64,000 nucleotides of DNA from Specibacter cremeus. GTDB lineage: Bacteria > Actinomycetota > Actinomycetes > Actinomycetales > Micrococcaceae. Position numbers and translations under genes: made by a program. This document shows, piece by piece, positions 1 through 64,000 of the stretch. The first letter of the stretch is position 1; every line of letters starts with the position of its first letter. Below the pieces are notes generated by a model. The model was not told the DNA's origin and ran no database searches. It worked only from the letters and a program-made list of their open reading frames with translations. The stretch lies in NCBI RefSeq assembly GCF_003946885.1, contig NZ_RWKQ01000012.1, forward strand, positions 1 to 64,000. Direction: 5' to 3'.

Positions 1-139
1 CAGGCGGTGGCCGCCGCCTGTGCAAGCACGCCGGCACCGACACCCGGCAAGCACCAGCAACACAGGTTAAATCTCAAGCTCAGCTGGCCTCTAAATTTTG
101 TTGTGGGGTCTTTTGATGGCCGGATAGCAGGTTCCCGCC

Positions 140-232
140 CCCCCGTCCATCGTGTGGACATGGACGGGGGCGAGCCGTGCGGCACCGTTGGGATGCCCAG
201 GCACCGGCATGGGCCGCTGTTTGGGCATCCCA
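140..232 (-). terminator. hairpins downstream of the ferritin-like gene
   Basis: Two inverted repeats lie beyond the stop of the minus-strand gene that ends at 244. One has 11-bp perfect arms (140-150 with 160-170). The other has 11-bp perfect arms (189-199 with 222-232). Neither is followed by a clear U-tract, so a transcription-termination or mRNA 3'-end role is inferred from position. I see no gene in bases 1-243. Confidence 0.4.
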
Positions 233-243
233 GGGGCCTGGGG

Positions 244-1215
244 TCAGTCGTCGCCGTCGTTGTCGTTGTCACCGCTGGTGTTGATAGTCCCATTCACGCC
301 GGCGGGGAAGAAGCCGCCGGAGCGGACCTGCTCGGCGTTGAGGTAGGCGATGTTGAGCACTTGGGCGGCGCTGCGGCTGAAGGCGATGCCGTTGGCGTCC
401 GCCGGCACGATGTTGGCCGTCGTGCTGTTGCCGATGCCCTGGTCGTCGTCGGTGGGCCCATCCAGGCTGTCGCGCGCGTCCGAGATCTTCTGCACGGTGG
501 GGTAGATGAGCTTCGGGACCGCGACGCCAAAGGTGTAGAGGGTGCTGCGGATGGTGGCCGCGTGGTAGGCCTCGACGGCCAGGATGCCCGCCGCCGCCTC
601 CAGGTAGGTCTTGTTGCTGATCAGCGGTGCGGCCCCCTTGTAGGCGGTGACGCCGACGTCCTCGAAGATGAAGGCGGCGAACAGGAAGTTCAGCTCGTTC
701 GCGTAGGGGTCGAACGTCTGGTGCTTGCCGATGATGCCGGCAGCCCGGGCGGCGGCGGTGAAGCTCGCGTCCAGGCTGATGGCCGGGCGGGACACGGCCG
801 CCGATCCCAGGGCGCCGCGCAGGAACGCCACGTGGGCCTTCTCGTCGGCGGCGATCTCCTCGGCGAACCTGCGGACGTAGGGCGTTTCGAACCGGGCGGC
901 CCGGCCACCGGAGACAGGCCCGCGCGTGCCGGTGCCGGTGGTCAGGCTGTCCGGCAACCCCATGCCCGTGACCGCGCGCAGGTAGAACTCGGCCTCCAAG
1001 TACTCGAGGTTGAGGGCGAAGTTCAGGATCGCGCCATCGCTGGGGGCGCCGGCGGCGGCCGGCGTCGTGCTGGCCGCGGCGGCTGCGGCGGAGACGAGCA
1101 TCGCTGCGCCGGCACCGGCGCCCACCATGCCCGCGGCCCGGAAAAAGCGGCGACGGTCCACCGGGTTTTCCGCGCTTCTGTCGATTGCGTGGGTAATGAA
1201 GGATTGGTCGAACAT
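244..1215 (-). CDS. Tat-exported ferritin-like domain protein
   Basis: 323 residues. The N-terminus carries a twin-arginine signal ([11 protein letters not shown], then an Ala-rich hydrophobic stretch), so export by the Tat route is likely. The mature part ([49 protein letters not shown]) has the helical Glu/His pattern of the ferritin-like proteins related to plant desiccation proteins. The C-terminus is very acidic (Asp/Asn-rich). I chose the ATG at 1215 because AGGAGA lies 7 bases upstream; the longer frame would need a TTG inside that ribosome site. No metal-oxidase activity is established for this subfamily. It stands alone and is read away from the next gene. Confidence 0.8.
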
Positions 1216-1556
1216 CGAAGGTTCTCCTGCCAAGTTTTCACTATGGCGGGGGCAGGACTCCTCTTCTCACACCCAGCCCTGTGACTGCCCTCGTCGCCAC
1301 CGTCCTGTTGACGCTGACGAGTCATAGGGTAATTGGTGGCGGCCAGGGTTGGGAAGGGAAATGAACCAGAAACCCGCACCGTGCCCTCAAACTCGCCGGT
1401 ATCACCAGCGGCCAACGACTTGGCAGAAGCCCTGGGCAGGGATCACGGAGCGCCCACAGGCCACCTTCCCCGCTCGAGCCCTTGTGCGGGATTCGTGTCC
1501 TTTGTAGGCTTATTTTGTCGAGCAGTCGGCCATGAAACGCCCCATACGGAGTTCTC
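1216..1556. other. intergenic region between divergent genes
   Basis: 341 bases between the divergent ferritin-like and GNAT genes. It must hold both promoters, but I could not pick convincing -35/-10 pairs. The open frames here are short, on both strands, without ribosome sites, and look like chance frames in GC-rich DNA. Confidence 0.4.
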
Positions 1557-2027
1557 ATGAAATTGGAATCTGCGTCCGCGTTGCCTGCGCCTCCATCGGA
1601 AGCGAATGCCACCGCTTGCTCTTGGGCAAGACCCCCGATCGCATTTGCGCATAATCAATTGCTGTCCCAATTTGAGATCTATCATTCCGGTCTACTGGCC
1701 GGATACGTCAGGTACAGAATGTGGGGCCCGGATATGTGGCTTCTCTACACGCAGATGACCAGATCGACCGGTATTCGACTAACCGATGCGCTCATTCGCG
1801 ACGTCCTCGAGGATGCGAGCAGGCGGCGGGTAGCCGTCCACCCGTATTGCACCCTCGTTCGGAAGTTCATTTGTGAACATCCTGTCTATATCGAGTTGGT
1901 CCCCAGGGAAGTTCGCGGCCGGTTCAGGCTGCCCGACTCATCTGCAGTGGCCCAACGCCGGCAGAAGGCGGCTTTGTCGACATACGCTGACGGCAACGAA
2001 AACACTCCCATCGTGGAGCACTCGTAA
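1557..2027 (+). CDS. small GNAT-like (YidJ-type) N-acetyltransferase
   Basis: 156 residues. The segment with LTDALIRDVLEDASRRR, VAVHPYCTLVRKFICEHP and YIELVP matches the compact GCN5-related family typified by YjdJ/YidJ, in which the VxPxCxxVxxFIxxHPxY block forms the acetyl-CoA site. The first ~45 residues look unstructured. The ATG has GGAG 6 bases upstream. The substrate is unknown; these small enzymes are thought to acetylate metabolites or proteins. The following membrane-protein gene is about 43 bases downstream on the same strand and may be co-transcribed. Confidence 0.7.
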   Translation: MKLESASALPAPPSEANATACSWARPPIAFAHNQLLSQFEIYHSGLLAGYVRYRMWGPDMWLLYTQMTRSTGIRLTDALIRDVLEDASRRRVAVHPYCTLVRKFICEHPVYIELVPREVRGRFRLPDSSAVAQRRQKAALSTYADGNENTPIVEHS

Positions 2028-2070
2028 GACGGCGCGCAAAGGGGCGTCCAAGGGAAGGAACTGCATCACC

Positions 2071-2526
2071 ATGCAATGGATCTGGATTGTCATTGGCATC
2101 ATCGTCGTGCTGATCATCATCGGCATTCTGGTCACGGTTGCGCGCCGGCAGGGCCGGGCCCGCGTGGAACGACGGGACGAAGAAGATCGACGACGGGCAG
2201 CCACGATGCGTGACGCCGCAAAATCGGTGGAACTTGACGGACTCGAATCCAAGGCGGACGCCGCCGAGACCGATGCAGCGGCAGATCGTGCCGCCATCGA
2301 CGCCGAGCGACTTCGGTTGAAGGCCGAGGAACAGCGCCAGGCCGCCACCGAGCAGGGTGCGGACTCCGCCGAACGCCGGCGCCAGGCTGACGCCCTCGAC
2401 CCGGACGTCAGCGGGCGAGACGAACACCGAGGAAGCATGGACGGGGCGGCCGCAGGTGGGCTGGACGTGGAAGGCAGCGAAACCGACCGGCGAGGCACCC
2501 ACCGGCGGGACCCGGACGACACATAG
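2071..2526 (+). CDS. small single-pass membrane protein with charged coiled coil
   Basis: 151 residues. One strongly hydrophobic N-terminal helix (IWIVIGIIVVLIIIGILV) is followed by a basic stretch and an Ala/Glu/Arg-rich helix (about residues 35-110) that looks like a coiled coil, then a polar disordered tail. The start was set at 2071 by AAGGAA upstream, shortening the open frame. Similar membrane-anchored stress proteins are common in Micrococcaceae, but I do not recognise a named family. It lies 8 bases before the YihY gene, so the two are probably translated from one transcript. Confidence 0.6.
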   Translation: MQWIWIVIGIIVVLIIIGILVTVARRQGRARVERRDEEDRRRAATMRDAAKSVELDGLESKADAAETDAAADRAAIDAERLRLKAEEQRQAATEQGADSAERRRQADALDPDVSGRDEHRGSMDGAAAGGLDVEGSETDRRGTHRRDPDDT

Positions 2527-2534
2527 TTGCCGCC

Positions 2535-3644
2535 ATGGTCACCGAGGCGCCGAACACGGGCGGATTGCCGCCTCTTGCGGAAAACAGCCCCGGCCCCTCG
2601 TGGACATTGATTCTCCGACGGGCCGTGCGGGAATTCGGTCGGGACGGGTGCACGGATCTGGCCGCGGCACTGACCTACTTCGGCGTCTTGTCGTTGTTCC
2701 CGGCAATTCTTGCCTTGGTCTCGATCCTGGGCCTCATCGGAAACGCCAAGCAAACGACCGAGGCACTGATGGGCGTCCTTGGCGCCGTGATGCAGGGCCC
2801 GGCCCTGGACGTGGTCAGGGGCGCCGTGTCCAATGTGACAACGTCACCGGCCGCCGGATGGACGTTCTTCCTGGGTATTGTGGCCGCATTGTGGTCTGCT
2901 GGCGGGTACGTTGGGGCTTTCGGCCGCGCGATGAACAAGGTCTACGGTGTCGAGGAGGGCCGGTCCGGATGGAAACTTCGGCTATCCACATTGGCACTCA
3001 CGGTGCTTGTCGTGGTCCTGGTCGCCATGATGGCCGTCCTGCTGGTCGTCTCAGGACCTGTGGCCCGTGCACTGGGCGATGCGATCGGGGCCGGGAGCGC
3101 CGTCGTCGTGCTGTGGCAGGCGGGCAAATGGCCCGTTTTGGGGATTGCCGCCGTCGTGCTTGTCGCGATTCTCTACCAGGCGACGCCGAACTTCCACCCG
3201 CCGCGCTGGCGCTGGTTGGGTTGGGGCGCGGCATGCGCGCTGCTGCTGCTTATTGCCACGTCCATCGGCTTCGGATTCTACGTGGTGAACTTCAGCAGTT
3301 ACGAGAAGACCTTCGGGACCATTGCCGGGGCGATCATCCTGCTCCTGTGGTTGTGGATTTGCAACTTGGCCCTGCTATTCGGCGCCGAACTCGACGCGGA
3401 GATTGAGCGCGGCCGTGAGCTACGCGCCGGGCTCGACGCACATGAGTCCCTGGTTCTCGAGCCGCGGTCCACGACGACAATTGCCACAAGCCGCCGGCGG
3501 CAGCGCGATGAGGTGGCTGCCGGAGAACCTGGCGCGCGGCGCTGGGGCAACGGCCAGACCGTGGGCGTTGTGCTCGGCGCATCATCCATGGTGGCTCTTT
3601 GGGGTTACCTGCAGCACCGGTGGGAGAAACAGGAGAATCGCTGA
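2535..3644 (+). CDS. YihY/virulence factor BrkB family membrane protein
   Basis: 369 residues with about six hydrophobic helices. Family landmarks are the N-terminal DLAAALTYFGVLSLFPAIL segment, a central W-rich loop (TPNFHPPRWRWLGWGA) and GTIAGAIILLLWLWI near the last helix, followed by GAELDAEIERGR. These match the UPF0761/YihY fold once wrongly called RNase BN. Its biochemical role is unknown; an inner-membrane transport or envelope role is inferred. A C-terminal single helix after residue ~345 is an extra often seen in actinobacteria. No clear ribosome site precedes the ATG, which fits translational coupling to the gene ending 8 bases earlier. Confidence 0.85.
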   Translation: MVTEAPNTGGLPPLAENSPGPSWTLILRRAVREFGRDGCTDLAAALTYFGVLSLFPAILALVSILGLIGNAKQTTEALMGVLGAVMQGPALDVVRGAVSNVTTSPAAGWTFFLGIVAALWSAGGYVGAFGRAMNKVYGVEEGRSGWKLRLSTLALTVLVVVLVAMMAVLLVVSGPVARALGDAIGAGSAVVVLWQAGKWPVLGIAAVVLVAILYQATPNFHPPRWRWLGWGAACALLLLIATSIGFGFYVVNFSSYEKTFGTIAGAIILLLWLWICNLALLFGAELDAEIERGRELRAGLDAHESLVLEPRSTTTIATSRRRQRDEVAAGEPGARRWGNGQTVGVVLGASSMVALWGYLQHRWEKQENR

Positions 3645-3720
3645 CGAACGGGTCAAGGGTGGCACCGAGACTCGCCAGTACCGGCGGGACCATCAACCAA
3701 TCAAGGAACGAGGACAGACA

Positions 3721-3987
3721 ATGCCCCGCAAGGCGAACTCACGATTGAAGGATCCGGAGCTTTACGAAGAGCTGCGCGATGACGGTGCCTCCAAGCAAAA
3801 GGCCGCACGAATCTCCAACGCCGCTGCCAAGGAAGGACGAAGTGCCATTGGTCGAAGGGGAGGCAAGGCGGCCAACTATGAAGAATGGACCGTGGCCAAG
3901 CTGCGGGCACGGGCCAAGGAGATCGGTCTCACCGGGTACTCCCACCAGCGCAAGAGCGAGCTCATCGACTCGTTGCGCAACTCGTAG
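3721..3987 (+). CDS. small Rho-N/SAP-like helical protein
   Basis: 88 residues, basic. The first half (SRLKDPELYEELRDDGAS, KQKAARISNAAAKEG) is typical of a small conserved actinobacterial protein. The second half, WTVAKLRARAKEIGLTGYS followed by QRKSELIDSLRNS, is the helix-extended-helix of a SAP or Rho N-terminal domain, known to bind nucleic acid. A DNA- or RNA-binding role is therefore inferred. GAGGA sits 8 bases before the ATG. It lies in a run of same-strand stress and membrane genes. Confidence 0.75.
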   Translation: MPRKANSRLKDPELYEELRDDGASKQKAARISNAAAKEGRSAIGRRGGKAANYEEWTVAKLRARAKEIGLTGYSHQRKSELIDSLRNS

Positions 3988-4020
3988 TTGTGAACTAGAC
4001 GATATGAAGGTGCGTGAGCC

Positions 4021-4569
4021 ATGACCACAGGGGGCGGCGAGACTGAACCGCCGGCGACCGACGGCGACCGACGGAACGAGACCCGCGCCGAGCAACTGGA
4101 CCGCAACTGGCTCGAACTGCTCCAGGAGTTGAGGGTTATGCAGACGGGAGTCCAGGTCATGGCCGGGTTCCTGCTCACCCTTCCGTTCCAGCAGCGCTTC
4201 AGCAAGCTCGATGCCGGTCAGGTGGCCCTTTATCTGGCGTTGGTCATCGTCGCCGCGGCGGCCACCGGGCTCATGATGGTCCCGGTGGCCCTGCACCGGC
4301 GCCTGTTCCGGCACAAGGTCAAGGCGAAGCTGGTCGAAGCCGGCAACCGCATCCTCAAGGTCGCCGTGGGCCTGGTGGCCGCGCTCGTGACGGGCGCGAC
4401 AGCCCTGACCTTCTATGTTGTGACAAATGGTGTCATCAGCGCCATCGCGGCCGTAGCAGTCGGCCTCGCCCTCGCGGCCGGGCTGCTGCTCTACCCCATG
4501 CTCGTCTGGCATCCGTCCCACCACGAGCTACGCTCGACCGAGCCACGCGATGCCACCCACGAAGACTGA
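4021..4569 (+). CDS. DUF6328-type membrane protein
   Basis: 182 residues. After a polar N-terminus, NWLELLQELRVMQTGVQVMA and FLLTLPFQQRFSKLD mark a conserved family of actinobacterial membrane proteins (DUF6328 as I recall it). Four hydrophobic helices follow at roughly residues 45-60, 72-92, 115-135 and 140-160. Function is unknown. GAAGG precedes the ATG. It starts 33 bases after the SAP-like gene and could share its transcript. Confidence 0.7.
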   Translation: MTTGGGETEPPATDGDRRNETRAEQLDRNWLELLQELRVMQTGVQVMAGFLLTLPFQQRFSKLDAGQVALYLALVIVAAAATGLMMVPVALHRRLFRHKVKAKLVEAGNRILKVAVGLVAALVTGATALTFYVVTNGVISAIAAVAVGLALAAGLLLYPMLVWHPSHHELRSTEPRDATHED

Positions 4570-4701
4570 CAACCCGTTGACCCCGGGTTGGACGGCCAAG
4601 AAATCGCAGACCACGTCCAATCCATGGGCCGGATCGCTCCGAACCACAGTACAGGCCCGCCCTTTCGCGGACGGGCCACTGTTACCAGGAGGATCCTTCC
4701 G

Positions 4702-5487
4702 ATGAACAAGAAATCTGCATTCCTGATGGTGCCGGCGCTGGCGGCGGGGGCACTGATGCTCTCCGTCAGTCCCGCTTCGGCTGCCGGCGACGCTTCGTAC
4801 CAGGCCACCTTGGGGCCCATCAACGGCACTGGCGCCAGCGGCACCGTGATGATCAGCCTCAACGGCTCGCAGGCGACCGTGACCGAGGATGTCACGGGAC
4901 TGGCCGCAACGTTTGGCGGCAAGCCCTACCCGCATGTCCAGCACATCCACATCGGCGCGAAGGGCATGTGCCCGACTACCGCCGCCGACACGAACAAGGA
5001 TGGGGTCATCAGCACCACGGAGGGCGCACCCGCTTACGGTGCCATCGGCACGACGCTGTCCACCTCCGGGGACACGAGCCCGGCGGCCGGCACCGATCTG
5101 GCCGTGGCGGGGATGGGGCCCACCTACCACTACGAGCGCACGTTCACGATGAACGCGAAGACCATAGCCGCGCTGCAGGCCGGCACCGCCGTGGTCGTGG
5201 TTCACGGTTTGGATCCGGCGACGCTGTCCGCCACGGCGCAGAAGGAGAAGAGCGATCTGGTGCCATCCCTGCCGCTGGCGGCCACGTCGCCTGCCCTGTG
5301 CGGACCGGTGGTTGCCTCCCAGATGGCTGAAATGCCGGGCGGCGCACCCGGGACGGGCATCACCCACACCGCGGCCACCGGCACCGCGAACGGCTCCGAA
5401 GCCGGCCTGATCGCCGGGGGCGGCGCACTTCTCCTGGCCGCCGGGGGAGCGCTGGCCTGGCGTCGCCGGCTCGCGGCCAAGGACTAG
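4702..5487 (+). CDS. CHRD-like secreted, C-terminally anchored surface protein
   Basis: 261 residues. A signal peptide (MNKKSAFLMVPALAAGALML to ASAAG) is followed by a beta-rich domain with a His motif (PHVQHIHIGAKGMCPT) and a DTNKDGVIS loop resembling an EF-hand, as in CHRD-type extracellular proteins. The C-terminus has TAATG, then a spacer, a hydrophobic helix (AGLIAGGGALLLAAGGALAW) and RRRLAAKD, laid out like a sortase sorting signal although no LPxTG is present. The start at 4702 is fixed by a strong AGGAGG; the longer upstream frame lacks one. The sortase gene follows 16 bases later, suggesting substrate and enzyme are paired. Confidence 0.75.
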   Translation: MNKKSAFLMVPALAAGALMLSVSPASAAGDASYQATLGPINGTGASGTVMISLNGSQATVTEDVTGLAATFGGKPYPHVQHIHIGAKGMCPTTAADTNKDGVISTTEGAPAYGAIGTTLSTSGDTSPAAGTDLAVAGMGPTYHYERTFTMNAKTIAALQAGTAVVVVHGLDPATLSATAQKEKSDLVPSLPLAATSPALCGPVVASQMAEMPGGAPGTGITHTAATGTANGSEAGLIAGGGALLLAAGGALAWRRRLAAKD

Positions 5488-5503
5488 AAACGCGTCTGAA
5501 TCC

Positions 5504-6238
5504 ATGGGCACCCGTGATCGCAGTCGCCGCGGACGCCGCATCGCGTCCGCGGCGGCCGCCCTGCTGTTCGCCGGGGGCGCCACCGTCATCGGCATCGGCG
5601 TCGCGGACGGTTCCGGCTTGGCCGCCTCATCGGGAGCCGCCGGCCGGACCGCGTCGCCGACGACGGCGGCCCCCACACACCCGGCCACCGGTGGTGGCAC
5701 TCCGACCGCCGCCACCGGTGCCCCGTACATTCCGGTCCTCCCGAAACCGGCCACCCCGACGGGACCGATCCTGCCCGCGGCCATACCGGTGACACTGGAT
5801 GTGCCCGACATCGGCGTGCATGCCGATCTGATGCAACTGGGCCGGGCCACGAACGGCGCTGCCGAAACTCCGCCGGGACAGTCGGGCACGTTGGCCGGGT
5901 GGTACAAGTTCTCTCCGGCGCCAGGCCAACTGGGACCCGCGGTCATCCTGGGTCACATCAATACCGACTACAGCAATATCGGCGTCTTCTACCGGCTGCA
6001 CGAACTTCGATCCGGCGATGAATTCACCGTGCACCGGTCCGACGGGTTGGCCGCCGTGTTCCGGGTCTACAAGTTGGCCGAGTTCCCCAAGAGCGGGTTC
6101 CCGACGTTCGGCGTGTATGGAAACACGGATCGCGCTGAAATCAGGCTCATCACCTGCGGCGGCTTCAATGCCGCATCCGGGCAATACACGGAGAACACGG
6201 TGGCCTATGCCTACCTTGTCGGAAGCCGCCGGGAGTGA
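5504..6238 (+). CDS. class F-type sortase
   Basis: 244 residues. One N-terminal membrane helix (RIASAAAALLFAGGATVIG) is followed by a Thr/Pro/Ala-rich linker and a sortase domain from about residue 90 (VTLDVPDIGVHADLMQLG). The catalytic His is in VILGHINTD and the Cys in RLITCGGFN. No Arg occurs in the 18 residues after TCGG, where sortases normally place the third active-site residue. Sortases cleave a sorting motif and link surface proteins to the wall; the likely substrate is the preceding CHRD-like protein. The next gene starts 39 bases downstream. Confidence 0.85.
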   Translation: MGTRDRSRRGRRIASAAAALLFAGGATVIGIGVADGSGLAASSGAAGRTASPTTAAPTHPATGGGTPTAATGAPYIPVLPKPATPTGPILPAAIPVTLDVPDIGVHADLMQLGRATNGAAETPPGQSGTLAGWYKFSPAPGQLGPAVILGHINTDYSNIGVFYRLHELRSGDEFTVHRSDGLAAVFRVYKLAEFPKSGFPTFGVYGNTDRAEIRLITCGGFNAASGQYTENTVAYAYLVGSRRE

Positions 6239-6277
6239 CGTGTGGCGCCGAACGCCGCACCTGAAAGGAAGTTCAAA

Positions 6278-6922
6278 ATGCCTACACGCATAATGAAGAT
6301 GGTGGCCGGGTGCGCCGCGGTGTCTGCCCTGGTGCTGACCGGCTGTGCGCCGGTCGCCGTCACCCGCGCTCCCTCCACAAGCCCTCGGAGTTTGACCCCT
6401 CCGAGCTCGATGGGAATGTCCATGGCACCCGGCCAGACCATGGCCCCCGGTGACACCATGCCGGGGATGGGCGCCGCCACGCCGTCGCCCGCCCAGCCGT
6501 CGGATGCGGCCAGGATGATTTGTGCCAACGAGACGATCCTGAACATCAAGAAAATCCTGGGTCTGGCCGCCACACCGGTGCCCGACAGCGCATGGAATGA
6601 CCAGCTGTACACCTGCACGTACCGGCTGCCTTACGGCTCCCTGGTCTTGTCCGTCAAGCAATCCGCCGGCGACGCCTTGGCAAGGTCGTATTTCGAACGT
6701 TTGCGAGCCGCTGCGACAACCGGGCAAGCGATCGAAGGCATGGCCAACCTCGGCTTGCCGGCCTTCAAGACAGGTACAAGCGTGTCCTTCGTGAAGGACA
6801 ACATGACACTGCTGGTCGACGCCGGACACCTCCCCGCATCGGTGGGGCCACATGAGGTGTCCCGCAGCGCGCTGGCGTATGAAGTCGCCACCGCTGTGCT
6901 GGCCTGCTGGCAGGGTGGCTGA
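6278..6922 (+). CDS. Met-rich lipoprotein of unknown function
   Basis: 214 residues. Signal peptide with lipobox LVLTGCAP, so likely lipid-anchored outside the membrane. After a Ser/Pro linker comes a Met-rich stretch (MGMSMAPGQTMAPGDTMPGM) like those that bind copper in other exported proteins. The rest is a folded domain with two Cys (MICANETI, YTCTYRLPYG) that could form a disulfide, and a third Cys near the end. AAAGGAAG precedes the chosen ATG; the frame extends upstream only through a weak GTG. It probably forms one transcript with the CHRD-like protein and sortase. I do not recognise the family. Confidence 0.65.
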   Translation: MPTRIMKMVAGCAAVSALVLTGCAPVAVTRAPSTSPRSLTPPSSMGMSMAPGQTMAPGDTMPGMGAATPSPAQPSDAARMICANETILNIKKILGLAATPVPDSAWNDQLYTCTYRLPYGSLVLSVKQSAGDALARSYFERLRAAATTGQAIEGMANLGLPAFKTGTSVSFVKDNMTLLVDAGHLPASVGPHEVSRSALAYEVATAVLACWQGG

Positions 6923-7003
6923 CCGGCTTTGGCGGCACCAACGGCCGACGGCGGCACTCACCCGCGTGCGCCGCCGTCGGCCACGCCCAATGGAGCCCCG
7001 GGT

Positions 7004-8170
7004 TCACTTGAGCCCACGGGCGGCCAGCCGTGGTTGGGTCCACTCGTCCTCCCGAGCATCGTCAGGGGCCCCGTGGGTGTCGACCACCGCGGCCGCAACG
7101 ACGTCGGAAAATCGCTGGCGAACGGCATAGGCCTGGCGCTGCCGGTGCGCGCAGCTCCCGTGGCTGAGACGACGTTTGATCAGGTAGCGGATCCGTTCGC
7201 TGTCACCGAACCCGGCAAGGGCCGTGCGCACATGATCCACCAGAGCGGCGACGGCCTGGTACGCCGGCGCCGGCCGCGACGTCCGTGGATCCAGCAGATC
7301 GCCCTCGAGTCCGCCGCGTGCGGCTTGCCACATGCCGGCCCTCAGGAGACTGGACGGGACCGGCGCGGGCGGTATGCCCAGACGCCACTGGCGCGCAGCC
7401 GTTTCGACCAGTGCGCGCGACAAGCCGGCAACCAGTTCCGCGGCCCCGAGGTCAAGGCAGACGTCGGGCACGCGGATTTCAACCGTCGGGAACGTCCTGG
7501 ACAGACGGGCATCAAAATAGACCATCCCTTTGTCCAGGAGGACACCCGTGGCCAGGAGGTCCCCGACCAACCGGTCATATGCGGCGACCGACCCGAAGAT
7601 CGGGGTCGGGCCCGAGGTCGGCCAGCGGTTCCACACCCGCGACCGGAAGCTGGCGTAACTGGTATCGTGCCCGTTCCAGAACGGGGAATTGGCACTCAAC
7701 GCCAATAGCACCGGCAGCCAGCTCCGGATCCCGTCCAGGACGCCCACCCCCTCCTCAGCAGAGGAGACCTCGACGTGCACGTGCATGCCGCAGGTCAATT
7801 GCTCAGCGGCGACAATGCCGTGCATCCGCGCCATCTCCGCGTACCGTCGGTTGGGACGCAAATGCGGAGTGGCGGGCATCGGGGACGTGGCCAGGGCGAC
7901 TATCCGTGCGCCGCTCGCCTGTGCCGCCGTGTCAGCGGCAACCCTACCGGCGGCGATTTGGCCGGCGAGTGTGGCGAGAGTTTCACACGGTTTCGTGGAA
8001 ACCTCGAGCTGTTCCAGCTGAAATTCCCCCGATAACCGGGATCCTGCGTCGCCCGGGAGACGTTTCGGATCGTCGGCAGCGGCGTCGAGTGCGCGTGAGG
8101 CAACCGGCAACGGACAGCCAGTCCGGGGATCTACGAGAAGGAATTCCTCCTCGACGCCCAAAGTGCGCAT
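7004..8170 (-). CDS. YbdK-type carboxylate-amine ligase (GCS2 family)
   Basis: 388 residues. The N-terminus MRTLGVEEEFLLVDP and the CGMHVHVEV, NSPFWNGHDT and FDARLSRTFPTVEIRVPDVC segments are landmarks of glutamate-cysteine ligase family 2 (YbdK/EgtA relatives). These enzymes join an amine to a glutamate-type carboxylate with ATP; YbdK has only weak glutamate-cysteine ligase activity and its true substrate is unknown. GGAGG lies about 10 bases before the ATG at 8170; longer upstream frames lack family similarity. It converges with the preceding lipoprotein gene, and the small gene upstream on the same strand may be co-transcribed. Confidence 0.85.
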   Translation of the reverse strand: MRTLGVEEEFLLVDPRTGCPLPVASRALDAAADDPKRLPGDAGSRLSGEFQLEQLEVSTKPCETLATLAGQIAAGRVAADTAAQASGARIVALATSPMPATPHLRPNRRYAEMARMHGIVAAEQLTCGMHVHVEVSSAEEGVGVLDGIRSWLPVLLALSANSPFWNGHDTSYASFRSRVWNRWPTSGPTPIFGSVAAYDRLVGDLLATGVLLDKGMVYFDARLSRTFPTVEIRVPDVCLDLGAAELVAGLSRALVETAARQWRLGIPPAPVPSSLLRAGMWQAARGGLEGDLLDPRTSRPAPAYQAVAALVDHVRTALAGFGDSERIRYLIKRRLSHGSCAHRQRQAYAVRQRFSDVVAAAVVDTHGAPDDAREDEWTQPRLAARGLK

Positions 8171-8252
8171 TTGGATGCACCCTCCTTTGCGACGCTGGCC
8201 GACCTTCACGGTGGCGGGGCCGGTGGATCCGGGGATTGCGACCGCCGGCAGC

Positions 8253-8495
8253 TCAGTGGGCGGGCTGTGGGGGATCGGAGGCGCCGTCGTCGGGCGGAAC
8301 CGCGCAGACAATCCTGTCGGGGTCCCGGGTCCGGGCCACGGCGTTGAAGTGGGCACGGCGGCCTTGGACGGCGAGCCGGATCAAGGTGGCGAGTTCGCGA
8401 CGTTGGGCCGGTGTCATTGGGGTCGGGGCTTCCATGAGAATTCCTTGAAAATGCTCATACTGTTGAAGGATCTCGGCCCTGCTTGCCGTTGCCAA
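8253..8495 (-). CDS. small conserved-looking protein, function unknown
   Basis: 80 residues with a TTG start. GGAGG sits 6 bases before that TTG, which is the main support. The sequence is helical (RAEILQQYEHFQGILME, TPAQRRELATLIRLAVQGRR) with a Pro/Asp-rich tail. It lies 82 bases upstream of the YbdK-type gene on the same strand, so it may be the first gene of that unit. I do not recognise a family, and no domain can be named. Confidence 0.5.
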   Translation of the reverse strand: MATASRAEILQQYEHFQGILMEAPTPMTPAQRRELATLIRLAVQGRRAHFNAVARTRDPDRIVCAVPPDDGASDPPQPAH

Positions 8496-8749
8496 TCGTG
8501 ACCTCCGGCCGTGTCGCGTGGCCCGAGGGACGTCCTGGTCGATGAACCGATGGATCGTCGTCCTTTGACATTAGGCCCCCAGCCGCCGGATGTCCACAAC
8601 GCGCGCGGCGCCGGATCAGGCTCCCGGCCGGGTGGGCCATTGCCGGGCTCACCGCTGGCGGGCACAATGAAATCATGTCGGCCGGGGTCCAGGTCCGGCT
8701 TCGCCGACATTCACTCAGTAGCCGTCCGGGCCTGGAAACCGGTACGGCC

Positions 8750-10225
8750 ATGACCACACACGCGCACGGTGGAGCATTCCCCAACGACGATCCCGTTCCA
8801 CACGATCCCACACCGCACGGCACCGCGGCCCGGTCAGCGCACCGCAGGGTTTACGCCGCCACGACGGCTGCCGCCCTGGGCGGTCTGCTGTTCGGGTTCG
8901 ACACCTCCGTCATCAACGGGGCCGTGAATTCGATCCAGTCCACGTTCACGCTGGACCCGGCAGTGCTCGGGTTCACGGTCGCCATCACGCTCCTTGGCTG
9001 TGCAGTGGGCGCCTGGTTCGCCGGCCAGCTGGCGGACGTGTGGGGCCGCCGGCCGGTCATGGTGTTGGGCGCCTGCCTGTTCGTGGCCAGCTCCATCGGC
9101 TCCGGCGTCGCGTTCGCAGTATGGGACCTCATGGCGTGGCGGGTCATTGGCGGGTTGGCCATCGGCATCGCGTCGGTCATCGCCCCGGCGTATATCGGCG
9201 AGATTGCCCCGGCCCGGCTGCGCGGCGGGCTGAGCTCGCTGCAGCAGCTGGCCATCACGCTGGGCATCTTCCTGGCCCTGTTGTCCGATGCGGCCCTGGC
9301 CAGGACGGCGGGCGGTGCCGGCAACGAGCTGTGGTGGGGGTTGCCGGCCTGGCGGTGGATGCTGCTGGTCGGCGTCATCCCCGCCGTCGTCTACGGGGTC
9401 CTGTCCCTGCGCATCCCCGAATCCCCGCAATTCCTGATCCGCGCCGGCCGGAACGAGGAAGCCTTGGCCGTGATCCGCAACGTCACCGGCGCTGCGGACC
9501 CGGACCAACGGTTCAAGGACATCGAGGAGAGTATTGAGCATGAGCGCAGATCCACGTACCGTGACCTGCGCGGCCACGCCCTCGGGCTGGCGCCCATCCT
9601 GTGGATTGGCATCGGCATGGCCGCCTTCCAGCAACTGGTCGGCATCAACGCGATCTTCTACTACTCAACGACGCTGTGGCAGTCCGTCGGCTTCAGCCAG
9701 CAGGATTCGTTCACGACGTCGGTCATCACGGCCAGCATCAACGTGGCCCTGACGTTCGTGGCCATCTTCTTCGTCGACCGGGTCGGGCGGAAAAAGCTGC
9801 TGCTGGCCGGGTCGATCGGCATGTTCGCCGGCTTGGTGGCGGCGGCCGTGTCGTTCGCGCAGGCCAGCGGCTCCGGCAATTCCATCACCCTGCCGGCGCC
9901 CTGGGGCGCCATCGCCCTGGTGGGCGCGAACCTGTTCGTGGTCTCCTTCGCCGCCACCTGGGGCCCGGTCATGTGGGTGGTCCTCGGCGAGGTGTTCCCG
10001 AACAAGATGCGCGGGCTCGCCCTCGGCGTGGCCACCGCCTTCAACTGGATCTTCAACTTCCTGGTCACCCTGCTGTTCCCCGTCATGAGCGCCGCCGTCG
10101 GGCTGGGCTTCGTCTACGCCGGGTTCGCGTTCTTCGCCGCCCTGTCCTTCTGGTTCGTCAAGGCACTGCTGCCGGAGGTGAGCCGGCTCGAACTGGAAGA
10201 CAAAACCAAACTGTCCCGCCGTTAA
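8750..10225 (+). CDS. MFS sugar porter
   Basis: 491 residues with about 12 membrane helices. Sugar-porter signatures are present: GLLFGFDTSVINGA in helix 1, GQLADVWGRRPVMVLG, PESPQFLIRAGR before the central loop, QQLVGINAIFYYS in helix 7, and FVDRVGRKKLLL. Relatives are proton-coupled or facilitated transporters of hexoses, pentoses or inositol; the sugar cannot be told here. The start at 8750 gives the usual family length; a GTG 75 bases upstream is possible but adds a tail unlike the family. The ribosome site is weak. It stands alone and is divergent from the small gene before it. Confidence 0.88.
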   Translation: MTTHAHGGAFPNDDPVPHDPTPHGTAARSAHRRVYAATTAAALGGLLFGFDTSVINGAVNSIQSTFTLDPAVLGFTVAITLLGCAVGAWFAGQLADVWGRRPVMVLGACLFVASSIGSGVAFAVWDLMAWRVIGGLAIGIASVIAPAYIGEIAPARLRGGLSSLQQLAITLGIFLALLSDAALARTAGGAGNELWWGLPAWRWMLLVGVIPAVVYGVLSLRIPESPQFLIRAGRNEEALAVIRNVTGAADPDQRFKDIEESIEHERRSTYRDLRGHALGLAPILWIGIGMAAFQQLVGINAIFYYSTTLWQSVGFSQQDSFTTSVITASINVALTFVAIFFVDRVGRKKLLLAGSIGMFAGLVAAAVSFAQASGSGNSITLPAPWGAIALVGANLFVVSFAATWGPVMWVVLGEVFPNKMRGLALGVATAFNWIFNFLVTLLFPVMSAAVGLGFVYAGFAFFAALSFWFVKALLPEVSRLELEDKTKLSRR

Positions 10226-10521
10226 TCTGTGGGACGTGCGGCGTTGCACGCCCATTGCATCCTTCGCCAAACGGGCCTAGCGTAGGAAAAGAAGCGCATA
10301 ATTCGCCAATCGTCCGTTGAGGCGGTTCGTCCGTTGAGCCAGCGGCCCCCGGAATCGGATGGGGAATTGTGAAAGCCCGGGAAAGCAGGTCCCGGCGGAT
10401 GGTTACCAACCTGTACACAGCGATGCGCCGCCGCTGCGCACGTGGCTACCGGGATTTCCAATGTAGGGATTCTTCAGGCGGCGGACAAAATGCCTATTGG
10501 AAATGAAAGTGAGGGATCGTC

Positions 10522-10734
10522 ATGGGATTGGGTGACAAGATCAAGAATGAGGCCCGGAAGGTGACGGGCAGGGCCAAGGAGAAGACCGGGGAGGCCACAG
10601 GCGACAAGGGCCTGGAAGCCGAAGGCAAGGCCGAGCACGCCAAGGGCCTGGAAGCCGAAGGCAAGGCCGAGCATGCCAAGGGCTCCCTGAAGCACGCCGG
10701 CGAAAACATCAAGAATGTCTTCAAGAAGCACTAG
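10522..10734 (+). CDS. CsbD-family stress protein
   Basis: 70 residues, very hydrophilic. The start MGLGDKIKNEARKVTGRAKE and later repeats of Lys/Glu/Ala/Gly match CsbD, a small general-stress protein of unknown mechanism. Residues about 29-52 are two tandem copies of a 12-residue unit (KGLEAEGKAEHA), encoded by a 36-base direct repeat with only one base changed. AGTGAGGG precedes the ATG. A small hydrophobic protein and a DUF1206 protein follow, a grouping typical of stress loci in this bacterial family. Confidence 0.85.
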   Translation: MGLGDKIKNEARKVTGRAKEKTGEATGDKGLEAEGKAEHAKGLEAEGKAEHAKGSLKHAGENIKNVFKKH

Positions 10735-10773
10735 CAACAACGTCTTCGCACGGAAACCGCAAACCGAGTCGAG

Positions 10774-10941
10774 GTGGGAATCCTGATCGGACTTATAGTC
10801 ATTTTGCTCGTCGTCTGGGCCATCCTGGCCATTTTGGGCTTCACGCTCAAGGGCCTGTTCTGGCTCGCCGTCATCGGCATTGTCCTGTTCGCCGCAACGG
10901 GCGCCATCGGGTGGACCCGCAGGAATGCGATCCACCGTTAG
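10774..10941 (+). CDS. 55-residue two-helix membrane peptide
   Basis: A GTG-started frame of 55 residues. It reads as two hydrophobic helices (VGILIGLIVILLVVWAILAI; LFWLAVIGIVLFAATGAI) joined by a short GFTLKG turn, ending WTRRNAIHR. Small hydrophobic proteins of this shape commonly follow CsbD genes in Micrococcaceae. The ribosome site is poor (only purine-rich GAGTCGAGG adjacent), so the exact start is uncertain. It lies between csbD and the DUF1206 gene on the same strand. Confidence 0.6.
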   Translation: MGILIGLIVILLVVWAILAILGFTLKGLFWLAVIGIVLFAATGAIGWTRRNAIHR

Positions 10942-10976
10942 GAAACACGGTCGGAGGAGGTCCGGGAGAGGCCGGC

Positions 10977-11798
10977 GTGAAAGACGAGTTGCGCGATGCG
11001 GCGAATACCGCCCAGCAGGTCAAACGGTCAGCGCCTTTCACGGTCGCGGCCCGTAGCGGCTTCGTGGTCAGCGGGCTGCTGCATATCCTGATCGGTATCA
11101 TTGCCATCAGGCTCGCCTTCGGAAAATCCGGGAGCGCCGACCTCAGTGGCGCGGTGGCCCAGGTCGCCTCCGACCCGGGTGGCCTGGTGCTACTGTGGAT
11201 CGGCGGCGCCAGTTGCTCGATCCTGTGCCTGTGGCATATTGGCAACGCCGTCCTTGACCATGGCCACGGACAGGGTTCCGGTGTGGGCCGGACCATGTCG
11301 TCAGCGGCCCAGGGCATCGCGTTCGGCATCCTCGCGGTGACGTTCGTGTCATTTGCGCTCGGACGCGCAACCAACAGCGGGAAGTCGACCAGCGACTGGA
11401 CGGCAAGGGTGCTCACGCTGCCGCTGGGGCGGGTGGCATTGATAGCCCTCGGGGCCGTCGTCGCAGCAGTCGGCGTCGGCTTCGCCATCCGGGGCCTGGG
11501 CCGGATGTTCCGCAAGAAGTTGAACCTTCCCCCGGCCGGACCAACCCGAACGGCCGTCACCGTCCTGGGCGTGGTCGGATATATCGCCAAGGGCGTCATC
11601 CTGGTGCTGGTGGGCGTGTTGTTCATCATGGCCACGTTGCAGGCGCGACCCCAGCAATCGACGGGGCTGGACGGGGCGTTGAAAGGCCTTCGAGCCCAGC
11701 CTTACGGGGCGTATGTCCTGACGCTCGTGGGGGCCGGGCTGATTTGCTATGGCCTGTACTTGATCGTGAAGGCTCGTTTCGCATCCATGGAGGGCTGA
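10977..11798 (+). CDS. DUF1206 membrane protein
   Basis: 273 residues. Three repeats of a two-helix unit are visible, each beginning with an aromatic/Gly-rich segment (ARSGFVVSGLLHILIGIIAI; SAAQGIAFGILAVTF; GVVGYIAKGVILVLVGVLFI), the layout of DUF1206 proteins. Function is unknown. I prefer the GTG at 10977, preceded by GGGAGAGG, over the ATG at 10911 that lies inside the preceding small gene. The C-terminal YGLYLIVKARFASM is a usual ending. Confidence 0.8.
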   Translation: MKDELRDAANTAQQVKRSAPFTVAARSGFVVSGLLHILIGIIAIRLAFGKSGSADLSGAVAQVASDPGGLVLLWIGGASCSILCLWHIGNAVLDHGHGQGSGVGRTMSSAAQGIAFGILAVTFVSFALGRATNSGKSTSDWTARVLTLPLGRVALIALGAVVAAVGVGFAIRGLGRMFRKKLNLPPAGPTRTAVTVLGVVGYIAKGVILVLVGVLFIMATLQARPQQSTGLDGALKGLRAQPYGAYVLTLVGAGLICYGLYLIVKARFASMEG

Positions 11799-11807
11799 CC
11801 CGGCGGG

Positions 11808-12047
11808 TCAGATCACCGGCGGGACGGGTGGCATGAACGGATCAGGTGGATAGGGGGTCGGACGGTGCGGGTCCGGCGGACGGCTGGGGTCTGGTGGCTC
11901 GGTCGGATCCGGCGGACGGCTGGGGTCTGGTGGCTCGGTCGGGTCCGGCGGACGATGGGGGCCGGGTGGGAACGGGTCGGGTGCCGGAGGCTGCGTGGGG
12001 TCCGGCGGCAGCGGCGGCTGGCCCGGGAGGGTTGGTTGGTCGTTCAT
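11808..12047 (-). CDS. proline-rich repeat protein (predicted)
   Basis: 79 residues, about 40% proline, built from PPDPTEPPDPSR units. The underlying DNA has a 36-base tandem repeat (11881-11916 and 11917-11952, 35 of 36 identical). The ATG at 12047 has a weak GAAAGG upstream. A longer open frame runs on the other strand through the same repeats, so the coding strand is not certain; the minus strand is favoured by the ATG and position behind the zinc-ribbon gene. No family recognised. Confidence 0.4.
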   Translation of the reverse strand: MNDQPTLPGQPPLPPDPTQPPAPDPFPPGPHRPPDPTEPPDPSRPPDPTEPPDPSRPPDPHRPTPYPPDPFMPPVPPVI

Positions 12048-12088
12048 GGCGTCGGCGCCTTTCTCGTGGGGCGACGGTTGGCGGGCGG

Positions 12089-12481
12089 CTAGTTTGGCAC
12101 GGCGAGCCGGAAGCCGCAGCGGCAGCGCAGGATGCGTGTAGGCACGGTGACGTCCGGCAGGCCGCGGTAGATGTCCCGGCCGGCATCCTGCATGGGTTCC
12201 CCGCAGTGGATGTAGTCGTGGCCGAAGCGCAGCACGGATGGTGCCGTGCCGTCGTCACCGAGGATCTTGGCCACTTGGCAGACGGCGGCGGGGTGGGCAT
12301 AGTAGCCGTCGCATTCCGAGCAGGTGTATTCAACGTCTACGAGATCACGTTGCGACGGTGACAAGGGCCCGATGGATTCGACGACCAGATGCTCGTCCGT
12401 GTGACAGTACTCGCACCAAGGCCGTCGCCCTGAAGGTGCGGAAACCGAAGTGGGCGCTATTGCTAGGGGTGTGGTCGACAT
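12089..12481 (-). CDS. zinc-ribbon-like protein
   Basis: 130 residues. Cys pairs occur as WCEYCHT, YTCSECDGYY, a Cys in HPAAVCQVA, HCGEP and LRCRCGF, enough to bind two zinc ions. The middle holds VLRFGHDYIHCGEPM. AAAGGA precedes the chosen ATG; the longer frame starts without a site. This looks like a conserved Micrococcaceae hypothetical protein. A nucleic-acid or regulatory role is only inferred from the zinc-binding pattern. Confidence 0.65.
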   Translation of the reverse strand: MSTTPLAIAPTSVSAPSGRRPWCEYCHTDEHLVVESIGPLSPSQRDLVDVEYTCSECDGYYAHPAAVCQVAKILGDDGTAPSVLRFGHDYIHCGEPMQDAGRDIYRGLPDVTVPTRILRCRCGFRLAVPN

Positions 12482-12659
12482 GACAATCCTTTCGACGGCG
12501 AACGGTAAGTGCCGCTGCGCTCCCTTGCGCAAATTCTGTCGTGGATGAGGACCCGGGCGAATTCGCCGTCAACGCGGACTGCCCAGGACAGTCATGGCGT
12601 CTTGCCAAGCGATTGAAGGGGAACCCGGGGGTCCTGATCCCTGCCATTTGCTTAGGCAG

Positions 12660-12793
12660 TCAGCACCGGTGCTGATAGTCATATGTTACCCACGTCACCA
12701 AATGGAGTCCATGCGGGGCTGCTCCCTGGACCGTGCAGCAAGCATTGGCAGGCGCACTCGGACCGTGGATATCGTGGGGCCACACGGTCCGAG
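12660..12793. promoter_or_regulatory. palindromes upstream of the Mrp operon
   Basis: The stretch 12482-12825 has no convincing gene. It holds a perfect 16-bp palindrome (TCAGCACCGGTGCTGA, 12660-12675) and an 11-bp inverted repeat (CTCGGACCGTG at 12757-12767 with its complement at 12783-12793). Either could be a repressor site for the divergent zinc-ribbon gene or the antiporter operon. No regulator can be named. Confidence 0.35.
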
Positions 12794-12825
12794 ATGAACG
12801 GAGCGAGGGCCATGGCAGCTGTGGT

Positions 12826-12944
12826 CGAAGTCGCTTGTGGTGGGCCGTTGGTGTCATTTTCTGGGTCCTGACGGTGTCGACCGTGGGTCCCGCCGAATTG
12901 TCCTCGCGCTCTCGGTTGCCATGGTCGTCTCTGCCACGCCGTGA
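12826..12944 (+). pseudogene. remnant of mnhE (Mrp antiporter subunit E)
   Basis: Two short pieces in different frames resemble subunit E: a first-helix piece (WWAVGVIFWVLTVSTVGPAE, ending near 12900) and IVLALSVAMVVSATP from 12897 to a stop at 12942-12944. A whole subunit E is about 150-200 residues, so most is missing. The second piece ends in TGA overlapping the GTG of mnhF, the coupling expected for an E-F junction. Identification rests on position and these fragments, so it is moderate only. Confidence 0.45.
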
Positions 12945-13228
12945 ACGTGTGGATGGTCGGCGTCGTGGTGTTGCTTGTCGCCGGCCTGGGGCCGGCGCTG
13001 TACCTTGTCTCGCGCGGCAGCAGCGTGAACCGCCTGGTCGGGCTGCAACTCGCGGGCGTGGTCGGGGTGCTCGTGCTGATCGCACTACCCGAGGCCGTCG
13101 GGCAGCCGATCTATCTCATGGTGCCGCTGGTGCTGGCGGTCTTGACGGCCACCGGGACGCTCGTGTTCACGCGGATGCTGCGGCGGGATCGCGATGTCGG
13201 CGGCCCGACCGGGGGCGAACATGACTGA
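12941..13228 (+). CDS. mnhF: Mrp-type cation/proton antiporter subunit F
   Basis: 95 residues with three membrane helices (VWMVGVVVLLVAGLGPALYL; LVGLQLAGVVGVLVLIAL; LMVPLVLAVLTATGTLVFT), the size and layout of MnhF/MrpF. The family works in a multi-subunit membrane complex exchanging Na+ or K+ for protons. GTG start overlapping the upstream remnant stop; its own stop overlaps the ATG of the mnhG remnant. The gene appears intact although its neighbours on both sides are not. Confidence 0.8.
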   Translation: MNVWMVGVVVLLVAGLGPALYLVSRGSSVNRLVGLQLAGVVGVLVLIALPEAVGQPIYLMVPLVLAVLTATGTLVFTRMLRRDRDVGGPTGGEHD

Positions 13229-13402
13229 TGCCGTCATCGTCGTCGTCCTCGCCCTGGCCGGCGTCCTGTTCCTGGTCGCGGTCGGTGCCTGGTCGTGGCG
13301 ACGGGCCTGATCGTCACCGCGTCCGGACCGGTGCTATCCATGGCCGTCGGCCGGGTCATCGAGCAGGAACTGCGCGCCGATGCGGGGGAGGGTCCCGAAT
13401 GA
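13221..13402 (+). pseudogene. remnant of mnhG (Mrp antiporter subunit G)
   Basis: The ATG frame gives one helix (MTDAVIVVVLALAGVLFLVA) and stops after 29 residues at 13308-13310. Another frame from about 13289 gives LVVATGLIVTASGPVLSMAV and runs to a TGA at 13400-13402. The first matches the start and the second the end of subunit G (typically 100-130 residues), so the middle helix and family core are missing and the frame is broken. Start and stop still overlap mnhF and the next gene in the normal ATGA way. Confidence 0.6.
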
Positions 13403-13559
13403 GCATCCTGATAGCGGTGGCGCTCACGCTCGTGCTGGCGGGCGCCGTCGTCGTCGTCTTCACCCCCACCCCTCACGGCAAGCCGTCGTCCCGCTGATCG
13501 TGATGCTCACGGTCAGGAAGATTGACAGCCATCGTGAGGCGAAGCGGAGGCGGCGTTGA
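13399..13559 (+). pseudogene. remnant of DUF4040 (mbhD-like) subunit
   Basis: The ATG frame reads MSILIAVALTLVLAGAVVVV then FTPTPHGKPSSR and stops. A second frame reads VVPLIVMLTVRKIDSHREAK to a TGA at 13557-13559. These match the first helix and the last segment of DUF4040 proteins, which carry a longer hydrophobic core between them. The join lies at a GCCGTCGTC run that could encode the A-V-V found at both ends, suggesting deletion between short repeats plus a one-base shift. The normal overlap with the next gene (TTGA) is kept. Confidence 0.6.
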
Positions 13560-13709
13560 CCCGGCGGGCCCGGTATGTGGTGCTCGCCCTGGGCATCGTC
13601 TTCGTGGGCGCGGCCATGGGATGGGCGTCCGTACTCATGCCGGGCTTCGGCGGCTCGCGGCATCCATACCGCGACTTGGCGGCCGCCGCCGCACTGAAGC
13701 ACGGCGGCC
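13556..13709 (+). pseudogene. remnant of mbhE-like subunit
   Basis: A TTG-started frame gives about 51 residues (MTRRARYVVLALGIVFVGAA, then SVLMPGFGGSRHPYRDLA and LKHGG) matching the N-terminus of the membrane-bound hydrogenase subunit E-like protein found in actinobacterial Mrp operons. The family continues with VNF...DTLGEE and helices, none of which is present; instead the mnhB start follows directly in another frame. The frame stays open only by chance through mnhB. I take the gene to have lost its C-terminal part. Confidence 0.6.
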
Positions 13710-14171
13710 ATGCTCGACACCACCCGGATGCTGGTGGTCGTCGCGGTTCCGCTCACCCTGGTGCTCGGCGTCGATGTGGTGGCGCACGGGGCCATCACCC
13801 CCGGCGGCGGATTCCAAGGCGGCGTCGTCTTGGCCACGGCGTTGCACCTGCTGTACGTCGGCGGCCACTACCAGGATTTTTCGCGGCTGCGACCGTTGGG
13901 CCTCTTCGAGCAGGCGGAGGCCATCGGGGTGTTCTCCTACGCGGTCGTCGGCGCGGTCGGGCTTGCGCTCGGCGGCGCCTGGCTGGCGAACGTGGTGCCG
14001 CAGGGGACGCTCACCCAGCTCGTGTCCGCCGGCACGGTCGTGCTGCTCAACGGGGCCGTCGGGCTGGCCGTGGCCGGCAGCGTGGTGGTCCTGCTCTCCC
14101 ATTTCCTGGAGCAACGATTCCTCAGCCTGCCCGCTCCACTGCAAAAGCACGACGACGGGGAGTCGCCATGA
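13710..14171 (+). CDS. mnhB: Mrp-type cation/proton antiporter subunit B
   Basis: 153 residues, about four helices. The N-terminal MLDTTRMLVVVAVPLTLVLG and the hallmark HGAITPGGGFQGGVVLATAL identify the MnhB domain. The complex exchanges cations for protons. It appears whole, ending FLEQRFLSLPAPLQKHDD. Its ATG lies directly at the broken mbhE-like remnant and its stop overlaps mnhC by 4 bases. Confidence 0.85.
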   Translation: MLDTTRMLVVVAVPLTLVLGVDVVAHGAITPGGGFQGGVVLATALHLLYVGGHYQDFSRLRPLGLFEQAEAIGVFSYAVVGAVGLALGGAWLANVVPQGTLTQLVSAGTVVLLNGAVGLAVAGSVVVLLSHFLEQRFLSLPAPLQKHDDGESP

Positions 14172-14515
14172 CGCTCTACCCTTACCTGGTCGCCGGTGCG
14201 GTCTTGCTGCTGGGGATCATCGGAATCGCCCGCAGCCGCAACCTGGTGCACGCGGTCGTCTGCCTGGCCGTCGCGCAATCGGCCACGTACGTGCTGCTCC
14301 TGGCCGTCGGCTACCAGCGCGGCGCCACCGCGCCGATCTTCCAGTCGCCAACGGCGCGGGCGGCAACGATGGTCGACCCCGTCGTCCAGGCCCTGACGTT
14401 GACGGACATCGTGGTGTCGGCGACCGTGACGTCGATGCTGCTGGCACTGGCGATCCAGATCGCCAAGCGGCACGCCTCGGTGGATCCGGACGAGTTGCGT
14501 TCCTTGCGGGGTTGA
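14168..14515 (+). CDS. mnhC: Mrp-type cation/proton antiporter subunit C
   Basis: 115 residues, three helices, related to Nuo[33 protein letters not shown] and the conserved [20 protein letters not shown] identify MnhC. It appears complete. ATGA overlap with mnhB, and one base before the GTG of mnhD, so the three are translationally linked. Confidence 0.88.
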
Positions 14516-14516
14516 G

Positions 14517-16352
14517 GTGACCACCGCCGGTCTCGCCGCCGTGCTGCTGCCGGCCGTCGTCGTCGTACCCATCATGGCGGCCTGCCTGCTCCTGAGCCTG
14601 GGTCGCTGGCTGGACCGCCCGACGGTGGACGTCATCGCCGTGGCCACCGCCGTTGCGGTGAGCGCCGCCGACGGCGTGCTGCTGGCCGCCTCCGCGAACC
14701 AGCGCCTGGTCGCGTGGCTGGGCGGTTGGACACCGCACCGGGGGACCGGCGTCGGCATCGTGCTGGTGGGCGACCAGGTCGGCATCGGCGCTGCCCTGGT
14801 GGCCGGGGTGCTGATGAGTTGCGCACTGACGTTCTCATGGCGCTACTTCGAGGACATCCACACACATTTCCATGCGCTCATGATGCTGTTTCTGGCCGGT
14901 ATGACCGGATTCGCGCTCAGCGGCGACGTGTTCAACATGTTCGTCTTCTTCGAACTCATGGGTGTCGCGGCCTACGCGCTCACGGCCACGAAGATCGAGG
15001 ACCCGACCGCCGTCCACGGCGCACTGACCTTCGGCGTCATCAACTCCCTGGGCGCCTACGTCTCCCTCATGGGCATCGGGATGCTGTACGCCGCCACCGG
15101 GCAGCTGAACCTGGCGATGCTCTCGCAGGCGCTCACCGCGCACGGACAGGACCCCCTGGCGGTGATCGGGTTCGCCCTGACCGCCACCGGATTCCTCGTC
15201 AAGGGTGCCGTGGCACCGTTCCACTTTTGGCTCGACGATGCACACGCCGTCGCACCGACCCCCGTCTGCGTCTTGTTCTCCGGCATCATGGTCGAATTGG
15301 GCATCTACGGCGTGGCCCGGCTGTATTGGGTCGGATTCAGCGGCACACTCGAGGCAGGGAGCATACAACGGCTGTTCCTGGTCCTGGGCGTCGGCACCGC
15401 TGCCGTCGGCGGGGTCATGTGCCTGCTGCAACGCCATCTCAAGCGCCTGCTGGCGTACTCGACGATCGCGCACACGGGACTGTTCCTTGTGGCGCTCGGA
15501 TCCCTGGACCCGGTCGCCACCGGCGGGATCGTCGTCTACGTTCTCGGGCACGCGGCGGTGAAGTCCACGCTGTTCCTCTCCGCCGGGATCATCCTCAACA
15601 GATACGGCAGCGTCGACGAATTCTCACTGCGCGGCAAGGGACGGGACGCCCGACTGGTCGGCGCGGTCTTCCTGCTGGCCGGACTCGCCCTCGCGGGGCT
15701 TCCCCCCTTCGCCGTGGGACTGGGCAAGGTGGTCGGGGAGGAAGGGCTGGTCCAGTCAGGCATCGGCTGGGGGCCGATCCTGTTCTTGGTGGTCTCGGCC
15801 GTCACGGGCGGGGCGGTGCTGCGGGCAGGGGCCCGGATCTTCCTTGGATTAGGCGGGGGGCCGGGTACGGAAGAATCGGAGGCCATGAGCGGGGACAAGG
15901 AAATGCGGGAGTTGGCCACCGGGACGACGCGTCTGCCGGCCATGATGGGGGTCCCGTTGGTCGGGCTCCTCGCGGCCGGTGCGGCCGTTGGCCTGATGCC
16001 GGGAATTGGGTCGCAGGCCGTTTTCGCCGCAGAGCGGTTCGTCGACCGCGGCGGTTATGTGGCCGCGGTCCTGGGCGACTCCACTGGGTATGCGTCCGTT
16101 TCGATGCGGAATGCAGGGTGGAGTACCGAGGGCGTGGTGCTGTGTCTCGCGTCGGTGGCCGGCGCACTGGTGGTGGCCGGGATCGGGCTCTACGCAACCG
16201 CTCTTGCGCAGCCTGTGAAAACCGTGGTGCGCCCGCTGCGACCCGTGCTGCATGGCTTGCGCGGCCTCCATTCGGGTCACATCGGCGACTATGCCGCCTG
16301 GCTGTTGCTCGGCGTCGGCGGTGTGATCGCTCTGGTGATTATTCCGGTCTGA
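14517..16352 (+). CDS. mnhD: Mrp-type cation/proton antiporter subunit D (proton-conducting membrane subunit)
   Basis: 611 residues with about 14 helices, of the NuoM/NuoN proton-translocating family. Key parts are [19 protein letters not shown] (conserved Glu), a Lys in [20 protein letters not shown], and [20 protein letters not shown], all expected of the ion-translocating core. The C-terminal extension after about residue 480 is normal for actinobacterial members. GTG start one base after the mnhC stop. The subunit looks functional in sequence, but its partners E, G and the mbhD/mbhE-like subunits are broken, so the complex may not assemble. Confidence 0.88.
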
Positions 16353-16429
16353 TGGCGGGGTGTGGCTTGTGGTTTGGTCGGCGCGTAGTCTGGCCTCAGC
16401 GCGGTGTGGGGGTGGCGGAGGAAATCTCG

Positions 16430-17149
16430 GTGGAGGTTGCGGCTGTGGAGTTGGAAGACTTGTATGAGGCGGTGCTTCAGGGGTCGGACATTCGCGCCTT
16501 CCTTGATGAGTTGGTGGCGCGGACGGCCACGGATCTGACCGGGGAGGCGGTGCTGTGCGGGATCACGTTGTTGAGGCCCAAGCGGGCCGTGACCGTGGCG
16601 TGCAGTGAGGCCCGGGTCCGGGATCTGGATGAGCGCCAGTATGGCGCCGGGGAGGGTCCGTGCCTGACCTCGGCCGAGTCGGGGCAGGTGGAGTATATTC
16701 GCGATGTGCGCTCCGAGCGGCGCTGGCCGGCGTACATTGGCGCCATTTCCTCCACGGCGACCCGCTCCGTTCTGGCCGTGCCGTTCCCGTTGGAGGGGGA
16801 GTCGTCGGCGGCATTGAACCTGTATGCCGATGTGCCCGAGGCGTTCGATGACGCAGCGGTCGAATCGGCCCGCTTTCATGCGGTGAGCACGTCGCGGGCG
16901 CTGCGGTTGGCGTTGCGGATCGCCTCGCTCACCGATGCCCGGGATGACCTGGCCGCGGCCCTGATGGGGCGGACGTCGATCGACATCGCGGTGGGGATCA
17001 TCATGGGGGAGAACAGGTGCGATCAGGATGCGGCGGTGGAGATCATGCGGCGGGCGTCCAATGCCCGGCAAATGAAGTTGCGCGACGTTGCCGCGGCGGT
17101 CATCGCTACGGTGTCCACCGCCGGGACCCGGACCCACTTCGAGCCCTGA
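16430..17149 (+). CDS. GAF-ANTAR regulator
   Basis: 239 residues. Residues ~10-165 form a GAF-like sensor (ELEDLYEAVLQGSDIRAFLD, QYGAGEGPCLTSAESGQV, TRSVLAVPFPLEG). The C-terminal ~55 residues (LMGRTSIDIAVGIIMGENRC, AAVEIMRRASNARQMKLRDV) are an ANTAR domain, which binds paired hairpins in RNA to block termination. GGAGGAAA lies 7 bases before the GTG at 16430; a longer frame from ATG 16352 is possible but adds a low-complexity tail. The signal and target RNA are unknown. It follows the antiporter operon by 77 bases and may or may not be co-transcribed. Confidence 0.85.
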   Translation: MEVAAVELEDLYEAVLQGSDIRAFLDELVARTATDLTGEAVLCGITLLRPKRAVTVACSEARVRDLDERQYGAGEGPCLTSAESGQVEYIRDVRSERRWPAYIGAISSTATRSVLAVPFPLEGESSAALNLYADVPEAFDDAAVESARFHAVSTSRALRLALRIASLTDARDDLAAALMGRTSIDIAVGIIMGENRCDQDAAVEIMRRASNARQMKLRDVAAAVIATVSTAGTRTHFEP

Positions 17150-17233
17150 GTCGGTGACACGGGGCCCGTCGGATCCCACCGCACGAGGCACCCGAGGCCG
17201 CATCCGACCGGGCACCGGCCCCACGGGTGGGGT

Positions 17234-17707
17234 CTAGGCGGCGATTTTCAGGTCGCGGCGCAGCTTCGCCACGTGGCCGGTGGCGCGCACGTTGTACTGG
17301 GCGGCCTCGATCCGCCCGTCCGCGCCGACGACGATCGTGGACCGGATGAGCCCCTCATAGGTGCGGCCGTAGTTCTTCTTCTCGCCCCACGCCGCGTACG
17401 CCGCCGCGACCGCGTGGTCCGCGTCGGAGAGCAGCGGGTAGGTCAGACCCTGGTCGGCGGCGAACTTCTCGAGCTTGGCGACGGGGTCGGGGGAGAGCCC
17501 CACCACGGCGTAGCCGGCAGCTTGCAGCGGGGACAGGCTGTCGCGGAAGTCGCAGGCCTCCTTCGTGCAGCCCGGCGTGGCCGCGGCCGGGTAGAAGAAC
17601 AGGATGACCTTGCGCCCGGCGTAGTCGGACAACGACGTCGTGCCGCCGGCCGCGTCCGGCAGGGTGAAGGCGGGCGCTGCGTCTCCAGCGGCCAGGGGTG
17701 ATGACAT
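17234..17707 (-). CDS. bcp: thioredoxin-dependent peroxiredoxin (BCP family)
   Basis: 157 residues with the BCP signature: peroxidatic Cys in AATPGCTKEAC, the second Cys five residues later as resolving Cys, and FFYPAAATPG before it. It reduces peroxides, recycled by thioredoxin, in the cytoplasm. AAAGGAG precedes the ATG, and TAGAGT about 35 bases upstream is a possible -10 box. It is convergent with the ANTAR gene; tRNA-Lys lies upstream on the same strand. Confidence 0.92.
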   Translation of the reverse strand: MSSPLAAGDAAPAFTLPDAAGGTTSLSDYAGRKVILFFYPAAATPGCTKEACDFRDSLSPLQAAGYAVVGLSPDPVAKLEKFAADQGLTYPLLSDADHAVAAAYAAWGEKKNYGRTYEGLIRSTIVVGADGRIEAAQYNVRATGHVAKLRRDLKIAA

Positions 17708-17827
17708 GGTGGATGCTCCTTTGATGAATTTTCACTCTACCGTCAGGCCCGGGGCCGGCTGAAAACCCGCGTCGTTTTCCTGTGACGCTCCCTCGGGGGT
17801 CGCATGTGGTTGGATGCGCATACAAAA

Positions 17828-17875
17828 GAAGCCGATTCCGGTCAGCGCGTTGACGCGCTGACCGGAATCGGCTTC
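17828..17875 (-). terminator. tRNA-Lys terminator, 22-bp perfect hairpin
   Basis: Perfect inverted repeat of 22 bp per arm (17828-17849 and 17854-17875) with a TTGA loop, three bases beyond the encoded CCA of tRNA-Lys. In the minus direction it is followed by a T-rich stretch (TTCTTTTG), so it is a strong intrinsic terminator for the tRNA gene. Confidence 0.85.
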
Positions 17876-17877
17876 CG

Positions 17878-17953
17878 TGGTGCACCCCCCGGGACTTGAA
17901 CCCGGAACCCATTGATTAAGAGTCAATTGCTCTGCCAATTGAGCTAGAGGTGC
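17878..17953 (-). tRNA. tRNA-Lys (CTT)
   Basis: The minus strand folds as a full cloverleaf: acceptor GCACCTC paired with GGGGTGC, anticodon stem ATTGA/TCAAT, loop CTCTTAA giving anticodon CTT (Lys, codon AAG), T-stem CCGGG/CCCGG with TTCAAGT loop. Discriminator A and CCA are encoded. Length 76 with CCA. A 22-bp hairpin terminator follows directly. Confidence 0.96.
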
Positions 17954-18141
17954 ATTCGCACTGCTTCGAACCCCGTGGACCGTGCCCCGGCGTTCTCCGC
18001 AACGACATGAAACACTACATGATTTTCCCGCCGGTGTGAAATCGGAGTGGGCCGTCGCGGCGCCGATCACTACTCCGGCGTGCCACTGTCCGCATAGTGA
18101 CCCGTCGGGGCGCGTGCTGGCAGGTCTGGCGACGCTGGACT

Positions 18142-18155
18142 TAGACTTAGCGACC
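18142..18155 (+). promoter_or_regulatory. -10 box for leaderless ilvD
   Basis: TAGACT at 18142-18147 is 8 bases before the ilvD ATG, with no ribosome site between. This is the pattern of leaderless actinobacterial transcripts that begin at the start codon. No clear -35 is seen. Confidence 0.55.
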
Positions 18156-19895
18156 ATGAGCGTGGAGACCAATTCAGAAAGCACCGTCCCCAGGACTGCC
18201 GACGGCCAACCAGACATCAAGCCCCGCAGCCGCGTCGTCACGGACGGCATCCATGCCGCCCCGGCCCGCGGCATGTTCCGTGCCGTCGGCATGGGCGACG
18301 ACGACTTCGCCAAACCGCAGATCGGCGTGGCGAGCTCGTGGAACGAGATCACCCCCTGCAACCTGTCCCTGAACCGGCTGGCCCAGGGCGCCAAGGAAGG
18401 CGTCTTCGCCGGCGGCGGCTTCCCCATGCAGTTCGGCACGATCTCCGTCTCCGACGGCATCTCCATGGGCCACGAGGGCATGCACTTCTCCCTGGTCTCC
18501 CGCGAGGTCATCGCCGACTCGGTCGAGACCGTCATGATGGCCGAACGCCTGGACGGCTCCGTGCTGCTGGCCGGCTGTGACAAGTCGCTGCCCGGCATGC
18601 TGATGGCCGCCGCCCGGCTCAACCTCGCCAGCGTGTTCCTGTACGCCGGCTCGATCATGCCCGGCTTCGCGAAGCTGGAGGACGGCTCCGAGAAGGAGGT
18701 CACGCTGATCGACGCCTTCGAGGCCGTCGGCGCGTGCGCGGCCGGCAAGATGAGCATGAAGGACCTGGACGCCATCGAACGGGCCATCTGCCCCGGCGAG
18801 GGCGCCTGCGGCGGCATGTACACCGCCAACACCATGGCGTGCATCGGGGAGGCCCTGGGCATGTCCCTGCCCGGCTCCGCCGCCCCGCCCAGCGCCGACC
18901 GCCGCCGCGACATGTTCGCCCGCCAGTCCGGCGAGGCGGTCGTGAACCTGCTGCGCAAGGGCATCCGCGCCCGCGACATCATGACGAAGAAGGCGTTCGA
19001 GAACGCCATCGCCGTCACCATGGCGTTCGGCGGTTCCACGAACGCCGTCCTGCACCTGCTCGCGATCGCCCGCGAGGCCGGTGTGGACCTGACCCTGGCC
19101 GACTTCAACCGCATCGGCGACAAGATCCCGCACCTGGGCGACCTGAAGCCGTTCGGCCGCTACGTCATGTTCGACGTCGACAAGATCGGCGGCGTGCCGG
19201 TCATCATGAAGGCACTGCTCGACGCCGGCCTCATCCACGGCGACTGCCTCACCGTCACCGGCAAGACCGTCGCGGAGAACCTGGCCGCCATCAACCCGCC
19301 GGACCCGGACGGCAAGGTGCTGCGGGCCCTTGACAACCCGATCCACAAGACCGGCGGCATCACCGTGCTGCACGGCTCGCTCGCCCCGGAAGGCGCCGTC
19401 GTCAAGAGCGCCGGCTTCGACCTGGACGTCTTCGAGGGCACGGCCCGCGTGTTCGAGCGCGAGCAGGGCGCCCTGGACGCGCTCGACAACGGGCGGATCC
19501 ACGCCGGCGACGTCGTCGTCATCCGCTACGAGGGCCCGAAGGGTGGTCCCGGCATGCGCGAGATGCTCGCCATCACCGGCGCCATCAAGGGCGCCGGGCT
19601 CGGGAAGGACGTGCTGCTGCTCACCGACGGCCGCTTCTCCGGCGGCACCACGGGCCTGTGCATCGGCCACGTGGCGCCGGAAGCGGTCGACGGCGGCCCC
19701 ATCGCCTTCGTGCGCGACGGCGACACCATCCGCGTGGACATCGCGGCCCGCACGTTCGACCTGCTGGTCGACCCGGCCGAGCTCGAGGCCCGCAAGGTCG
19801 GCTGGGAGCCGCTCCCCGGCAAGTTCACCTCCGGCGTCCTGTCCAAGTACGCCAAGCTCGTCAACAGCGCCAGCACCGGCGCCTACTGCGGGTAG
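18156..19895 (+). CDS. ilvD: dihydroxy-acid dehydratase
   Basis: 579 residues. Converts dihydroxy acids to 2-keto acids, the fourth step of valine and isoleucine synthesis (and towards leucine), using an iron-sulfur cluster. Cys motifs are visible: [32 protein letters not shown] and [16 protein letters not shown]; the active-site region [20 protein letters not shown] is near the C-terminus. The start at 18156 matches family length and a -10 box 8 bases upstream (leaderless). ilvBNC follow after about 480 bases with their own attenuated leader, so ilvD is a separate unit. Confidence 0.96.
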
Positions 19896-19907
19896 GGACG
19901 AATCTTC

Positions 19908-19995
19908 GGTGGTCGAGCTTGTCGAGACTTCGGTGGTCGAGCTTGTCGAGACCTTTGGTCTTGTCGAGACCCAGGTCTCGACAAGCTCGACCACC
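19908..19995. repeat. GGTGGTCGAGC palindromic repeat cluster
   Basis: Two direct copies of GGTGGTCGAGCTTGTCGAGA (from 19909 and 19932), a partial third, then the inverted copy GGTCTCGACAAGCTCGACCA. The halves can pair into a long hairpin just after the ilvD stop. Related copies lie after ilvC, serA, metG, the flavin monooxygenase and the HAD gene. Confidence 0.8.
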
Positions 19996-20065
19996 GGGTC
20001 GGCTCGACCGGCGTGACCACAGAGTGGACACCCATGTCCGGGATGTGAGACGGGATGGTGGCCGT

Positions 20066-20095
20066 TTGACACGCGGGAGAGGCGACGGCAAAACT
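20066..20095 (+). promoter_or_regulatory. candidate ilvB leader promoter
   Basis: A consensus TTGACA (20066-20071), 18 bases, then AAAACT (20090-20095) would start transcription about base 20102, exactly at the ATG of the leader peptide. The -35 is strong, the -10 weak. Confidence 0.5.
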
Positions 20096-20101
20096 ACAGG
20101 T

Positions 20102-20134
20102 ATGCAACCGAAACTCGTAGTCGTCATTAGCTAG
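20102..20134 (+). CDS. ilvB leader peptide (attenuation)
   Basis: Ten residues, MQPKLVVVIS, with consecutive Leu-Val-Val-Val-Ile codons, the three branched-chain amino acids made by the downstream enzymes. It has no ribosome site and the predicted transcript starts at its ATG. Ribosome stalling on these codons when the charged tRNAs are scarce would change folding of the following RNA. Such a peptide before ilvB is known in Corynebacterium glutamicum; here it is read directly from the sequence. It is too short to be found by length-filtered gene callers. Confidence 0.75.
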   Translation: MQPKLVVVIS

Positions 20135-20247
20135 CGCGTGACGAGGTGGCCCCAGAACGGGTCACGGTCCTTTTGACACAACAGAAGCGAACTGCGAGTC
20201 ACGCGCAACCCCCTCTCAGGAGCCATACCGGCTGAGGGGTTTTTTTG
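20134..20247 (+). terminator. ilvBNC attenuator
   Basis: After the leader peptide, GCGCGTGAC (20134-20142) can pair either with GTCACG at 20161-20166 or, over 9 perfect bp, with GTCACGCGC at 20198-20206. Next comes an intrinsic terminator: AACCCC and TCAG (20207-20219) pairing with CTGAGGGGTT (20232-20241), followed by seven Ts. The competing pairings are the expected switch of ribosome-mediated attenuation. A TTGACA at 20173-20178 inside the leader is unexplained. Confidence 0.75.
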
Positions 20248-20374
20248 TTTCCACCACCAGCGGCAACTCAGAACCGGCGTGAAGTTCAAGCCAGGCACGG
20301 CGCGGGCCAGTCCAGGCACGTACCCGAGACGGCAAGTAAATATTGAGAGCATGAGTTCCCCTAAGGATGAACCG

Positions 20375-22255
20375 ATGAGTAAAGGATCGCCCGCCAGTCC
20401 GGCATTGCTGGCTGCCAAGTCCCCGGGCCCTGCCGGCCACGCTGGAACCGGTGCCGCACCCGCCCACCCGGCCACCGCCGTCGTGGGTCCCAACCGCGTT
20501 GTCGAGCCGATCGAGATGACCGGCTCGGAGGCCATCGTCCGGTCGCTGGAGGAGCTGGGTGTCACTGACGTCTTCGGCCTTCCCGGTGGCGCGATCCTTC
20601 CCACCTACGATCCGCTGATGGCCTCAAGCCTGAACCACATCCTGGTCCGGCACGAGCAGGGCGCCGGCCACGCCGCGCAGGGCTACGCCATGGTCACCGG
20701 GCAGGTCGGCGTGTGCATCGCCACCTCCGGTCCGGGCGCGACCAACCTGGTCACCCCGATCATGGACGCGCACATGGACTCGGTGCCGCTCGTGGCGATC
20801 ACCGGCCAGGTGTCCAGCGGCGTCATCGGCACGGACGCGTTCCAGGAGGCCGACATCGTGGGCATCACCATGCCCGTGACGAAGCACTCCTACCTCGTAA
20901 CCCACGCGCAGGACATCCCGCGCGTCCTGGCCGAGGCCTTCCACCTGGCCTCCACCGGCCGGCCCGGCCCCGTGCTGGTGGACGTGTCCAAGGACGCCCA
21001 GCAGGGAACCATGACGTTCTCCTGGCCGCCGGCGATAGAACTGCCCGGCTACCGCCCGGTGTTCCGTGGCCACAACAAGCAGTTGCGTGAGGCGGCCCGG
21101 CTGATCCGCGAGGCCGCCAAGCCCGTGCTGTACGTGGGCGGCGGAGTCGTGAAGGCGCACGCCTCGGCCGAACTGCTGGAGCTGGCCGAGCTGACCGGCG
21201 CCCCCGTGGTCACCACGCTGATGGCGCGCGGCGCGTTCCCGGACTCGCACAAGCAGCACGTGGGCATGCCCGGCATGCACGGTTCGGTGTCCGCCGTGAC
21301 CGCGCTGCAGCAGGCCGACCTGCTCATCACCCTCGGCGCCCGCTTCGACGACCGTGTGACGGGTATTCTGAGCACGTTCGCCCCGCATGCAAAGGTGATC
21401 CACGCCGACATCGACCCAGCGGAAATCTCCAAGAACCGCACGGCGGACGTGCCGATCGTGGGCTCGGTCAAGGAGATCATCCCGGACCTGACCGCCGCCG
21501 TGCGCGCCGAGTTCGACGCCGAGGGCACCCCGGACCTGGGCGACTGGTGGTCGTTCCTGGACAACCTGCGCCAGACCTACCCGCTGGGATGGACCGAACC
21601 CGAGGACGGGCTCATGTCCCCGCAACGGGTCATCTCGCGCATCGGGGAGCTCACCGGCCCCGAGGGCGTGTACGTGGCCGGTGTGGGCCAGCACCAGATG
21701 TGGGCCGCGCAGTTCATCAAGTACGAACGCCCGCAGGCCTGGCTGAACTCCGGCGGAGCCGGCACCATGGGGTATTCGGTCCCCGCGGCCATGGGGGCCA
21801 AGGTCGGCAACCCCGACCGCGTGGTGTGGGCGATCGACGGCGACGGCTGCTTCCAGATGACCAACCAGGAACTGGCCACCTGCGTGATCAACCAGATCCC
21901 GATCAAGGTCGCCATCATCAACAACTCCTCGCTGGGCATGGTCCGCCAGTGGCAGACGCTGTTCTACGACAGCCGCTACTCCAACACGGACCTGAACACC
22001 GGCCACAACACGGCCCGGGTGCCGGACTTCGTGAAGCTGGCCGACGCGTACGGTTGTGCCGGGCTCCGCTGCGAACGGGCCGAGGACATCGACTCGACCA
22101 TCCAGGCGGCGCTGGCCATCAACGACCGCCCGGTCGTCATCGACTTCGTGGTCAGCCCCGACTCCATGGTGTGGCCGATGGTCCCGTCCGGAGTGAGCAA
22201 CGACCAGATCCAGGTTGCCCGCAACCTGACCCCGGCATGGGAAGAGGAGGACTAG
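20375..22255 (+). CDS. ilvB: acetolactate synthase large subunit
   Basis: 626 residues. Condenses pyruvate with pyruvate or 2-ketobutyrate (thiamine diphosphate, FAD, Mg). Visible parts: the catalytic Glu in [17 protein letters not shown], the central VLYVGGGV domain, and the ThDP motif [17 protein letters not shown] with [13 protein letters not shown] chose the ATG at 20375, preceded by AAGGA; another ATG at 20351 is in frame without a good site. The first ~55 residues are a Pro/Ala-rich extension usual in this bacterial family. Two bases separate its stop from ilvN. Confidence 0.95.
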
Positions 22256-22257
22256 GG

Positions 22258-23851
<1,594 letters not shown>

Positions 23852-23855
23852 TCCC

Positions 23856-23975
23856 CGGTGGTCGAGCCTGTCGAGACCGGGATCTCGACAGGCTCGATCA
23901 CCGCAACCGGTGGTCGAGCTCGTCGAGACCAGGGCGCTCGTCGAGACCCGGGGATCTCGACAGGCTCGATCACCG
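23856..23975. repeat. GGTGGTCGAGC palindromic repeat cluster
   Basis: Two head-to-head pairs: GGTGGTCGAGCCTGTCGAGA (from 23858) with inverted GATCTCGACAGGCTCGATCA (23881-23900), then a second direct copy at 23909 with the same inverted unit at 23953-23975. Lies just after ilvC. Confidence 0.8.
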
Positions 23976-23979
23976 CAAC

Positions 23980-24013
23980 GGCGCCCGTCCGGCCATCTGG
24001 CCGGGCGGGCGCC
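23980..24013. terminator. hairpin terminator between convergent ilvC and ROK genes
   Basis: 15-bp arms (23980-23994 with 23999-24013, one G-U pair) and an ATCT loop, followed by the perfect 12-bp palindrome GTCGTTAACGAC. Placed between convergent genes, it could end transcription from both sides. Confidence 0.65.
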
Positions 24014-24100
24014 GTCGTCGTTAACGACAAGGCGCGACGGCGGGTGCCCACCAGACGTCCGATCTCTCGGCCCGATTTGGGCCGGCATTGGCGGTTGCGG

Positions 24101-25270
24101 TCAGTGGCCGGCGGGACGCGACTGGCCGAGAATCTGGTCCAGCACGAGCCGCGCGGCGCCGTGCAACCCGGCGTCGGGTCCGGTCCGGGCCGCCTCGATG
24201 CGCAGGTTCTGGGTCACCAGAGGATGGCACCCCTCATAGACCCGGCTGCGCACGGCGGCGATGAACAATTCGCTGGACGCCATGCCGCCGGTCAGGAACA
24301 GGCAATCCGGGTTGAAGAAGTTGACCACGCTGGAGAGCACCTCGCCCAGATAGGTTCCGGCCGTGCGAAGCATCGTGGTGGCAATCGGGTCGGCCTTGTG
24401 CACCAGATCCAGCACGTCCGCGGTCGACTCTACCGCGACGCCCTGGCGGGCTAGCTGGCGGACCAGGCCGGCGCCGCTGGCGATCGTTTCCAGGCACCCG
24501 GTGTTCCCGCAGCTGCACGGTTCGTCCCCCGCCGCGGCCACGCGCGTGTGCGTGACGTCCCCGGCGGCCCCCGTGGCCCCGCGATACAGTTCGCCGCGAA
24601 CGATGATGCCGCTGCCGATGGCCGTGCCGGCCTTGACGGTGATGCTGTGCTGGTCCGGACCCAGCTGGGCGTGGTGCTCACCGAGGGCGCTGAGATTCGC
24701 GTCGTTGTCCACGACGGCCACCGCGCCGAACTCGCGTTCCAGCCAGGCACGCACCCCGAAACCGGGCCAGTCGGGCATCCGGGATGGCAGCTTCACATCG
24801 CCGGTGGCGACGTCCACCGGCCCCGGCAGCGCCAGCCCGACGCCCTTGATCCCCGCCGGTCCTCCGGACGCGGCGGCCATCGCCTTCATGGCGTCCGCGA
24901 TGGTGCGCAGGGTGGGCTCGGGTCCCTCCTCGACCCGCACGGGCAGGCTGCGCGTCTCGACCAGGCTGCCGGTCAGGGTGAATCGCCCGATGCGCGCGTG
25001 GTGCCCGCCCAGGTCGGCCACCATGATGTGCCCGCCGTCCTCGCGCAACCGCAGCACGCGCGGCTTGCGCCCGCCCCGCGACACGCCCGTCCCGTCCTCG
25101 ACGACGACGCCGAGTTCGGTGAGCTCGTTGATCCGCAGCGCGACGGTCGACGGCGCCACGCCCAGGACGCGTGCCAACTCGCTGCGGGAGGTGGCGGTGC
25201 CATGGGCGATGTGCTCGATGATCGCCTGGGTCTGCCGACCCGGCGGTGGGGTTGGTAGTGGCATGGGCAT
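24101..25270 (-). CDS. ROK-family transcriptional repressor
   Basis: 389 residues. An N-terminal winged helix-turn-helix (IEHIAHGTATSRSELARVLG, PSTVALRINELTELGVV) precedes a ROK domain with VGLALPGPVD, NDANLSALGEH and the zinc motif CSCGNTGCLETI. It most likely represses the adjacent ABC transporter and sugar genes until a sugar or sugar phosphate binds. AAGGA precedes the ATG at 25270; the longer frame has no site. Divergent from the binding-protein gene, with a near-perfect 11-bp inverted repeat between them. Confidence 0.9.
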   Translation of the reverse strand: MPMPLPTPPPGRQTQAIIEHIAHGTATSRSELARVLGVAPSTVALRINELTELGVVVEDGTGVSRGGRKPRVLRLREDGGHIMVADLGGHHARIGRFTLTGSLVETRSLPVRVEEGPEPTLRTIADAMKAMAAASGGPAGIKGVGLALPGPVDVATGDVKLPSRMPDWPGFGVRAWLEREFGAVAVVDNDANLSALGEHHAQLGPDQHSITVKAGTAIGSGIIVRGELYRGATGAAGDVTHTRVAAAGDEPCSCGNTGCLETIASGAGLVRQLARQGVAVESTADVLDLVHKADPIATTMLRTAGTYLGEVLSSVVNFFNPDCLFLTGGMASSELFIAAVRSRVYEGCHPLVTQNLRIEAARTGPDAGLHGAARLVLDQILGQSRPAGH

Positions 25271-25440
25271 GAACTTTTCCTTGCTGTCGAAGTAAGTCGA
25301 TTCTAGGCTCTGGCGACTGGATCGGCGGCCGACATGTCCCCAGGCTGGCAAGATTCGCGCGGTGTTCACTAAACATCGGATGAAAGTCTTGGTATTGGAG
25401 CGATGATCTGCCATGATTACTTTACGCAGTCGGCATCAGA

Positions 25441-25465
25441 AGTTAGTTCGAGAATCGAAATAACT
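25441..25465. promoter_or_regulatory. candidate ROK operator
   Basis: AGTTAGTTCGA, spacer GAA, TCGAAATAACT: arms agree at 10 of 11 positions. It lies 95 bases before the binding-protein gene. A related half-site (AGAATCGACTTACTT on the minus strand, about 25290-25304) lies just upstream of the ROK gene itself, which fits autoregulation. Confidence 0.55.
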
Positions 25466-25559
25466 TGGGAATCTTCACCTCTGCACGAGCCACTGCACCC
25501 GATCCATCGAACCTATTCGTGGGGACACCCGGTCCCGAAGCGTGAGGAGAAACCATTCC

Positions 25560-26813
25560 ATGAAGAAGAAACTTGCGGGCGCGGTCGCGGTGGCCGCGAC
25601 GGCGGCGCTGCTGCTGACCGGTTGCGGCGCCGGCAACGAAGCCAAGGCCTCGTCCAACAGCGTTGTCATTGACATGTGGGCCGGGAGCGCGGACGACACC
25701 GCCGCCCTGAACGCCCAGCTGAAGATCGCCAAGGAGGCGAACCCCGGCCTGGACATCTCGCTGCGCTCCGCCCCGTGGGGCGACTACTTCACCAAGATGA
25801 CCACGAACATGGCCTCCGGCAACATGGCCTGCATCTCCGGCATGAACAGCGGCATGCTCTCCAGCTACACCGCCGGCTTCGACGAACTCACCCCGGCCGA
25901 TTTGAAGACGGCCGGGCTGTCCGAATCCGACTTCGCGCCCGGATCGCTGGACATCCTCAAGAACAAGGGGAAGTTGTACGGTGTTCCGTTCGACATCGCC
26001 ACCATGCTGGTCTACTACAACGCCGACCTACTCAAGAAGGCCGGGGCGCCCACACCGAAGGACGGGTGGTCGTTCGACGACTTCGAGAATACGGCCAAGG
26101 CCGCCACCAAGAACGGGAAGTTCGGCTTCGCCATGGGCATGGGGGACTTCCAGTGGCAGGCACTGCCGATCGCCAAGTCCGGCACGCAGCCGGCAAAGGC
26201 GGACGGCACCCTCGACCTGACCAACCCGGCCTTCGCGGACGCCGCAAGCTGGTACGCGTCCCTGGTGACGGAGAAGAAGGTCGCCGCCCCCGTGGCCAGC
26301 GCCTCCGACACCGGCTGGGGAGAGACCCAGTACTCGGGCGGCAACGCGGCCATGGCCGTGGACGGCACGTGGAACGCCGTCAGCTACCTGAAGAACGACG
26401 CCGGATTCACCGCCGGCATGGCCGCGCTGCCCACCGGCGCCAAGGGGTCCCTGGGCCTGATCCTGGGCTCGGGCTTCGGCATTGCCAAGGGCTGTGCCAA
26501 CAAGGAGGCCGCGCTGAAGGTGCTCGGATCCCTGCTGGGCAAGAAGGCGCAGGACTACATCGCCTCCTCCGGCCGCAGCTATCCGGCACGTGTGGAGTCG
26601 CAGCCTCTGTACTTCGAGTCGATCGACGCCAAGTACCGGGCCCAGGTCAAGTCCGTCTTCACCGACGCGTTCAAGCAGGTTGAGGGCCAGCACGTCAGCG
26701 ACAACTGGTCCAAGGTCGGCACGTACATCCAGCCGAACCTGGTGAGCGTCTACAACGGGCAGGACTCCATGTCCAAGGTGCTTCAGAGCGCCCAGCAGCA
26801 GTTCGGCAAGTAA
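25560..26813 (+). CDS. ABC sugar-binding lipoprotein
   Basis: 417 residues. Signal peptide with lipobox LLLTGCGAG, so a lipid-anchored extracellular binding protein. VVIDMWAGSADDTAALNAQL and the later APVASASDTGWGETQY, NAAMAVDGTWNAVSYL blocks are typical of family 1 sugar-binding proteins. GAGGAG lies 9 bases before the ATG at 25560. First gene of a unit with two permeases, a ROK kinase, an M81 protein, a fucosidase and CutC. The ligand is unknown; a fucosylated glycan or its products is inferred from the fucosidase. Confidence 0.92.
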   Translation: MKKKLAGAVAVAATAALLLTGCGAGNEAKASSNSVVIDMWAGSADDTAALNAQLKIAKEANPGLDISLRSAPWGDYFTKMTTNMASGNMACISGMNSGMLSSYTAGFDELTPADLKTAGLSESDFAPGSLDILKNKGKLYGVPFDIATMLVYYNADLLKKAGAPTPKDGWSFDDFENTAKAATKNGKFGFAMGMGDFQWQALPIAKSGTQPAKADGTLDLTNPAFADAASWYASLVTEKKVAAPVASASDTGWGETQYSGGNAAMAVDGTWNAVSYLKNDAGFTAGMAALPTGAKGSLGLILGSGFGIAKGCANKEAALKVLGSLLGKKAQDYIASSGRSYPARVESQPLYFESIDAKYRAQVKSVFTDAFKQVEGQHVSDNWSKVGTYIQPNLVSVYNGQDSMSKVLQSAQQQFGK

Positions 26814-26832
26814 ACGACCAGGAGCACACCCC

Positions 26833-27744
26833 ATGACCACCACCGTGCACGACCGTCGTCGTGGTGCGCTGGCCAGGGCCGAATCCCGCCACGCGCTGGG
26901 CTTTGTCAGCCCAGCGCTGGCCGGATTGGCCTTGTTCACCATAGTTCCCGTCGTCCTGTCCATCGTGATGGCGTTCTTCGACTGGCCCACCTTTGGCGAC
27001 AGGAAGTTCGTCGGCTTCGACAACTACATCAAGCTTTTCACCGGCAGCCCCGACTTTTGGCCCGCGTTGCGCAACACCGCGGTCTTCACCGTGCTCTACG
27101 TGCCGCTGAGCGTCATCCTGTCGCTGCTGCTGGCATTGAGCCTGCATTCGCGCATCCGCGGCCGTGCCGTCCTGCGCATCCTGTTCTTCATTCCCGTGGT
27201 CACGCCGATGGTCGCCAACGTGCTGGTCTGGAAGATGATGCTGCAGCCGCAGGGGCTGTTCAACGGACTGTCCACGTCCTGGTTCGGCGTCGAGCTGCCG
27301 AACTTCCTGGCCGACCCGCAGTGGGCCATGATGATGGTGGTCATCATGTCCGTGTGGCAGGGCCTTGGCTACAACATGCTCATCTTCTCCGCCGCGCTCG
27401 AGCAGCTGCCGGAGTCGGTCCTCGAGGCCGCCAAGATCGACGGCGCCCGCGGGTTGCGCATGTTGTGGAGCGTGACGCTGCCGCTGGCGTCGCCGTCGAT
27501 CTTCTTCGCCAGCATCATGACCATGATCAGCTCGCTGCAGGTGTTCGCCCAGCCCCAGCTGCTCACCGGCGGCGGTCCCGGCAATGCCACCCAGCCGCTG
27601 GTGCAGTTCATCTACAACCAGGGCTTCAAGTTCCAGGATATGGGCCTTGCCGCGGCCGCCGCCTGGATCCTGTTCGCCATCATCATCATCCTGACGGCAC
27701 TCCAGTTCGGCGTGCAGAAGAAGTGGGTGCACTATGAGCACTGA
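26833..27744 (+). CDS. ABC sugar permease (MalF type)
   Basis: 303 residues, six helices. The EAA loop contacting the ATPase is EAAKIDGARGLRMLWSVTLP. LALFTIVPVVLSIVMAFFDW is the typical first helix, and LTGGGPGNATQPLVQFIYNQ the typical late loop. AGGAG precedes the ATG. It overlaps the next permease by 11 bases. No ATPase gene is in the window; in actinobacteria a shared MsiK-type ATPase usually serves such importers. Confidence 0.93.
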   Translation: MTTTVHDRRRGALARAESRHALGFVSPALAGLALFTIVPVVLSIVMAFFDWPTFGDRKFVGFDNYIKLFTGSPDFWPALRNTAVFTVLYVPLSVILSLLLALSLHSRIRGRAVLRILFFIPVVTPMVANVLVWKMMLQPQGLFNGLSTSWFGVELPNFLADPQWAMMMVVIMSVWQGLGYNMLIFSAALEQLPESVLEAAKIDGARGLRMLWSVTLPLASPSIFFASIMTMISSLQVFAQPQLLTGGGPGNATQPLVQFIYNQGFKFQDMGLAAAAAWILFAIIIILTALQFGVQKKWVHYEH

Positions 27745-28654
27745 GCTCCTCGATTCCCCCGCCAGGCCGCGCCCGGCGGGTGGCGCCACGCCGCGCAAGG
27801 CCAAGGCGCCCAGATCCGTCCGCACACCCCGCGAACGTCTCCGGCTGGTGGTCGCGCACGTGTTCATCTACCTGGCGGCCGCGATCTTCATGGCACCGCT
27901 GGTCTATGCGTTCTTCTCCGCGCTCAAGCCCAATTCGGAGATGTTCTCGATGCCGCCCCGGCTCATCGGCTCCGAAATCCGGTGGAGCAACTTCGCCGAC
28001 GTCTTCGCCTACGGGCCGTTCCTGCGTTACATCCTGAACTCGTTCTTCGTCGCCATCGCCGGGACCCTGGTGGTGCTGGTCGTCTCGACCACGGCCGGCT
28101 ATGCGTTCGGCCGGCTGCGCTGGAAGGGTCGTGACGCCGTGTTCGTGCTGTTCCTGGCAACACTGATGGTGCCGCAGGAGGTCACCGTCATCCCGATGTT
28201 CATCGTCATGCAGTGGCTTGGCTGGGTGGACACCTACCAGGCGCTGATCCTGCCGTTCGCGTTCACCGCATTCGGCACGTTCCTGATGCGCCAGTTCTTC
28301 CGCGGCATCCCGTTCGAGCTGGAGGAGGCCGCCCGCGTCGACGGGGCCGGGCCGCTGCGCTCCTTCTTGCAGATCATCCTGCCGCTGGCGAAGCCGGCCG
28401 TCGCCGTGCTCGCCGTGTTCACGTTCATGTCGTTCTGGAACAGCTACCTGTGGCCGTTGATCGTGACGGTCGACTACGACAAGCTGGGCACGCTGCCCGT
28501 GGGCCTGGCGACCTTCTCGGGCCTGACCGGGACCCGGTGGGACCTGCAGATGGCGGCGGCCATCATCTCGATGATTCCCACCACCGTGCTGGTCATCGCG
28601 CTGCAAAAACATCTGGTCAAGGGCATTTCGATGGCCGGTCTGGGCGGTCGCTAG
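27734..28654 (+). CDS. ABC sugar permease (MalG type)
   Basis: 306 residues, six helices after a polar basic N-terminus. EAA loop EEAARVDGAGPLRSFLQIIL; ending KHLVKGISMAGLGGR is the usual MalG-type C-terminus. Partner of the preceding permease in one sugar importer. Its ATG lies inside the upstream gene, so translation is coupled; the ROK kinase starts 1 base after its stop. Confidence 0.93.
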   Translation: MSTELLDSPARPRPAGGATPRKAKAPRSVRTPRERLRLVVAHVFIYLAAAIFMAPLVYAFFSALKPNSEMFSMPPRLIGSEIRWSNFADVFAYGPFLRYILNSFFVAIAGTLVVLVVSTTAGYAFGRLRWKGRDAVFVLFLATLMVPQEVTVIPMFIVMQWLGWVDTYQALILPFAFTAFGTFLMRQFFRGIPFELEEAARVDGAGPLRSFLQIILPLAKPAVAVLAVFTFMSFWNSYLWPLIVTVDYDKLGTLPVGLATFSGLTGTRWDLQMAAAIISMIPTTVLVIALQKHLVKGISMAGLGGR

Positions 28655-28655
28655 C

Positions 28656-29630
28656 GTGTCATCGAATCCCACCCCACCCCCCATTGCGGCCGGCATCGAC
28701 ATCGGCGGCACCAAGACCTCGGCGATCCTGTCCACCCGCGGCGGGTCCATCCTGGCCCACGCGGCGGTGCCAACCCCGGCCGGTGAGGGCGGCCCCGCCA
28801 TGAGCGCGGCCGCGGCCGGCCTGATCCGGCGCCTCGAGGAGACCAGCGGGTTCCGGGCCGTGGCCGCCGGGGTCGGCGCTGCCGGCGTCATCGACCAGCT
28901 GGCCGGCGTCGTCACCGCAGCCTCGGCCTCGTTCGCCGGCTGGGCGGGCTTTCCGCTGGCGGCCGATCTCGGCGAGCGCACCGGCCTGCCCGTCGTCATC
29001 GACAACGACGTGAACGCGTTCCTGCGCGGCGAAATGTCCTATGGGTCGCTGCAGGGCGTCACCGACGCCCTGGGCATCATGCTCGGCACCGGCGTTGGCG
29101 GGGCCATCGCCTGGGACGGCATGGTCTTTTCCGGACCGCGCGGCGCGGCCGGGGAGATCGGCCACACGCCCGGCTACGGGGACATCAGGTGCACGTGCGG
29201 GCAGTACGGGCACCTGGAGACCCTGGCCTCGGGCCGGTCCATCAGCGAACGCTTCGCCGAGGCCGTCGGCAGTGCCGAGCGTCTGGGCGCCGCCCACATC
29301 GCCGGGCTGGCCCGCGAGGGGGATCGCCGTGCCGTGGCCACCTTTGACGCCGCCGGCCGGGCCCTGGCGCTGGCCATGTCCACCGCCGCGAACCTGCTCG
29401 ATGTGCGGGACGTGGTGGTCGGTGGTGGTGTGCGCGGCGCCTGGGACCTGCTGGAGCCGGCCCTGCACGCCACGCTGGCGGACAACATGCCCGTTTCCGG
29501 CTATCCGCTGCTGGTGCACGCCGGCGTCCTGGGCAGCCACTCCGCCGCGCTCGGCGCCGCCGCCGCCGCCTGGCAGCTGATTGATACGGCCACACTCGAG
29601 AACAACAAGAAAGCAGGTGTCACGTCGTGA
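28656..29630 (+). CDS. ROK-family sugar kinase
   Basis: 324 residues without a DNA-binding domain, so an enzyme rather than a repressor. The phosphate loop AAGIDIGGTKTSAIL, the catalytic Asp in VVIDNDVNAFLRGE, GIMLGTGVGGAI, and the zinc motif GHTPGYGDIRCTCGQYGHLE are those of ATP-dependent glucokinase/N-acetylhexosamine kinases. It would phosphorylate the sugar brought in by the transporter. GTG start; its stop overlaps the start of the M81 gene. Confidence 0.9.
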   Translation: MSSNPTPPPIAAGIDIGGTKTSAILSTRGGSILAHAAVPTPAGEGGPAMSAAAAGLIRRLEETSGFRAVAAGVGAAGVIDQLAGVVTAASASFAGWAGFPLAADLGERTGLPVVIDNDVNAFLRGEMSYGSLQGVTDALGIMLGTGVGGAIAWDGMVFSGPRGAAGEIGHTPGYGDIRCTCGQYGHLETLASGRSISERFAEAVGSAERLGAAHIAGLAREGDRRAVATFDAAGRALALAMSTAANLLDVRDVVVGGGVRGAWDLLEPALHATLADNMPVSGYPLLVHAGVLGSHSAALGAAAAAWQLIDTATLENNKKAGVTS

Positions 29631-31222
29631 ACCACCCCGAACCGGTTGACGCGTCAAACGTTTGGTCGGGTCCGCTTCCGCCGGTGGCCGACGGCGGGCT
29701 CGCCAGCCCGCGCATCGGCGTCGGCGGCATATCCATCGAATCCAGCACGTTCAGTCCGCACATCAGCGGCGACGACGCCTTCACCGAACGCCGCGGCGAG
29801 GACCTGCTGGGCTACTACGGCTTCCTGGACACCGGCGCCGAACTCCGCGAAGCGGCTGACTGGGTTCCCCTGGTCCAGGCCCGCTCGCTGCCCGGCGGAG
29901 CCGTCGCCGCGGCCACCTATGAACGCCTCAAGACGGAGATTCTCGACGGCATCCGTGCCCAGGGCCCGTTCGACGGTTTCTACTTCGACATCCACGGCGC
30001 CATGAGTGTTGTCGGGATGGTCGACGCCGAGGGAGACCTGGCGGGTGCCGTGCGCGACGCCCTGGGCCCGGACACGCTGGTGTCCACCTCGATGGACCTG
30101 CACGGGAACGTCTCCCGGAACCTGCTGGACGCCACGGACCTGATCACGTGCTACCGGATGGCCCCGCACGAGGACGCCTGGAACACGAAGGAACGCGCCG
30201 TGCACAACCTGTTGCGGCGGTTGCGTGCGGCCACCGGGGCCGACGTCGACGCCCGGCGCCCCCACAAGGCGTGGCTGCAGGTGCCGGTGTTGTTGCCGGG
30301 GGAGAAGACGAGCACGCGGATTGAACCGGCGCGCAGCCTCTACGCCGAGGTCCCCGCGGTCGCGGCGGAAGCCGGCGTCCTCGACGCGGCAATCTGGGTG
30401 GGATACGCGTGGGCCGACGAACCGCGCTGCCAGGCCGCCGTCGTCGTCACCGGCGACGACGCGCGGGCGGTGCGCGCCGGCGCGGAACGGCTGGGCCGCG
30501 CCTACTGGGCGGCCCGCCGCGATTTCGAGTTCGTCGCCGACGCCCTGCCGCTGGACCAGAGCCTCGATGCCGCCCTGGCCGCCGGGGCGCCGCGTCCGTA
30601 CGTCGTCTCCGACTCGGGCGACAACCCGACCGCCGGTGGTGCCGGGGACGTGTCCTGGACGCTGGGACGGCTGCTGGCCCGGGAAGAGTTCGCCGACGGT
30701 TCCACCACCGTGGTGCACGCGTCCATCTTCGACGCCGAGGCCGTTGCCGCCTGCGTGCGGGCCGGGGTGGGCGCGCGGGTCGACCTGCGCGTCGGCGCCA
30801 TCGTGGACGCGGGCCCGAGCGGACCCGTCGCGCTGTCCGGCACCGTGTACTCGATCACCGACGGCGACAAGGATGCGGGCACCCAGGTCGTGGTGCGCAG
30901 CGGCGGCGTGCACGCCATCGTCACCGAACGGCGCAAGCCGTTCCACCACCTGGCCGACTTCACCATGCTGGGCATCGACCCGCACGCCATGGACGTGGTG
31001 GTCGTGAAGATCGGCTACTTGGAGCCGGAGTTGTACGAGCTGGCGGCCGGCTGGAAACTGGGCCTGACCCCGGGCGGCGTCGACCAGGACCTGCTGCGCC
31101 TGGGCCACCACCGGCTGGCGCCGGGGGTGTTCCCGTTCGAGGACACCAGCCTCGAGCCGGACCTGGCCGCCGTCGTCACGAGAGTCCAGGGTGGAACCGT
31201 TGTGGAGGAACCCGCATGCTGA
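29627..31222 (+). CDS. M81 family (MlrC-like) protein
   Basis: 531 residues. RIGVGGISIESSTFSPHISG, FDGFYFDIHGAMSV, VSTSMDLHGNVSRNL and the later YVVSDSGDNPTAGGAGD are hallmarks of the MlrC/M81 family, with conserved His/Asp for zinc. MlrC cleaves linear microcystin fragments, but most members sit in other settings with unknown substrates. Here it lies between a sugar kinase and a fucosidase, with overlaps on both sides (4 and 7 bases), so a role in breaking down a sugar-amide or glycopeptide compound is inferred. Confidence 0.85.
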   Translation: MNHPEPVDASNVWSGPLPPVADGGLASPRIGVGGISIESSTFSPHISGDDAFTERRGEDLLGYYGFLDTGAELREAADWVPLVQARSLPGGAVAAATYERLKTEILDGIRAQGPFDGFYFDIHGAMSVVGMVDAEGDLAGAVRDALGPDTLVSTSMDLHGNVSRNLLDATDLITCYRMAPHEDAWNTKERAVHNLLRRLRAATGADVDARRPHKAWLQVPVLLPGEKTSTRIEPARSLYAEVPAVAAEAGVLDAAIWVGYAWADEPRCQAAVVVTGDDARAVRAGAERLGRAYWAARRDFEFVADALPLDQSLDAALAAGAPRPYVVSDSGDNPTAGGAGDVSWTLGRLLAREEFADGSTTVVHASIFDAEAVAACVRAGVGARVDLRVGAIVDAGPSGPVALSGTVYSITDGDKDAGTQVVVRSGGVHAIVTERRKPFHHLADFTMLGIDPHAMDVVVVKIGYLEPELYELAAGWKLGLTPGGVDQDLLRLGHHRLAPGVFPFEDTSLEPDLAAVVTRVQGGTVVEEPAC

Positions 31223-32574
31223 ACTTCGAGACCCGCGTCGGCCCCGACCTCGGCGCCGACGCCCCCACCTACCCGGCCCGGGACGTACCCCAGTGGTACC
31301 GGGACGCGAAACTCGGCTTCTTCATCCACTGGGGCCTGTACTCGGTGCCGGCCTGGGCCACGGCGCACGGGGCGGGCGGCGTCCCGGCCGAGGACGCCTA
31401 CGCCCACCACCAGTACGCCGAGTGGTACGGCAACACGGTGCGCATCCCCGGCAGCCCGACGTGGCGGCGCCACCAGGACCTATACGGCACGGGGACCGGT
31501 TACGAGGACCTGGCCGACCTGTGGGACGCGGATGCCTTCAATGCGTCGGCGTTCGTCGGCAAGCTTGTCGGCGCCGGCGCGCGCTACATCATCCCGACCA
31601 CCAAGCACCATGAGGGCTTCTGCCTGTGGGACACGGACACCACGGCCTTCAACGCCGCCCGCCGCGGCCCCCGGCGCGACCTGATCGGCGAGATCGGTGC
31701 GGCGACCCGGGAGCACGGGGCCCGCTTTGGCGTGTACTTCTCCGGCGCCCTGGACTGGCACGTGAGCGATTTCCCGCCCATCGAATCCGACACCGACCTG
31801 TTCCGCTTCCGCCGCAACGATGAACGGTTCGCCCGCTACAGCGCCGCACAGCTGGAAGAACTCGTCCACCGGTTTGCCCCGGACATCCTGTGGAATGACA
31901 TCGACTGGCCGGACGGTGGCAAGGGCCGCGACGACTTCGCCGTGGCCGCCCTGCTGCGCCGCTACTTCGAGGCCGTGCCCGACGGCGTGGTCAACGACCG
32001 CTGGGGCGTGCCGTACCACGGCTTCCTCACCCGCGAGTACCGGCACGTCGAAGACATCGTCGACCAACCGTGGGAGTCCACCCGGGGCCTGGGCTATTCG
32101 TTCGGCTACAACCAGGCCGAGGGGCCGGAACATTCCCTCTCCGGGGAGGCCCTCATCCGGCTCCTTGTGGACGTGGTGTCCAAGAACGGCAACCTGCTGA
32201 TCAACGTGGGCCCGCGGGCCGACGGCAGCATCCCGGACCTGCAGGAGGCGGCCATGGCCGCCATGGGGGTCTGGCTGGGCGCCCACGGCGAGGCGATCTA
32301 CGGCACCCGGCCGTGGCGGCGTGCCACGGACCGCAACGGCGGCTCCCCGGTGGCTTACACGCGCAAGGGCGGCTCCGTGTTCGTCCACGCCCTGGATCCG
32401 GCCGCGGGCCGGTTTGTGCTGCCGCCGGAGTTGGCGTCGGCGCCGGCCGTGCACTGGCTGGCGGACGACGGCGGTGCGCCGGGTGCCGCCGTCGGCCGCG
32501 GTGGCGAGGTGGTCATCCCGGCCGCGCTGCGCGCCGACGCCGTGGCCGTGGCGCGCGTGCAGGCGGGGGAGTAA
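31216..32574 (+). CDS. GH29 alpha-L-fucosidase
   Basis: 452 residues without a signal peptide, so probably cytoplasmic. WYRDAKLGFFIHWGLYSVPA at the start, YIIPTTKHHEGFCLWDTDTT (substrate His pair) and DILWNDIDWP, which holds the nucleophile Asp, identify family 29. SKNGNLLINVGPRADGSIP ends the catalytic barrel and a short beta domain follows. It would remove alpha-L-fucose from imported oligosaccharides. GGAGG precedes the ATG, which overlaps the M81 stop. cutC follows after 3 bases. Confidence 0.92.
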   Translation: MLNFETRVGPDLGADAPTYPARDVPQWYRDAKLGFFIHWGLYSVPAWATAHGAGGVPAEDAYAHHQYAEWYGNTVRIPGSPTWRRHQDLYGTGTGYEDLADLWDADAFNASAFVGKLVGAGARYIIPTTKHHEGFCLWDTDTTAFNAARRGPRRDLIGEIGAATREHGARFGVYFSGALDWHVSDFPPIESDTDLFRFRRNDERFARYSAAQLEELVHRFAPDILWNDIDWPDGGKGRDDFAVAALLRRYFEAVPDGVVNDRWGVPYHGFLTREYRHVEDIVDQPWESTRGLGYSFGYNQAEGPEHSLSGEALIRLLVDVVSKNGNLLINVGPRADGSIPDLQEAAMAAMGVWLGAHGEAIYGTRPWRRATDRNGGSPVAYTRKGGSVFVHALDPAAGRFVLPPELASAPAVHWLADDGGAPGAAVGRGGEVVIPAALRADAVAVARVQAGE

Positions 32575-32577
32575 CCG

Positions 32578-33504
32578 ATGGTGGCGCTCGCACCGTCCCG
32601 GTGGCGCACCCTGGAGATCGCCGTCCAGGACCCGGCAGGGGCGCACCTCGCCCTGGCCGCGGGGGCGGACCGCGTCGAGCTGTGCTGTGCGTTGTCCGTC
32701 GGCGGGTTGAGCCCGTCGATCGGGCTCGTGGCGGCGGTCGTGGACGCCGTCGACGCGGCGCCCGGGTTCGTGCACGTGCTGGTGCGGCCACGCCAGGGTG
32801 GGTTCGTCTATGACGCCGGCGAGGTCGAGACCACCGTGCGGGACATTGCGGCCCTGCGTGGTACGGGGGTGGGCGGGGTGGTGGTCGGAGCGCTGACCCC
32901 GGCCGGCGCCGTCGACCGGGGCGCCATGGAACGCTTTGTGGAGGCCGCCGGCGGCCTGGAGGTGACATTCCACCGGGCCATCGACGTGTGCCCGGACCCG
33001 GTGGCGGCCGTTGGCGTGCTGGCGGAGATGGGCGCCACACGCGTGCTGACCTCCGGCGGCGCCCTGCGGAGCATCGACGGGGTGGACACCATCGCGGCGC
33101 TGGCGGTGCGCGCCGCCGGCCGGCTGCAGGTCATGGCCGGTGGTGGTGTGGGCGTCGCGGACATCGGCCGGTTGCTGGCCGCCGGCGCCGACTCCGTGCA
33201 CCTGTCCGCCCGCATGGCGGCACCGTTCGCCGGACCGTGCGGTCCCGGCGGCGGGGACGACGGGCACGATGCGACGGACGCGGCCGTGGTGGCCCGGGCC
33301 GTCGCCGCGATTCGACGGTTCACGGCAGAAAATCCGGCACACGGCGATTCCGCCGATGGCCCCCTTCCTTGTGAGATGCTTCACAACCGGACCGCGATGG
33401 GCGTAATATCCGGCCCACGCGGCGGGATCGGCGCGCCGGGACGATATTCTGGGCAGGACCGGGCGCAGCGCGCCGGTCACGCATCCACCGCCGGTCCAAA
33501 GTAA
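32578..33504 (+). CDS. cutC: CutC-family TIM-barrel protein with extended C-terminus
   Basis: 308 residues. LEIAVQDPAGAHLALAAGAD, RVELCCALSVGGLSPSIGL, VHVLVRPRQGGFVYDAGEVE, VTFHRAIDVCPDP and RVLTSGGA are CutC landmarks. The family was linked to copper tolerance but its enzyme activity is unproven. Family members end near residue 248 (AVAAIRRF); the last ~60 residues show no similarity I recognise and run over the serA promoter, so the original stop may be lost. Three bases follow the fucosidase, so it is part of the sugar unit. Confidence 0.85.
   Translation: MVALAPSRWRTLEIAVQDPAGAHLALAAGADRVELCCALSVGGLSPSIGLVAAVVDAVDAAPGFVHVLVRPRQGGFVYDAGEVETTVRDIAALRGTGVGGVVVGALTPAGAVDRGAMERFVEAAGGLEVTFHRAIDVCPDPVAAVGVLAEMGATRVLTSGGALRSIDGVDTIAALAVRAAGRLQVMAGGGVGVADIGRLLAAGADSVHLSARMAAPFAGPCGPGGGDDGHDATDAAVVARAVAAIRRFTAENPAHGDSADGPLPCEMLHNRTAMGVISGPRGGIGAPGRYSGQDRAQRAGHASTAGPK
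33370..33409 (+). promoter_or_regulatory. serA promoter with CRP/GlxR-like box
   Basis: TTCACA (33380-33385), an 18-base spacer and TAATAT (33404-33409) form a good promoter about 100 bases before serA. TGTGA-N6-TCACA (33370-33385), a perfect match to the CRP/GlxR consensus, overlaps the -35 box, a position that usually gives repression by the cAMP-bound regulator. Both lie inside the 3' tail of cutC. Confidence 0.65.
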
Positions 33505-33515
33505 GGTGCCAATCC

Positions 33516-35111
33516 GTGTCAGCCACGAAGCCCGTCGTTCTCCTCGCCGAGGAACTTTCGCCCGCCACGATCGAGGCGCTGGGCCCCGATTTCGAAATCC
33601 GCCAGATCGACGGGTCCGACAGGTCAGCACTGCTCCCGGCCATCGCCGACGTCGACGCCATCCTGATCCGCTCCGCCACCCAGGTCGACGCCGAGGCCAT
33701 CGCCGCCGCGAAGAACTTGAAGGTCATCGCCCGTGCCGGCGTCGGGCTGGACAACGTGGATATCAAGGCCGCCACCCGGGCCGGCGTCATGGTCGTGAAC
33801 GCGCCGACGTCGAACATCGTCTCCGCCGCGGAGCTGACCATCGGGCACATCCTGTCCCTGGCGCGGCACATCCCGGCCGCCAGTACGGCGCTCAAGGGCG
33901 GGGAATGGAAGCGCTCGAAGTACTCGGGCACCGAGTTGCTCGAGAAGAAGCTGGGCATCATAGGCCTGGGCCGCATCGGCGCACTCATCACCGAGCGTGC
34001 CAAGGCGTTCGGCATGGAGGTCCTCGCGTACGACCCGTATGTCACCTCGGCCCGCGCCGCCCAGCTCGGCGTCCAGCTGCTGAGCCTGGACGAGCTGCTG
34101 GCGCAGAGCGACTTCATCACCATCCACATGCCCAAGACGCCGGAAACCGTCGGCATGATCGGCGCCGACGCGTTCGCCAAGATGAAGGAAACGGCCTACA
34201 TCATCAACGTGGCTCGTGGCGGCCTGATCGACGAGGATGCGCTCCACACCGCGCTCGTCGAGGGACAGATCGCCGGCGCCGGCATCGACGTGTACGTCAA
34301 GGAACCGGCCACCGACGTCGACTTCCTCAAGCTCGACAACGTGATCGGCACCCCGCACCTGGGCGCCTCCACGGCCGAGGCGCAGGAGAAGGCCGGCGTG
34401 TCCGTGGCCAAGTCCGTGCGCCTGGCGCTGGCCGGAGAGCTGGTCCCGGACGCCGTCAACGTCGCCGGCGGCATCATCGCCCCGGACGTGCGTCCCGGCA
34501 TCCCGCTGATCGAGAAGCTCGGCCGCATCTTCACCGCCCTCACGCACGACTCGGTCACCCAGATCGACGTCGAGGTGGCCGGCGAGATCGCGTCGCTGGA
34601 TGTCAAGGCGCTGGAACTGGCCGCGCTCAAGGGCGTGTTCAAGGACGTCGTCTCCGAGCAGGTCTCCTACGTCAACGCCCCGGTCCTGGCCGAACAGCGC
34701 GGCATCAACACCCGCCTGATCACCACCTCCGAGTCCGCCGACTACCGCAACGTGCTGACCATCCGCGGCGCCCTCTCCGACGGCGCGCAGATCTCCGTCG
34801 CCGGCACGCTGACGGGGCCGAAGCAGATCCAGAAGATCGTCGCCGTCAACGGCTACGACCTGGAGATCCCGATGAGCGACCACCTGCTGGTCATCACGTA
34901 TGCCGATCGCCCGGGCGTCATCGGCACGCTGGGCCGCCTGCTTGGCGAGAACGGCGTTAATATCGCCGGCATGCAGGTCGCCCGCCACAGCGAGGGCGGC
35001 CAGGCGCTGGCGCTGCTCACCGTCGACAGCTCCGTCCCGCAGTCGGTGCTCGATGCGATCCGCACCGAGATCGGCGCCGCCATGACCCGCGAGGTCGACC
35101 TGGAGGACTGA
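33516..35111 (+). CDS. serA: D-3-phosphoglycerate dehydrogenase
   Basis: 531 residues, the long actinobacterial form. NAD motif LGIIGLGRIGALITERAK, catalytic residues in INVARGGLIDEDAL and TPHLGASTAEAQ, then an intervening domain and a C-terminal ACT domain (HLLVITYADRPGVIGTLGRL) for serine feedback. First step of serine synthesis. GTG start with AAGG upstream. It has its own promoter and is followed by GGTGGTCGAGC repeats. Confidence 0.96.
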   Translation: MSATKPVVLLAEELSPATIEALGPDFEIRQIDGSDRSALLPAIADVDAILIRSATQVDAEAIAAAKNLKVIARAGVGLDNVDIKAATRAGVMVVNAPTSNIVSAAELTIGHILSLARHIPAASTALKGGEWKRSKYSGTELLEKKLGIIGLGRIGALITERAKAFGMEVLAYDPYVTSARAAQLGVQLLSLDELLAQSDFITIHMPKTPETVGMIGADAFAKMKETAYIINVARGGLIDEDALHTALVEGQIAGAGIDVYVKEPATDVDFLKLDNVIGTPHLGASTAEAQEKAGVSVAKSVRLALAGELVPDAVNVAGGIIAPDVRPGIPLIEKLGRIFTALTHDSVTQIDVEVAGEIASLDVKALELAALKGVFKDVVSEQVSYVNAPVLAEQRGINTRLITTSESADYRNVLTIRGALSDGAQISVAGTLTGPKQIQKIVAVNGYDLEIPMSDHLLVITYADRPGVIGTLGRLLGENGVNIAGMQVARHSEGGQALALLTVDSSVPQSVLDAIRTEIGAAMTREVDLED

Positions 35112-35120
35112 CCTTGCCGC

Positions 35121-35201
35121 GGTGGTCGGGCCTGTCGGTGGTCGAGCTTGTCGGTGGTCGAGCCTGTCGAGACCCGGTGATTTCGGCAGGCTCGATCACC
35201 G
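35121..35201. repeat. GGTGGTCGAGC palindromic repeat cluster
   Basis: Degenerate direct copies from 35121, 35138 and 35153 and an inverted unit ending GGCTCGATCACCGC. The inverted unit contains the TGA stop (35196-35198) of the convergent sugar-dehydrogenase gene, so the repeat forms that gene's 3' end. Confidence 0.75.
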
Positions 35202-36296
35202 CAATCCGGCGACGACGATCTCGTCATCGCCGCCGTGGTTCGTCAGTATCCACAGGTCCCGGCCGTGACCGGTTGCCTGCGGCGCGGCGACCACGTCCCG
35301 CAGCCTGCCGAACTGGCCGCGGAAGAACTCCCGGGGCTGCGCCGGTTTGGTCCCGTCCAGCGCCACCGCCCACAGCCGCTCGCCGCGCAGCGCGGCCAGG
35401 TACGCCACGCCGTCGACGATGACCAGCCCGCTCGGTGAGGCATCGGCCGTCGACGGCCAGACCACCAACGCGTCGATCAAGCCCGGGCGCCCCGGTGCTC
35501 CCGTGACGATCGGCCAGCCGTAGTTGCCGCCGGGTTGGATCAGGTTCAGTTCGTCATTGACGTCCGGACCGAACTCACTGGCCCAGAGCCGGCCGGCCGC
35601 ATCCCAGGCCAGACCCTGGACGTTGCGGTGGCCGTAGCTGTAGACGGCGGTGCCGAACGGGTTGCCCGGCGCCGGTTTTCCCTCGGCGGTGATGCGCAGG
35701 ATCTTGCCGTTGAGGGACCGCCGGTCCTGGGCGCTTTCCGGGTGCAGGGCATCGCCGGTGCCCACGTACAGGTACCCGTCCGGACCGAACTTGATCCGGC
35801 CGCCGTCGTGGTTGCCGGCCTTTGCAATGCCTGTCAGCAGGACCTGTTGCGGACCCAGGCGGCCGTCCCGGTAGGTCATCCGGACCACCCGGTTGTCGTT
35901 GGCGCCGGTGTAATACGCGTACAGGTAGTGGTCCCTGGCGAAGGTGGGCGCCACGGCCAGGCCGAGCAGTCCGCCCTCGCCGCCGGGCACGACGCCGGAC
36001 ACCTTGCCCACGGCGGTCGCCTGCCCGTCCCGGATCAGCTGCACCGTGGCCGTTGCCCGTTCGGAGACCAGGGCCGTACCGTCCGGCAGCGTTGCGATGG
36101 ACCAGGGCTGTTGCAGGCCGGGGGCGAGTGTGGCCGTCACCGTCAACCGGACCGCCGTCGTCGGGGCCGGCGGGGCCGGCGCCGGCTCCGAGGGCGTGCA
36201 CCCGCCGGCCAGCACGCCGCCGGCCAGGACCGCGGCCAGCACGCCGCCGGCTACCCGGGTCGTCAGGATTCCGTGGCCCCAGCGTTTGGTTCCCAT
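35196..36296 (-). CDS. PQQ-type sugar dehydrogenase lipoprotein
   Basis: 366 residues. Signal peptide with lipobox VLAGGCTPS, so likely anchored outside the membrane. The beta-propeller has the soluble glucose/sorbosone dehydrogenase signatures: LQQPWSIATLPDGTALVSER, GEGGLLGLAVAP, NHDGGRIKFGPDGYLYVGTG and YGHRNVQGLAWD. Such proteins oxidise aldoses with PQQ, or lack activity and bind sugars. I chose the ATG at 36296 with AGGTGG upstream over a GTG 9 bases earlier. It is divergent from metG; its stop lies in a repeat. Confidence 0.85.
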   Translation of the reverse strand: MGTKRWGHGILTTRVAGGVLAAVLAGGVLAGGCTPSEPAPAPPAPTTAVRLTVTATLAPGLQQPWSIATLPDGTALVSERATATVQLIRDGQATAVGKVSGVVPGGEGGLLGLAVAPTFARDHYLYAYYTGANDNRVVRMTYRDGRLGPQQVLLTGIAKAGNHDGGRIKFGPDGYLYVGTGDALHPESAQDRRSLNGKILRITAEGKPAPGNPFGTAVYSYGHRNVQGLAWDAAGRLWASEFGPDVNDELNLIQPGGNYGWPIVTGAPGRPGLIDALVVWPSTADASPSGLVIVDGVAYLAALRGERLWAVALDGTKPAQPREFFRGQFGRLRDVVAAPQATGHGRDLWILTNHGGDDEIVVAGLR

Positions 36297-36364
36297 CGCG
36301 CCCACCTAGGTTTCGCCGTCGTCCGCCATTCGTTCACGGTGCGGCGTTTTGACGTGGTTCAGGG

Positions 36365-36376
36365 TAATTTCTTAGT
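36365..36376 (+). promoter_or_regulatory. -10 box for leaderless metG
   Basis: TAATTT (36365-36370) lies 6 bases before the metG GTG; no ribosome site is present, so the transcript probably starts at the start codon. No -35 at proper spacing. Confidence 0.5.
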
Positions 36377-37948
36377 GTGACATCATCTGCTGGCAAGACG
36401 CCTTACTACATCACCACCGCCATCACTTACCCCAACGGTGTGCCGCACATCGGGCATGCCTACGAGTACGTCGCCACCGACGCCATGGCGCGGTTCAAGC
36501 GGCTCGACGGCTTTGACGTGATGTTCCTGACCGGCACCGATGAGCATGGCATGAAGATCGCGCACACTGCCGCGAAGGAGGGCATCACGCCCAAGGAGCT
36601 GGTGGATCGCAACACGGCCGCCTACAAGTCCGCGCACGCCGTCCTGGACATTTCCTACGACCGCTTCATCCGGACGACCGACGCCGACCACTACGCGGCG
36701 TCGCAGGCCATCTGGAAGAAGATGGAGGAGGCCGGCGACATCTACCTCGGCAAATACGAGGGCTGGTACTCGGTGCGCGACGAGGCGTTTTACGGCGAGG
36801 ATGAGATCGAACTGCGCGCCGACGGCATCCGCTACTCCAAGGCCACCGACACGGAGCTGACCTGGACGGAGGAGGAGAGCTACTTTTTCCGGCTCTCCAG
36901 CTACCAGGACAAGCTGCTGGCCCTGTACGCCGACCGGCCGGATTTCGGCGCGCCGCGCACGCGCTTCAACGAGGTCATCAGCTTCGTCAAGGGCGGCCTG
37001 GAGGATCTCTCCATCAGCCGCACCACGTTCGACTGGGGCGTCCCGGTGCCCGGCAACGACAAGCACGTCATGTACGTCTGGGTGGACGCGCTGACCAACT
37101 ACCTCACCGGCGTCGGCTACCCGGACACCCAGTCGGAGAGCTTCAGGAAGTTCTGGCCGGCCGATGTGCACGTGATCGGCAAGGACATCTCCCGCTTCCA
37201 CGCCGTGTACTGGCCCGCGTTCCTGATGTCCGCCGGGCTGGAACTGCCCAAACGCGTCATGATCCACGGCTTCCTGAACAACAACGGCGTGAAGATGTCC
37301 AAGTCGCTGGGCAACGTGGTGGCCCCGGCCGACTGGGTGGCGCAGTACGGGCTGGACCAGGTGCGTTTCTTCCTGCTCCGCGAGGTGCCGTTCGGCGCCG
37401 ACGGCTCGTACAGCCATGACGCCGTGGTGGGCCGCATGAACGCGGACCTGGCCAACAACCTGGGCAACCTGGCGCAGCGGTCGCTGTCCATGGTGGCGAA
37501 GAACTGTTCCGCGGCGGTGCCCGCACCGGGGGACTTCACGGTGGAGGACAAGACGATCCTGGAGGCGGCCGGCGCGCTGCTGCCCTCCACGCGGGACGCG
37601 TTCGAGGTGCAGGACTTCCACCGGGCGCTGGAGCACATCTGGACCGTGCTGGGCGACACGAACGCGTACTTCGCCGAGCAGGCGCCGTGGGTGCTGCGCA
37701 AGACGGACCCGGCCCGGATGGAAACCGTGCTGTACGTGACGCTGGAGGTGTTGCGGATCGTGGCCATCCTCATCCAGCCGGTGGTGCCCGGGTCGGCCGC
37801 GAAACTGCTGACCGTGCTGGGCCAGGGCGCCTCCGACGACGACGCGTCCCGGCGGTTCAGCGCCATCGGGACGCCGCTGCGTCCCGGGACCGTGCTCCCG
37901 GCCCCGACGCCCATCTTCCCGCGCTACGAGGAGCCCGCCGAGGCGTAG
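36377..37948 (+). CDS. metG: methionyl-tRNA synthetase
   Basis: 523 residues. Class I signatures HIGH ([20 protein letters not shown]) and KMSKS ([13 protein letters not shown]), with [11 protein letters not shown] and the [15 protein letters not shown] region. It lacks a zinc-knuckle of the four-Cys type and the C-terminal dimer domain, as in short actinobacterial enzymes. Charges tRNA-Met. GTG start, leaderless pattern. A hairpin with T-run follows. Confidence 0.96.
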
Positions 37949-37955
37949 CCCCGCT

Positions 37956-37978
37956 CGGTGGCCGAGCTTGTCGAGACC
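37956..37978. repeat. single GGTGGTCGAGC-type half repeat
   Basis: CGGTGGCCGAGCTTGTCGAGACC, one copy without an inverted partner, between the metG stop and its terminator hairpin. One base differs from the common unit. Confidence 0.65.
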
Positions 37979-38046
37979 TGCGCCCGTTTCCGCTTTCTGC
38001 CACCGCTCTGCCGGGCGCGGAAAGCGGGAGCGGGCGCATTTTTCGC
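37979..38046 (+). terminator. metG terminator, first copy of a duplicated hairpin
   Basis: A 22-bp stem (37979-38000 with 38017-38038, G-U pairs included) followed by ATTTTT. A 59-base stretch here recurs inverted at 39151-39210 with the outer stem changed on both sides. It probably ends metG transcription and, read from the other side, sits at the 3' end of the AbiEi-like gene. Confidence 0.7.
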
Positions 38047-38054
38047 CGCCCGGC

Positions 38055-39062
38055 CTATTTCTGGGGGAGCCCAGCCTGGCGCAGCAGTTGCTCGAACCGG
38101 TTGCGGTTCATCATTTCCTGCCACGTCCATCGCACGAATCCGACCCCTTGGGCGCGGATCTGGTCCTCGCGGTCCTTTTCTGCCAGCACCCGCTGTTGCG
38201 TGTCCACCCCGCCCGCCCAGTCAGCTCGCAGGTATTTGTCCCGGCCGTCGAATTCCCCCACGGTTTTCTGTTCCCGAAAGTAGAAGTCCACGAAGGCAAA
38301 GCTGCCGTCACGCAACACGAATGGCCGCTGGAGCTGCGGGGCCGGGAAACCGAGCACATGCAATTGGGAACGACTCAGCGATTCCCCGGCGGATCCGGAC
38401 AACGGCGAACTGAAATTGATGACAGTGAGTGCCCGGGCGCGGGCGGCCCTGGTCGGCAGCGCCTCGGCTGCGGCCACCAGATCCCCTACAGTCAGCGCCG
38501 GTCCCTGTGGAGAGACGTTGTTCCAGACGGGTTCCTCGAAAGGCGTGGCTTCCAGGCCCACGGCGTCGAACCGGTTGCCGCCGGCCGTCCGTTTGGGATT
38601 GCGCAGGCTGGAATCGCAGATGGCCACCGCATACGGGAAGGGCAAGGTGTTGATGAGCTGGACGGTGGTGGTCAACTTGTCGGTCAGCAAGAACGGACCG
38701 CATCCGACCAGTCCCTCCGTCAGGGAGCCGATATGCCGCGTCACGCCATTTCGACTGCGGCCGCCCGTGGTCACGTTCGTGATGACGTGCAGGTTCTTGG
38801 GCGTGCCCACCACCCACAGCCCCCACAAGAGAGCCGCGCTGGCGTGGCAGAAAACCGGTCGGGCGGGTGCCAACTGCGCAAACGCCGCCGCCCGCAAGCC
38901 GTATTGGGCCCGGGGAGCCAGTGCCTGCCACTCCGCGGCCTTGACGTAGACCCCTCGACGCACCCGCGCCAGGGCTCCGTTGTTGCTGAGTTTGGCGAGC
39001 TGGCGCGGGTCGTTGCCGACCCTGAGGAGATCGGCGGGCCGGATCAGGCGCGGAGTGTTCAT
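38055..39062 (-). CDS. AbiEi-like/DUF559-type protein
   Basis: 335 residues. The N-terminus (RLIRPADLLRVGNDPRQLAK, NNGALARVRRGVYVKAAEW) is the winged helix seen in AbiEi-type antitoxin-domain proteins. The C-terminal third, with DFYFREQKTVGEFDGRDKYL and QGVGFVRWTWQEM, has the layout of a PD-(D/E)xK nuclease-like domain as in DUF559/Vsr proteins. Role unproven; solitary proteins of this kind are common and variable in Micrococcaceae. No toxin partner is adjacent. The ribosome site is weak. It is flanked by two inverted copies of the same hairpin element. Confidence 0.7.
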   Translation of the reverse strand: MNTPRLIRPADLLRVGNDPRQLAKLSNNGALARVRRGVYVKAAEWQALAPRAQYGLRAAAFAQLAPARPVFCHASAALLWGLWVVGTPKNLHVITNVTTGGRSRNGVTRHIGSLTEGLVGCGPFLLTDKLTTTVQLINTLPFPYAVAICDSSLRNPKRTAGGNRFDAVGLEATPFEEPVWNNVSPQGPALTVGDLVAAAEALPTRAARARALTVINFSSPLSGSAGESLSRSQLHVLGFPAPQLQRPFVLRDGSFAFVDFYFREQKTVGEFDGRDKYLRADWAGGVDTQQRVLAEKDREDQIRAQGVGFVRWTWQEMMNRNRFEQLLRQAGLPQK

Positions 39063-39150
39063 GACGGAAGCGTTCCAGCATCCCCACGGTCGTGAAAGTG
39101 GGACCCCCAAGGCTGTGGATAACCCGCGTGGCGGATCGGCGCGGACATCT

Positions 39151-39210
39151 GCCACCGCTTCCGCTTTCCGCGCCCGGCAGACCGGTGGCAGAAAGCGGAA
39201 ACGGTGGCAG
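39151..39210 (-). repeat. second copy of the metG-terminator hairpin, inverted
   Basis: The reverse complement matches 37980-38037 over a core of about 48 bases with two differences; the outer stem reads GCCACCG/CGGTGGC here and GCGCCCG/CGGGCGC there, so pairing is kept by compensating changes. It lies 17 bases beyond the stop of the ABC permease gene and may end its transcript. Confidence 0.75.
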
Positions 39211-39226
39211 AAGCCCACACGAAGGG

Positions 39227-41698
39227 CTATTCCATCGCCAGGCCGGCCACGGGGGACAGCCGCGCCGCGCGCCGGGCCGGGATCACGGAGGCCAGCAGGC
39301 CCGCGGCGGCCGCCACCAGGATGACCAGCACCACCTGGCCCCACGGGATCACGGCCGTCACGGCCGTGAACGACCCCAGCGCCGACTGTGCACCCAGCCA
39401 TCCGTAGACCACGCCGAGCACCGAGCCGATGATCGCGGAGACGCCCGCGATCAGCACGGCCTCCAGGGCCAGCATGCCGCGCAGCTGTCCGCGGGTCAGG
39501 CCGAGCGCCCGCAGCAGCGAGTTCTCCCGGGTCCGCTCGAGCACGGACAGCGACAACGTGTTCGCCACGCCGATCAGCGCGATCAGCACGGCCACCGCCA
39601 GCATGCCCGTGACGACCAGCAGCAGCATGTCGACGACCTGCCCGAACTGGGCCTTCTCAATGGCCGTCCCCGCCACCTGGAAGTCCTGCACGCCGAGGTC
39701 CTTCGCAAGCGGGGCCCGCAACGCCATGAGCGCCGAGGCGTCCAGCGACGGGTCCACGGAGATCCAAACCTGCTGTCCGGCACCCGCGCCGGACGCCGCG
39801 ATGGTGGACGCCGAGACCAGCGGGGGCAGGCCGGACCCGGTCCCCACATGCACGGGCAGTACGGTGTTGGCGCCGCCGTGGTTGACTGTCACGGAGGCCG
39901 CCGTCGTGCCCTTGGGCATGACCACGGTTCCGCGGGCCGGCCGGTTGGCCGGGTTCTTCAGCACGGCGGCCGCGCCGGCGTCGGAAATGGAGTAGACCGG
40001 GAGGTCGCCCGCGGCGGTCGTGGCCGAGCCCACCGGGGAGAGGACGGCCAGCGCCTTCACGCCCCGCTGCTTCGCGGCGGCGGCCAGTTGGGCGTCCGTG
40101 AATGACGCGCCATGGACGCTCACATCCACCGGGAAGTGGTTGTCCAGCGAGCTGTTCAGCGCGGTGCGGGCGGTGGCGGCGCCGGCCATCATCATGGTGA
40201 CCAGCGTGACGCCGATGATCAGCGCCGACGCCGTGGCCGTGGTCCGGCGCGGGTTGCGCACGGCGTTCACGGCGGCCATCTTGCCCGGCACGCCGGCGGG
40301 CGCGGCCAGGCGCCCGGCCGCGCCGACCAGCCGCGGCACGAACAGTGTCGCGGCCAGGATGAGGCCGACGAAGGACATGGCCCCGGACGGCACGGCCACC
40401 ACCAGGTTGGCGGCCAGCCCGGCGTACACCAGGCCGGCGCCGCCCAGCAGGAGCAGGGCGATGCCCAGCGCGAGCCGGGCCCGTCCGCGCTTGCTGCGCA
40501 CGGACAGTTCGTCGGCCGGACGCAGCGCCGCCAACGGGGCGACGGCGGTCGCGGCCCGGGCCGGCACCAGCGCGGCGACGAGCGTCAGCAGGGTGCCGAC
40601 CACCAGCCCGCCGATGACGGACGACGGCGGCACCGCCAAGGTGGCGAAGCGGAAGTCGGGATTCTGGCCCAGTGCCCCGAGCACCACGGCCATGACACCG
40701 ATCGCGAACGCCACCCCCAGCACGGAGGCGAGGAACCCGGTGATGAGGGCCTCCAGCAGCACGGAATTGCGGATCTGTCGCCGGCTGGCGCCCACGCACC
40801 GCAGCAGCGCCAGTTCGCGCGTGCGCTGGGCCACCAGGACGGAGAACGTGTTGGACACGACCAGGGCCGAGACGAGCAGGGCCACGGCCGCGAAGGCGAG
40901 CAGCACGATCGTGAGCCGGTCGGACCCGCCGGTGAACGACTGGACCGTCTCGGTCGTCTTCTGCTCCGGGGTGAGCACGCTGGACACCGGCTGCTTCACG
41001 GCGGCGGCGAGCGCCGCCGTCGTGCTTGCCACATCGGCGCCGGGTTTCAGGGCAACGGTGATCGTGCCGTAGGTCGGCGCCGGGCCCTCGAAGGCGGCCA
41101 CCGTGGTGTTGGTGGCGGCGAACTGGGCCAGGCCGGATTCGTGCGGGTCGGCGGACGCCGCCATGATGCCGGTGACGGTGGCCGTGATGGCCGGCGTGGC
41201 CGCACGCGGCGCGTCGGCGGCCCCCGATGCCGGGCCGTACGTGCTCAGTGCCAGGGTGCTGCCGATCACCAGGTGCTGGGCCTCGGCGGTCTTGACGTCG
41301 ACGGCCACCTGGCCGATGGCGGCGGGCCAGGCGCCGGAGGTCAGCGCCACAGGTTCCAGCGTCGCCGATGCCGGCAGGTTGCGCAGCGACGCAGCGATGG
41401 ACGAACCCCCGGCCGTCGCCTGCAGGCCGAGTTGCCGGAGCGGGTACGACGCCGCGACGCCCGGCGTGGCCGCCACGGCGGCGGCCGACGCCGCGGTCAA
41501 CGAAGATCCTGCCGTGGGGGAGATGACCAGGTCGGCCTTGACGTAGCTTTGCCCGAGGCTGGCGTTCAGTGACGCCTTCGTCGAGGCGTTGACCATGAGT
41601 GTGGCGGACAGGAACGCGACGGCCAGCAGCACGGCGATGGCGATGGCGATGAACCGCCGCGAGTGGGTCCTCAGTTGGCTGAGCGCAACGTTGAGCAT
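39227..41698 (-). CDS. FtsX/MacB-type ABC transporter permease
   Basis: 823 residues. N-terminal helix (FIAIAIAVLLAVAFLSATLM), a large extracellular domain, then two FtsX domains (around residues 255-370 with SNTFSVLVAQRTRELALLRC, and 690-815 with NTLSLSVLERTRENSLLRAL), each with three helices. This long two-FtsX form is usual in actinobacterial exporters of peptides, antibiotics or lipids. It starts 3 bases after the ATPase gene. The two-component system upstream may control it. Confidence 0.9.
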   Translation of the reverse strand: MLNVALSQLRTHSRRFIAIAIAVLLAVAFLSATLMVNASTKASLNASLGQSYVKADLVISPTAGSSLTAASAAAVAATPGVAASYPLRQLGLQATAGGSSIAASLRNLPASATLEPVALTSGAWPAAIGQVAVDVKTAEAQHLVIGSTLALSTYGPASGAADAPRAATPAITATVTGIMAASADPHESGLAQFAATNTTVAAFEGPAPTYGTITVALKPGADVASTTAALAAAVKQPVSSVLTPEQKTTETVQSFTGGSDRLTIVLLAFAAVALLVSALVVSNTFSVLVAQRTRELALLRCVGASRRQIRNSVLLEALITGFLASVLGVAFAIGVMAVVLGALGQNPDFRFATLAVPPSSVIGGLVVGTLLTLVAALVPARAATAVAPLAALRPADELSVRSKRGRARLALGIALLLLGGAGLVYAGLAANLVVAVPSGAMSFVGLILAATLFVPRLVGAAGRLAAPAGVPGKMAAVNAVRNPRRTTATASALIIGVTLVTMMMAGAATARTALNSSLDNHFPVDVSVHGASFTDAQLAAAAKQRGVKALAVLSPVGSATTAAGDLPVYSISDAGAAAVLKNPANRPARGTVVMPKGTTAASVTVNHGGANTVLPVHVGTGSGLPPLVSASTIAASGAGAGQQVWISVDPSLDASALMALRAPLAKDLGVQDFQVAGTAIEKAQFGQVVDMLLLVVTGMLAVAVLIALIGVANTLSLSVLERTRENSLLRALGLTRGQLRGMLALEAVLIAGVSAIIGSVLGVVYGWLGAQSALGSFTAVTAVIPWGQVVLVILVAAAAGLLASVIPARRAARLSPVAGLAME

Positions 41699-41701
41699 CG
41701 G

Positions 41702-42457
41702 TCAGGCCCCCAGCTTGGCGAGCGCGGCGAGCACGGAGTCAACCGTCGGCGCCTCCAGGGAGCCGACCAGTTCGCCGTCGGCAATCAGCACGACGCGGTC
41801 GGCGTAGGAGGCGGCCACGGGATCGTGGGTGACCATGATGATGCTCTGGCCCATCTCTCGGCTGCTGCGCCGCAGCATGCCGAGCACCTCGGCGCCGGAG
41901 CGGGAGTCCAGGTTGCCGGTCGGTTCGTCGGCGAACACGACGTCGGGCCGGGTGAGCAGGGCCCGGGCGACGGCGACGCGCTGCTGCTGCCCGCCGGAGA
42001 GCTCGTGCGGCTTGTGCCCGAGCCGGCCGGTGAGCCCGAGCGTGGTGGTGATGAACTCGTACCATTCGGGGTCGAGCGTGCCGCCGGAGAGGGCCACGGG
42101 CAGCTTGATATTGGCCTCGGCGCTCAGCGTGGGTACCAGGTTGAACGCCTGGAACACGAAGCCGATCCGGTCGCGGCGCAGTTTCGTGAGCAGTTTGTCG
42201 TTCAGCCCGGTCAGTTCGGTGTCGCCGATGTGGATGGTGCCGGCGTCGGTCGTGTCCAGGCCGGCCAGGCAGTGCATGAGCGTGGACTTGCCGGAGCCCG
42301 ACGGGCCCATGATGGCCGTGAACTGCCCGGCCGGGAAGTCCAGGTCGATGCCCTGCAGGGCCGGCACGGACGCCTCGCCGCTGCCGTACGTCTTGCGCAG
42401 CCCCCGCGCCCGGACGGCGTGCGTCGTGGTGGTTGATGGGTCGGTGATGATCGTCAT
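41702..42457 (-). CDS. ABC transporter ATP-binding protein (MacB/LolD type)
   Basis: 251 residues. Walker [19 protein letters not shown], signature [15 protein letters not shown], Walker [15 protein letters not shown] and His-switch [14 protein letters not shown]. Energises the adjacent FtsX-type permease. Upstream on the same strand lie the response regulator and histidine kinase, separated by a VOC gene on the other strand. Confidence 0.95.
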
Positions 42458-42703
42458 GCCTCCACGCTATGGGTGGCTTGGCCGGCTGTGGATCGGAGCC
42501 AAGGTGGAAAAGCGGTGACGGGCGACGCCGGTCCCTCCTACCGCGGGATGACCCGCCGTCCGCCGGTGGCCGCCGGCTTGGACGGGCACGATGTTGACAC
42601 GCAGCGTTCGGTCTGCTTCGAACGGTGGCCAGGTGTGTTGCCGGCCATCTGCCGTAAGGTCGGGGTACAGGTTTCACTGATGACACGATTGGGAGGGCCA
42701 GCC

Positions 42704-43114
42704 ATGACCGGCACCACGCCAGACGGCTACACGACCGCGGCTCCGTGGATCGTCACCGACGACACGGGCGCCCTGCTCGATTTCATCACGGCCGCGTTCG
42801 AGGGCATCGAACTCGCCCGGGTCGCCGTCGAGGACGGCAGCATCGGGCACGCCGAAATCCGGGTGGGCGACACCGTATTGCTGGCGTTCGACCGACGCGC
42901 GGACTGGCCCGTGATGCCGTCCCTGTTACGGATCTTCGTCCCCGACGCCGACGCCGCCTTCGCGAGGGCGACGGCCTCGGGCGCGCGCATCGTCACGGAA
43001 CTGTCGAACAGCGCCTGGGGCGACCGCGGCGGACGCGTGCGCGACCCGTTCGGCAATATCTGGTGGGTCATGTCCCACGTCGAGGATGTCCCGCAGGCCC
43101 AAATTTGGGCGTGA
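42704..43114 (+). CDS. VOC-family (glyoxalase/bleomycin-resistance fold) protein
   Basis: 136 residues. APWIVTDDTGALLDFITAAF, GHAEIRVGDTVLLAF, PSLLRIFVPDADAAFARATA and VRDPFGNIWWVMSHVED give the two beta-alpha modules and the closing RDPFGNxW motif. Such proteins bind metals or small toxic molecules; substrate unknown. The ATG has GGGAGG 7 bases upstream. Transcribed against its neighbours, between the ABC and two-component genes. Confidence 0.85.
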   Translation: MTGTTPDGYTTAAPWIVTDDTGALLDFITAAFEGIELARVAVEDGSIGHAEIRVGDTVLLAFDRRADWPVMPSLLRIFVPDADAAFARATASGARIVTELSNSAWGDRGGRVRDPFGNIWWVMSHVEDVPQAQIWA

Positions 43115-43225
43115 ATGAACGAACCCGCCTACGCCGCGTCGATGCGGGACGCGCAGCAGAGCCTGGACGCCGAGCTCAGCGGCCGGGAGACGGGCATTGC
43201 CAGCACCCCGATGGCGCCGGGCTGA
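43115..43225 (+). CDS. 36-residue frame after the VOC gene (doubtful)
   Basis: ATG directly after the VOC stop encodes MNEPAYAASMRDAQQSLDAE and ends at 43225. No clear ribosome site and no recognised family. It may be a leftover of a small gene or chance. Listed because it is immediately coupled to the VOC gene and reads with normal codon use. Confidence 0.25.
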   Translation: MNEPAYAASMRDAQQSLDAELSGRETGIASTPMAPG

Positions 43226-43240
43226 AGGGTGGGGGCGTTG

Positions 43241-43942
43241 CTACGGCGAGACGACGCCCGTCTCGTAGGCGATCACGACGACCTGGACGCGGTCCCGGGC
43301 GCCCAGCTTCGCCAGGATGTGGCCCACATGCGTCTTGACCGTGGCCTCGGACACGAACAGCGTGGACGCGATCTCCGGGTTCGAGAGCCCCTGGGCGATC
43401 AGCGTGAACACCTCGTGCTCCCGTGCGGTGAGCGTCGCCACGGCCGCCGCATTCGCGTCGTTGGAGGCGCTCGGCGCGGACAGCAGCGGCGCCACATGGT
43501 CCAGCAGCCGCCGGGTCGTGGACGGGGCGATCACGGCGTCGCCCTGGTACACGGTCCGGATGGCGCCGAGCAGTTCCTCGGGCGGCGCGTCCTTGAGCAG
43601 GAACCCGCTGGCGCCGGCCTGGATGGCGGCCAGCGCGTACTCGTCCAGGTCGAACGTCGTCAAGACCATGATCTTCAGGCTCGACAACCATGACCCGGCC
43701 GGCGCGGACCGGATCCGCTCCATGAGCCGGCGCGTCGTCTCGATGCCGTCCATGGCGGGCATGCGCACGTCCATGAGTACCACGTCGGTGGCGGTGGCCT
43801 GCAGGGCGGCGAGCGCCTCGACGCCGTTGCCGGCCTGGACCACCACCTCCAGGTCGGGCTGGGAATTGATGAGCATGCCGAACCCGGAACGGACCAGCTG
43901 CTGGTCGTCGACCAGGGCGACGCGGATGGGATGGGTGGTCAT
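43241..43942 (-). CDS. LuxR/NarL-family response regulator
   Basis: 233 residues. Receiver domain with the phosphoacceptor Asp in [15 protein letters not shown] and Lys near [13 protein letters not shown]-terminal helix-turn-helix [20 protein letters not shown] and [17 protein letters not shown]. Its start directly follows the kinase stop. It likely activates or represses the ABC exporter, as this four-gene layout is common in actinobacteria. Confidence 0.95.
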
Positions 43943-45136
43943 TTACGTCTCCGTGTAGGGGATGAAGGCCAAGACGACGAACCCGCCGCCTGCCCGCGGC
44001 TTGGCGTCCAGCGTTCCATCATAGAGTTTCACGCGCTCGGCCATGCCGCGCAGCCCGTTGCCGCCGCCGCTGGGCAGGGTGCCGCGGGTGATGGTCGACG
44101 CCGCCGCGCCCCTGCCGTCGTCGGTGACGGTGATTTGCAGGCCGCGGCCCGTCCAGTCGAGGACCACGGACGCGACGACCTTCGGTCCGCCGTGTTTGAT
44201 GACGTTGGTCAGCGATTCCTGGACGACGCGGTAGGCGGTCAGTTCGGCGCCGGCGGGCAGTGTGCGGCGTGGTTCGCCGGTGACCGCGTAGGACACCGTG
44301 AGGCCGGCGGCGCGCGTGCCCAGCAGCAATTCGTCGAGGTCGCCGAGGCCGGGCAGCGGGCGGGTCGAGGCCGCTTCGTCGCCACGCAGCACGCCCAGCA
44401 GCCGGCGCATTTCGCGCAGGGATGTCCGGCCGGTGTCGGCGATCGTGGCCAGCGCGGCGGGGGCGACGGCCGGGTCCGCGGCGGCGGCGTAACGGGCCCC
44501 GTCGGCCTGGGTGATGATGACCGACAGTGAATGGGCGACGATGTCGTGCATCTCCCGGGCGATGTGCGCCCGTTCATCGCCCGCCGCCAGCTCGCGCTCC
44601 TGCTGCTGTTCGATCTCGAGCCGGTGTGCCCGGTCCTCGAGCGCCTGTTCGCGCAGGCGCTTGGTCCGGGTGAGGTCGCCGGCGGTCCAGCTGAACAACA
44701 CCAGCACCCACACCAGCACCAGCAGCACGAACGAGATGGGCAGCGAGGCCACCGGTTCGCCCGTCACGGTGGTGAAGTAGCGGGTGACCAGCATGACGCC
44801 GCCCCCCAGAGCCAGGACCAGGCCGCCGAGGCTCGCCCAGCGGGGGGCGTACGCCGCCAGCGCGTAGACGGTCAACGGGACGGCGACGTTCGCCGGCGAC
44901 GGCGGAACGGACAGCGACCATTGCACGATGCACGCCGCGGCAATGACGACCCCGGACGGGACCGTCCGGGTGCGCCGCCACGCGAGGGGGGCCAGCAGCA
45001 CCGTGTCGAAGGCAACGCCGCGCAGGCCGGCACCGCCGGCCGTGCCGAGCCCCACGAAGAGCAACCACAGCACGGCCATGGCCGTGAAGTCGACGGCAAA
45101 GCGGTGCCGCCGGAACCAGTCGTAGATGGAATGCAT
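43943..45136 (-). CDS. sensor histidine kinase (HisKA_3 type)
   Basis: 397 residues. Several N-terminal helices (about residues 15-170) without a large outside loop, then the phosphoacceptor His in [20 protein letters not shown] and ATPase motifs [21 protein letters not shown] and [11 protein letters not shown]. Partner of the NarL-type regulator. The ATG at 45136 opens the first helix region; the longer frame adds a Pro-rich tail with no site. Divergent from leuB, sharing about 130 bases that hold a long inverted repeat. Confidence 0.93.
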
Positions 45137-45213
45137 GACCACACGGTCAACAGTAGGCGGGCGGGGCCGGTGCCGGCATCCTGCCCCGGGTGGAGGCTCC
45201 GCCCGCCCGACCG

Positions 45214-45262
45214 TCCACATGATGGTACCGAATGCCCATCATGTGGATGGTCTGGATACGCT
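45214..45262. promoter_or_regulatory. leuB promoter with perfect 12-bp inverted repeat
   Basis: TCCACATGATGG (45214-45225) and its exact complement at 45236-45247 are 10 bases apart. TACGCT (45257-45262) is 6 bases before the leuB ATG, a leaderless -10. The palindrome therefore covers the -35 region and is likely an operator rather than RNA structure. Confidence 0.6.
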
Positions 45263-45268
45263 GGCGGC

Positions 45269-46321
45269 ATGAGCGCATCGATTGATATTGCCGTCATCCC
45301 GGGCGACGGCATCGGCCCGGAAGTCATTGCGGAGGCCGTCAAGGTCCTGTCCAAGGTCGCCGCGGCGGACGGCGTTGCGTTGTCCCTCACGGAGTACAAG
45401 CTTGGTGCCGAGCACTGGCTGGCCACCGGCGAGACGCTCCCGGAGAGCACCATCGACGCCCTGCGCGGCCACGACGCCATCCTGTTCGGCGCGGTCGGCG
45501 CGGCGCCCGGCGACACGCGCATCCCGTCGGGGCTTATCGAGCGCGAGATGCTGCTGAAGCTGCGCTTCAGCCTGGACCACTTTGTGAACCTGCGTCCGTC
45601 CCGCCTGTACGACGGCGTGGCCTCGCCGTTGGCTGACCCCGGCACGATCGACTTCGTCGTGGTGCGTGAAGGCACCGAGGGTCCCTATGTGGGCAACGGC
45701 GGCGTGTTGCGCAAGGGCACGCCGCACGAGGTCGCCACCGAGGTGTCCGTGAACACCGCGTACGGGGTGGAGCGCGTGGTCCGGGACGGGTTCCGCCGGG
45801 CCGCCGCGCGCCCGCGCAAGAAGCTGACCTACGTGCACAAGCACAATGTGCTGGTCCATGCCGGGCACCTGTGGAAGCGCACCGTGGAGGCCGTCGCGGC
45901 CGAGTTCCCGGACGTCGCCGTCGACTACCTGCACGTGGACGCGGCCATGATCTTCCTCGTCACCGACCCGTCCCGGTTCGACGTGATCGTCACCGACAAC
46001 CTGTTCGGCGACATCATCACCGACCTGGCCGCGGCCGTCAGCGGTGGCATCGGCCTGGCCGCCTCCGGCAACATCAACATGGACCGCACGGCGCCGTCCA
46101 TGTTCGAGCCGGTGCACGGCTCCGCCCCGGACATCGCCGGGCGGCAGTTGGCCGACCCGACGGCCGCCATCCTGTCCGCGGCGTTGCTGCTGGACCATGT
46201 GGGCCACCCGGCCGCGGCGGCCCGGATCGAGACGGCCGTGGCCGCCGACGTCGCCGCCCGCGGCGAGGCCGGCCCGCGGTCCACGAGCGGCATCGGCGAC
46301 GCCATCGCCGCGCGGCTCTGA
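45269..46321 (+). CDS. leuB: 3-isopropylmalate dehydrogenase
   Basis: 350 residues. [20 protein letters not shown] at the start, [17 protein letters not shown], and the Mg/substrate motif [20 protein letters not shown] followed by [12 protein letters not shown] identify the isopropylmalate dehydrogenase family. It oxidises and decarboxylates 3-isopropylmalate in leucine synthesis. No ribosome site; -10 box 6 bases upstream. ilvE follows on the same strand after 133 bases. Confidence 0.95.
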
Positions 46322-46353
46322 CGGCGCGGGGGTAGGCTTGGTCACTAGAGTGA

Positions 46354-46393
46354 GTGCACCGTAACCGAAAGTTGGCGGGTGCTTACGCTGCAC
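46354..46393 (+). promoter_or_regulatory. inverted repeat before ilvE
   Basis: GTGCACCGTAA (46354-46364) and TTACGCTGCAC (46383-46393) pair at 10 of 11 positions with an 18-base loop, about 60 bases before ilvE. Either an operator or a leader hairpin; I cannot place the promoter firmly. Confidence 0.35.
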
Positions 46394-46454
46394 AGACCCA
46401 ACCGCCCGGCCCCCTGGCACCACCCGTGACGGGCACATTTCATGTGGAGGAAGC

Positions 46455-47567
46455 ATGACCCTTTCAACGAGCGAGCTCACGTTCTCGCAGCAGCGAAACA
46501 CCGCCCCGAAGAGCGAGGCCGAGCGGGCGGCCATCCTGGCCGACCCGGGCTTTGGCGACTACTTCACGGACCACACCGCGGTCATCGACTACAAGGTCGA
46601 CGCGGAGGGCCAGGGTGGCTGGTCGAATGCGCGCATCGAACCCTACGGCCCCATTGCCATGGACCCGGCCGCCGCGGTGCTGCACTACGGGCAGGAGATC
46701 TTCGAGGGCCTGAAGGCCTACCGGCACGCCGATGGCTCCGTTTGGACGTTCCGGCCCGAGGCCAACGCGGCCAGGCTGAACGCCTCGGCCCGCCGGCTGG
46801 CCCTGCCGGAGCTGGCGCCGGAGTTGTTCATCGAGTCGCTGCGCCAGCTCGTCGCCATCGACCGGGACTGGGTGCCGTCCGGCGACGGCGAGGCCCTGTA
46901 CCTGCGCCCGTTCATGATCGCCACGGAGGCGTTCCTGGGCGTGCGCCCGGCCCGGGAGGTGTCCTTCCGGGTCATCGCGTCCCCGGCCGGGAACTACTTC
47001 GGCGGCGAGCTGAAGCCCGTGTCGATCTGGCTGTCCACCGGCTACGCCCGGGCCGGCGAGGGCGGCACCGGCGAGGCCAAGTGCGGCGGCAACTACGCGG
47101 CGTCGCTGGCGGCACAGCTGGAGGCCGAGGCGCACGGCTGCAAGCAGGTGCTGTTCCTGGACCCGTTCAACGACAACGCCATCGAGGAACTCGGCGGCAT
47201 GAACATCTTCTTCGTGTTCAAGGACGGCCGGCTCGTCACGCCGGCGCTGAACGGGCACATCCTGCACGGCGTCACGCGGGCCTCGGTGTTGCAGCTGGCG
47301 GCCGACCGCGGAATGAAGGTGGAGGAACGCAAGATCACCATCGACGAATGGCGTGACGGGGTGGCCTCCGGCGACATCACGGAAGCGTTCGCCTGCGGCA
47401 CGGCCGCCGTGCTCACCCCGATCGGCGAACTGAAGACGGCCGACGGCGTCATCGCCTCCCCGGGCTCCGGTGCCGGCGAGGTCACCATGTCGATCCGCGA
47501 ACAGCTGCTGGGCATCCAGACCGGCGCCATCGAGGACCTGCACGGTTGGCTGACGCGCCTGGCCTAG
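46455..47567 (+). CDS. ilvE: branched-chain amino acid aminotransferase
   Basis: 370 residues, long IlvE form. AVLHYGQEIFEGLKAYRHAD, the PLP lysine in GTGEAKCGGNYAASLAA, NIFFVFKDGRLVTP and EAFACGTAAVLTPIGEL match. It carries out the last step to valine, leucine and isoleucine. AGGAAGC with GTGGAGG precedes the ATG. A 22-bp perfect hairpin follows its stop. Confidence 0.95.
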   Translation: MTLSTSELTFSQQRNTAPKSEAERAAILADPGFGDYFTDHTAVIDYKVDAEGQGGWSNARIEPYGPIAMDPAAAVLHYGQEIFEGLKAYRHADGSVWTFRPEANAARLNASARRLALPELAPELFIESLRQLVAIDRDWVPSGDGEALYLRPFMIATEAFLGVRPAREVSFRVIASPAGNYFGGELKPVSIWLSTGYARAGEGGTGEAKCGGNYAASLAAQLEAEAHGCKQVLFLDPFNDNAIEELGGMNIFFVFKDGRLVTPALNGHILHGVTRASVLQLAADRGMKVEERKITIDEWRDGVASGDITEAFACGTAAVLTPIGELKTADGVIASPGSGAGEVTMSIREQLLGIQTGAIEDLHGWLTRLA

Positions 47568-47576
47568 CTCCCCACC

Positions 47577-47638
47577 AAACTGGTGGTCACTTGTTGCACG
47601 AAATCCTCGGATTCCATGCAACAAGTGACCACCAGTTT
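47577..47638. terminator. long perfect palindrome after ilvE
   Basis: 22-bp perfect arms (47577-47598 and 47617-47638) around an 18-base centre that itself can pair (AAATCC with GGATT). No T-run follows, so it may be a terminator of the U-less actinobacterial kind, an mRNA end protector or a mobile palindrome. Confidence 0.6.
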
Positions 47639-47727
47639 GCGTCAGTGGGGCATGTCGGCGATTTTGCCGGGCCGGCATCCGGCAAACATTCGTGGACCCG
47701 CGCCATGAACCGTGTTGAAGCTATTGC

Positions 47728-47907
47728 GTGCACTTCAGGGTGCTGGTCCTGGCTCGGGTCTGCCTCGAATCGCTGATCGCCACGATTCGCACGGCGGACA
47801 ACACCCGTGAGCTGGTCCGGCTGCAGGGTGGCGCGGCGGGACCGTACCTGTCCGACGGCGCGGCGAGCGTGCCGCCGTCGAACCCGTACCAGCCGTCGCA
47901 ACCCTAG
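47728..47907 (+). CDS. 59-residue frame, possible gene remnant
   Basis: A GTG frame reading through LARVCLESLIATIRTADNTR and ending in a Pro/Ser-rich tail, PPSNPYQPSQP. No ribosome site is evident. The codons look coding-like but I do not recognise a family; it may be the tail of a lost gene between ilvE and the FAH gene. The rest of 47639-47950 shows nothing else. Confidence 0.25.
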   Translation: MHFRVLVLARVCLESLIATIRTADNTRELVRLQGGAAGPYLSDGAASVPPSNPYQPSQP

Positions 47908-47970
47908 CCACCGGGCGCGGTTTCGTTTTGCGCCGACCGCCGCGCCAACTCAGCCGATAGACTCGGCCCC

Positions 47971-48744
47971 ATGCGTATCGCCCGATTTGTTGTAGACGAT
48001 GACCCGAAGTACGGCGTGGTGGAGGGGGATCCCGGCAGTGAAGTCGTCACTGTCATCAAGGGCGACCCGTTCTTCAATGGCATCGAGCCGACCACCATCC
48101 GGTATCCGCTGGAGGACGTGCGCCTTGTCGCGCCGATCATCCCGCGCAGCAAGGTGGTCGGCGTGGGCCGCAACTTCGTCGAGCACGCCCACGAGCTCGG
48201 CAACGAGGTGCCGACCCACCCGTTGCTGTTCCTGAAGCCCAATACGTCCGTGATCGGCCCGGGGGAGCGCATCGTGCTTCCCGAGTTCTCCGAGGAGGTC
48301 TCCTACGAGGCCGAACTGTGCGTGGTCATCGGCCGGATCTGCAAGGACGTGCCGGAGGAGCGGGTCGACGAGGTGATCTTCGGGTACACGTGCGGCAACG
48401 ACCTGACGGCCCGGGACGCGCAGAAAACCGACCTGCAGTGGGCGCGCGCCAAGGGCTTCGACACGTCCGCGCCCTTGGGCCCGTGGATTGAAACCGAGCT
48501 GGACCCGGAGGACCTTGACATCAAGGCCTGGCTGAACGGCGAGCTGCGCCAGGACGGCAACACCTCGCAGATGATCCGCGGCGTGCGCGAACTCGTCTCG
48601 ATCGTCTCCCGCGCGTTCACGCTGCTGCCGGGCGACGTGATCATGACGGGCACGCCCGCCGGCGTCGGGCTGGTCACGGCCGGTGACCGGTGCGACATCG
48701 AGATCGAGGGCATCGGCCGGCTGTCCAACCCGGTGACGCGGTAG
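47971..48744 (+). CDS. fumarylacetoacetate hydrolase-family protein
   Basis: 257 residues. PRSKVVGVGRNFVEHAHELG, SYEAELCVVIGRICKDVP (metal-binding Glu), GYTCGNDLTARDAQ and DVIMTGTPAGVG identify the FAH fold. Members cleave C-C bonds of acylpyruvates or decarboxylate oxaloacetate; the substrate here is unknown. This gene commonly sits between ilvE and gltX in Micrococcaceae. TAGACT lies 7 bases before the ATG with no ribosome site, so leaderless. Confidence 0.9.
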   Translation: MRIARFVVDDDPKYGVVEGDPGSEVVTVIKGDPFFNGIEPTTIRYPLEDVRLVAPIIPRSKVVGVGRNFVEHAHELGNEVPTHPLLFLKPNTSVIGPGERIVLPEFSEEVSYEAELCVVIGRICKDVPEERVDEVIFGYTCGNDLTARDAQKTDLQWARAKGFDTSAPLGPWIETELDPEDLDIKAWLNGELRQDGNTSQMIRGVRELVSIVSRAFTLLPGDVIMTGTPAGVGLVTAGDRCDIEIEGIGRLSNPVTR

Positions 48745-48819
48745 CACGGACGTGCATTTCCCGGATGGGGGCCGGGAACCGGTGGAGACTGCCCACCGTC
48801 GGCAGGCGGCCACGGCAAC

Positions 48820-50112
48820 CTACCGCAGCGCGTTGTCCAGCCGCCGGGCCCGGGCCGCGAACGACGCCACGCGCGGATCACCCGGGCCCGCCAGCCGTTC
48901 CAGCGCGGCCACCGCGGAAGTGTCCCCGGCACCCATGTCCGTGCCCAGCCATCGGGTGAGGACGGCCAGGGACCCGTCGGCCAGCGTGGCGGTCCGCACG
49001 GCCGCGGAAAGCTCCTCGCGCAGCAGTTCCACCGCCACGGCGGACGACCGGCTCAGCAGCGGCGCCCGGTACAACCCCAGCGCCCCGGCCACGTCACCGT
49101 CGCGCAGCGCCGCGATCACGCGGTTCACGTCCACCCGCGCCGCCACCGCCGAGGCCAGCCGGTACGGATTGGAGTCGATCACATCCCCGAGCACGCCCCG
49201 GATCCTGTGCATCTCGATGCGCACCGTGGCCGCCGTCCCGTCCTCGCCGTACAGCTCGTAGGCCAACTCGTCGGCGCTCCATCCCTGCTGCCGCGAGCAC
49301 AGCAGCGCGAGGATCTCGGCCCGGCGCGCGGTCAGCGGCACCCGGGTCCCGTCCGCGCGCACGACGGCCGGCCGCTCACCCAGCAGCTCGATGGAAGCGA
49401 TGCCGACGGGCGGGTGATGGTCGACGCCGGCACTCGCCGGCGCGGTCGTCGCGCCGATGATCTGCTCGGCCACCCGCACGGCGCACCGGACCAGGCGCAG
49501 GGAATCCGGCGTGAGCGTGTCGAACGGGCCGGACACGTCCAGCACACCCAGCAAGGCGCCCGTGACCGGGTGGTGGATGGGGGCGGCCGTGCATGCCCAG
49601 TCGTGGTGGGTGCGCACCAGGTGCTCGGCCGAGAACAGCTGCTCGGGAGCCCCCGTCCGCAGTGCCTCGCTGATCGCGTTCGTGCCGATCCCCGACTCGG
49701 ACCAGTCGGCACCCTCGACGAATTCCAGCGAGTCGGCCAGGCGCAGCGCCGGGCGGCTGCCGAACCGCCACAGCACCTCGCCGGAGGCGTCCGTGACGAT
49801 CAGCAGCTGGCGGCCGGATTCGTCGCCGAGCAGTTCCGCCAACGCCGGGACGGCCGCGGTCAGCGGGTGGTCGTGCCGCAGCCGGTGCACGTCCGCGGGT
49901 TCGTGCACGTGCCGGGGACTGTGCTGGTCGGGGCTGATGCCCAGGGTCATGGCACGCCGCCAGGAATCCTGGAGGCCCGGTGCGATCTCCAGGCGGGACG
50001 TGCCGGAGATGACGTCCTCGTGCGCGCTCCGCAACAACCGCGCGTAGCGCAACGGGTCCGAGTACCGCAAGGCGGCGCCAACCGGCCTGGCCGTGGTCCG
50101 CGGTGTGGGCAT
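48820..50112 (-). CDS. GAF-domain (AcoR-like) transcriptional regulator
   Basis: 430 residues. Residues ~25-110 match the N-terminal part of AcoR-type regulators (RSAHEDVISG, APGLQDSWRRAMTLGISPDQ); a GAF domain follows (ADWSESGIGTNAISEALRTG, CTAAPIHHPVTGALLGVLDV). There is no AAA+ domain; instead a C-terminal winged helix-like part (LTARRAEILALLCSRQQGWS, VRIEMHRIRGVLGD). AGGAGA precedes the ATG. Divergent from the flavin monooxygenase, which it probably controls in response to an aldehyde, alcohol or ketone. Confidence 0.8.
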   Translation of the reverse strand: MPTPRTTARPVGAALRYSDPLRYARLLRSAHEDVISGTSRLEIAPGLQDSWRRAMTLGISPDQHSPRHVHEPADVHRLRHDHPLTAAVPALAELLGDESGRQLLIVTDASGEVLWRFGSRPALRLADSLEFVEGADWSESGIGTNAISEALRTGAPEQLFSAEHLVRTHHDWACTAAPIHHPVTGALLGVLDVSGPFDTLTPDSLRLVRCAVRVAEQIIGATTAPASAGVDHHPPVGIASIELLGERPAVVRADGTRVPLTARRAEILALLCSRQQGWSADELAYELYGEDGTAATVRIEMHRIRGVLGDVIDSNPYRLASAVAARVDVNRVIAALRDGDVAGALGLYRAPLLSRSSAVAVELLREELSAAVRTATLADGSLAVLTRWLGTDMGAGDTSAVAALERLAGPGDPRVASFAARARRLDNALR

Positions 50113-50166
50113 TCGGTTCTCCTGCCGGGCAATGTAACGCGCTTGCAACCCCCGAGGGACTGTACT

Positions 50167-50182
50167 TGTGAGATCAATCACG
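50167..50182. promoter_or_regulatory. CRP/GlxR-like box between regulator and monooxygenase
   Basis: TGTGA-N6-TCACG, one base off the perfect palindrome, in the 159-base divergent region. Suggests carbon-source (cAMP) control in addition to the GAF regulator. A direct repeat GAACCAAGGAC (two copies near 50233 and 50248) also lies here. Confidence 0.5.
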
Positions 50183-50271
50183 TGCATACCAGCGTACGCG
50201 CCGAGCAGGGCGGGGGCGAGCGGTGGGAGCGGGAACCAAGGACGCAGAACCAAGGACACAAGGGAGTGGAC

Positions 50272-52062
50272 ATGACACGGACGCCAAACGAGATCGTCGC
50301 CAACTGGCTTGCCGGTTTGGATGCGGCGCTGCAAGACAAGGACGTCGGGGCGGCGCGGGACCTGTTCGCCGAGGACTGCTACTGGCGGGACTTCGTGACG
50401 TTCACGTGGAACCTGAAGACGTTCGAGGGCAAGGCCCAGATCGGCCAGATGCTCACGGACCGGCTCGACCATGTGGCGCCGTCCGGGTGGGCGCTCGCCG
50501 AGGACGCCACCGGGGACGAACACAACACGGAGGCGTGGATCGGCTTCGAGACCGGCGCCGCCCGCGGCTATGGTCATCTTCGCCTGAGGAACGGCCAGTG
50601 CTGGACCCTGCTGACCACCATGCAGGAGCTCAAGGGCCACGAGGAGAGGAGGGGCCCCAACCGGGAGCAGGGCGTGGCCCACCAGATCACCCGCGGCCGC
50701 AAGTCCTGGCTGGAGGCCAAGCAGGACAATGAAACGAGATTGGGCTACGACGAGCAGCCGTACTGCCTGGTCATCGGCGGCGGCCAGGGCGGCATCGGGC
50801 TGGCGTCCCGGCTGCGCCGGCAGGGCGTGCCGACCATCGTGGTGGAGAAGAACGCCCGGGCCGGGGATTCGTGGCGCAACCGGTACAAGTCGCTGCACCT
50901 GCACGACCCCGTCTGGTACGACCACCTGCCGTACCTGAAATTCCCGGACGACTGGCCCGTCTTCGCGGCGAAGGACAAGATCGGCGACTGGCTGGAGCAC
51001 TACACGGCCATCATGGAGCTGAACTACTGGTCGAGCACGGAAGCGACCAAGGCAAGTTTCGACGAGGCCGCCGGTGAATGGGTGGTTGAGGTGACGCGCG
51101 ACGGCGTGCCGGTCACCTTGCGCCCGAAGCAGCTCGTCTTCGCCCTGGGCGTCTCCGGCTACCCGAACGTCCCCGAGTTCGACGGCGCGGACAGTTTCCT
51201 GGGGGATCAGTACCACTCGTCGAAGCATCCGGGCGGCGGCGACTGGACGGGCAAGAGGGCCGTGGTCATCGGTTCGAACAACTCGGCGCACGACATTTGC
51301 GCCGACCTGTGGGAGCACGGCGCGGACGTCACCATGGTCCAGCGCTCCTCCACGCACATCTCGCGCAGCGAGTCGCTGATGGATCTGGGCCTGGGCGAGC
51401 TGTACTCGGAGAAGGCGTTGGCCAACGGGGTGACCACCGAGAAGGCCGACCTGCTGTTCGCGTCGCTGCCGTACCGGATCCTGCCGGACGCGCAGAAGCC
51501 CGTCTATGCGGAGATGGCCCGCCGGGACGCGAAGTTCTACCAGGACCTGGCCGCCGCCGGGTTCGACCTTGACTTCGGCGAGGACGGCTCCGGCCTGTTC
51601 GTGAAGTACCTGCGGCGCGGCTCCGGCTACTACATCGACGTGGGCGCCTCGCAGCTGATCATCGACGGCAGGGTCCGGCTCGCCACCGGCCAGGTCGCGA
51701 AGATCACCGGCAACGCCGTGGTCATGGCGGACGGCACGGAACTGGAGGCGGACCTGATCGTGTACGCAACCGGGTACGGGTCGATGAACGGCTGGCTGGC
51801 CGACCTCATCTCGCCCGAGGTCGCGGACCAGGTCGGCAAGTGCTGGGGCTACGGGTCGGACACCACGCGCGACCCCGGACCGTGGGAGGGGGAGCTGCGC
51901 AACATGTGGAAGCCCACGAACGTCGCGAACCTGTGGATCCACGGCGGCAACCTGCACCAGAGCCGGCACTATTCGAACTACCTGGCCCTGCAGCTCAAGG
52001 CCCGCATGGAGGGGCTGGACACCCCCGTCTACCAGCTGCAGCAGTCCCACCACGCCCGGTGA
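50272..52062 (+). CDS. flavin-containing monooxygenase with N-terminal NTF2-like domain
   Basis: 596 residues. Residues ~1-130 resemble an NTF2/SnoaL-like domain (LQDKDVGAARDLFAEDCYWR). From ~160 a flavoprotein monooxygenase follows: FAD motif LVIGGGQGGIGLASRLRRQG, NADPH motif AVVIGSNNSAHDIC and the late YATGY. AGGGAG precedes the ATG. Likely an oxygenase for a ketone, amine or aromatic compound. The stop TGA lies inside the first unit of an 18-bp tandem repeat related to the GGTGATCGAG element. Confidence 0.88.
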   Translation: MTRTPNEIVANWLAGLDAALQDKDVGAARDLFAEDCYWRDFVTFTWNLKTFEGKAQIGQMLTDRLDHVAPSGWALAEDATGDEHNTEAWIGFETGAARGYGHLRLRNGQCWTLLTTMQELKGHEERRGPNREQGVAHQITRGRKSWLEAKQDNETRLGYDEQPYCLVIGGGQGGIGLASRLRRQGVPTIVVEKNARAGDSWRNRYKSLHLHDPVWYDHLPYLKFPDDWPVFAAKDKIGDWLEHYTAIMELNYWSSTEATKASFDEAAGEWVVEVTRDGVPVTLRPKQLVFALGVSGYPNVPEFDGADSFLGDQYHSSKHPGGGDWTGKRAVVIGSNNSAHDICADLWEHGADVTMVQRSSTHISRSESLMDLGLGELYSEKALANGVTTEKADLLFASLPYRILPDAQKPVYAEMARRDAKFYQDLAAAGFDLDFGEDGSGLFVKYLRRGSGYYIDVGASQLIIDGRVRLATGQVAKITGNAVVMADGTELEADLIVYATGYGSMNGWLADLISPEVADQVGKCWGYGSDTTRDPGPWEGELRNMWKPTNVANLWIHGGNLHQSRHYSNYLALQLKARMEGLDTPVYQLQQSHHAR

Positions 52063-52134
52063 TCGAGCCACACCCGGTGATCGAGCCACACCCGGTGATC
52101 GAGCCACACCCGGTGATCGAGCCTGTCGAGATCA
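52055..52134. repeat. 18-bp tandem repeat (four units) ending in a GGTGGTCGAGC-type unit
   Basis: CCCGGTGATCGAGCCACA repeats with period 18 (units near 52055, 52073, 52091), and the fourth unit runs into GGTGATCGAGCCTGTCGAGA. The first unit contains the monooxygenase stop codon. Looks like tandem expansion of half of the dispersed repeat. Confidence 0.8.
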
Positions 52135-52276
52135 GGTGACGGACGACGCCGGTGCGTTGCCTACCCAAGGCGGCGCACCGGCGTCGCCCGTCACCAGCAG
52201 GAGCCGCGGGGGGCGGGTGGGCCCACGGCGGCGAGGGGCCCGCTGCGAGCGCGCGAGCGGGGGGAGCCGCCGGGGA

Positions 52277-52291
52277 TAAACTGGGACCACC
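52277..52291 (+). promoter_or_regulatory. -10 box for leaderless gltX
   Basis: TAAACT (52277-52282) lies 9 bases before the gltX ATG and no ribosome site is present. Confidence 0.45.
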
Positions 52292-53806
52292 ATGACTACT
52301 GCAGCCATCATCCCCGCAGCTCCCATCCCCTCCGTCACCGACGAAACCCCCGTCCGGGTCCGGTTTTGCCCGTCACCCACCGGAACCCCGCACGTGGGGC
52401 TGATCCGCACGGCCCTGTTCAACTGGGCGTACGCCCGGCACACCCAGGGCACGCTCGTGTTCCGCATCGAGGACACCGACGCCAAGCGCGACAGCGAGGA
52501 GAGCTACCTGCAGCTGCTGGACGCGCTCAAGTGGCTGGGCATCACCTGGGATGAGGGCGTTGAGGTCGGCGGGCCGCATGCGCCGTACCGGCAGTCGCAG
52601 CGCGGGGACATCTACCAGGACGTGATCGCCAAGCTCGTGGCCGGCGGGCACGTGTACGAGTCGTATTCCACGCCCGAGGAGGTCGAGGCCCGGCACAAGG
52701 CGGCCGGCCGGGACGTGAAGCTGGGGTACGACAACTTCGACCGTGACCTGAGCGCGGCTCGGATTGCCGCGTTCAAGGCGGAGGGCCGCCGGCCCGCCCT
52801 GCGCCTGCGCATGCCCGACACGGACATCACCTTCACCGACCTGGTCCGGGGCGAGATCACCTTCAAGGCCGGTTCCGTGCCGGATTACGCGATCGTGCGC
52901 CCCAACGGCGCGCCGCTGTACACGCTCGTGAACCCGGTGGACGACGCGCTCATGGGCATCACCCACGTGCTGCGCGGCGAGGACCTGCTGTCCTCCACGC
53001 CCCGCCAGATCGCGCTGTACCAGGCGCTGTACGAGGTGGGCGTGGCCGACTACATGCCGCTGTTCGGGCACCTGCCGTACGTGATGGGCGCCGGCAACAA
53101 GAAACTGTCCAAGCGCGACCCCGAGTCGAGCCTGTTCCTGCACCGTGAGCACGGCTTCATTCCCGAGGGCCTGCTGAACTACCTGTCGCTGCTGGGGTGG
53201 TCGCTGTCCGCCGACGAGGACATCTTCACCGTGGAGACGCTGGTGGCGAACTTCGACATCCACGACGTGCTCGGCAACCCGGCCCGCTTCGACGTGAAGA
53301 AGGCCGAGGCCATCAACGGCACGCACGTGCGCATGCTGGCGGCCGCCGACTTCCGTGACCGGCTGGTCCCGTACCTGCAGGCCGGCGGCGTGCTCGGTTC
53401 GTCCCTGAGCGCCCGGGACGAGGAGATCCTCACCGAGGCCGCACCGCTGATCCAGGAGCGTATCACGCTGCTCGGCGAGGCGCCGGAGATGCTCGGGTTC
53501 CTGTTCAAGGACGACGACGCCGTCGACGTCGCCGACGATGCGCGCAAGGGCCTGCCGGAGAACGTGTCGGAGGTGCTGGACGCCGCCCTGGGCGCCCTCG
53601 AGCCGGTGACCGACTGGGCGGCGGAGGCCATCCAGGCGGCGTTGAAGGCCGCGCTGGTGGAGGGCCTGGGCATCAAGCCGCGCCTGGCGTTCGGGCCGGT
53701 GCGCACGGCCATTTCGGGCCGTCGCATCTCGCCGCCCCTGTTCGAATCCATGGTGATCCTGGGCAAGGAGTCCTCGCTGGCCCGTATCAAGGCGTTCCGC
53801 CGGTGA
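52292..53806 (+). CDS. gltX: glutamyl-tRNA synthetase
   Basis: 504 residues. Class I signature [40 protein letters not shown], and KLSKR in [17 protein letters not shown]. Discriminating or not cannot be judged; in actinobacteria it normally also charges tRNA-Gln for later amidation. tRNA-Gln and tRNA-Glu lie about 1 kb downstream. Its stop overlaps the HAD gene start. Confidence 0.96.
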
Positions 53807-54537
53807 TGCCGGCCGTGGCCGGGCGGGACGCCCCCGGCCCGGTGGTCGCCGGCGTCCTGTTCGACATCGACGACACGCTCATCGACCTGCGCCAGGCCAT
53901 GCGGGACACCATCGCCGCGGTCAGCGCGGACCTGCTGGACCTGTCCCCGGCCGGGTGGGACGCGTTCACCGGGCTGTACCTCGACGACGCCGAACGCTAC
54001 TACGACAGGTACGTGGCCGGGGAATTCGGCTTCGCCGAGCAGCGTGGCCTGCGGGCCCGGGCGGCGCTGGCCGCATTCGGCGTCACGAACTTTTCCCCGG
54101 CGCGCGAGGCGTCCTGGGTGGCCGCCTACGAGGAGGCGCAGCCCGGGTTCATCCGCCCGTTCGCCGATGTCCTCCCGGTGCTGGACCGCCTTGATTCCGC
54201 GGGCATCCCGTACGGCGCCGTGAGCAACAACGTGCACGACTACCAGCGCGCCAAGCTGGACCGGGCCGGGCTGTCCCGGGTCACGGCCCTGGTCGGCATC
54301 GACACCGTGGGCGTGGCGAAGCCGGCACCCGCCGTGTTCCATGAGGGGTGCCGGCTGCTGGGCACCCTGCCGGAAGAAACGCTGTACGTGGGGGACAACC
54401 TGACGCTGGACGCCGTCGGCGCCACGGACGCCGGGCTGTGGGGCGTGTGGCTGGACCGGAGCGGATCCGCCGCGGCCGAGTCCTGGGCCGGCCCGCGCCT
54501 GGCGGGGCTGGATGAGCTGGCGGGGTTGCTCGGTTAG
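53806..54537 (+). CDS. HAD-family hydrolase
   Basis: 243 residues. Motif I FDIDDTLIDLRQAM (nucleophile and acid Asp), motif II region AVSNNVHDYQRAKLD, motif III Lys in GVAKPAPAVFHEGC and motif IV VGDNLTLDAVGATDAG. A phosphatase of unknown substrate. Start either ATG 53806 or the GTG at 53803, both overlapping the gltX stop, so it is coupled to gltX. Commonly found here in Micrococcaceae. Confidence 0.9.
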   Translation: MPAVAGRDAPGPVVAGVLFDIDDTLIDLRQAMRDTIAAVSADLLDLSPAGWDAFTGLYLDDAERYYDRYVAGEFGFAEQRGLRARAALAAFGVTNFSPAREASWVAAYEEAQPGFIRPFADVLPVLDRLDSAGIPYGAVSNNVHDYQRAKLDRAGLSRVTALVGIDTVGVAKPAPAVFHEGCRLLGTLPEETLYVGDNLTLDAVGATDAGLWGVWLDRSGSAAAESWAGPRLAGLDELAGLLG

Positions 54538-54543
54538 ACATCC

Positions 54544-54639
54544 CGCTGGTCGAGCCTGTCGAGACCCCGTCGAGACCCCCGCGATTTCGACAAGCTCAAG
54601 CACCGCGAGACCGCGCTGGTCGAGCCCCGTCGAGACCCT
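54544..54639. repeat. degenerate GGTGGTCGAGC-type repeats
   Basis: GCTGGTCGAGCCTGTCGAGA, a duplicated GTCGAGACCCC, an inverted TTTCGACAAGCTCAAGCACC and another direct copy at 54615. More diverged than the other clusters; lies between the HAD gene and tRNA promoter. Confidence 0.6.
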
Positions 54640-54675
54640 GTGACCGACGACTCCCGCCCTGGCCGGGCTCCCGTT

Positions 54676-54704
54676 TTGTCCTTGGGTGAACTTTCGGGTA
54701 GAGT
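54676..54704 (+). promoter_or_regulatory. promoter of tRNA-Gln/tRNA-Glu
   Basis: TTGTCC (54676-54681), 17 bases, TAGAGT (54699-54704). Transcription would start near 54711, about 60 bases before tRNA-Gln. Confidence 0.55.
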
Positions 54705-54771
54705 TTTATCCCGGCGCGAGGGCCGCCGAGCGAACGGGAAACCGGGGACTTCGGAGCCCCGAAAGTGCCAT

Positions 54772-54843
54772 TGGGATATGGTGTAATTGGCAACACTACG
54801 GTTTCTGGTACCGTCATTCTAGGTTCGAGTCCTGGTATCCCAG
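54772..54843 (+). tRNA. tRNA-Gln (CTG)
   Basis: Cloverleaf: acceptor TGGGATA with TATCCCA, anticodon stem ACGGT/ACCGT, loop TTCTGGT giving CTG (Gln, codon CAG), T-stem CTAGG/CCTGG with TTCGAGT loop, discriminator G. CCA is not encoded. Transcribed with the following tRNA-Glu. Confidence 0.95.
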
Positions 54844-54941
54844 CGCTTCAAAAGAGCAACGCAAGCCGATTGGCGTGCACGGCAGGAATCGGATAGTATT
54901 TCTGAGGCTTGCCGGGCAAAAGAACGGCAGGAAAGTATTAG

Positions 54942-55014
54942 GGCCCCATCGTATAGCGGCCTAGTACGTCGCCCTCTCACGGCGGTAACGCGGGTTCGAA
55001 TCCCGCTGGGGTCA
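54942..55014 (+). tRNA. tRNA-Glu (CTC)
   Basis: Acceptor GGCCCCA with TGGGGTC, anticodon stem pairing around loop CTCTCAC giving CTC (Glu, codon GAG), T-stem GCGGG/CCCGC with TTCGAAT loop, discriminator A. CCA not encoded. A strong terminator starts 6 bases later. Confidence 0.95.
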
Positions 55015-55019
55015 CTGGC

Positions 55020-55057
55020 AAGACCGGAAACCTTCGGGTTTCCGGTCTTTCTTTTTT
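55020..55057 (+). terminator. tRNA-Glu terminator
   Basis: Perfect 13-bp stem AAGACCGGAAACC / GGTTTCCGGTCTT (55020-55032, 55037-55049), TTCG loop, then TCTTTTTT. Textbook intrinsic terminator. Confidence 0.93.
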
Positions 55058-55110
55058 GCCCGGATGGCGAATGGCGCTTGTCATTGCAAACAAACTGGCA
55101 TGATGAACCT

Positions 55111-56877
55111 GTGAGCGGAACATCGCGCCTATCTGGACGCCAGGCCAAGGCCGTGGCGTTGCTCGAGGACGCCCGCAGCCAATTGGGCAAACTCGACTTT
55201 CCGCTGCAATTGCCGGGGGCCGTGGAGACCCGCGCCCAGGCCATCGCCGCGCTGGGCCAGCTGGACGACTACATCATTCCCCGCTACCGCAGCCTGGACG
55301 CCCCGCTGCTCGCCGTCGTCGGAGGTTCCACCGGGGCCGGCAAGTCAACGCTCGTCAACGCACTCGTCGGCCGCCCCGTGACCCGCTCGGGCGCCATCCG
55401 GCCCACCACCCGCCAGCCCATCCTGCTGCACCACCCGGACGACGCCGCCTGGTTCACCTCCACCCGCGTCCTGCCGACCCTGGCCCGGGTCCGGGGTGAA
55501 CCGGTGGCCGCCAACACGCCCGCGTCCAGGGCCGGCGCCGCGCCGGACCCGAACGCCATGGGGTCCCTGGTGCTGGTCGCCGATCCGGCCGTCCCCGCCG
55601 GCATCGCCCTGCTGGACGCCCCCGATGTGGACTCCGTCGCGGCGGCGAACCGGGCCCTGGCCGCGCAACTGCTTGCCGCCGCCGACCTGTGGCTGTTCGT
55701 CACGACGGCGAACCGGTACGCGGACGCCGTGCCGTGGAGGCTGCTCGTGGACGCCGCCGGCCGGGACATCCTCGTCGGCGTCGTCCTGGACCGGGTGCCG
55801 GCGGGCGCCGAGGCGGAGGTGGGCGACGACCTGCGCGGCATGCTCGAACGGGAGGGGCTGGCCGGGGCCGAACTGTTCGTCGTCCCCGAATCGGACCTGG
55901 ACGCCCTCGGCATGCTCCCGTCCGCCACGGTCGAACCGGTCAGGGACTGGCTCGCCGCGATCTCCGCCCACGCGACCGACCGGGCCGCGATCGCACGGCG
56001 CACCCTGGACGGCACCATAAGGTCGCTGGCCGGCACCGTGCGCGAACTGTCCCGGGCCTCGCTGGAACAGCACGAGGCGAGCCTGCAACTGGCCGACGAC
56101 GTGCAGGCCGCGTATGCCGACGCGGCCGACCACATCGCCCGCGCGACCAGCGACGGCACGCTGCTGCGCGGCGAGGTGCTGTCCCGGTGGCAGGACTTCG
56201 TCGGCACGGGCGAGTTCTTCCGGGCGCTCGAGAGCGGCATCGGCCGCGTCCGGGACAGGATCGGGGCGTTCTTCAAGGGCCAGCCGGCCCCGGCCGTCAA
56301 GGTCGAGACGGCCATCGAGACCGGATTGCAGGCCGTGATCGTCGCCCAGGCGGCCCGCGCCGCCGAGGACGCCGACCAGCGGTGGCGTGCCGACCCGGCC
56401 GGCCGGCAGCTGCTGGGCGCCGACGACCTCTCCGGACTGCCCGCGACGTTCCCGGCCGAGGCCGCCGCCGAAATCCGGGGCTGGCAGCAGGACGTGCTGG
56501 CCCTGATCCGCAGCGAGGGCGCGGCCAAGCGGTCAAGGGCCCGCTTGCTGTCCTTCGGCGTCAACGGACTGGGCGTCATCTTGATGATCGTCGTTTTCTC
56601 CTTCACCGGGGGACTGACGGGAATCGAGGTCGGCATCGCCGGCGGCACCGCCGTCGTCGGCCAAAAACTGCTCGAGGCGATCTTCGGCGAGGACGCCGTC
56701 CGCCGCCTGGCGCAACAGGCGCGCCACTCCCTGCAGGAGAGGTGCCAGAGCCTGCTGGCGGCGCAGCAGCAACGTTTCCTGGGCCGGATCGGCTCCCTGA
56801 ACCGCGGCGCCGCACCGTTCGTGGAACGGCTCGACAGGCTGGCCGACTCGCTCGCGACCCTCGGGAGCCGCCCATGA
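55111..56877 (+). CDS. dynamin-like GTPase, first of a pair
   Basis: 588 residues. G1 P-loop VVGGSTGAGKSTLVNALVG, G2-like Thr in GAIRPTTRQPILL and G3-like LLDAPDVDSV. Long helical parts follow, and a hydrophobic segment near residues 475-520 (VNGLGVILMIVVFSF, IEVGIAGGTAVVG) probably inserts in the membrane. Pairs of such GTPases in one operon resemble Streptomyces DynA/DynB and mycobacterial IniA/IniC. GTG start; CATGAT 6 bases upstream may be a leaderless -10. Its stop overlaps the second GTPase start (ATGA). Confidence 0.75.
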   Translation: MSGTSRLSGRQAKAVALLEDARSQLGKLDFPLQLPGAVETRAQAIAALGQLDDYIIPRYRSLDAPLLAVVGGSTGAGKSTLVNALVGRPVTRSGAIRPTTRQPILLHHPDDAAWFTSTRVLPTLARVRGEPVAANTPASRAGAAPDPNAMGSLVLVADPAVPAGIALLDAPDVDSVAAANRALAAQLLAAADLWLFVTTANRYADAVPWRLLVDAAGRDILVGVVLDRVPAGAEAEVGDDLRGMLEREGLAGAELFVVPESDLDALGMLPSATVEPVRDWLAAISAHATDRAAIARRTLDGTIRSLAGTVRELSRASLEQHEASLQLADDVQAAYADAADHIARATSDGTLLRGEVLSRWQDFVGTGEFFRALESGIGRVRDRIGAFFKGQPAPAVKVETAIETGLQAVIVAQAARAAEDADQRWRADPAGRQLLGADDLSGLPATFPAEAAAEIRGWQQDVLALIRSEGAAKRSRARLLSFGVNGLGVILMIVVFSFTGGLTGIEVGIAGGTAVVGQKLLEAIFGEDAVRRLAQQARHSLQERCQSLLAAQQQRFLGRIGSLNRGAAPFVERLDRLADSLATLGSRP

Positions 56878-58499
56878 GCCGGCACCGCGAGGCCCGCGCG
56901 GAATCGGCGCTGGCTGGCCGGTTGGCGGCGCTGAACGAGGCACGTGAACTGGGGGAGGGGCGGTTGGACGACGCCGCGCTGCAACGCACCTACGATGTGC
57001 TGGACCGGGCGGCGTCGCGGCGTTCGCTGAGTGCCGAGCACACCGTGGTGGGCTTCTTCGGGGCGACCGGCAGCGGCAAGTCGTCGCTGTTCAACGCCGT
57101 GGCCCGGGCCGACATCGCCCGCGTGGCGGTGCGCCGCCCCACCACGAGCGAGCCGCTCGCGCTCACGTGGGGGCGGGCCGGCAGCGCGCCGCTGCTCGAT
57201 TGGCTGGGGGTCGCGGACCGGCGCGAGGGCGCGCCGGTGCCGGGGCTGACGGACGACGGCGGCGGCCTGGTTTTGCTCGACCTGCCCGACTTTGATTCCA
57301 CCCACCACGAGCACCGTGCCACGGTCGAGCGGCTCGCCGGGCAGGTGGACGTCCTGGTGTGGGTGGTCGACCCGCAGAAGTATGCCGATGCGCTCATCCA
57401 TGACGACTTCATCCGGCGGTTCTCCGCCCACGGCGCCGTGACCTGCGTGGTGCTCAACCAGGTGGACCGGCTGGGACCCGACGAGGTCGGGCCCGTGCAC
57501 GAGTCGCTGCGCGGGTTGTTGGACCGGGACGGGCTGCACGGCGCGACGGTGCTGCCGGTCTCCGCCGTCACCGGGGAGGGGATCGACGCGCTCCGCTCGC
57601 GGTTCGCCGTCGTCGTCCGGGAACGCGCCGCGCAGTCGCGCCGGCTGGCCGCCGACGTCCAGGTCGCCGCCCGCGAATTGGCCGCGGCGTCCGGCGTTTC
57701 GGGGCCCGGTCCGGTTCACGGTGTGCACCAGCAGGACCGGCGCATCCTGGCCGCCGGGTTGGCCGGGGCCGCGCACGTGGACACCGTGGTGGCGGCCGTG
57801 CGGGCGTCGTACCGGTTGGAGGCGACACGGCGGACGGGCTGGCCGGTGACCCGGTGGATGGCCCGGTTCCGCCAGGACCCGCTGCGGCGGTTGAGCCTGC
57901 GCCGCGACGATGCGCCGCAGGTCAACCGGACGTCACTGCCGGGGCCCGGGACAACGGAAGAGGCGCAACTGGACTCGGCCGTGCGCACGTTCGCCGACGC
58001 GGGCGCCGACGGCGTCCCGGGCCCGTGGCGGGCGTCCATCCGGGCGGCGGCGCGCGCGCACCGCGATGCCCTGCCCGAGGCACTGGACCAGTCCGTGGCG
58101 ACGACGGACCTGCGGGCGAACGCGATCTCCTGGTGGTGGCCGGTGTTCTCCGTGCTGCAGTGGCTGGCCGTGGCCGTGGCCGTGGCCGGGCTTGGCTGGC
58201 TGGGCGTCGTCGCCGGGCTCGGCTACTTCCAGCTTGCCGTGCCCCGGGCACCGAGGGTCGAGGGGTGGCCGGTGCCGACGCTCATGGTCGCCGCCGGGGT
58301 GGTCGTGGGCGTCTTCCTGGCCGTGGCGGGCAAGCTCATTGCGGCCGTCGGGTCGGCTGGTCGCGCCCGGCTGGCACGGAAGCGGCTGAACCACGGCATC
58401 GCGTCGATCGGCCAGACGCTCGTGGTGGACCCGGTCGAGGCCGAGGTGGCCCGTTATGCTGCGTTCCGGGACGCCCTCGCCGCCGCCCAGTCCAAGTAG
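56874..58499 (+). CDS. dynamin-like GTPase, second of a pair
   Basis: 541 residues. P-loop VVGFFGATGSGKSSLFNAVA, switch Thr in VRRPTTSEPLALTWG, G3 LLDLPDFDSTHHEH and G4 CVVLNQVDRLG. Two hydrophobic segments near residues 420-480 (WWWPVFSVLQWLAVAVAVAG; VPTLMVAAGVVVGVFLAV) suggest membrane anchoring. Translationally coupled to the first GTPase, so they probably act together on membranes. The stop TAG is the first triplet of a hairpin. Confidence 0.78.
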   Translation: MSRHREARAESALAGRLAALNEARELGEGRLDDAALQRTYDVLDRAASRRSLSAEHTVVGFFGATGSGKSSLFNAVARADIARVAVRRPTTSEPLALTWGRAGSAPLLDWLGVADRREGAPVPGLTDDGGGLVLLDLPDFDSTHHEHRATVERLAGQVDVLVWVVDPQKYADALIHDDFIRRFSAHGAVTCVVLNQVDRLGPDEVGPVHESLRGLLDRDGLHGATVLPVSAVTGEGIDALRSRFAVVVRERAAQSRRLAADVQVAARELAAASGVSGPGPVHGVHQQDRRILAAGLAGAAHVDTVVAAVRASYRLEATRRTGWPVTRWMARFRQDPLRRLSLRRDDAPQVNRTSLPGPGTTEEAQLDSAVRTFADAGADGVPGPWRASIRAAARAHRDALPEALDQSVATTDLRANAISWWWPVFSVLQWLAVAVAVAGLGWLGVVAGLGYFQLAVPRAPRVEGWPVPTLMVAAGVVVGVFLAVAGKLIAAVGSAGRARLARKRLNHGIASIGQTLVVDPVEAEVARYAAFRDALAAAQSK

Positions 58500-58550
58500 G
58501 GCGCACTTGCGCACCAAAACCCCGTCATTTCGGGGCTTAACCGCGCCCTA
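58497..58550. terminator. TAGGGCGC hairpin between convergent genes
   Basis: TAGGGCGC (58497) and GCGCCCTA (ending 58550) enclose CCCCG/CGGGG. The outer triplets are the stop codons of the GTPase gene (plus) and of the split DUF559 gene (minus). Related to the element at 61122-61176. Acts likely as a two-way terminator. Confidence 0.7.
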
Positions 58551-58963
58551 CTTTCCCTGTCCCGGCCAGCCGCGGCTGATCAGTGCCTGGCGGATCTTGG
58601 CCACGGCGGCGCGTGCCCCGTTGGCCATGTGCCGCTTGGAGAGGCGCACCTCAACCCAGCCTGCGGCGGCGTAGTCCTCCTGGCGGGCGATGTCCCGGTC
58701 GACCTGGTCCGGCGCGGCGTGGGTGCCGCCCTCGTATTCAACGGCGATGCGGTACTTCCGGAACGACTGGTCGGGGGCACGGACCGTCCCCGAGCCCAGA
58801 ATGATCGCGGTGTTCAGCTCCGGTTCGGGCAGTCCGTGCCGGATCACGGCAAGCCGGAGCCGGGTTTCCGGGGCGGAGTCCGAGCCGACGCGGGCCAATT
58901 CCAGGGCTGCGCGTGCCTTCCTGATGCCGGGGGTTCCCTTGTGGCGGTCCAGCAAGCGCTCAA

Positions 58964-60525
58964 CTTGTTATTTAACCCTTGAGGGTGGGGCCGCGGAGGA
59001 TGGGGGTGGCCGTTCGGCGTGCCGCTTGCCTTGAGGGCCGTCGTTTCCGATGCTTTGTGGTATCAGACACCGAAGCACCACCAAGAAACGACGGCCGTGG
59101 TCATGATTATCCCTGACAGTGCTCCGGCAGCGGCGGCGGATCGAGAGCGAGTCGATGCGTTCCGTGAGGGCTACCATGCCTGCCTGACGCGGCGGGCGGA
59201 CACGTTGTTCGAACTGACCGACGCGCTGCTGTGCGCCCAGGGGAAGGTCACCGACCTGGCCCACCTGTCCCTGGAGCCCGAGCATCACCGCAGCTATGGG
59301 GCACTCTATGACGCGATGAACTGTGGCCGGATCGACCTCGACGCGCTCAAGGCCTGCATTGCTGAGGTGCCCGTGGCCAAACTGCCCAATCCTGCCGGCC
59401 GGGAGAGGATCGTGCTGGCGGTGGACGTGTCGAACTGGCTGCGCCCGGATGCCGCCTGCAGTCCGGACCGCGCCTTCTGCCACACGTACGCCCGCAACGG
59501 GCAGGCACAGATGATCCCGGGCTGGCCGCCTTCGTGGCGGCACTGGAGCCGGGGGCCACCTCCTGGACGGCGCTGCTTGACGTGGTGCGGTTGCGTCCCG
59601 GGAACGACGCCACGGGTGTCACGGCCGCCCAATTGCGCTCGGTGCTCGGCCGGCTGATCCGTACCGGTCAGCAGCGGGCCCGGGACCCGGAGGTCCTGGT
59701 GGTCATGGATGCCGGCTACGAGGTGGCCCGCCTGGCCTGGCTGCTGGCCGACCTGCCGGTGGTCCTGGTCGGGCGGCTCCGGTCGGACAGGGTTTTTTAC
59801 GCCCCGGCCGGGACACGCCGCGGACCAAGCAAGGGCCGCCAACCACGGCACGGGGCCAAGCTGGTGCTGGCCGACCGGTCCACCCACCCGGTCCCGGTGT
59901 GTTCCACGGAGCATGTCCTGGACCGTTACGGCACGGTCCATGCGGTCGCGTTCGCCCGGATGCACCCCAAGCTCGATTCCCGCGGGCGCTTCAAAGACCA
60001 CCCAGGGCCCCTGCCCCTGATCGAGGGAACCGTGATCGGGGTGGACGTCGAGCGCCTGCCGGGAAACCAGAACCCCAAACCGTTATGGCTCTGGGTCTCG
60101 AAACCGGTGCCCGATCATGCCGTGGAGGCAGATCACTGGTGGTCGATGTATTTGCGCCGTTTCGACATCGAACACACCTTCCGTTTCCTGAAACAAGACC
60201 TGGGATGGACCCGGCCCCGGCTGCGTGATCCCGAAGCGGCCGACCGGTGGACCTGGATCGTCCTCAGTGCGCACACGCTTCTGCGATTGGCCAGGCCCCT
60301 GGCCACCGAATGCCGGCTGCCGTGGCAGGCGCCGACTCCGCAGCCCCGGCTGTCTCCGGCACGGGTCCGGGCGACCTATCGGCGGACCTGCCAGAACACG
60401 GTCCACCCGGCAAAACCGCCGGTAGCCTCCACGCCCGGGCCCGGACGCCCCAAAGGCCACCCCAACCGGGTCAAACCCGGGATTCAGCCCGTCGGATTGG
60501 CCCACTACAAGGGTTAAATAGCAAG
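58964..60525 (+). mobile_element. 1562-bp insertion sequence
   Basis: Ends carry 18-bp inverted repeats, CTTGTTATTTAACCCTTG at the left and CTTGCTATTTAACCCTTG (reverse complement) at the right, one mismatch. Directly outside both ends is CTCAA (58959-58963 and 60526-60530), a 5-bp target duplication. One transposase frame, broken, lies inside; its stop TAA is in the right repeat. Clean duplication suggests a fairly recent insertion. Confidence 0.88.
59103..60517 (+). pseudogene. frameshifted transposase (IS701/NF041680-like)
   Basis: The first part (DAFREGYHACLTRRADTLFE, AVDVSNWLRPDAA, SFCHTY-like AFCHTYARNGQAQMIPGWP) is in one frame; from about 59530 the protein continues in another (FVAALEPGATSWTALLDVVR, VVMDAGYEVARLAWLL, RRFDIEHTFRFLKQDLGW). 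Family members read PGWPYSFVAALE here, so about 4 bases (mod 3) are lost near 59525. No slippery run is seen, so this is more likely a true mutation than programmed shifting. Confidence 0.8.
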
Positions 60526-61121
60526 CTCAAGGTCCGCGCGCGTGGCGTAGGGGGCGGTGCGGGCTTCGAAGACGGGGCGGGGGATGCGCAGCAGGTGGTC
60601 GGCGCCGACCACCAATTCCTCGATGGACATTTTCCTGGCGCAGTCAAGCCAGGTCCTGGCCCGAGTCGTGATCCACAGCCCGTCCAGGAATACGACCTCG
60701 TCGTTGCGGAACTGGGTCTTGTGGGCGATGACTCCGCGGCGGCGCATCATGGTGTGGGGCGCCTGGCGGGCGATGTGGATGCCGGGGCCACCACGGTCGG
60801 GATGGAAGCCGGGCATGCCCCAGATCTCGAGGGCGGTTGCGTGCGACGCGGCCGCGTGACCGGTGACAATGCAGTACGGGCGGGTGAGCAGCGCCAGCGA
60901 CGAGTCGGCGCCCTCGACGGTGCGGATGCCGCGGCTCAAGCGCACCAGCTTCCGGTGCCGGAGCCAGCCGCGTCCGATGCCGAGGTCGTGGGCCTCGCCG
61001 GTGGTGAAGGGACCGGTCAACAGTTCTGGTGGGAGTTTGTCTGGGTGCAACATCCCCACATCATGACGCGTTCGCGGGAGGGACGCAGAAGTTATCCACA
61101 GGCCCCCGGTTCCACGGCATC

Positions 61122-61176
61122 CAGGGCGCGGTTAAGCACCCAATGGCCCCGAAATGCGTGCTTAAGCGCGCCCTAG
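61122..61176. terminator. second TAGGGCGC hairpin
   Basis: The minus strand reads CTAGGGCGCGCTTAAGCAC, a loop, and GTGCTTAACCGCGCCCTG. The TAG is the stop of the DUF1697 gene (61173-61175). Shares both outer arms with the element at 58497-58550. No U-run. Confidence 0.7.
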
Positions 61177-61712
61177 TTGGGCCGGAGGAGGGCGTCGCGG
61201 ACCTTCATGAGGGTGCGCAGGTTGCGGGTGGTGGTCGCCGCCTTGTATTTGGTCTTGGCGGTGAGCTTGCTGAACGGGCTGTCGATCGTGCCACCAACGG
61301 CCGCCAGCCACGCCAGCGCCGCCGGGTCGAGCCGCAGCACGCCGGCATCGTCGAATTCCCGGCCAAGACCCTCGAGCTCGTCGAGCACGGCCGGATCGGA
61401 GGACAACGTGACGTAGCTGTGCCGCTCGGCGGAATCCGGCGGGTACGGGCAGGCGTCGATGATCGCGGAAAGCCGCGCCTGATCCAGCAGCACCACCCAC
61501 GCGTCATAGCCGAAATTCAAACGCAGGCAGTCCTCCACCAGCGCCTTCAGCTCCGCGGGGCCCATGTCGGCGCCGCACACGACGTTCCCGGACGCCAGCA
61601 ACGTCGCCACGTTGCGCAGGGGCAACGCCGCCAGCGCGGTGCGCAGCCCGGCCATCTTGATGTTGATGCCACCCACGTTGACCCCGCGCAGGAAGACGGC
61701 GTAATTCGTCAT
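61173..61712 (-). CDS. DUF1697 family protein
   Basis: 179 residues. MTNYAVFLRGVNVGGINIKM, LRNVATLLASGNVVC and the C-terminal FSKLTAKTKYKAATTTRNLR, TLMKVRDAL are the DUF1697 pattern. Function unknown. TACGAT lies 6 bases before the ATG and there is no ribosome site, so a leaderless transcript is likely; the longer frame is not supported. Confidence 0.88.
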   Translation of the reverse strand: MTNYAVFLRGVNVGGINIKMAGLRTALAALPLRNVATLLASGNVVCGADMGPAELKALVEDCLRLNFGYDAWVVLLDQARLSAIIDACPYPPDSAERHSYVTLSSDPAVLDELEGLGREFDDAGVLRLDPAALAWLAAVGGTIDSPFSKLTAKTKYKAATTTRNLRTLMKVRDALLRPN

Positions 61713-61811
61713 GCGCCGATCGTACCGGGTGGCCGGTTGAAGCACGACGGCGGCACCCGCCGCACGCATGGAGCGAACGGTGGGTGCCGCCGTCGGACCC
61801 GGCTGCCGGAT

Positions 61812-62078
61812 CTACTCGAGCTCGCGGGCCTTCAGGAGGGCGAATTCCTCGTCCGTGATGGCGCCCGACTGGTGCAGCGCCGCCAGCCGTTCGATCTTGG
61901 AGATCAGGTCCTCGGCCGGCGCCGCGGGGGCGGCGGCCGGGGCGGCGTCGGGCACCGGGAGGGGCGGGGCGGCGGCCTGCTTGCGGGCGGCGCTGTTGCC
62001 CACGGCGTTGATCGTCTTGGCGGCCACGGCCGTGTGGGCCGCCGTCCGGGCGAGGTTGCGGCTGCGGCGAAGGACCAT
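61812..62078 (-). CDS. SHOCT-domain protein
   Basis: 88 residues. N-terminal basic helix (MVLRRSRNLARTAAHTAVAA), Ala/Pro linker, then SHOCT domain: DLISKIERLAALHQSGAITD, EEFALLKARELE. SHOCT is a short C-terminal oligomerisation-type module of unknown precise role. AAGGAG precedes the ATG. Confidence 0.88.
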   Translation of the reverse strand: MVLRRSRNLARTAAHTAVAAKTINAVGNSAARKQAAAPPLPVPDAAPAAAPAAPAEDLISKIERLAALHQSGAITDEEFALLKARELE

Positions 62079-62169
62079 CGTGGACTCCTTGACTCGGGCG
62101 GGGCTCTATCTGCCACCATTGTGCCCCGAAGTGGGCCCGCATGCAGCCGATGATGCGCAAAATTCGCGG

Positions 62170-62230
62170 ATCCACTGATCGATAGATCGGGGTGCGCACG
62201 CCGCGCACCCCGATCTATCGATCAGTGGAT
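62170..62230. terminator. 28-bp perfect palindrome
   Basis: Arms 62170-62197 and 62203-62230 are perfect complements of 28 bp with a 5-base loop (ACGCC). Lies between the end of the IclR gene and the SHOCT gene, both minus strand. No U-run. Terminator or mobile palindrome. Confidence 0.65.
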
Positions 62231-62275
62231 GCTTCGGGAATCCGGACACGGCGGAGCCGGCCCTTGCGGAGCCGG

Positions 62276-62995
62276 TCAGTCGCCGCTCTTGCGCAGTGCC
62301 TCCGTCAGGATGCGGGACGCGTTGCAGACGATCTCGGCGTGCAGCCGTCCGGGCTGGCGCGTGAGGCGCTCGATCGGCCCGGAGATCGACACGGCGGCGA
62401 TCACGCGACCGGACGGCCCCCTCACCGGAGCCGACACGGAGGCGACCCCCGGCTCGCGTTCGCCCAGGCTCTGGCCCCAGCCGCGGCGCCGGACCCCGGC
62501 CAGCACCGTCGGGGTGAACCGGGCATTCTGCAGCCCCTCGAGCAGGCGCTCGTGATCCTCCCAGGCCAGCAGCACCTGGGCGGCCGAGCCGGCCTTCATG
62601 GTCAGCTGCGTGCCGACCGGGATGGTGTCGCGCAGGCCGATCGGGCGTTCGGCGGAGGCGACACACACACGCCAGTCGCCTTGCCGGCGGAAGATCTGGG
62701 CGCTCTCGCCGGTCGAGTCGCGCAGCTGGAGCAGGACGGGGCCGGCGGCGGCGATCAGCCGGTCCTCGCCGGCGGCCGAGGCCAGCTCGACCAGGCGCGA
62801 ACCGAGCACGAACCGGCCCTGCATGTCGCGGCTGACGAGCCGGTGGTGCACCAGGGCCAGGGCCAGCCGGTGCACGGTGGGCCGGGCCAGGCCCGTCGCG
62901 GCGACGAGCTGCGCCAGGGTGGTGGGGCCCGCCTCGAGTGCGTCGAGGACCAGGGCCGCTTTGTCGATGACGCCAACGCCACTAGAATTGTCCAT
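62276..62995 (-). CDS. IclR-family regulator of leucine genes (LtbR/NdgR-like)
   Basis: 239 residues. N-terminal winged helix (VIDKAALVLDALEAGPTTLA, LARPTVHRLALALVHHRLVS), then the IclR effector domain (RLIAAAGPVLLQLRDSTGES, REPGVASVSAPVRGPSGRVI). Orthologous position to C. glutamicum LtbR and Streptomyces NdgR, which control leuCD and leuB. The ATG at 62995 was chosen by family length. Divergent from leuC with a palindromic site between. Confidence 0.88.
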   Translation of the reverse strand: MDNSSGVGVIDKAALVLDALEAGPTTLAQLVAATGLARPTVHRLALALVHHRLVSRDMQGRFVLGSRLVELASAAGEDRLIAAAGPVLLQLRDSTGESAQIFRRQGDWRVCVASAERPIGLRDTIPVGTQLTMKAGSAAQVLLAWEDHERLLEGLQNARFTPTVLAGVRRRGWGQSLGEREPGVASVSAPVRGPSGRVIAAVSISGPIERLTRQPGRLHAEIVCNASRILTEALRKSGD

Positions 62996-63010
62996 GTAAT
63001 GATATTGCCG

Positions 63011-63025
63011 TCTCATTATTTGAGA
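63011..63025. promoter_or_regulatory. candidate IclR operator before leuC
   Basis: TCTCATTATTTGAGA: perfect TCTCA/TGAGA arms with a 5-base AT-rich centre, 16 bases from the regulator start codon and 115 from leuC. Placed to control both. Confidence 0.55.
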
Positions 63026-63139
63026 TGCAAATCGACGGGCTGGCCCCGTGGCGGACGGGCTGGTTCAGTGGACACATACAGAACACGGTGCCGGGCGACC
63101 ACGCCACCAACACGGCACACCAGATGAAGGGAGCTGGCC

Positions 63140-64000
63140 GTGACCGAGGCAACCACACCCGGAACGCACGACTCAGCACAGGTGCAGAACGCCCCGCGGA
63201 AAGCCAAGACGCTGGCCGAGAAGGTGTGGCGCGACCACGTCGTCCGCCAGGGCGAGGGTGCGGGCGACGCCGCCCAGCCGGACCTGCTCTACATCGACCT
63301 GCACCTCATCCACGAGGTCACCTCGCCGCAGGCCTTCGAGGGCCTGCGGCTGGCCGGCCGGCCGTTGCGCCGCCCCGACCTGACCATCGCCACCGAGGAC
63401 CACAACACACCCACGCTGGCCATCGACCGGCCCATCGCGGACCCGACCAGCCGCACGCAGATCGAGACGCTGCGGGCGAACTGCAAGGAGTTCGGTGTCC
63501 GCCTGCACTCGCTGGGCGACAAGGAGCAGGGCATCGTGCACGTCGTCGGCCCGCAGCTGGGCCTGACCCAGCCGGGCATGACCGTGGTCTGCGGCGACTC
63601 GCACACGTCCACGCACGGTGCCGTCGGCGCGCTGGCGTTCGGCATCGGCACCTCCGAGGTGGAGCACGTCATGGCCACCCAGACGCTGCCGCTGAAGCCG
63701 TTCAAGACCATGGCCATCACGGTCGAGGGCACGCTGCGTCCGGGCGTGAGCTCCAAGGACATCATCCTGGCCGTCATCGCCAAGATCGGCACCGGCGGCG
63801 GGCAGGGCTACGTGCTCGAATACCGGGGCTCCGCCATCCGGGCCCTGTCCATGGACGCCCGCATGACCATCTGCAACATGTCGATCGAGGCGGGCGCCCG
63901 GGCCGGCATGATCGCCCCGGACGAGACCACGTTCGACTTCCTCAGGGGCCGCCCGCACGCACCGGTCGGCGCGGACTGGGACGCCGCGCTCGAGTACTGG
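63140..64000 (+). CDS. leuC: 3-isopropylmalate dehydratase large subunit, 3' part outside the window
   Basis: 287 codons to the window edge without a stop. Frame reads [40 protein letters not shown], and the conserved [34 protein letters not shown] of the aconitase family. With LeuD it isomerises 2- to 3-isopropylmalate using a [4Fe-4S] cluster; the remaining Cys ligands lie beyond the window. GTG start with AAGGGAG 8 bases upstream; residues 1-25 are a short polar extension. Confidence 0.95.

Follow-up and report, generated by a model that had tools for sequence, protein, structure and literature searches.

Probable recent inactivation of a group-3 Mrp antiporter operon by internal deletions in an Arthrobacter-like genome

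Introduction

Counterparts of the operon considered here have been described in Pyrococcus. The stand-alone group-3 Mrp of Pyrococcus furiosus (mrpEFGBB'CD) has no mrpA, and MrpD is its sole proton-channel subunit (PMC8415708). The membrane module of the Pyrococcus MBH complex, MbhA B C D E F G H, corresponds to the series E F G MbhD MbhE B C D (PMC7419157), while MbsE of P. furiosus fuses MbhE and MbhF (PMC8415708).

We examined an operon with this layout in a window of 64,000 nucleotides taken from contig 4 of an Arthrobacter-like draft genome (4.31 Mb in 98 contigs). Its subunit set and order match those of the P. furiosus Mrp (PMC8415708). However, the P. furiosus complex is intact and its deletion phenotypes have been studied, whereas the E, G, MbhD and MbhE parts of the window operon are broken. 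Fusion partners differ as well: MbhE is joined to MnhB in the relatives of the window operon, an arrangement comparable to MbsE, whereas its partner in the P. furiosus Mrp is MbhD and the subunits of MBH are separate.

Operon Identity and Relatives

Pfam searches and the list of open reading frames revealed homologues of mrpD, mrpC, mrpB and mrpF in the window and no mrpA, as expected of group-3 descent. In place of whole mrpE, mrpG, MbhD and MbhE genes, the window holds just out-of-frame remnants, none of which matched a Pfam domain of its own (Table 1). Judged by gene content, the stretch from 12.83 to 16.35 kb is a stand-alone group-3 Mrp operon with the order E-F-G-MbhD-MbhE-B-C-D and without mrpA. 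Among the reading frames read, no hydrogenase genes were recognised adjoining it. Upstream on the reverse strand, a whole gene for a small cysteine-containing protein (12089-12532) has only about 60 bp aligning in the nearest relative (L032 4767-4825), as if deleted there, and a further reverse-strand frame (11808-12047) encodes a proline-rich repeat (PPDPTEPPDPSRPPDP).

Table 1. Features of the broken operon; missing lengths are in coordinates of the intact locus of Arthrobacter sp. SDTb3-6 (L032; genome G010).
Feature	Position	Strand	Evidence
mnhE (mrpE), N-terminal remnant, LWWAVGVIFWVLTVSTVGPAEL	12835..12900	+	matches L032 MrpE CWWGAGVLLWILTVSTVGAAEL
mnhE, second remnant SVAMVVSATP, then stop, other frame	12912..12944	+	L032 AAAVLVSATP signature
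mnhF (mrpF), whole, 95 aa	12941..13228	+	PF04066 E=8.5e-7; 66% identical to L032
mnhG (mrpG), N-terminal remnant	13221..13289	+	alignment to L032
mnhG, C-terminal remnant with stop, different frame	13292..13402	+	about 115 bp absent before remnant
mbhD-like (DUF4040), N-terminal remnant	13399..13467	+	alignment to L032
mbhD-like, C-terminal remnant with stop, different frame	13482..13559	+	about 98 bp absent; GCCGTCGTC at join
mbhE-like, N-terminal remnant	13556..13696	+	about 149 bp absent after remnant
mnhB (mrpB), whole, detached from the relatives' MbhE-MnhB fusion	13710..14171	+	PF04039 E=1.6e-20
mnhC (mrpC), whole	14168..14515	+	PF00420 E=9e-17; pN/pS 0.14 to L032
mnhD (mrpD), whole, 611 aa	14517..16352	+	PF00361 E=4e-52; 74% identical to G010

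The nearest orthologous operon is that of Arthrobacter sp. SDTb3-6 (MnhD identity 74%), with full-length mnhE, mnhF, mnhG and mbhD followed by an MbhE-MnhB fusion and then by C and D. A search of the genus and family for nearer relatives returned this genome alone at 74%, the runner-up standing at 61%. The distribution is sparse, with a match at E <= 1e-100 in 2 of 23 genus genomes and in 15 of 395 family genomes. A plasmid origin was considered and rejected, as the plasmids searched gave no close match, and a genome-wide search for a second copy of the operon remnants found none.

The orthologous operons of Arthrobacter sp. SDTb3-6, Sinomonas, Paenarthrobacter and Pseudonocardia (MnhD about 51-74% identical) share the gene order of the window but differ in having full-length genes, with MbhE and MnhB in a single frame. 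Each of the 17 nearest loci has nearly full-length E, MbhD, MbhE and B, and 16 of them have a nearly full-length G; in every one of the 26 group-3 operons checked (L034-L059), MbhE and MnhB share a single open frame. Alignment to the Mrp operons of relatives, which an earlier note on this DNA had proposed, thus established full-length genes in the relatives and loss in the window. The same note had raised the case of relatives sharing the short frames, and such relatives did not appear among the 17 loci. The short frames might otherwise be taken for ordinary small genes belonging to a variant form of Mrp, and their boundaries and overlaps do look tidy. Yet none of the 17 loci carries E, MbhD or MbhE in shortened form, and the pieces lie out of frame and lack Pfam domains; this reading is refuted as far as the available relatives reach, and we give it almost no credence.

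Lesions in the Front Half of the Operon

Lesions were defined by direct DNA alignment of the window with the intact SDTb3-6 operon. Besides the losses in mnhG, mbhD and mbhE listed in Table 1, mnhE lacks about 250 and 95 bp, the size and breakpoint of the first gap being uncertain because the alignment is weakest in this gene and its second piece was recognised by the SATP signature. In total we count about five large gaps, two of them in mnhE, with 1-4 bp of extra length change beside several joins; mnhF, mnhB, mnhC and mnhD are free of lesions. Distances between halves are 77 bp (E), 71 bp (G) and 83 bp (MbhD), with 154 bp from MbhE to B, all out of frame. The locus has the character of a pseudogene cluster, with orthologues full-length in relatives and frame-breaking lesions in the window. 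The earlier description of four gutted genes with pieces out of frame, alongside whole F, B, C and D, agrees with this alignment; its count of four lesions in 900 bases holds for broken genes, while the number of gaps rises to about five. The mbhE frame itself extends from 13556 to 14515, crossing mnhB in the wrong frame and reaching mnhC in the right one, as a 319 aa reading frame that is probably a chance product of GC-rich DNA.

The four start/stop overlaps that had been reported as kept are all present: GTGA at 12941, ATGACTGA at 13221, ATGA at 13399 and TTGA at 13556. When deletions of the same sizes were placed at random, no gene start was crossed in 5% of trials, and F was spared in 5% of trials. 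The repeat run previously noticed at one join is confirmed as GCCGTCGTC at the MbhD join, and a second short repeat, CCGCCATGG, lies at both edges of the lost G segment in L032. Of the three causes that the earlier note had offered, deletion between short repeats is therefore plausible, given repeats at two joins; a working subcomplex is disfavoured, and an assembly error is possible.

A reduced but working subcomplex would have F, B, C and D under selection and E, G, MbhD and MbhE shed, with the second Mrp operon of the genome perhaps supplying subunits. The retained overlaps, the whole F amid broken genes and the lack of relaxation in F, B, C and D described below would fit such a complex. 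In solved structures, however, the Na+ path and its link to C/D are built from the C-terminal part of MrpA (MbhD/MbhE), G and E (PMC7419157), and subunits are generally all required, a Bacillus MrpABCD subcomplex being inactive and MrpE being reported as dispensable in B. subtilis (PMC5703873); the window operon fails to encode the full set. MnhB, moreover, no longer has its translation start provided by the fusion to MbhE. It must start at ATG 13710, upstream of which we looked for a ribosome-binding site and found none evident. The second operon likewise lacks MbhE, and its MnhD shares only 32% identity with that of the window. A subcomplex is disfavoured because MnhB is fused to MbhE in all relatives checked, a ribosome site is not evident and all subunits are generally needed; a functional complex lacking MbhD, MbhE and G is not expected, and we consider this explanation improbable.

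Constraint and Age of the Lesions

Between the window and SDTb3-6, pN/pS was 0.34 for the remnants, against 0.38 for F, 0.28 for B, 0.14 for C and 0.28 for D. With a value inside the 0.14-0.38 range of the whole genes, the remnants by this measure bear the mark of past constraint. Amino-acid change in the remnants exceeded that of their SDTb3-6 counterparts by 0.033 (CI 0.002-0.065; 16 outgroups, edges trimmed), whereas the excess was near zero for each of F, B, C and D (remnants versus whole genes, permutation p=0.012). Lineage-unique changes in the remnants were equal, 7 versus 6. Because the remnants combine a pN/pS of 0.34 with a small excess and equal lineage-unique changes, the lesions are, on these substitution patterns, recent relative to the split between the window and SDTb3-6, and any relaxed constraint would have been brief at most.

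A Second Mrp Operon Lacking MbhE

The genome carries another Mrp operon on contig 39 (L033), which we chose for examination because it is Mrp. This is a housekeeping group-2 operon, mrpA with B and then C, D, E, F and G. Compared with genomes G002 and G017, its mrpA lacks about 356-390 bp, comprising the MbhE domain and linker, around L033 3482-3520; the gap changes the frame and contains no N, and the other subunits of the operon look whole. The same mrpA segment is present in 22 of 22 other genus genomes, and a search of the entire genome for PF20501 (MbhE) gave zero matches. The second operon thus resembles the window operon in that MbhE-coding DNA is gone without an N, but differs in having a single gap, in mrpA. 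Read from its sequence, the other Mrp operon is thus independently broken, leaving no MbhE domain anywhere in the genome, a finding new to this analysis. Because both operons have lost MbhE, selection on Mrp function as a whole may have been relaxed or reversed in the strain, as the parallel suggests. A more elaborate version, in which selection against ion exchange by Mrp removed MbhE from both operons in parallel and left partial complexes, with the freed MnhB and the MnhC/MnhD channel pair persisting in a new role, strikes us as highly improbable.

Assembly Quality and the Origin of the Lesions

An assembly artefact would mean that the genome is intact at this locus and that sequences not adjacent in it were joined during assembly or gap closing, at a cost of 95-250 bp per join. 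The draft does contain many single Ns with broken genes at them. Two lipA copies (contig 5, 19375-20117, L207; contig 23, 101891-102738, L206) are each interrupted by four single Ns; most of these joins lack sequence, the shortfall against a relative reaching about 83 bp. The hutU gene for urocanate hydratase (contig 2, L115) is split at two single Ns, at 14837 and 15834, with codons apparently missing. Since the lipA copies and hutU are short at N joins, this draft is capable of losing coding DNA. The window lesions are also nearly all length changes with little added substitution, as joining faults would leave them. The breaks in lipA likely reflect assembly collapse of a duplicated gene; as direct proof of the same artefact in the window they were rejected, since their joins are N-marked and the gene is duplicated. 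(The SDTb3-6 and G004 genomes have no lipA match above the family cut-off.) A literature search on single-N scaffold joins yielded nothing usable.

None of the signs of an artefact that we looked for (an N, extreme GC, a genomic repeat copy) occurs at the window joins. The region has a GC content of 69%, the window average, and the window contains zero N, which supports a real loss; GC dropout was rejected, as the region is not GC-extreme. The earlier suggestion of an assembly error in very GC-rich DNA thus gains from the losses elsewhere in the assembly and loses from the ordinary GC and absence of N here.

Elsewhere, comparison of 93 conserved genes with a complete relative found no broken gene and no unmarked lesion. 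Alignment of about 150 kb of DNA to a complete relative gave two sharp in-gene deletions: an N-marked join on contig 16 (L128, 865-869), about 126 bp short of G002 inside a long conserved gene, and contig 39 mrpA, the only unmarked one. A coding-frame scan for unmarked lesions returned mostly antisense false hits and sets no bound for membrane genes, for which it is insensitive, because it missed the known mrpA lesion. Ten apparent split genes in a first protein comparison were discarded as mainly shadow reading frames and upstream extensions. Together with the slight amino-acid excess of the remnants, the rarity of unmarked deletions and the N-free window joins speak against an artefact, which we regard as possible but considerably less probable than a genuine loss. 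Because both Mrp operons are damaged and almost no other unmarked break was found, loss of Mrp function in the strain would explain the double damage more easily than random assembly faults.

We therefore favour a genuine event: this group-3 Mrp Na+(K+)/H+ antiporter operon was probably inactivated recently, when its front half suffered several internal deletions, and the pump is most likely dead as a result. As the reading frames stand, mnhE, mnhG, mbhD and mbhE are broken. Slippage or illegitimate joining between short repeats probably produced the deletions, whether one after another or together in a single complex event. The genes mnhF, mnhB, mnhC and mnhD are most likely still whole because too little time has passed. 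A complex without MbhD/MbhE (the MrpA C-terminal part), MrpG and MrpE is predicted not to work. Several observations weigh against this reading: five large gaps fall within 900 bp whereas B, C and D, over 2.6 kb, have none, an odd distribution for neutral decay; the assembly drops short segments elsewhere; the amino-acid excess in the remnants is small, with lineage-unique changes equal; and the evidence comes from one strain.

Implications

If the lesions are an artefact, they warn that this draft can lose coding DNA without a gap mark. If they are real, this strain would live without a complete Mrp antiporter, while every other genus genome examined retains the MbhE domain, and it would offer a natural experiment on the conditions under which Mrp can be dispensed with.
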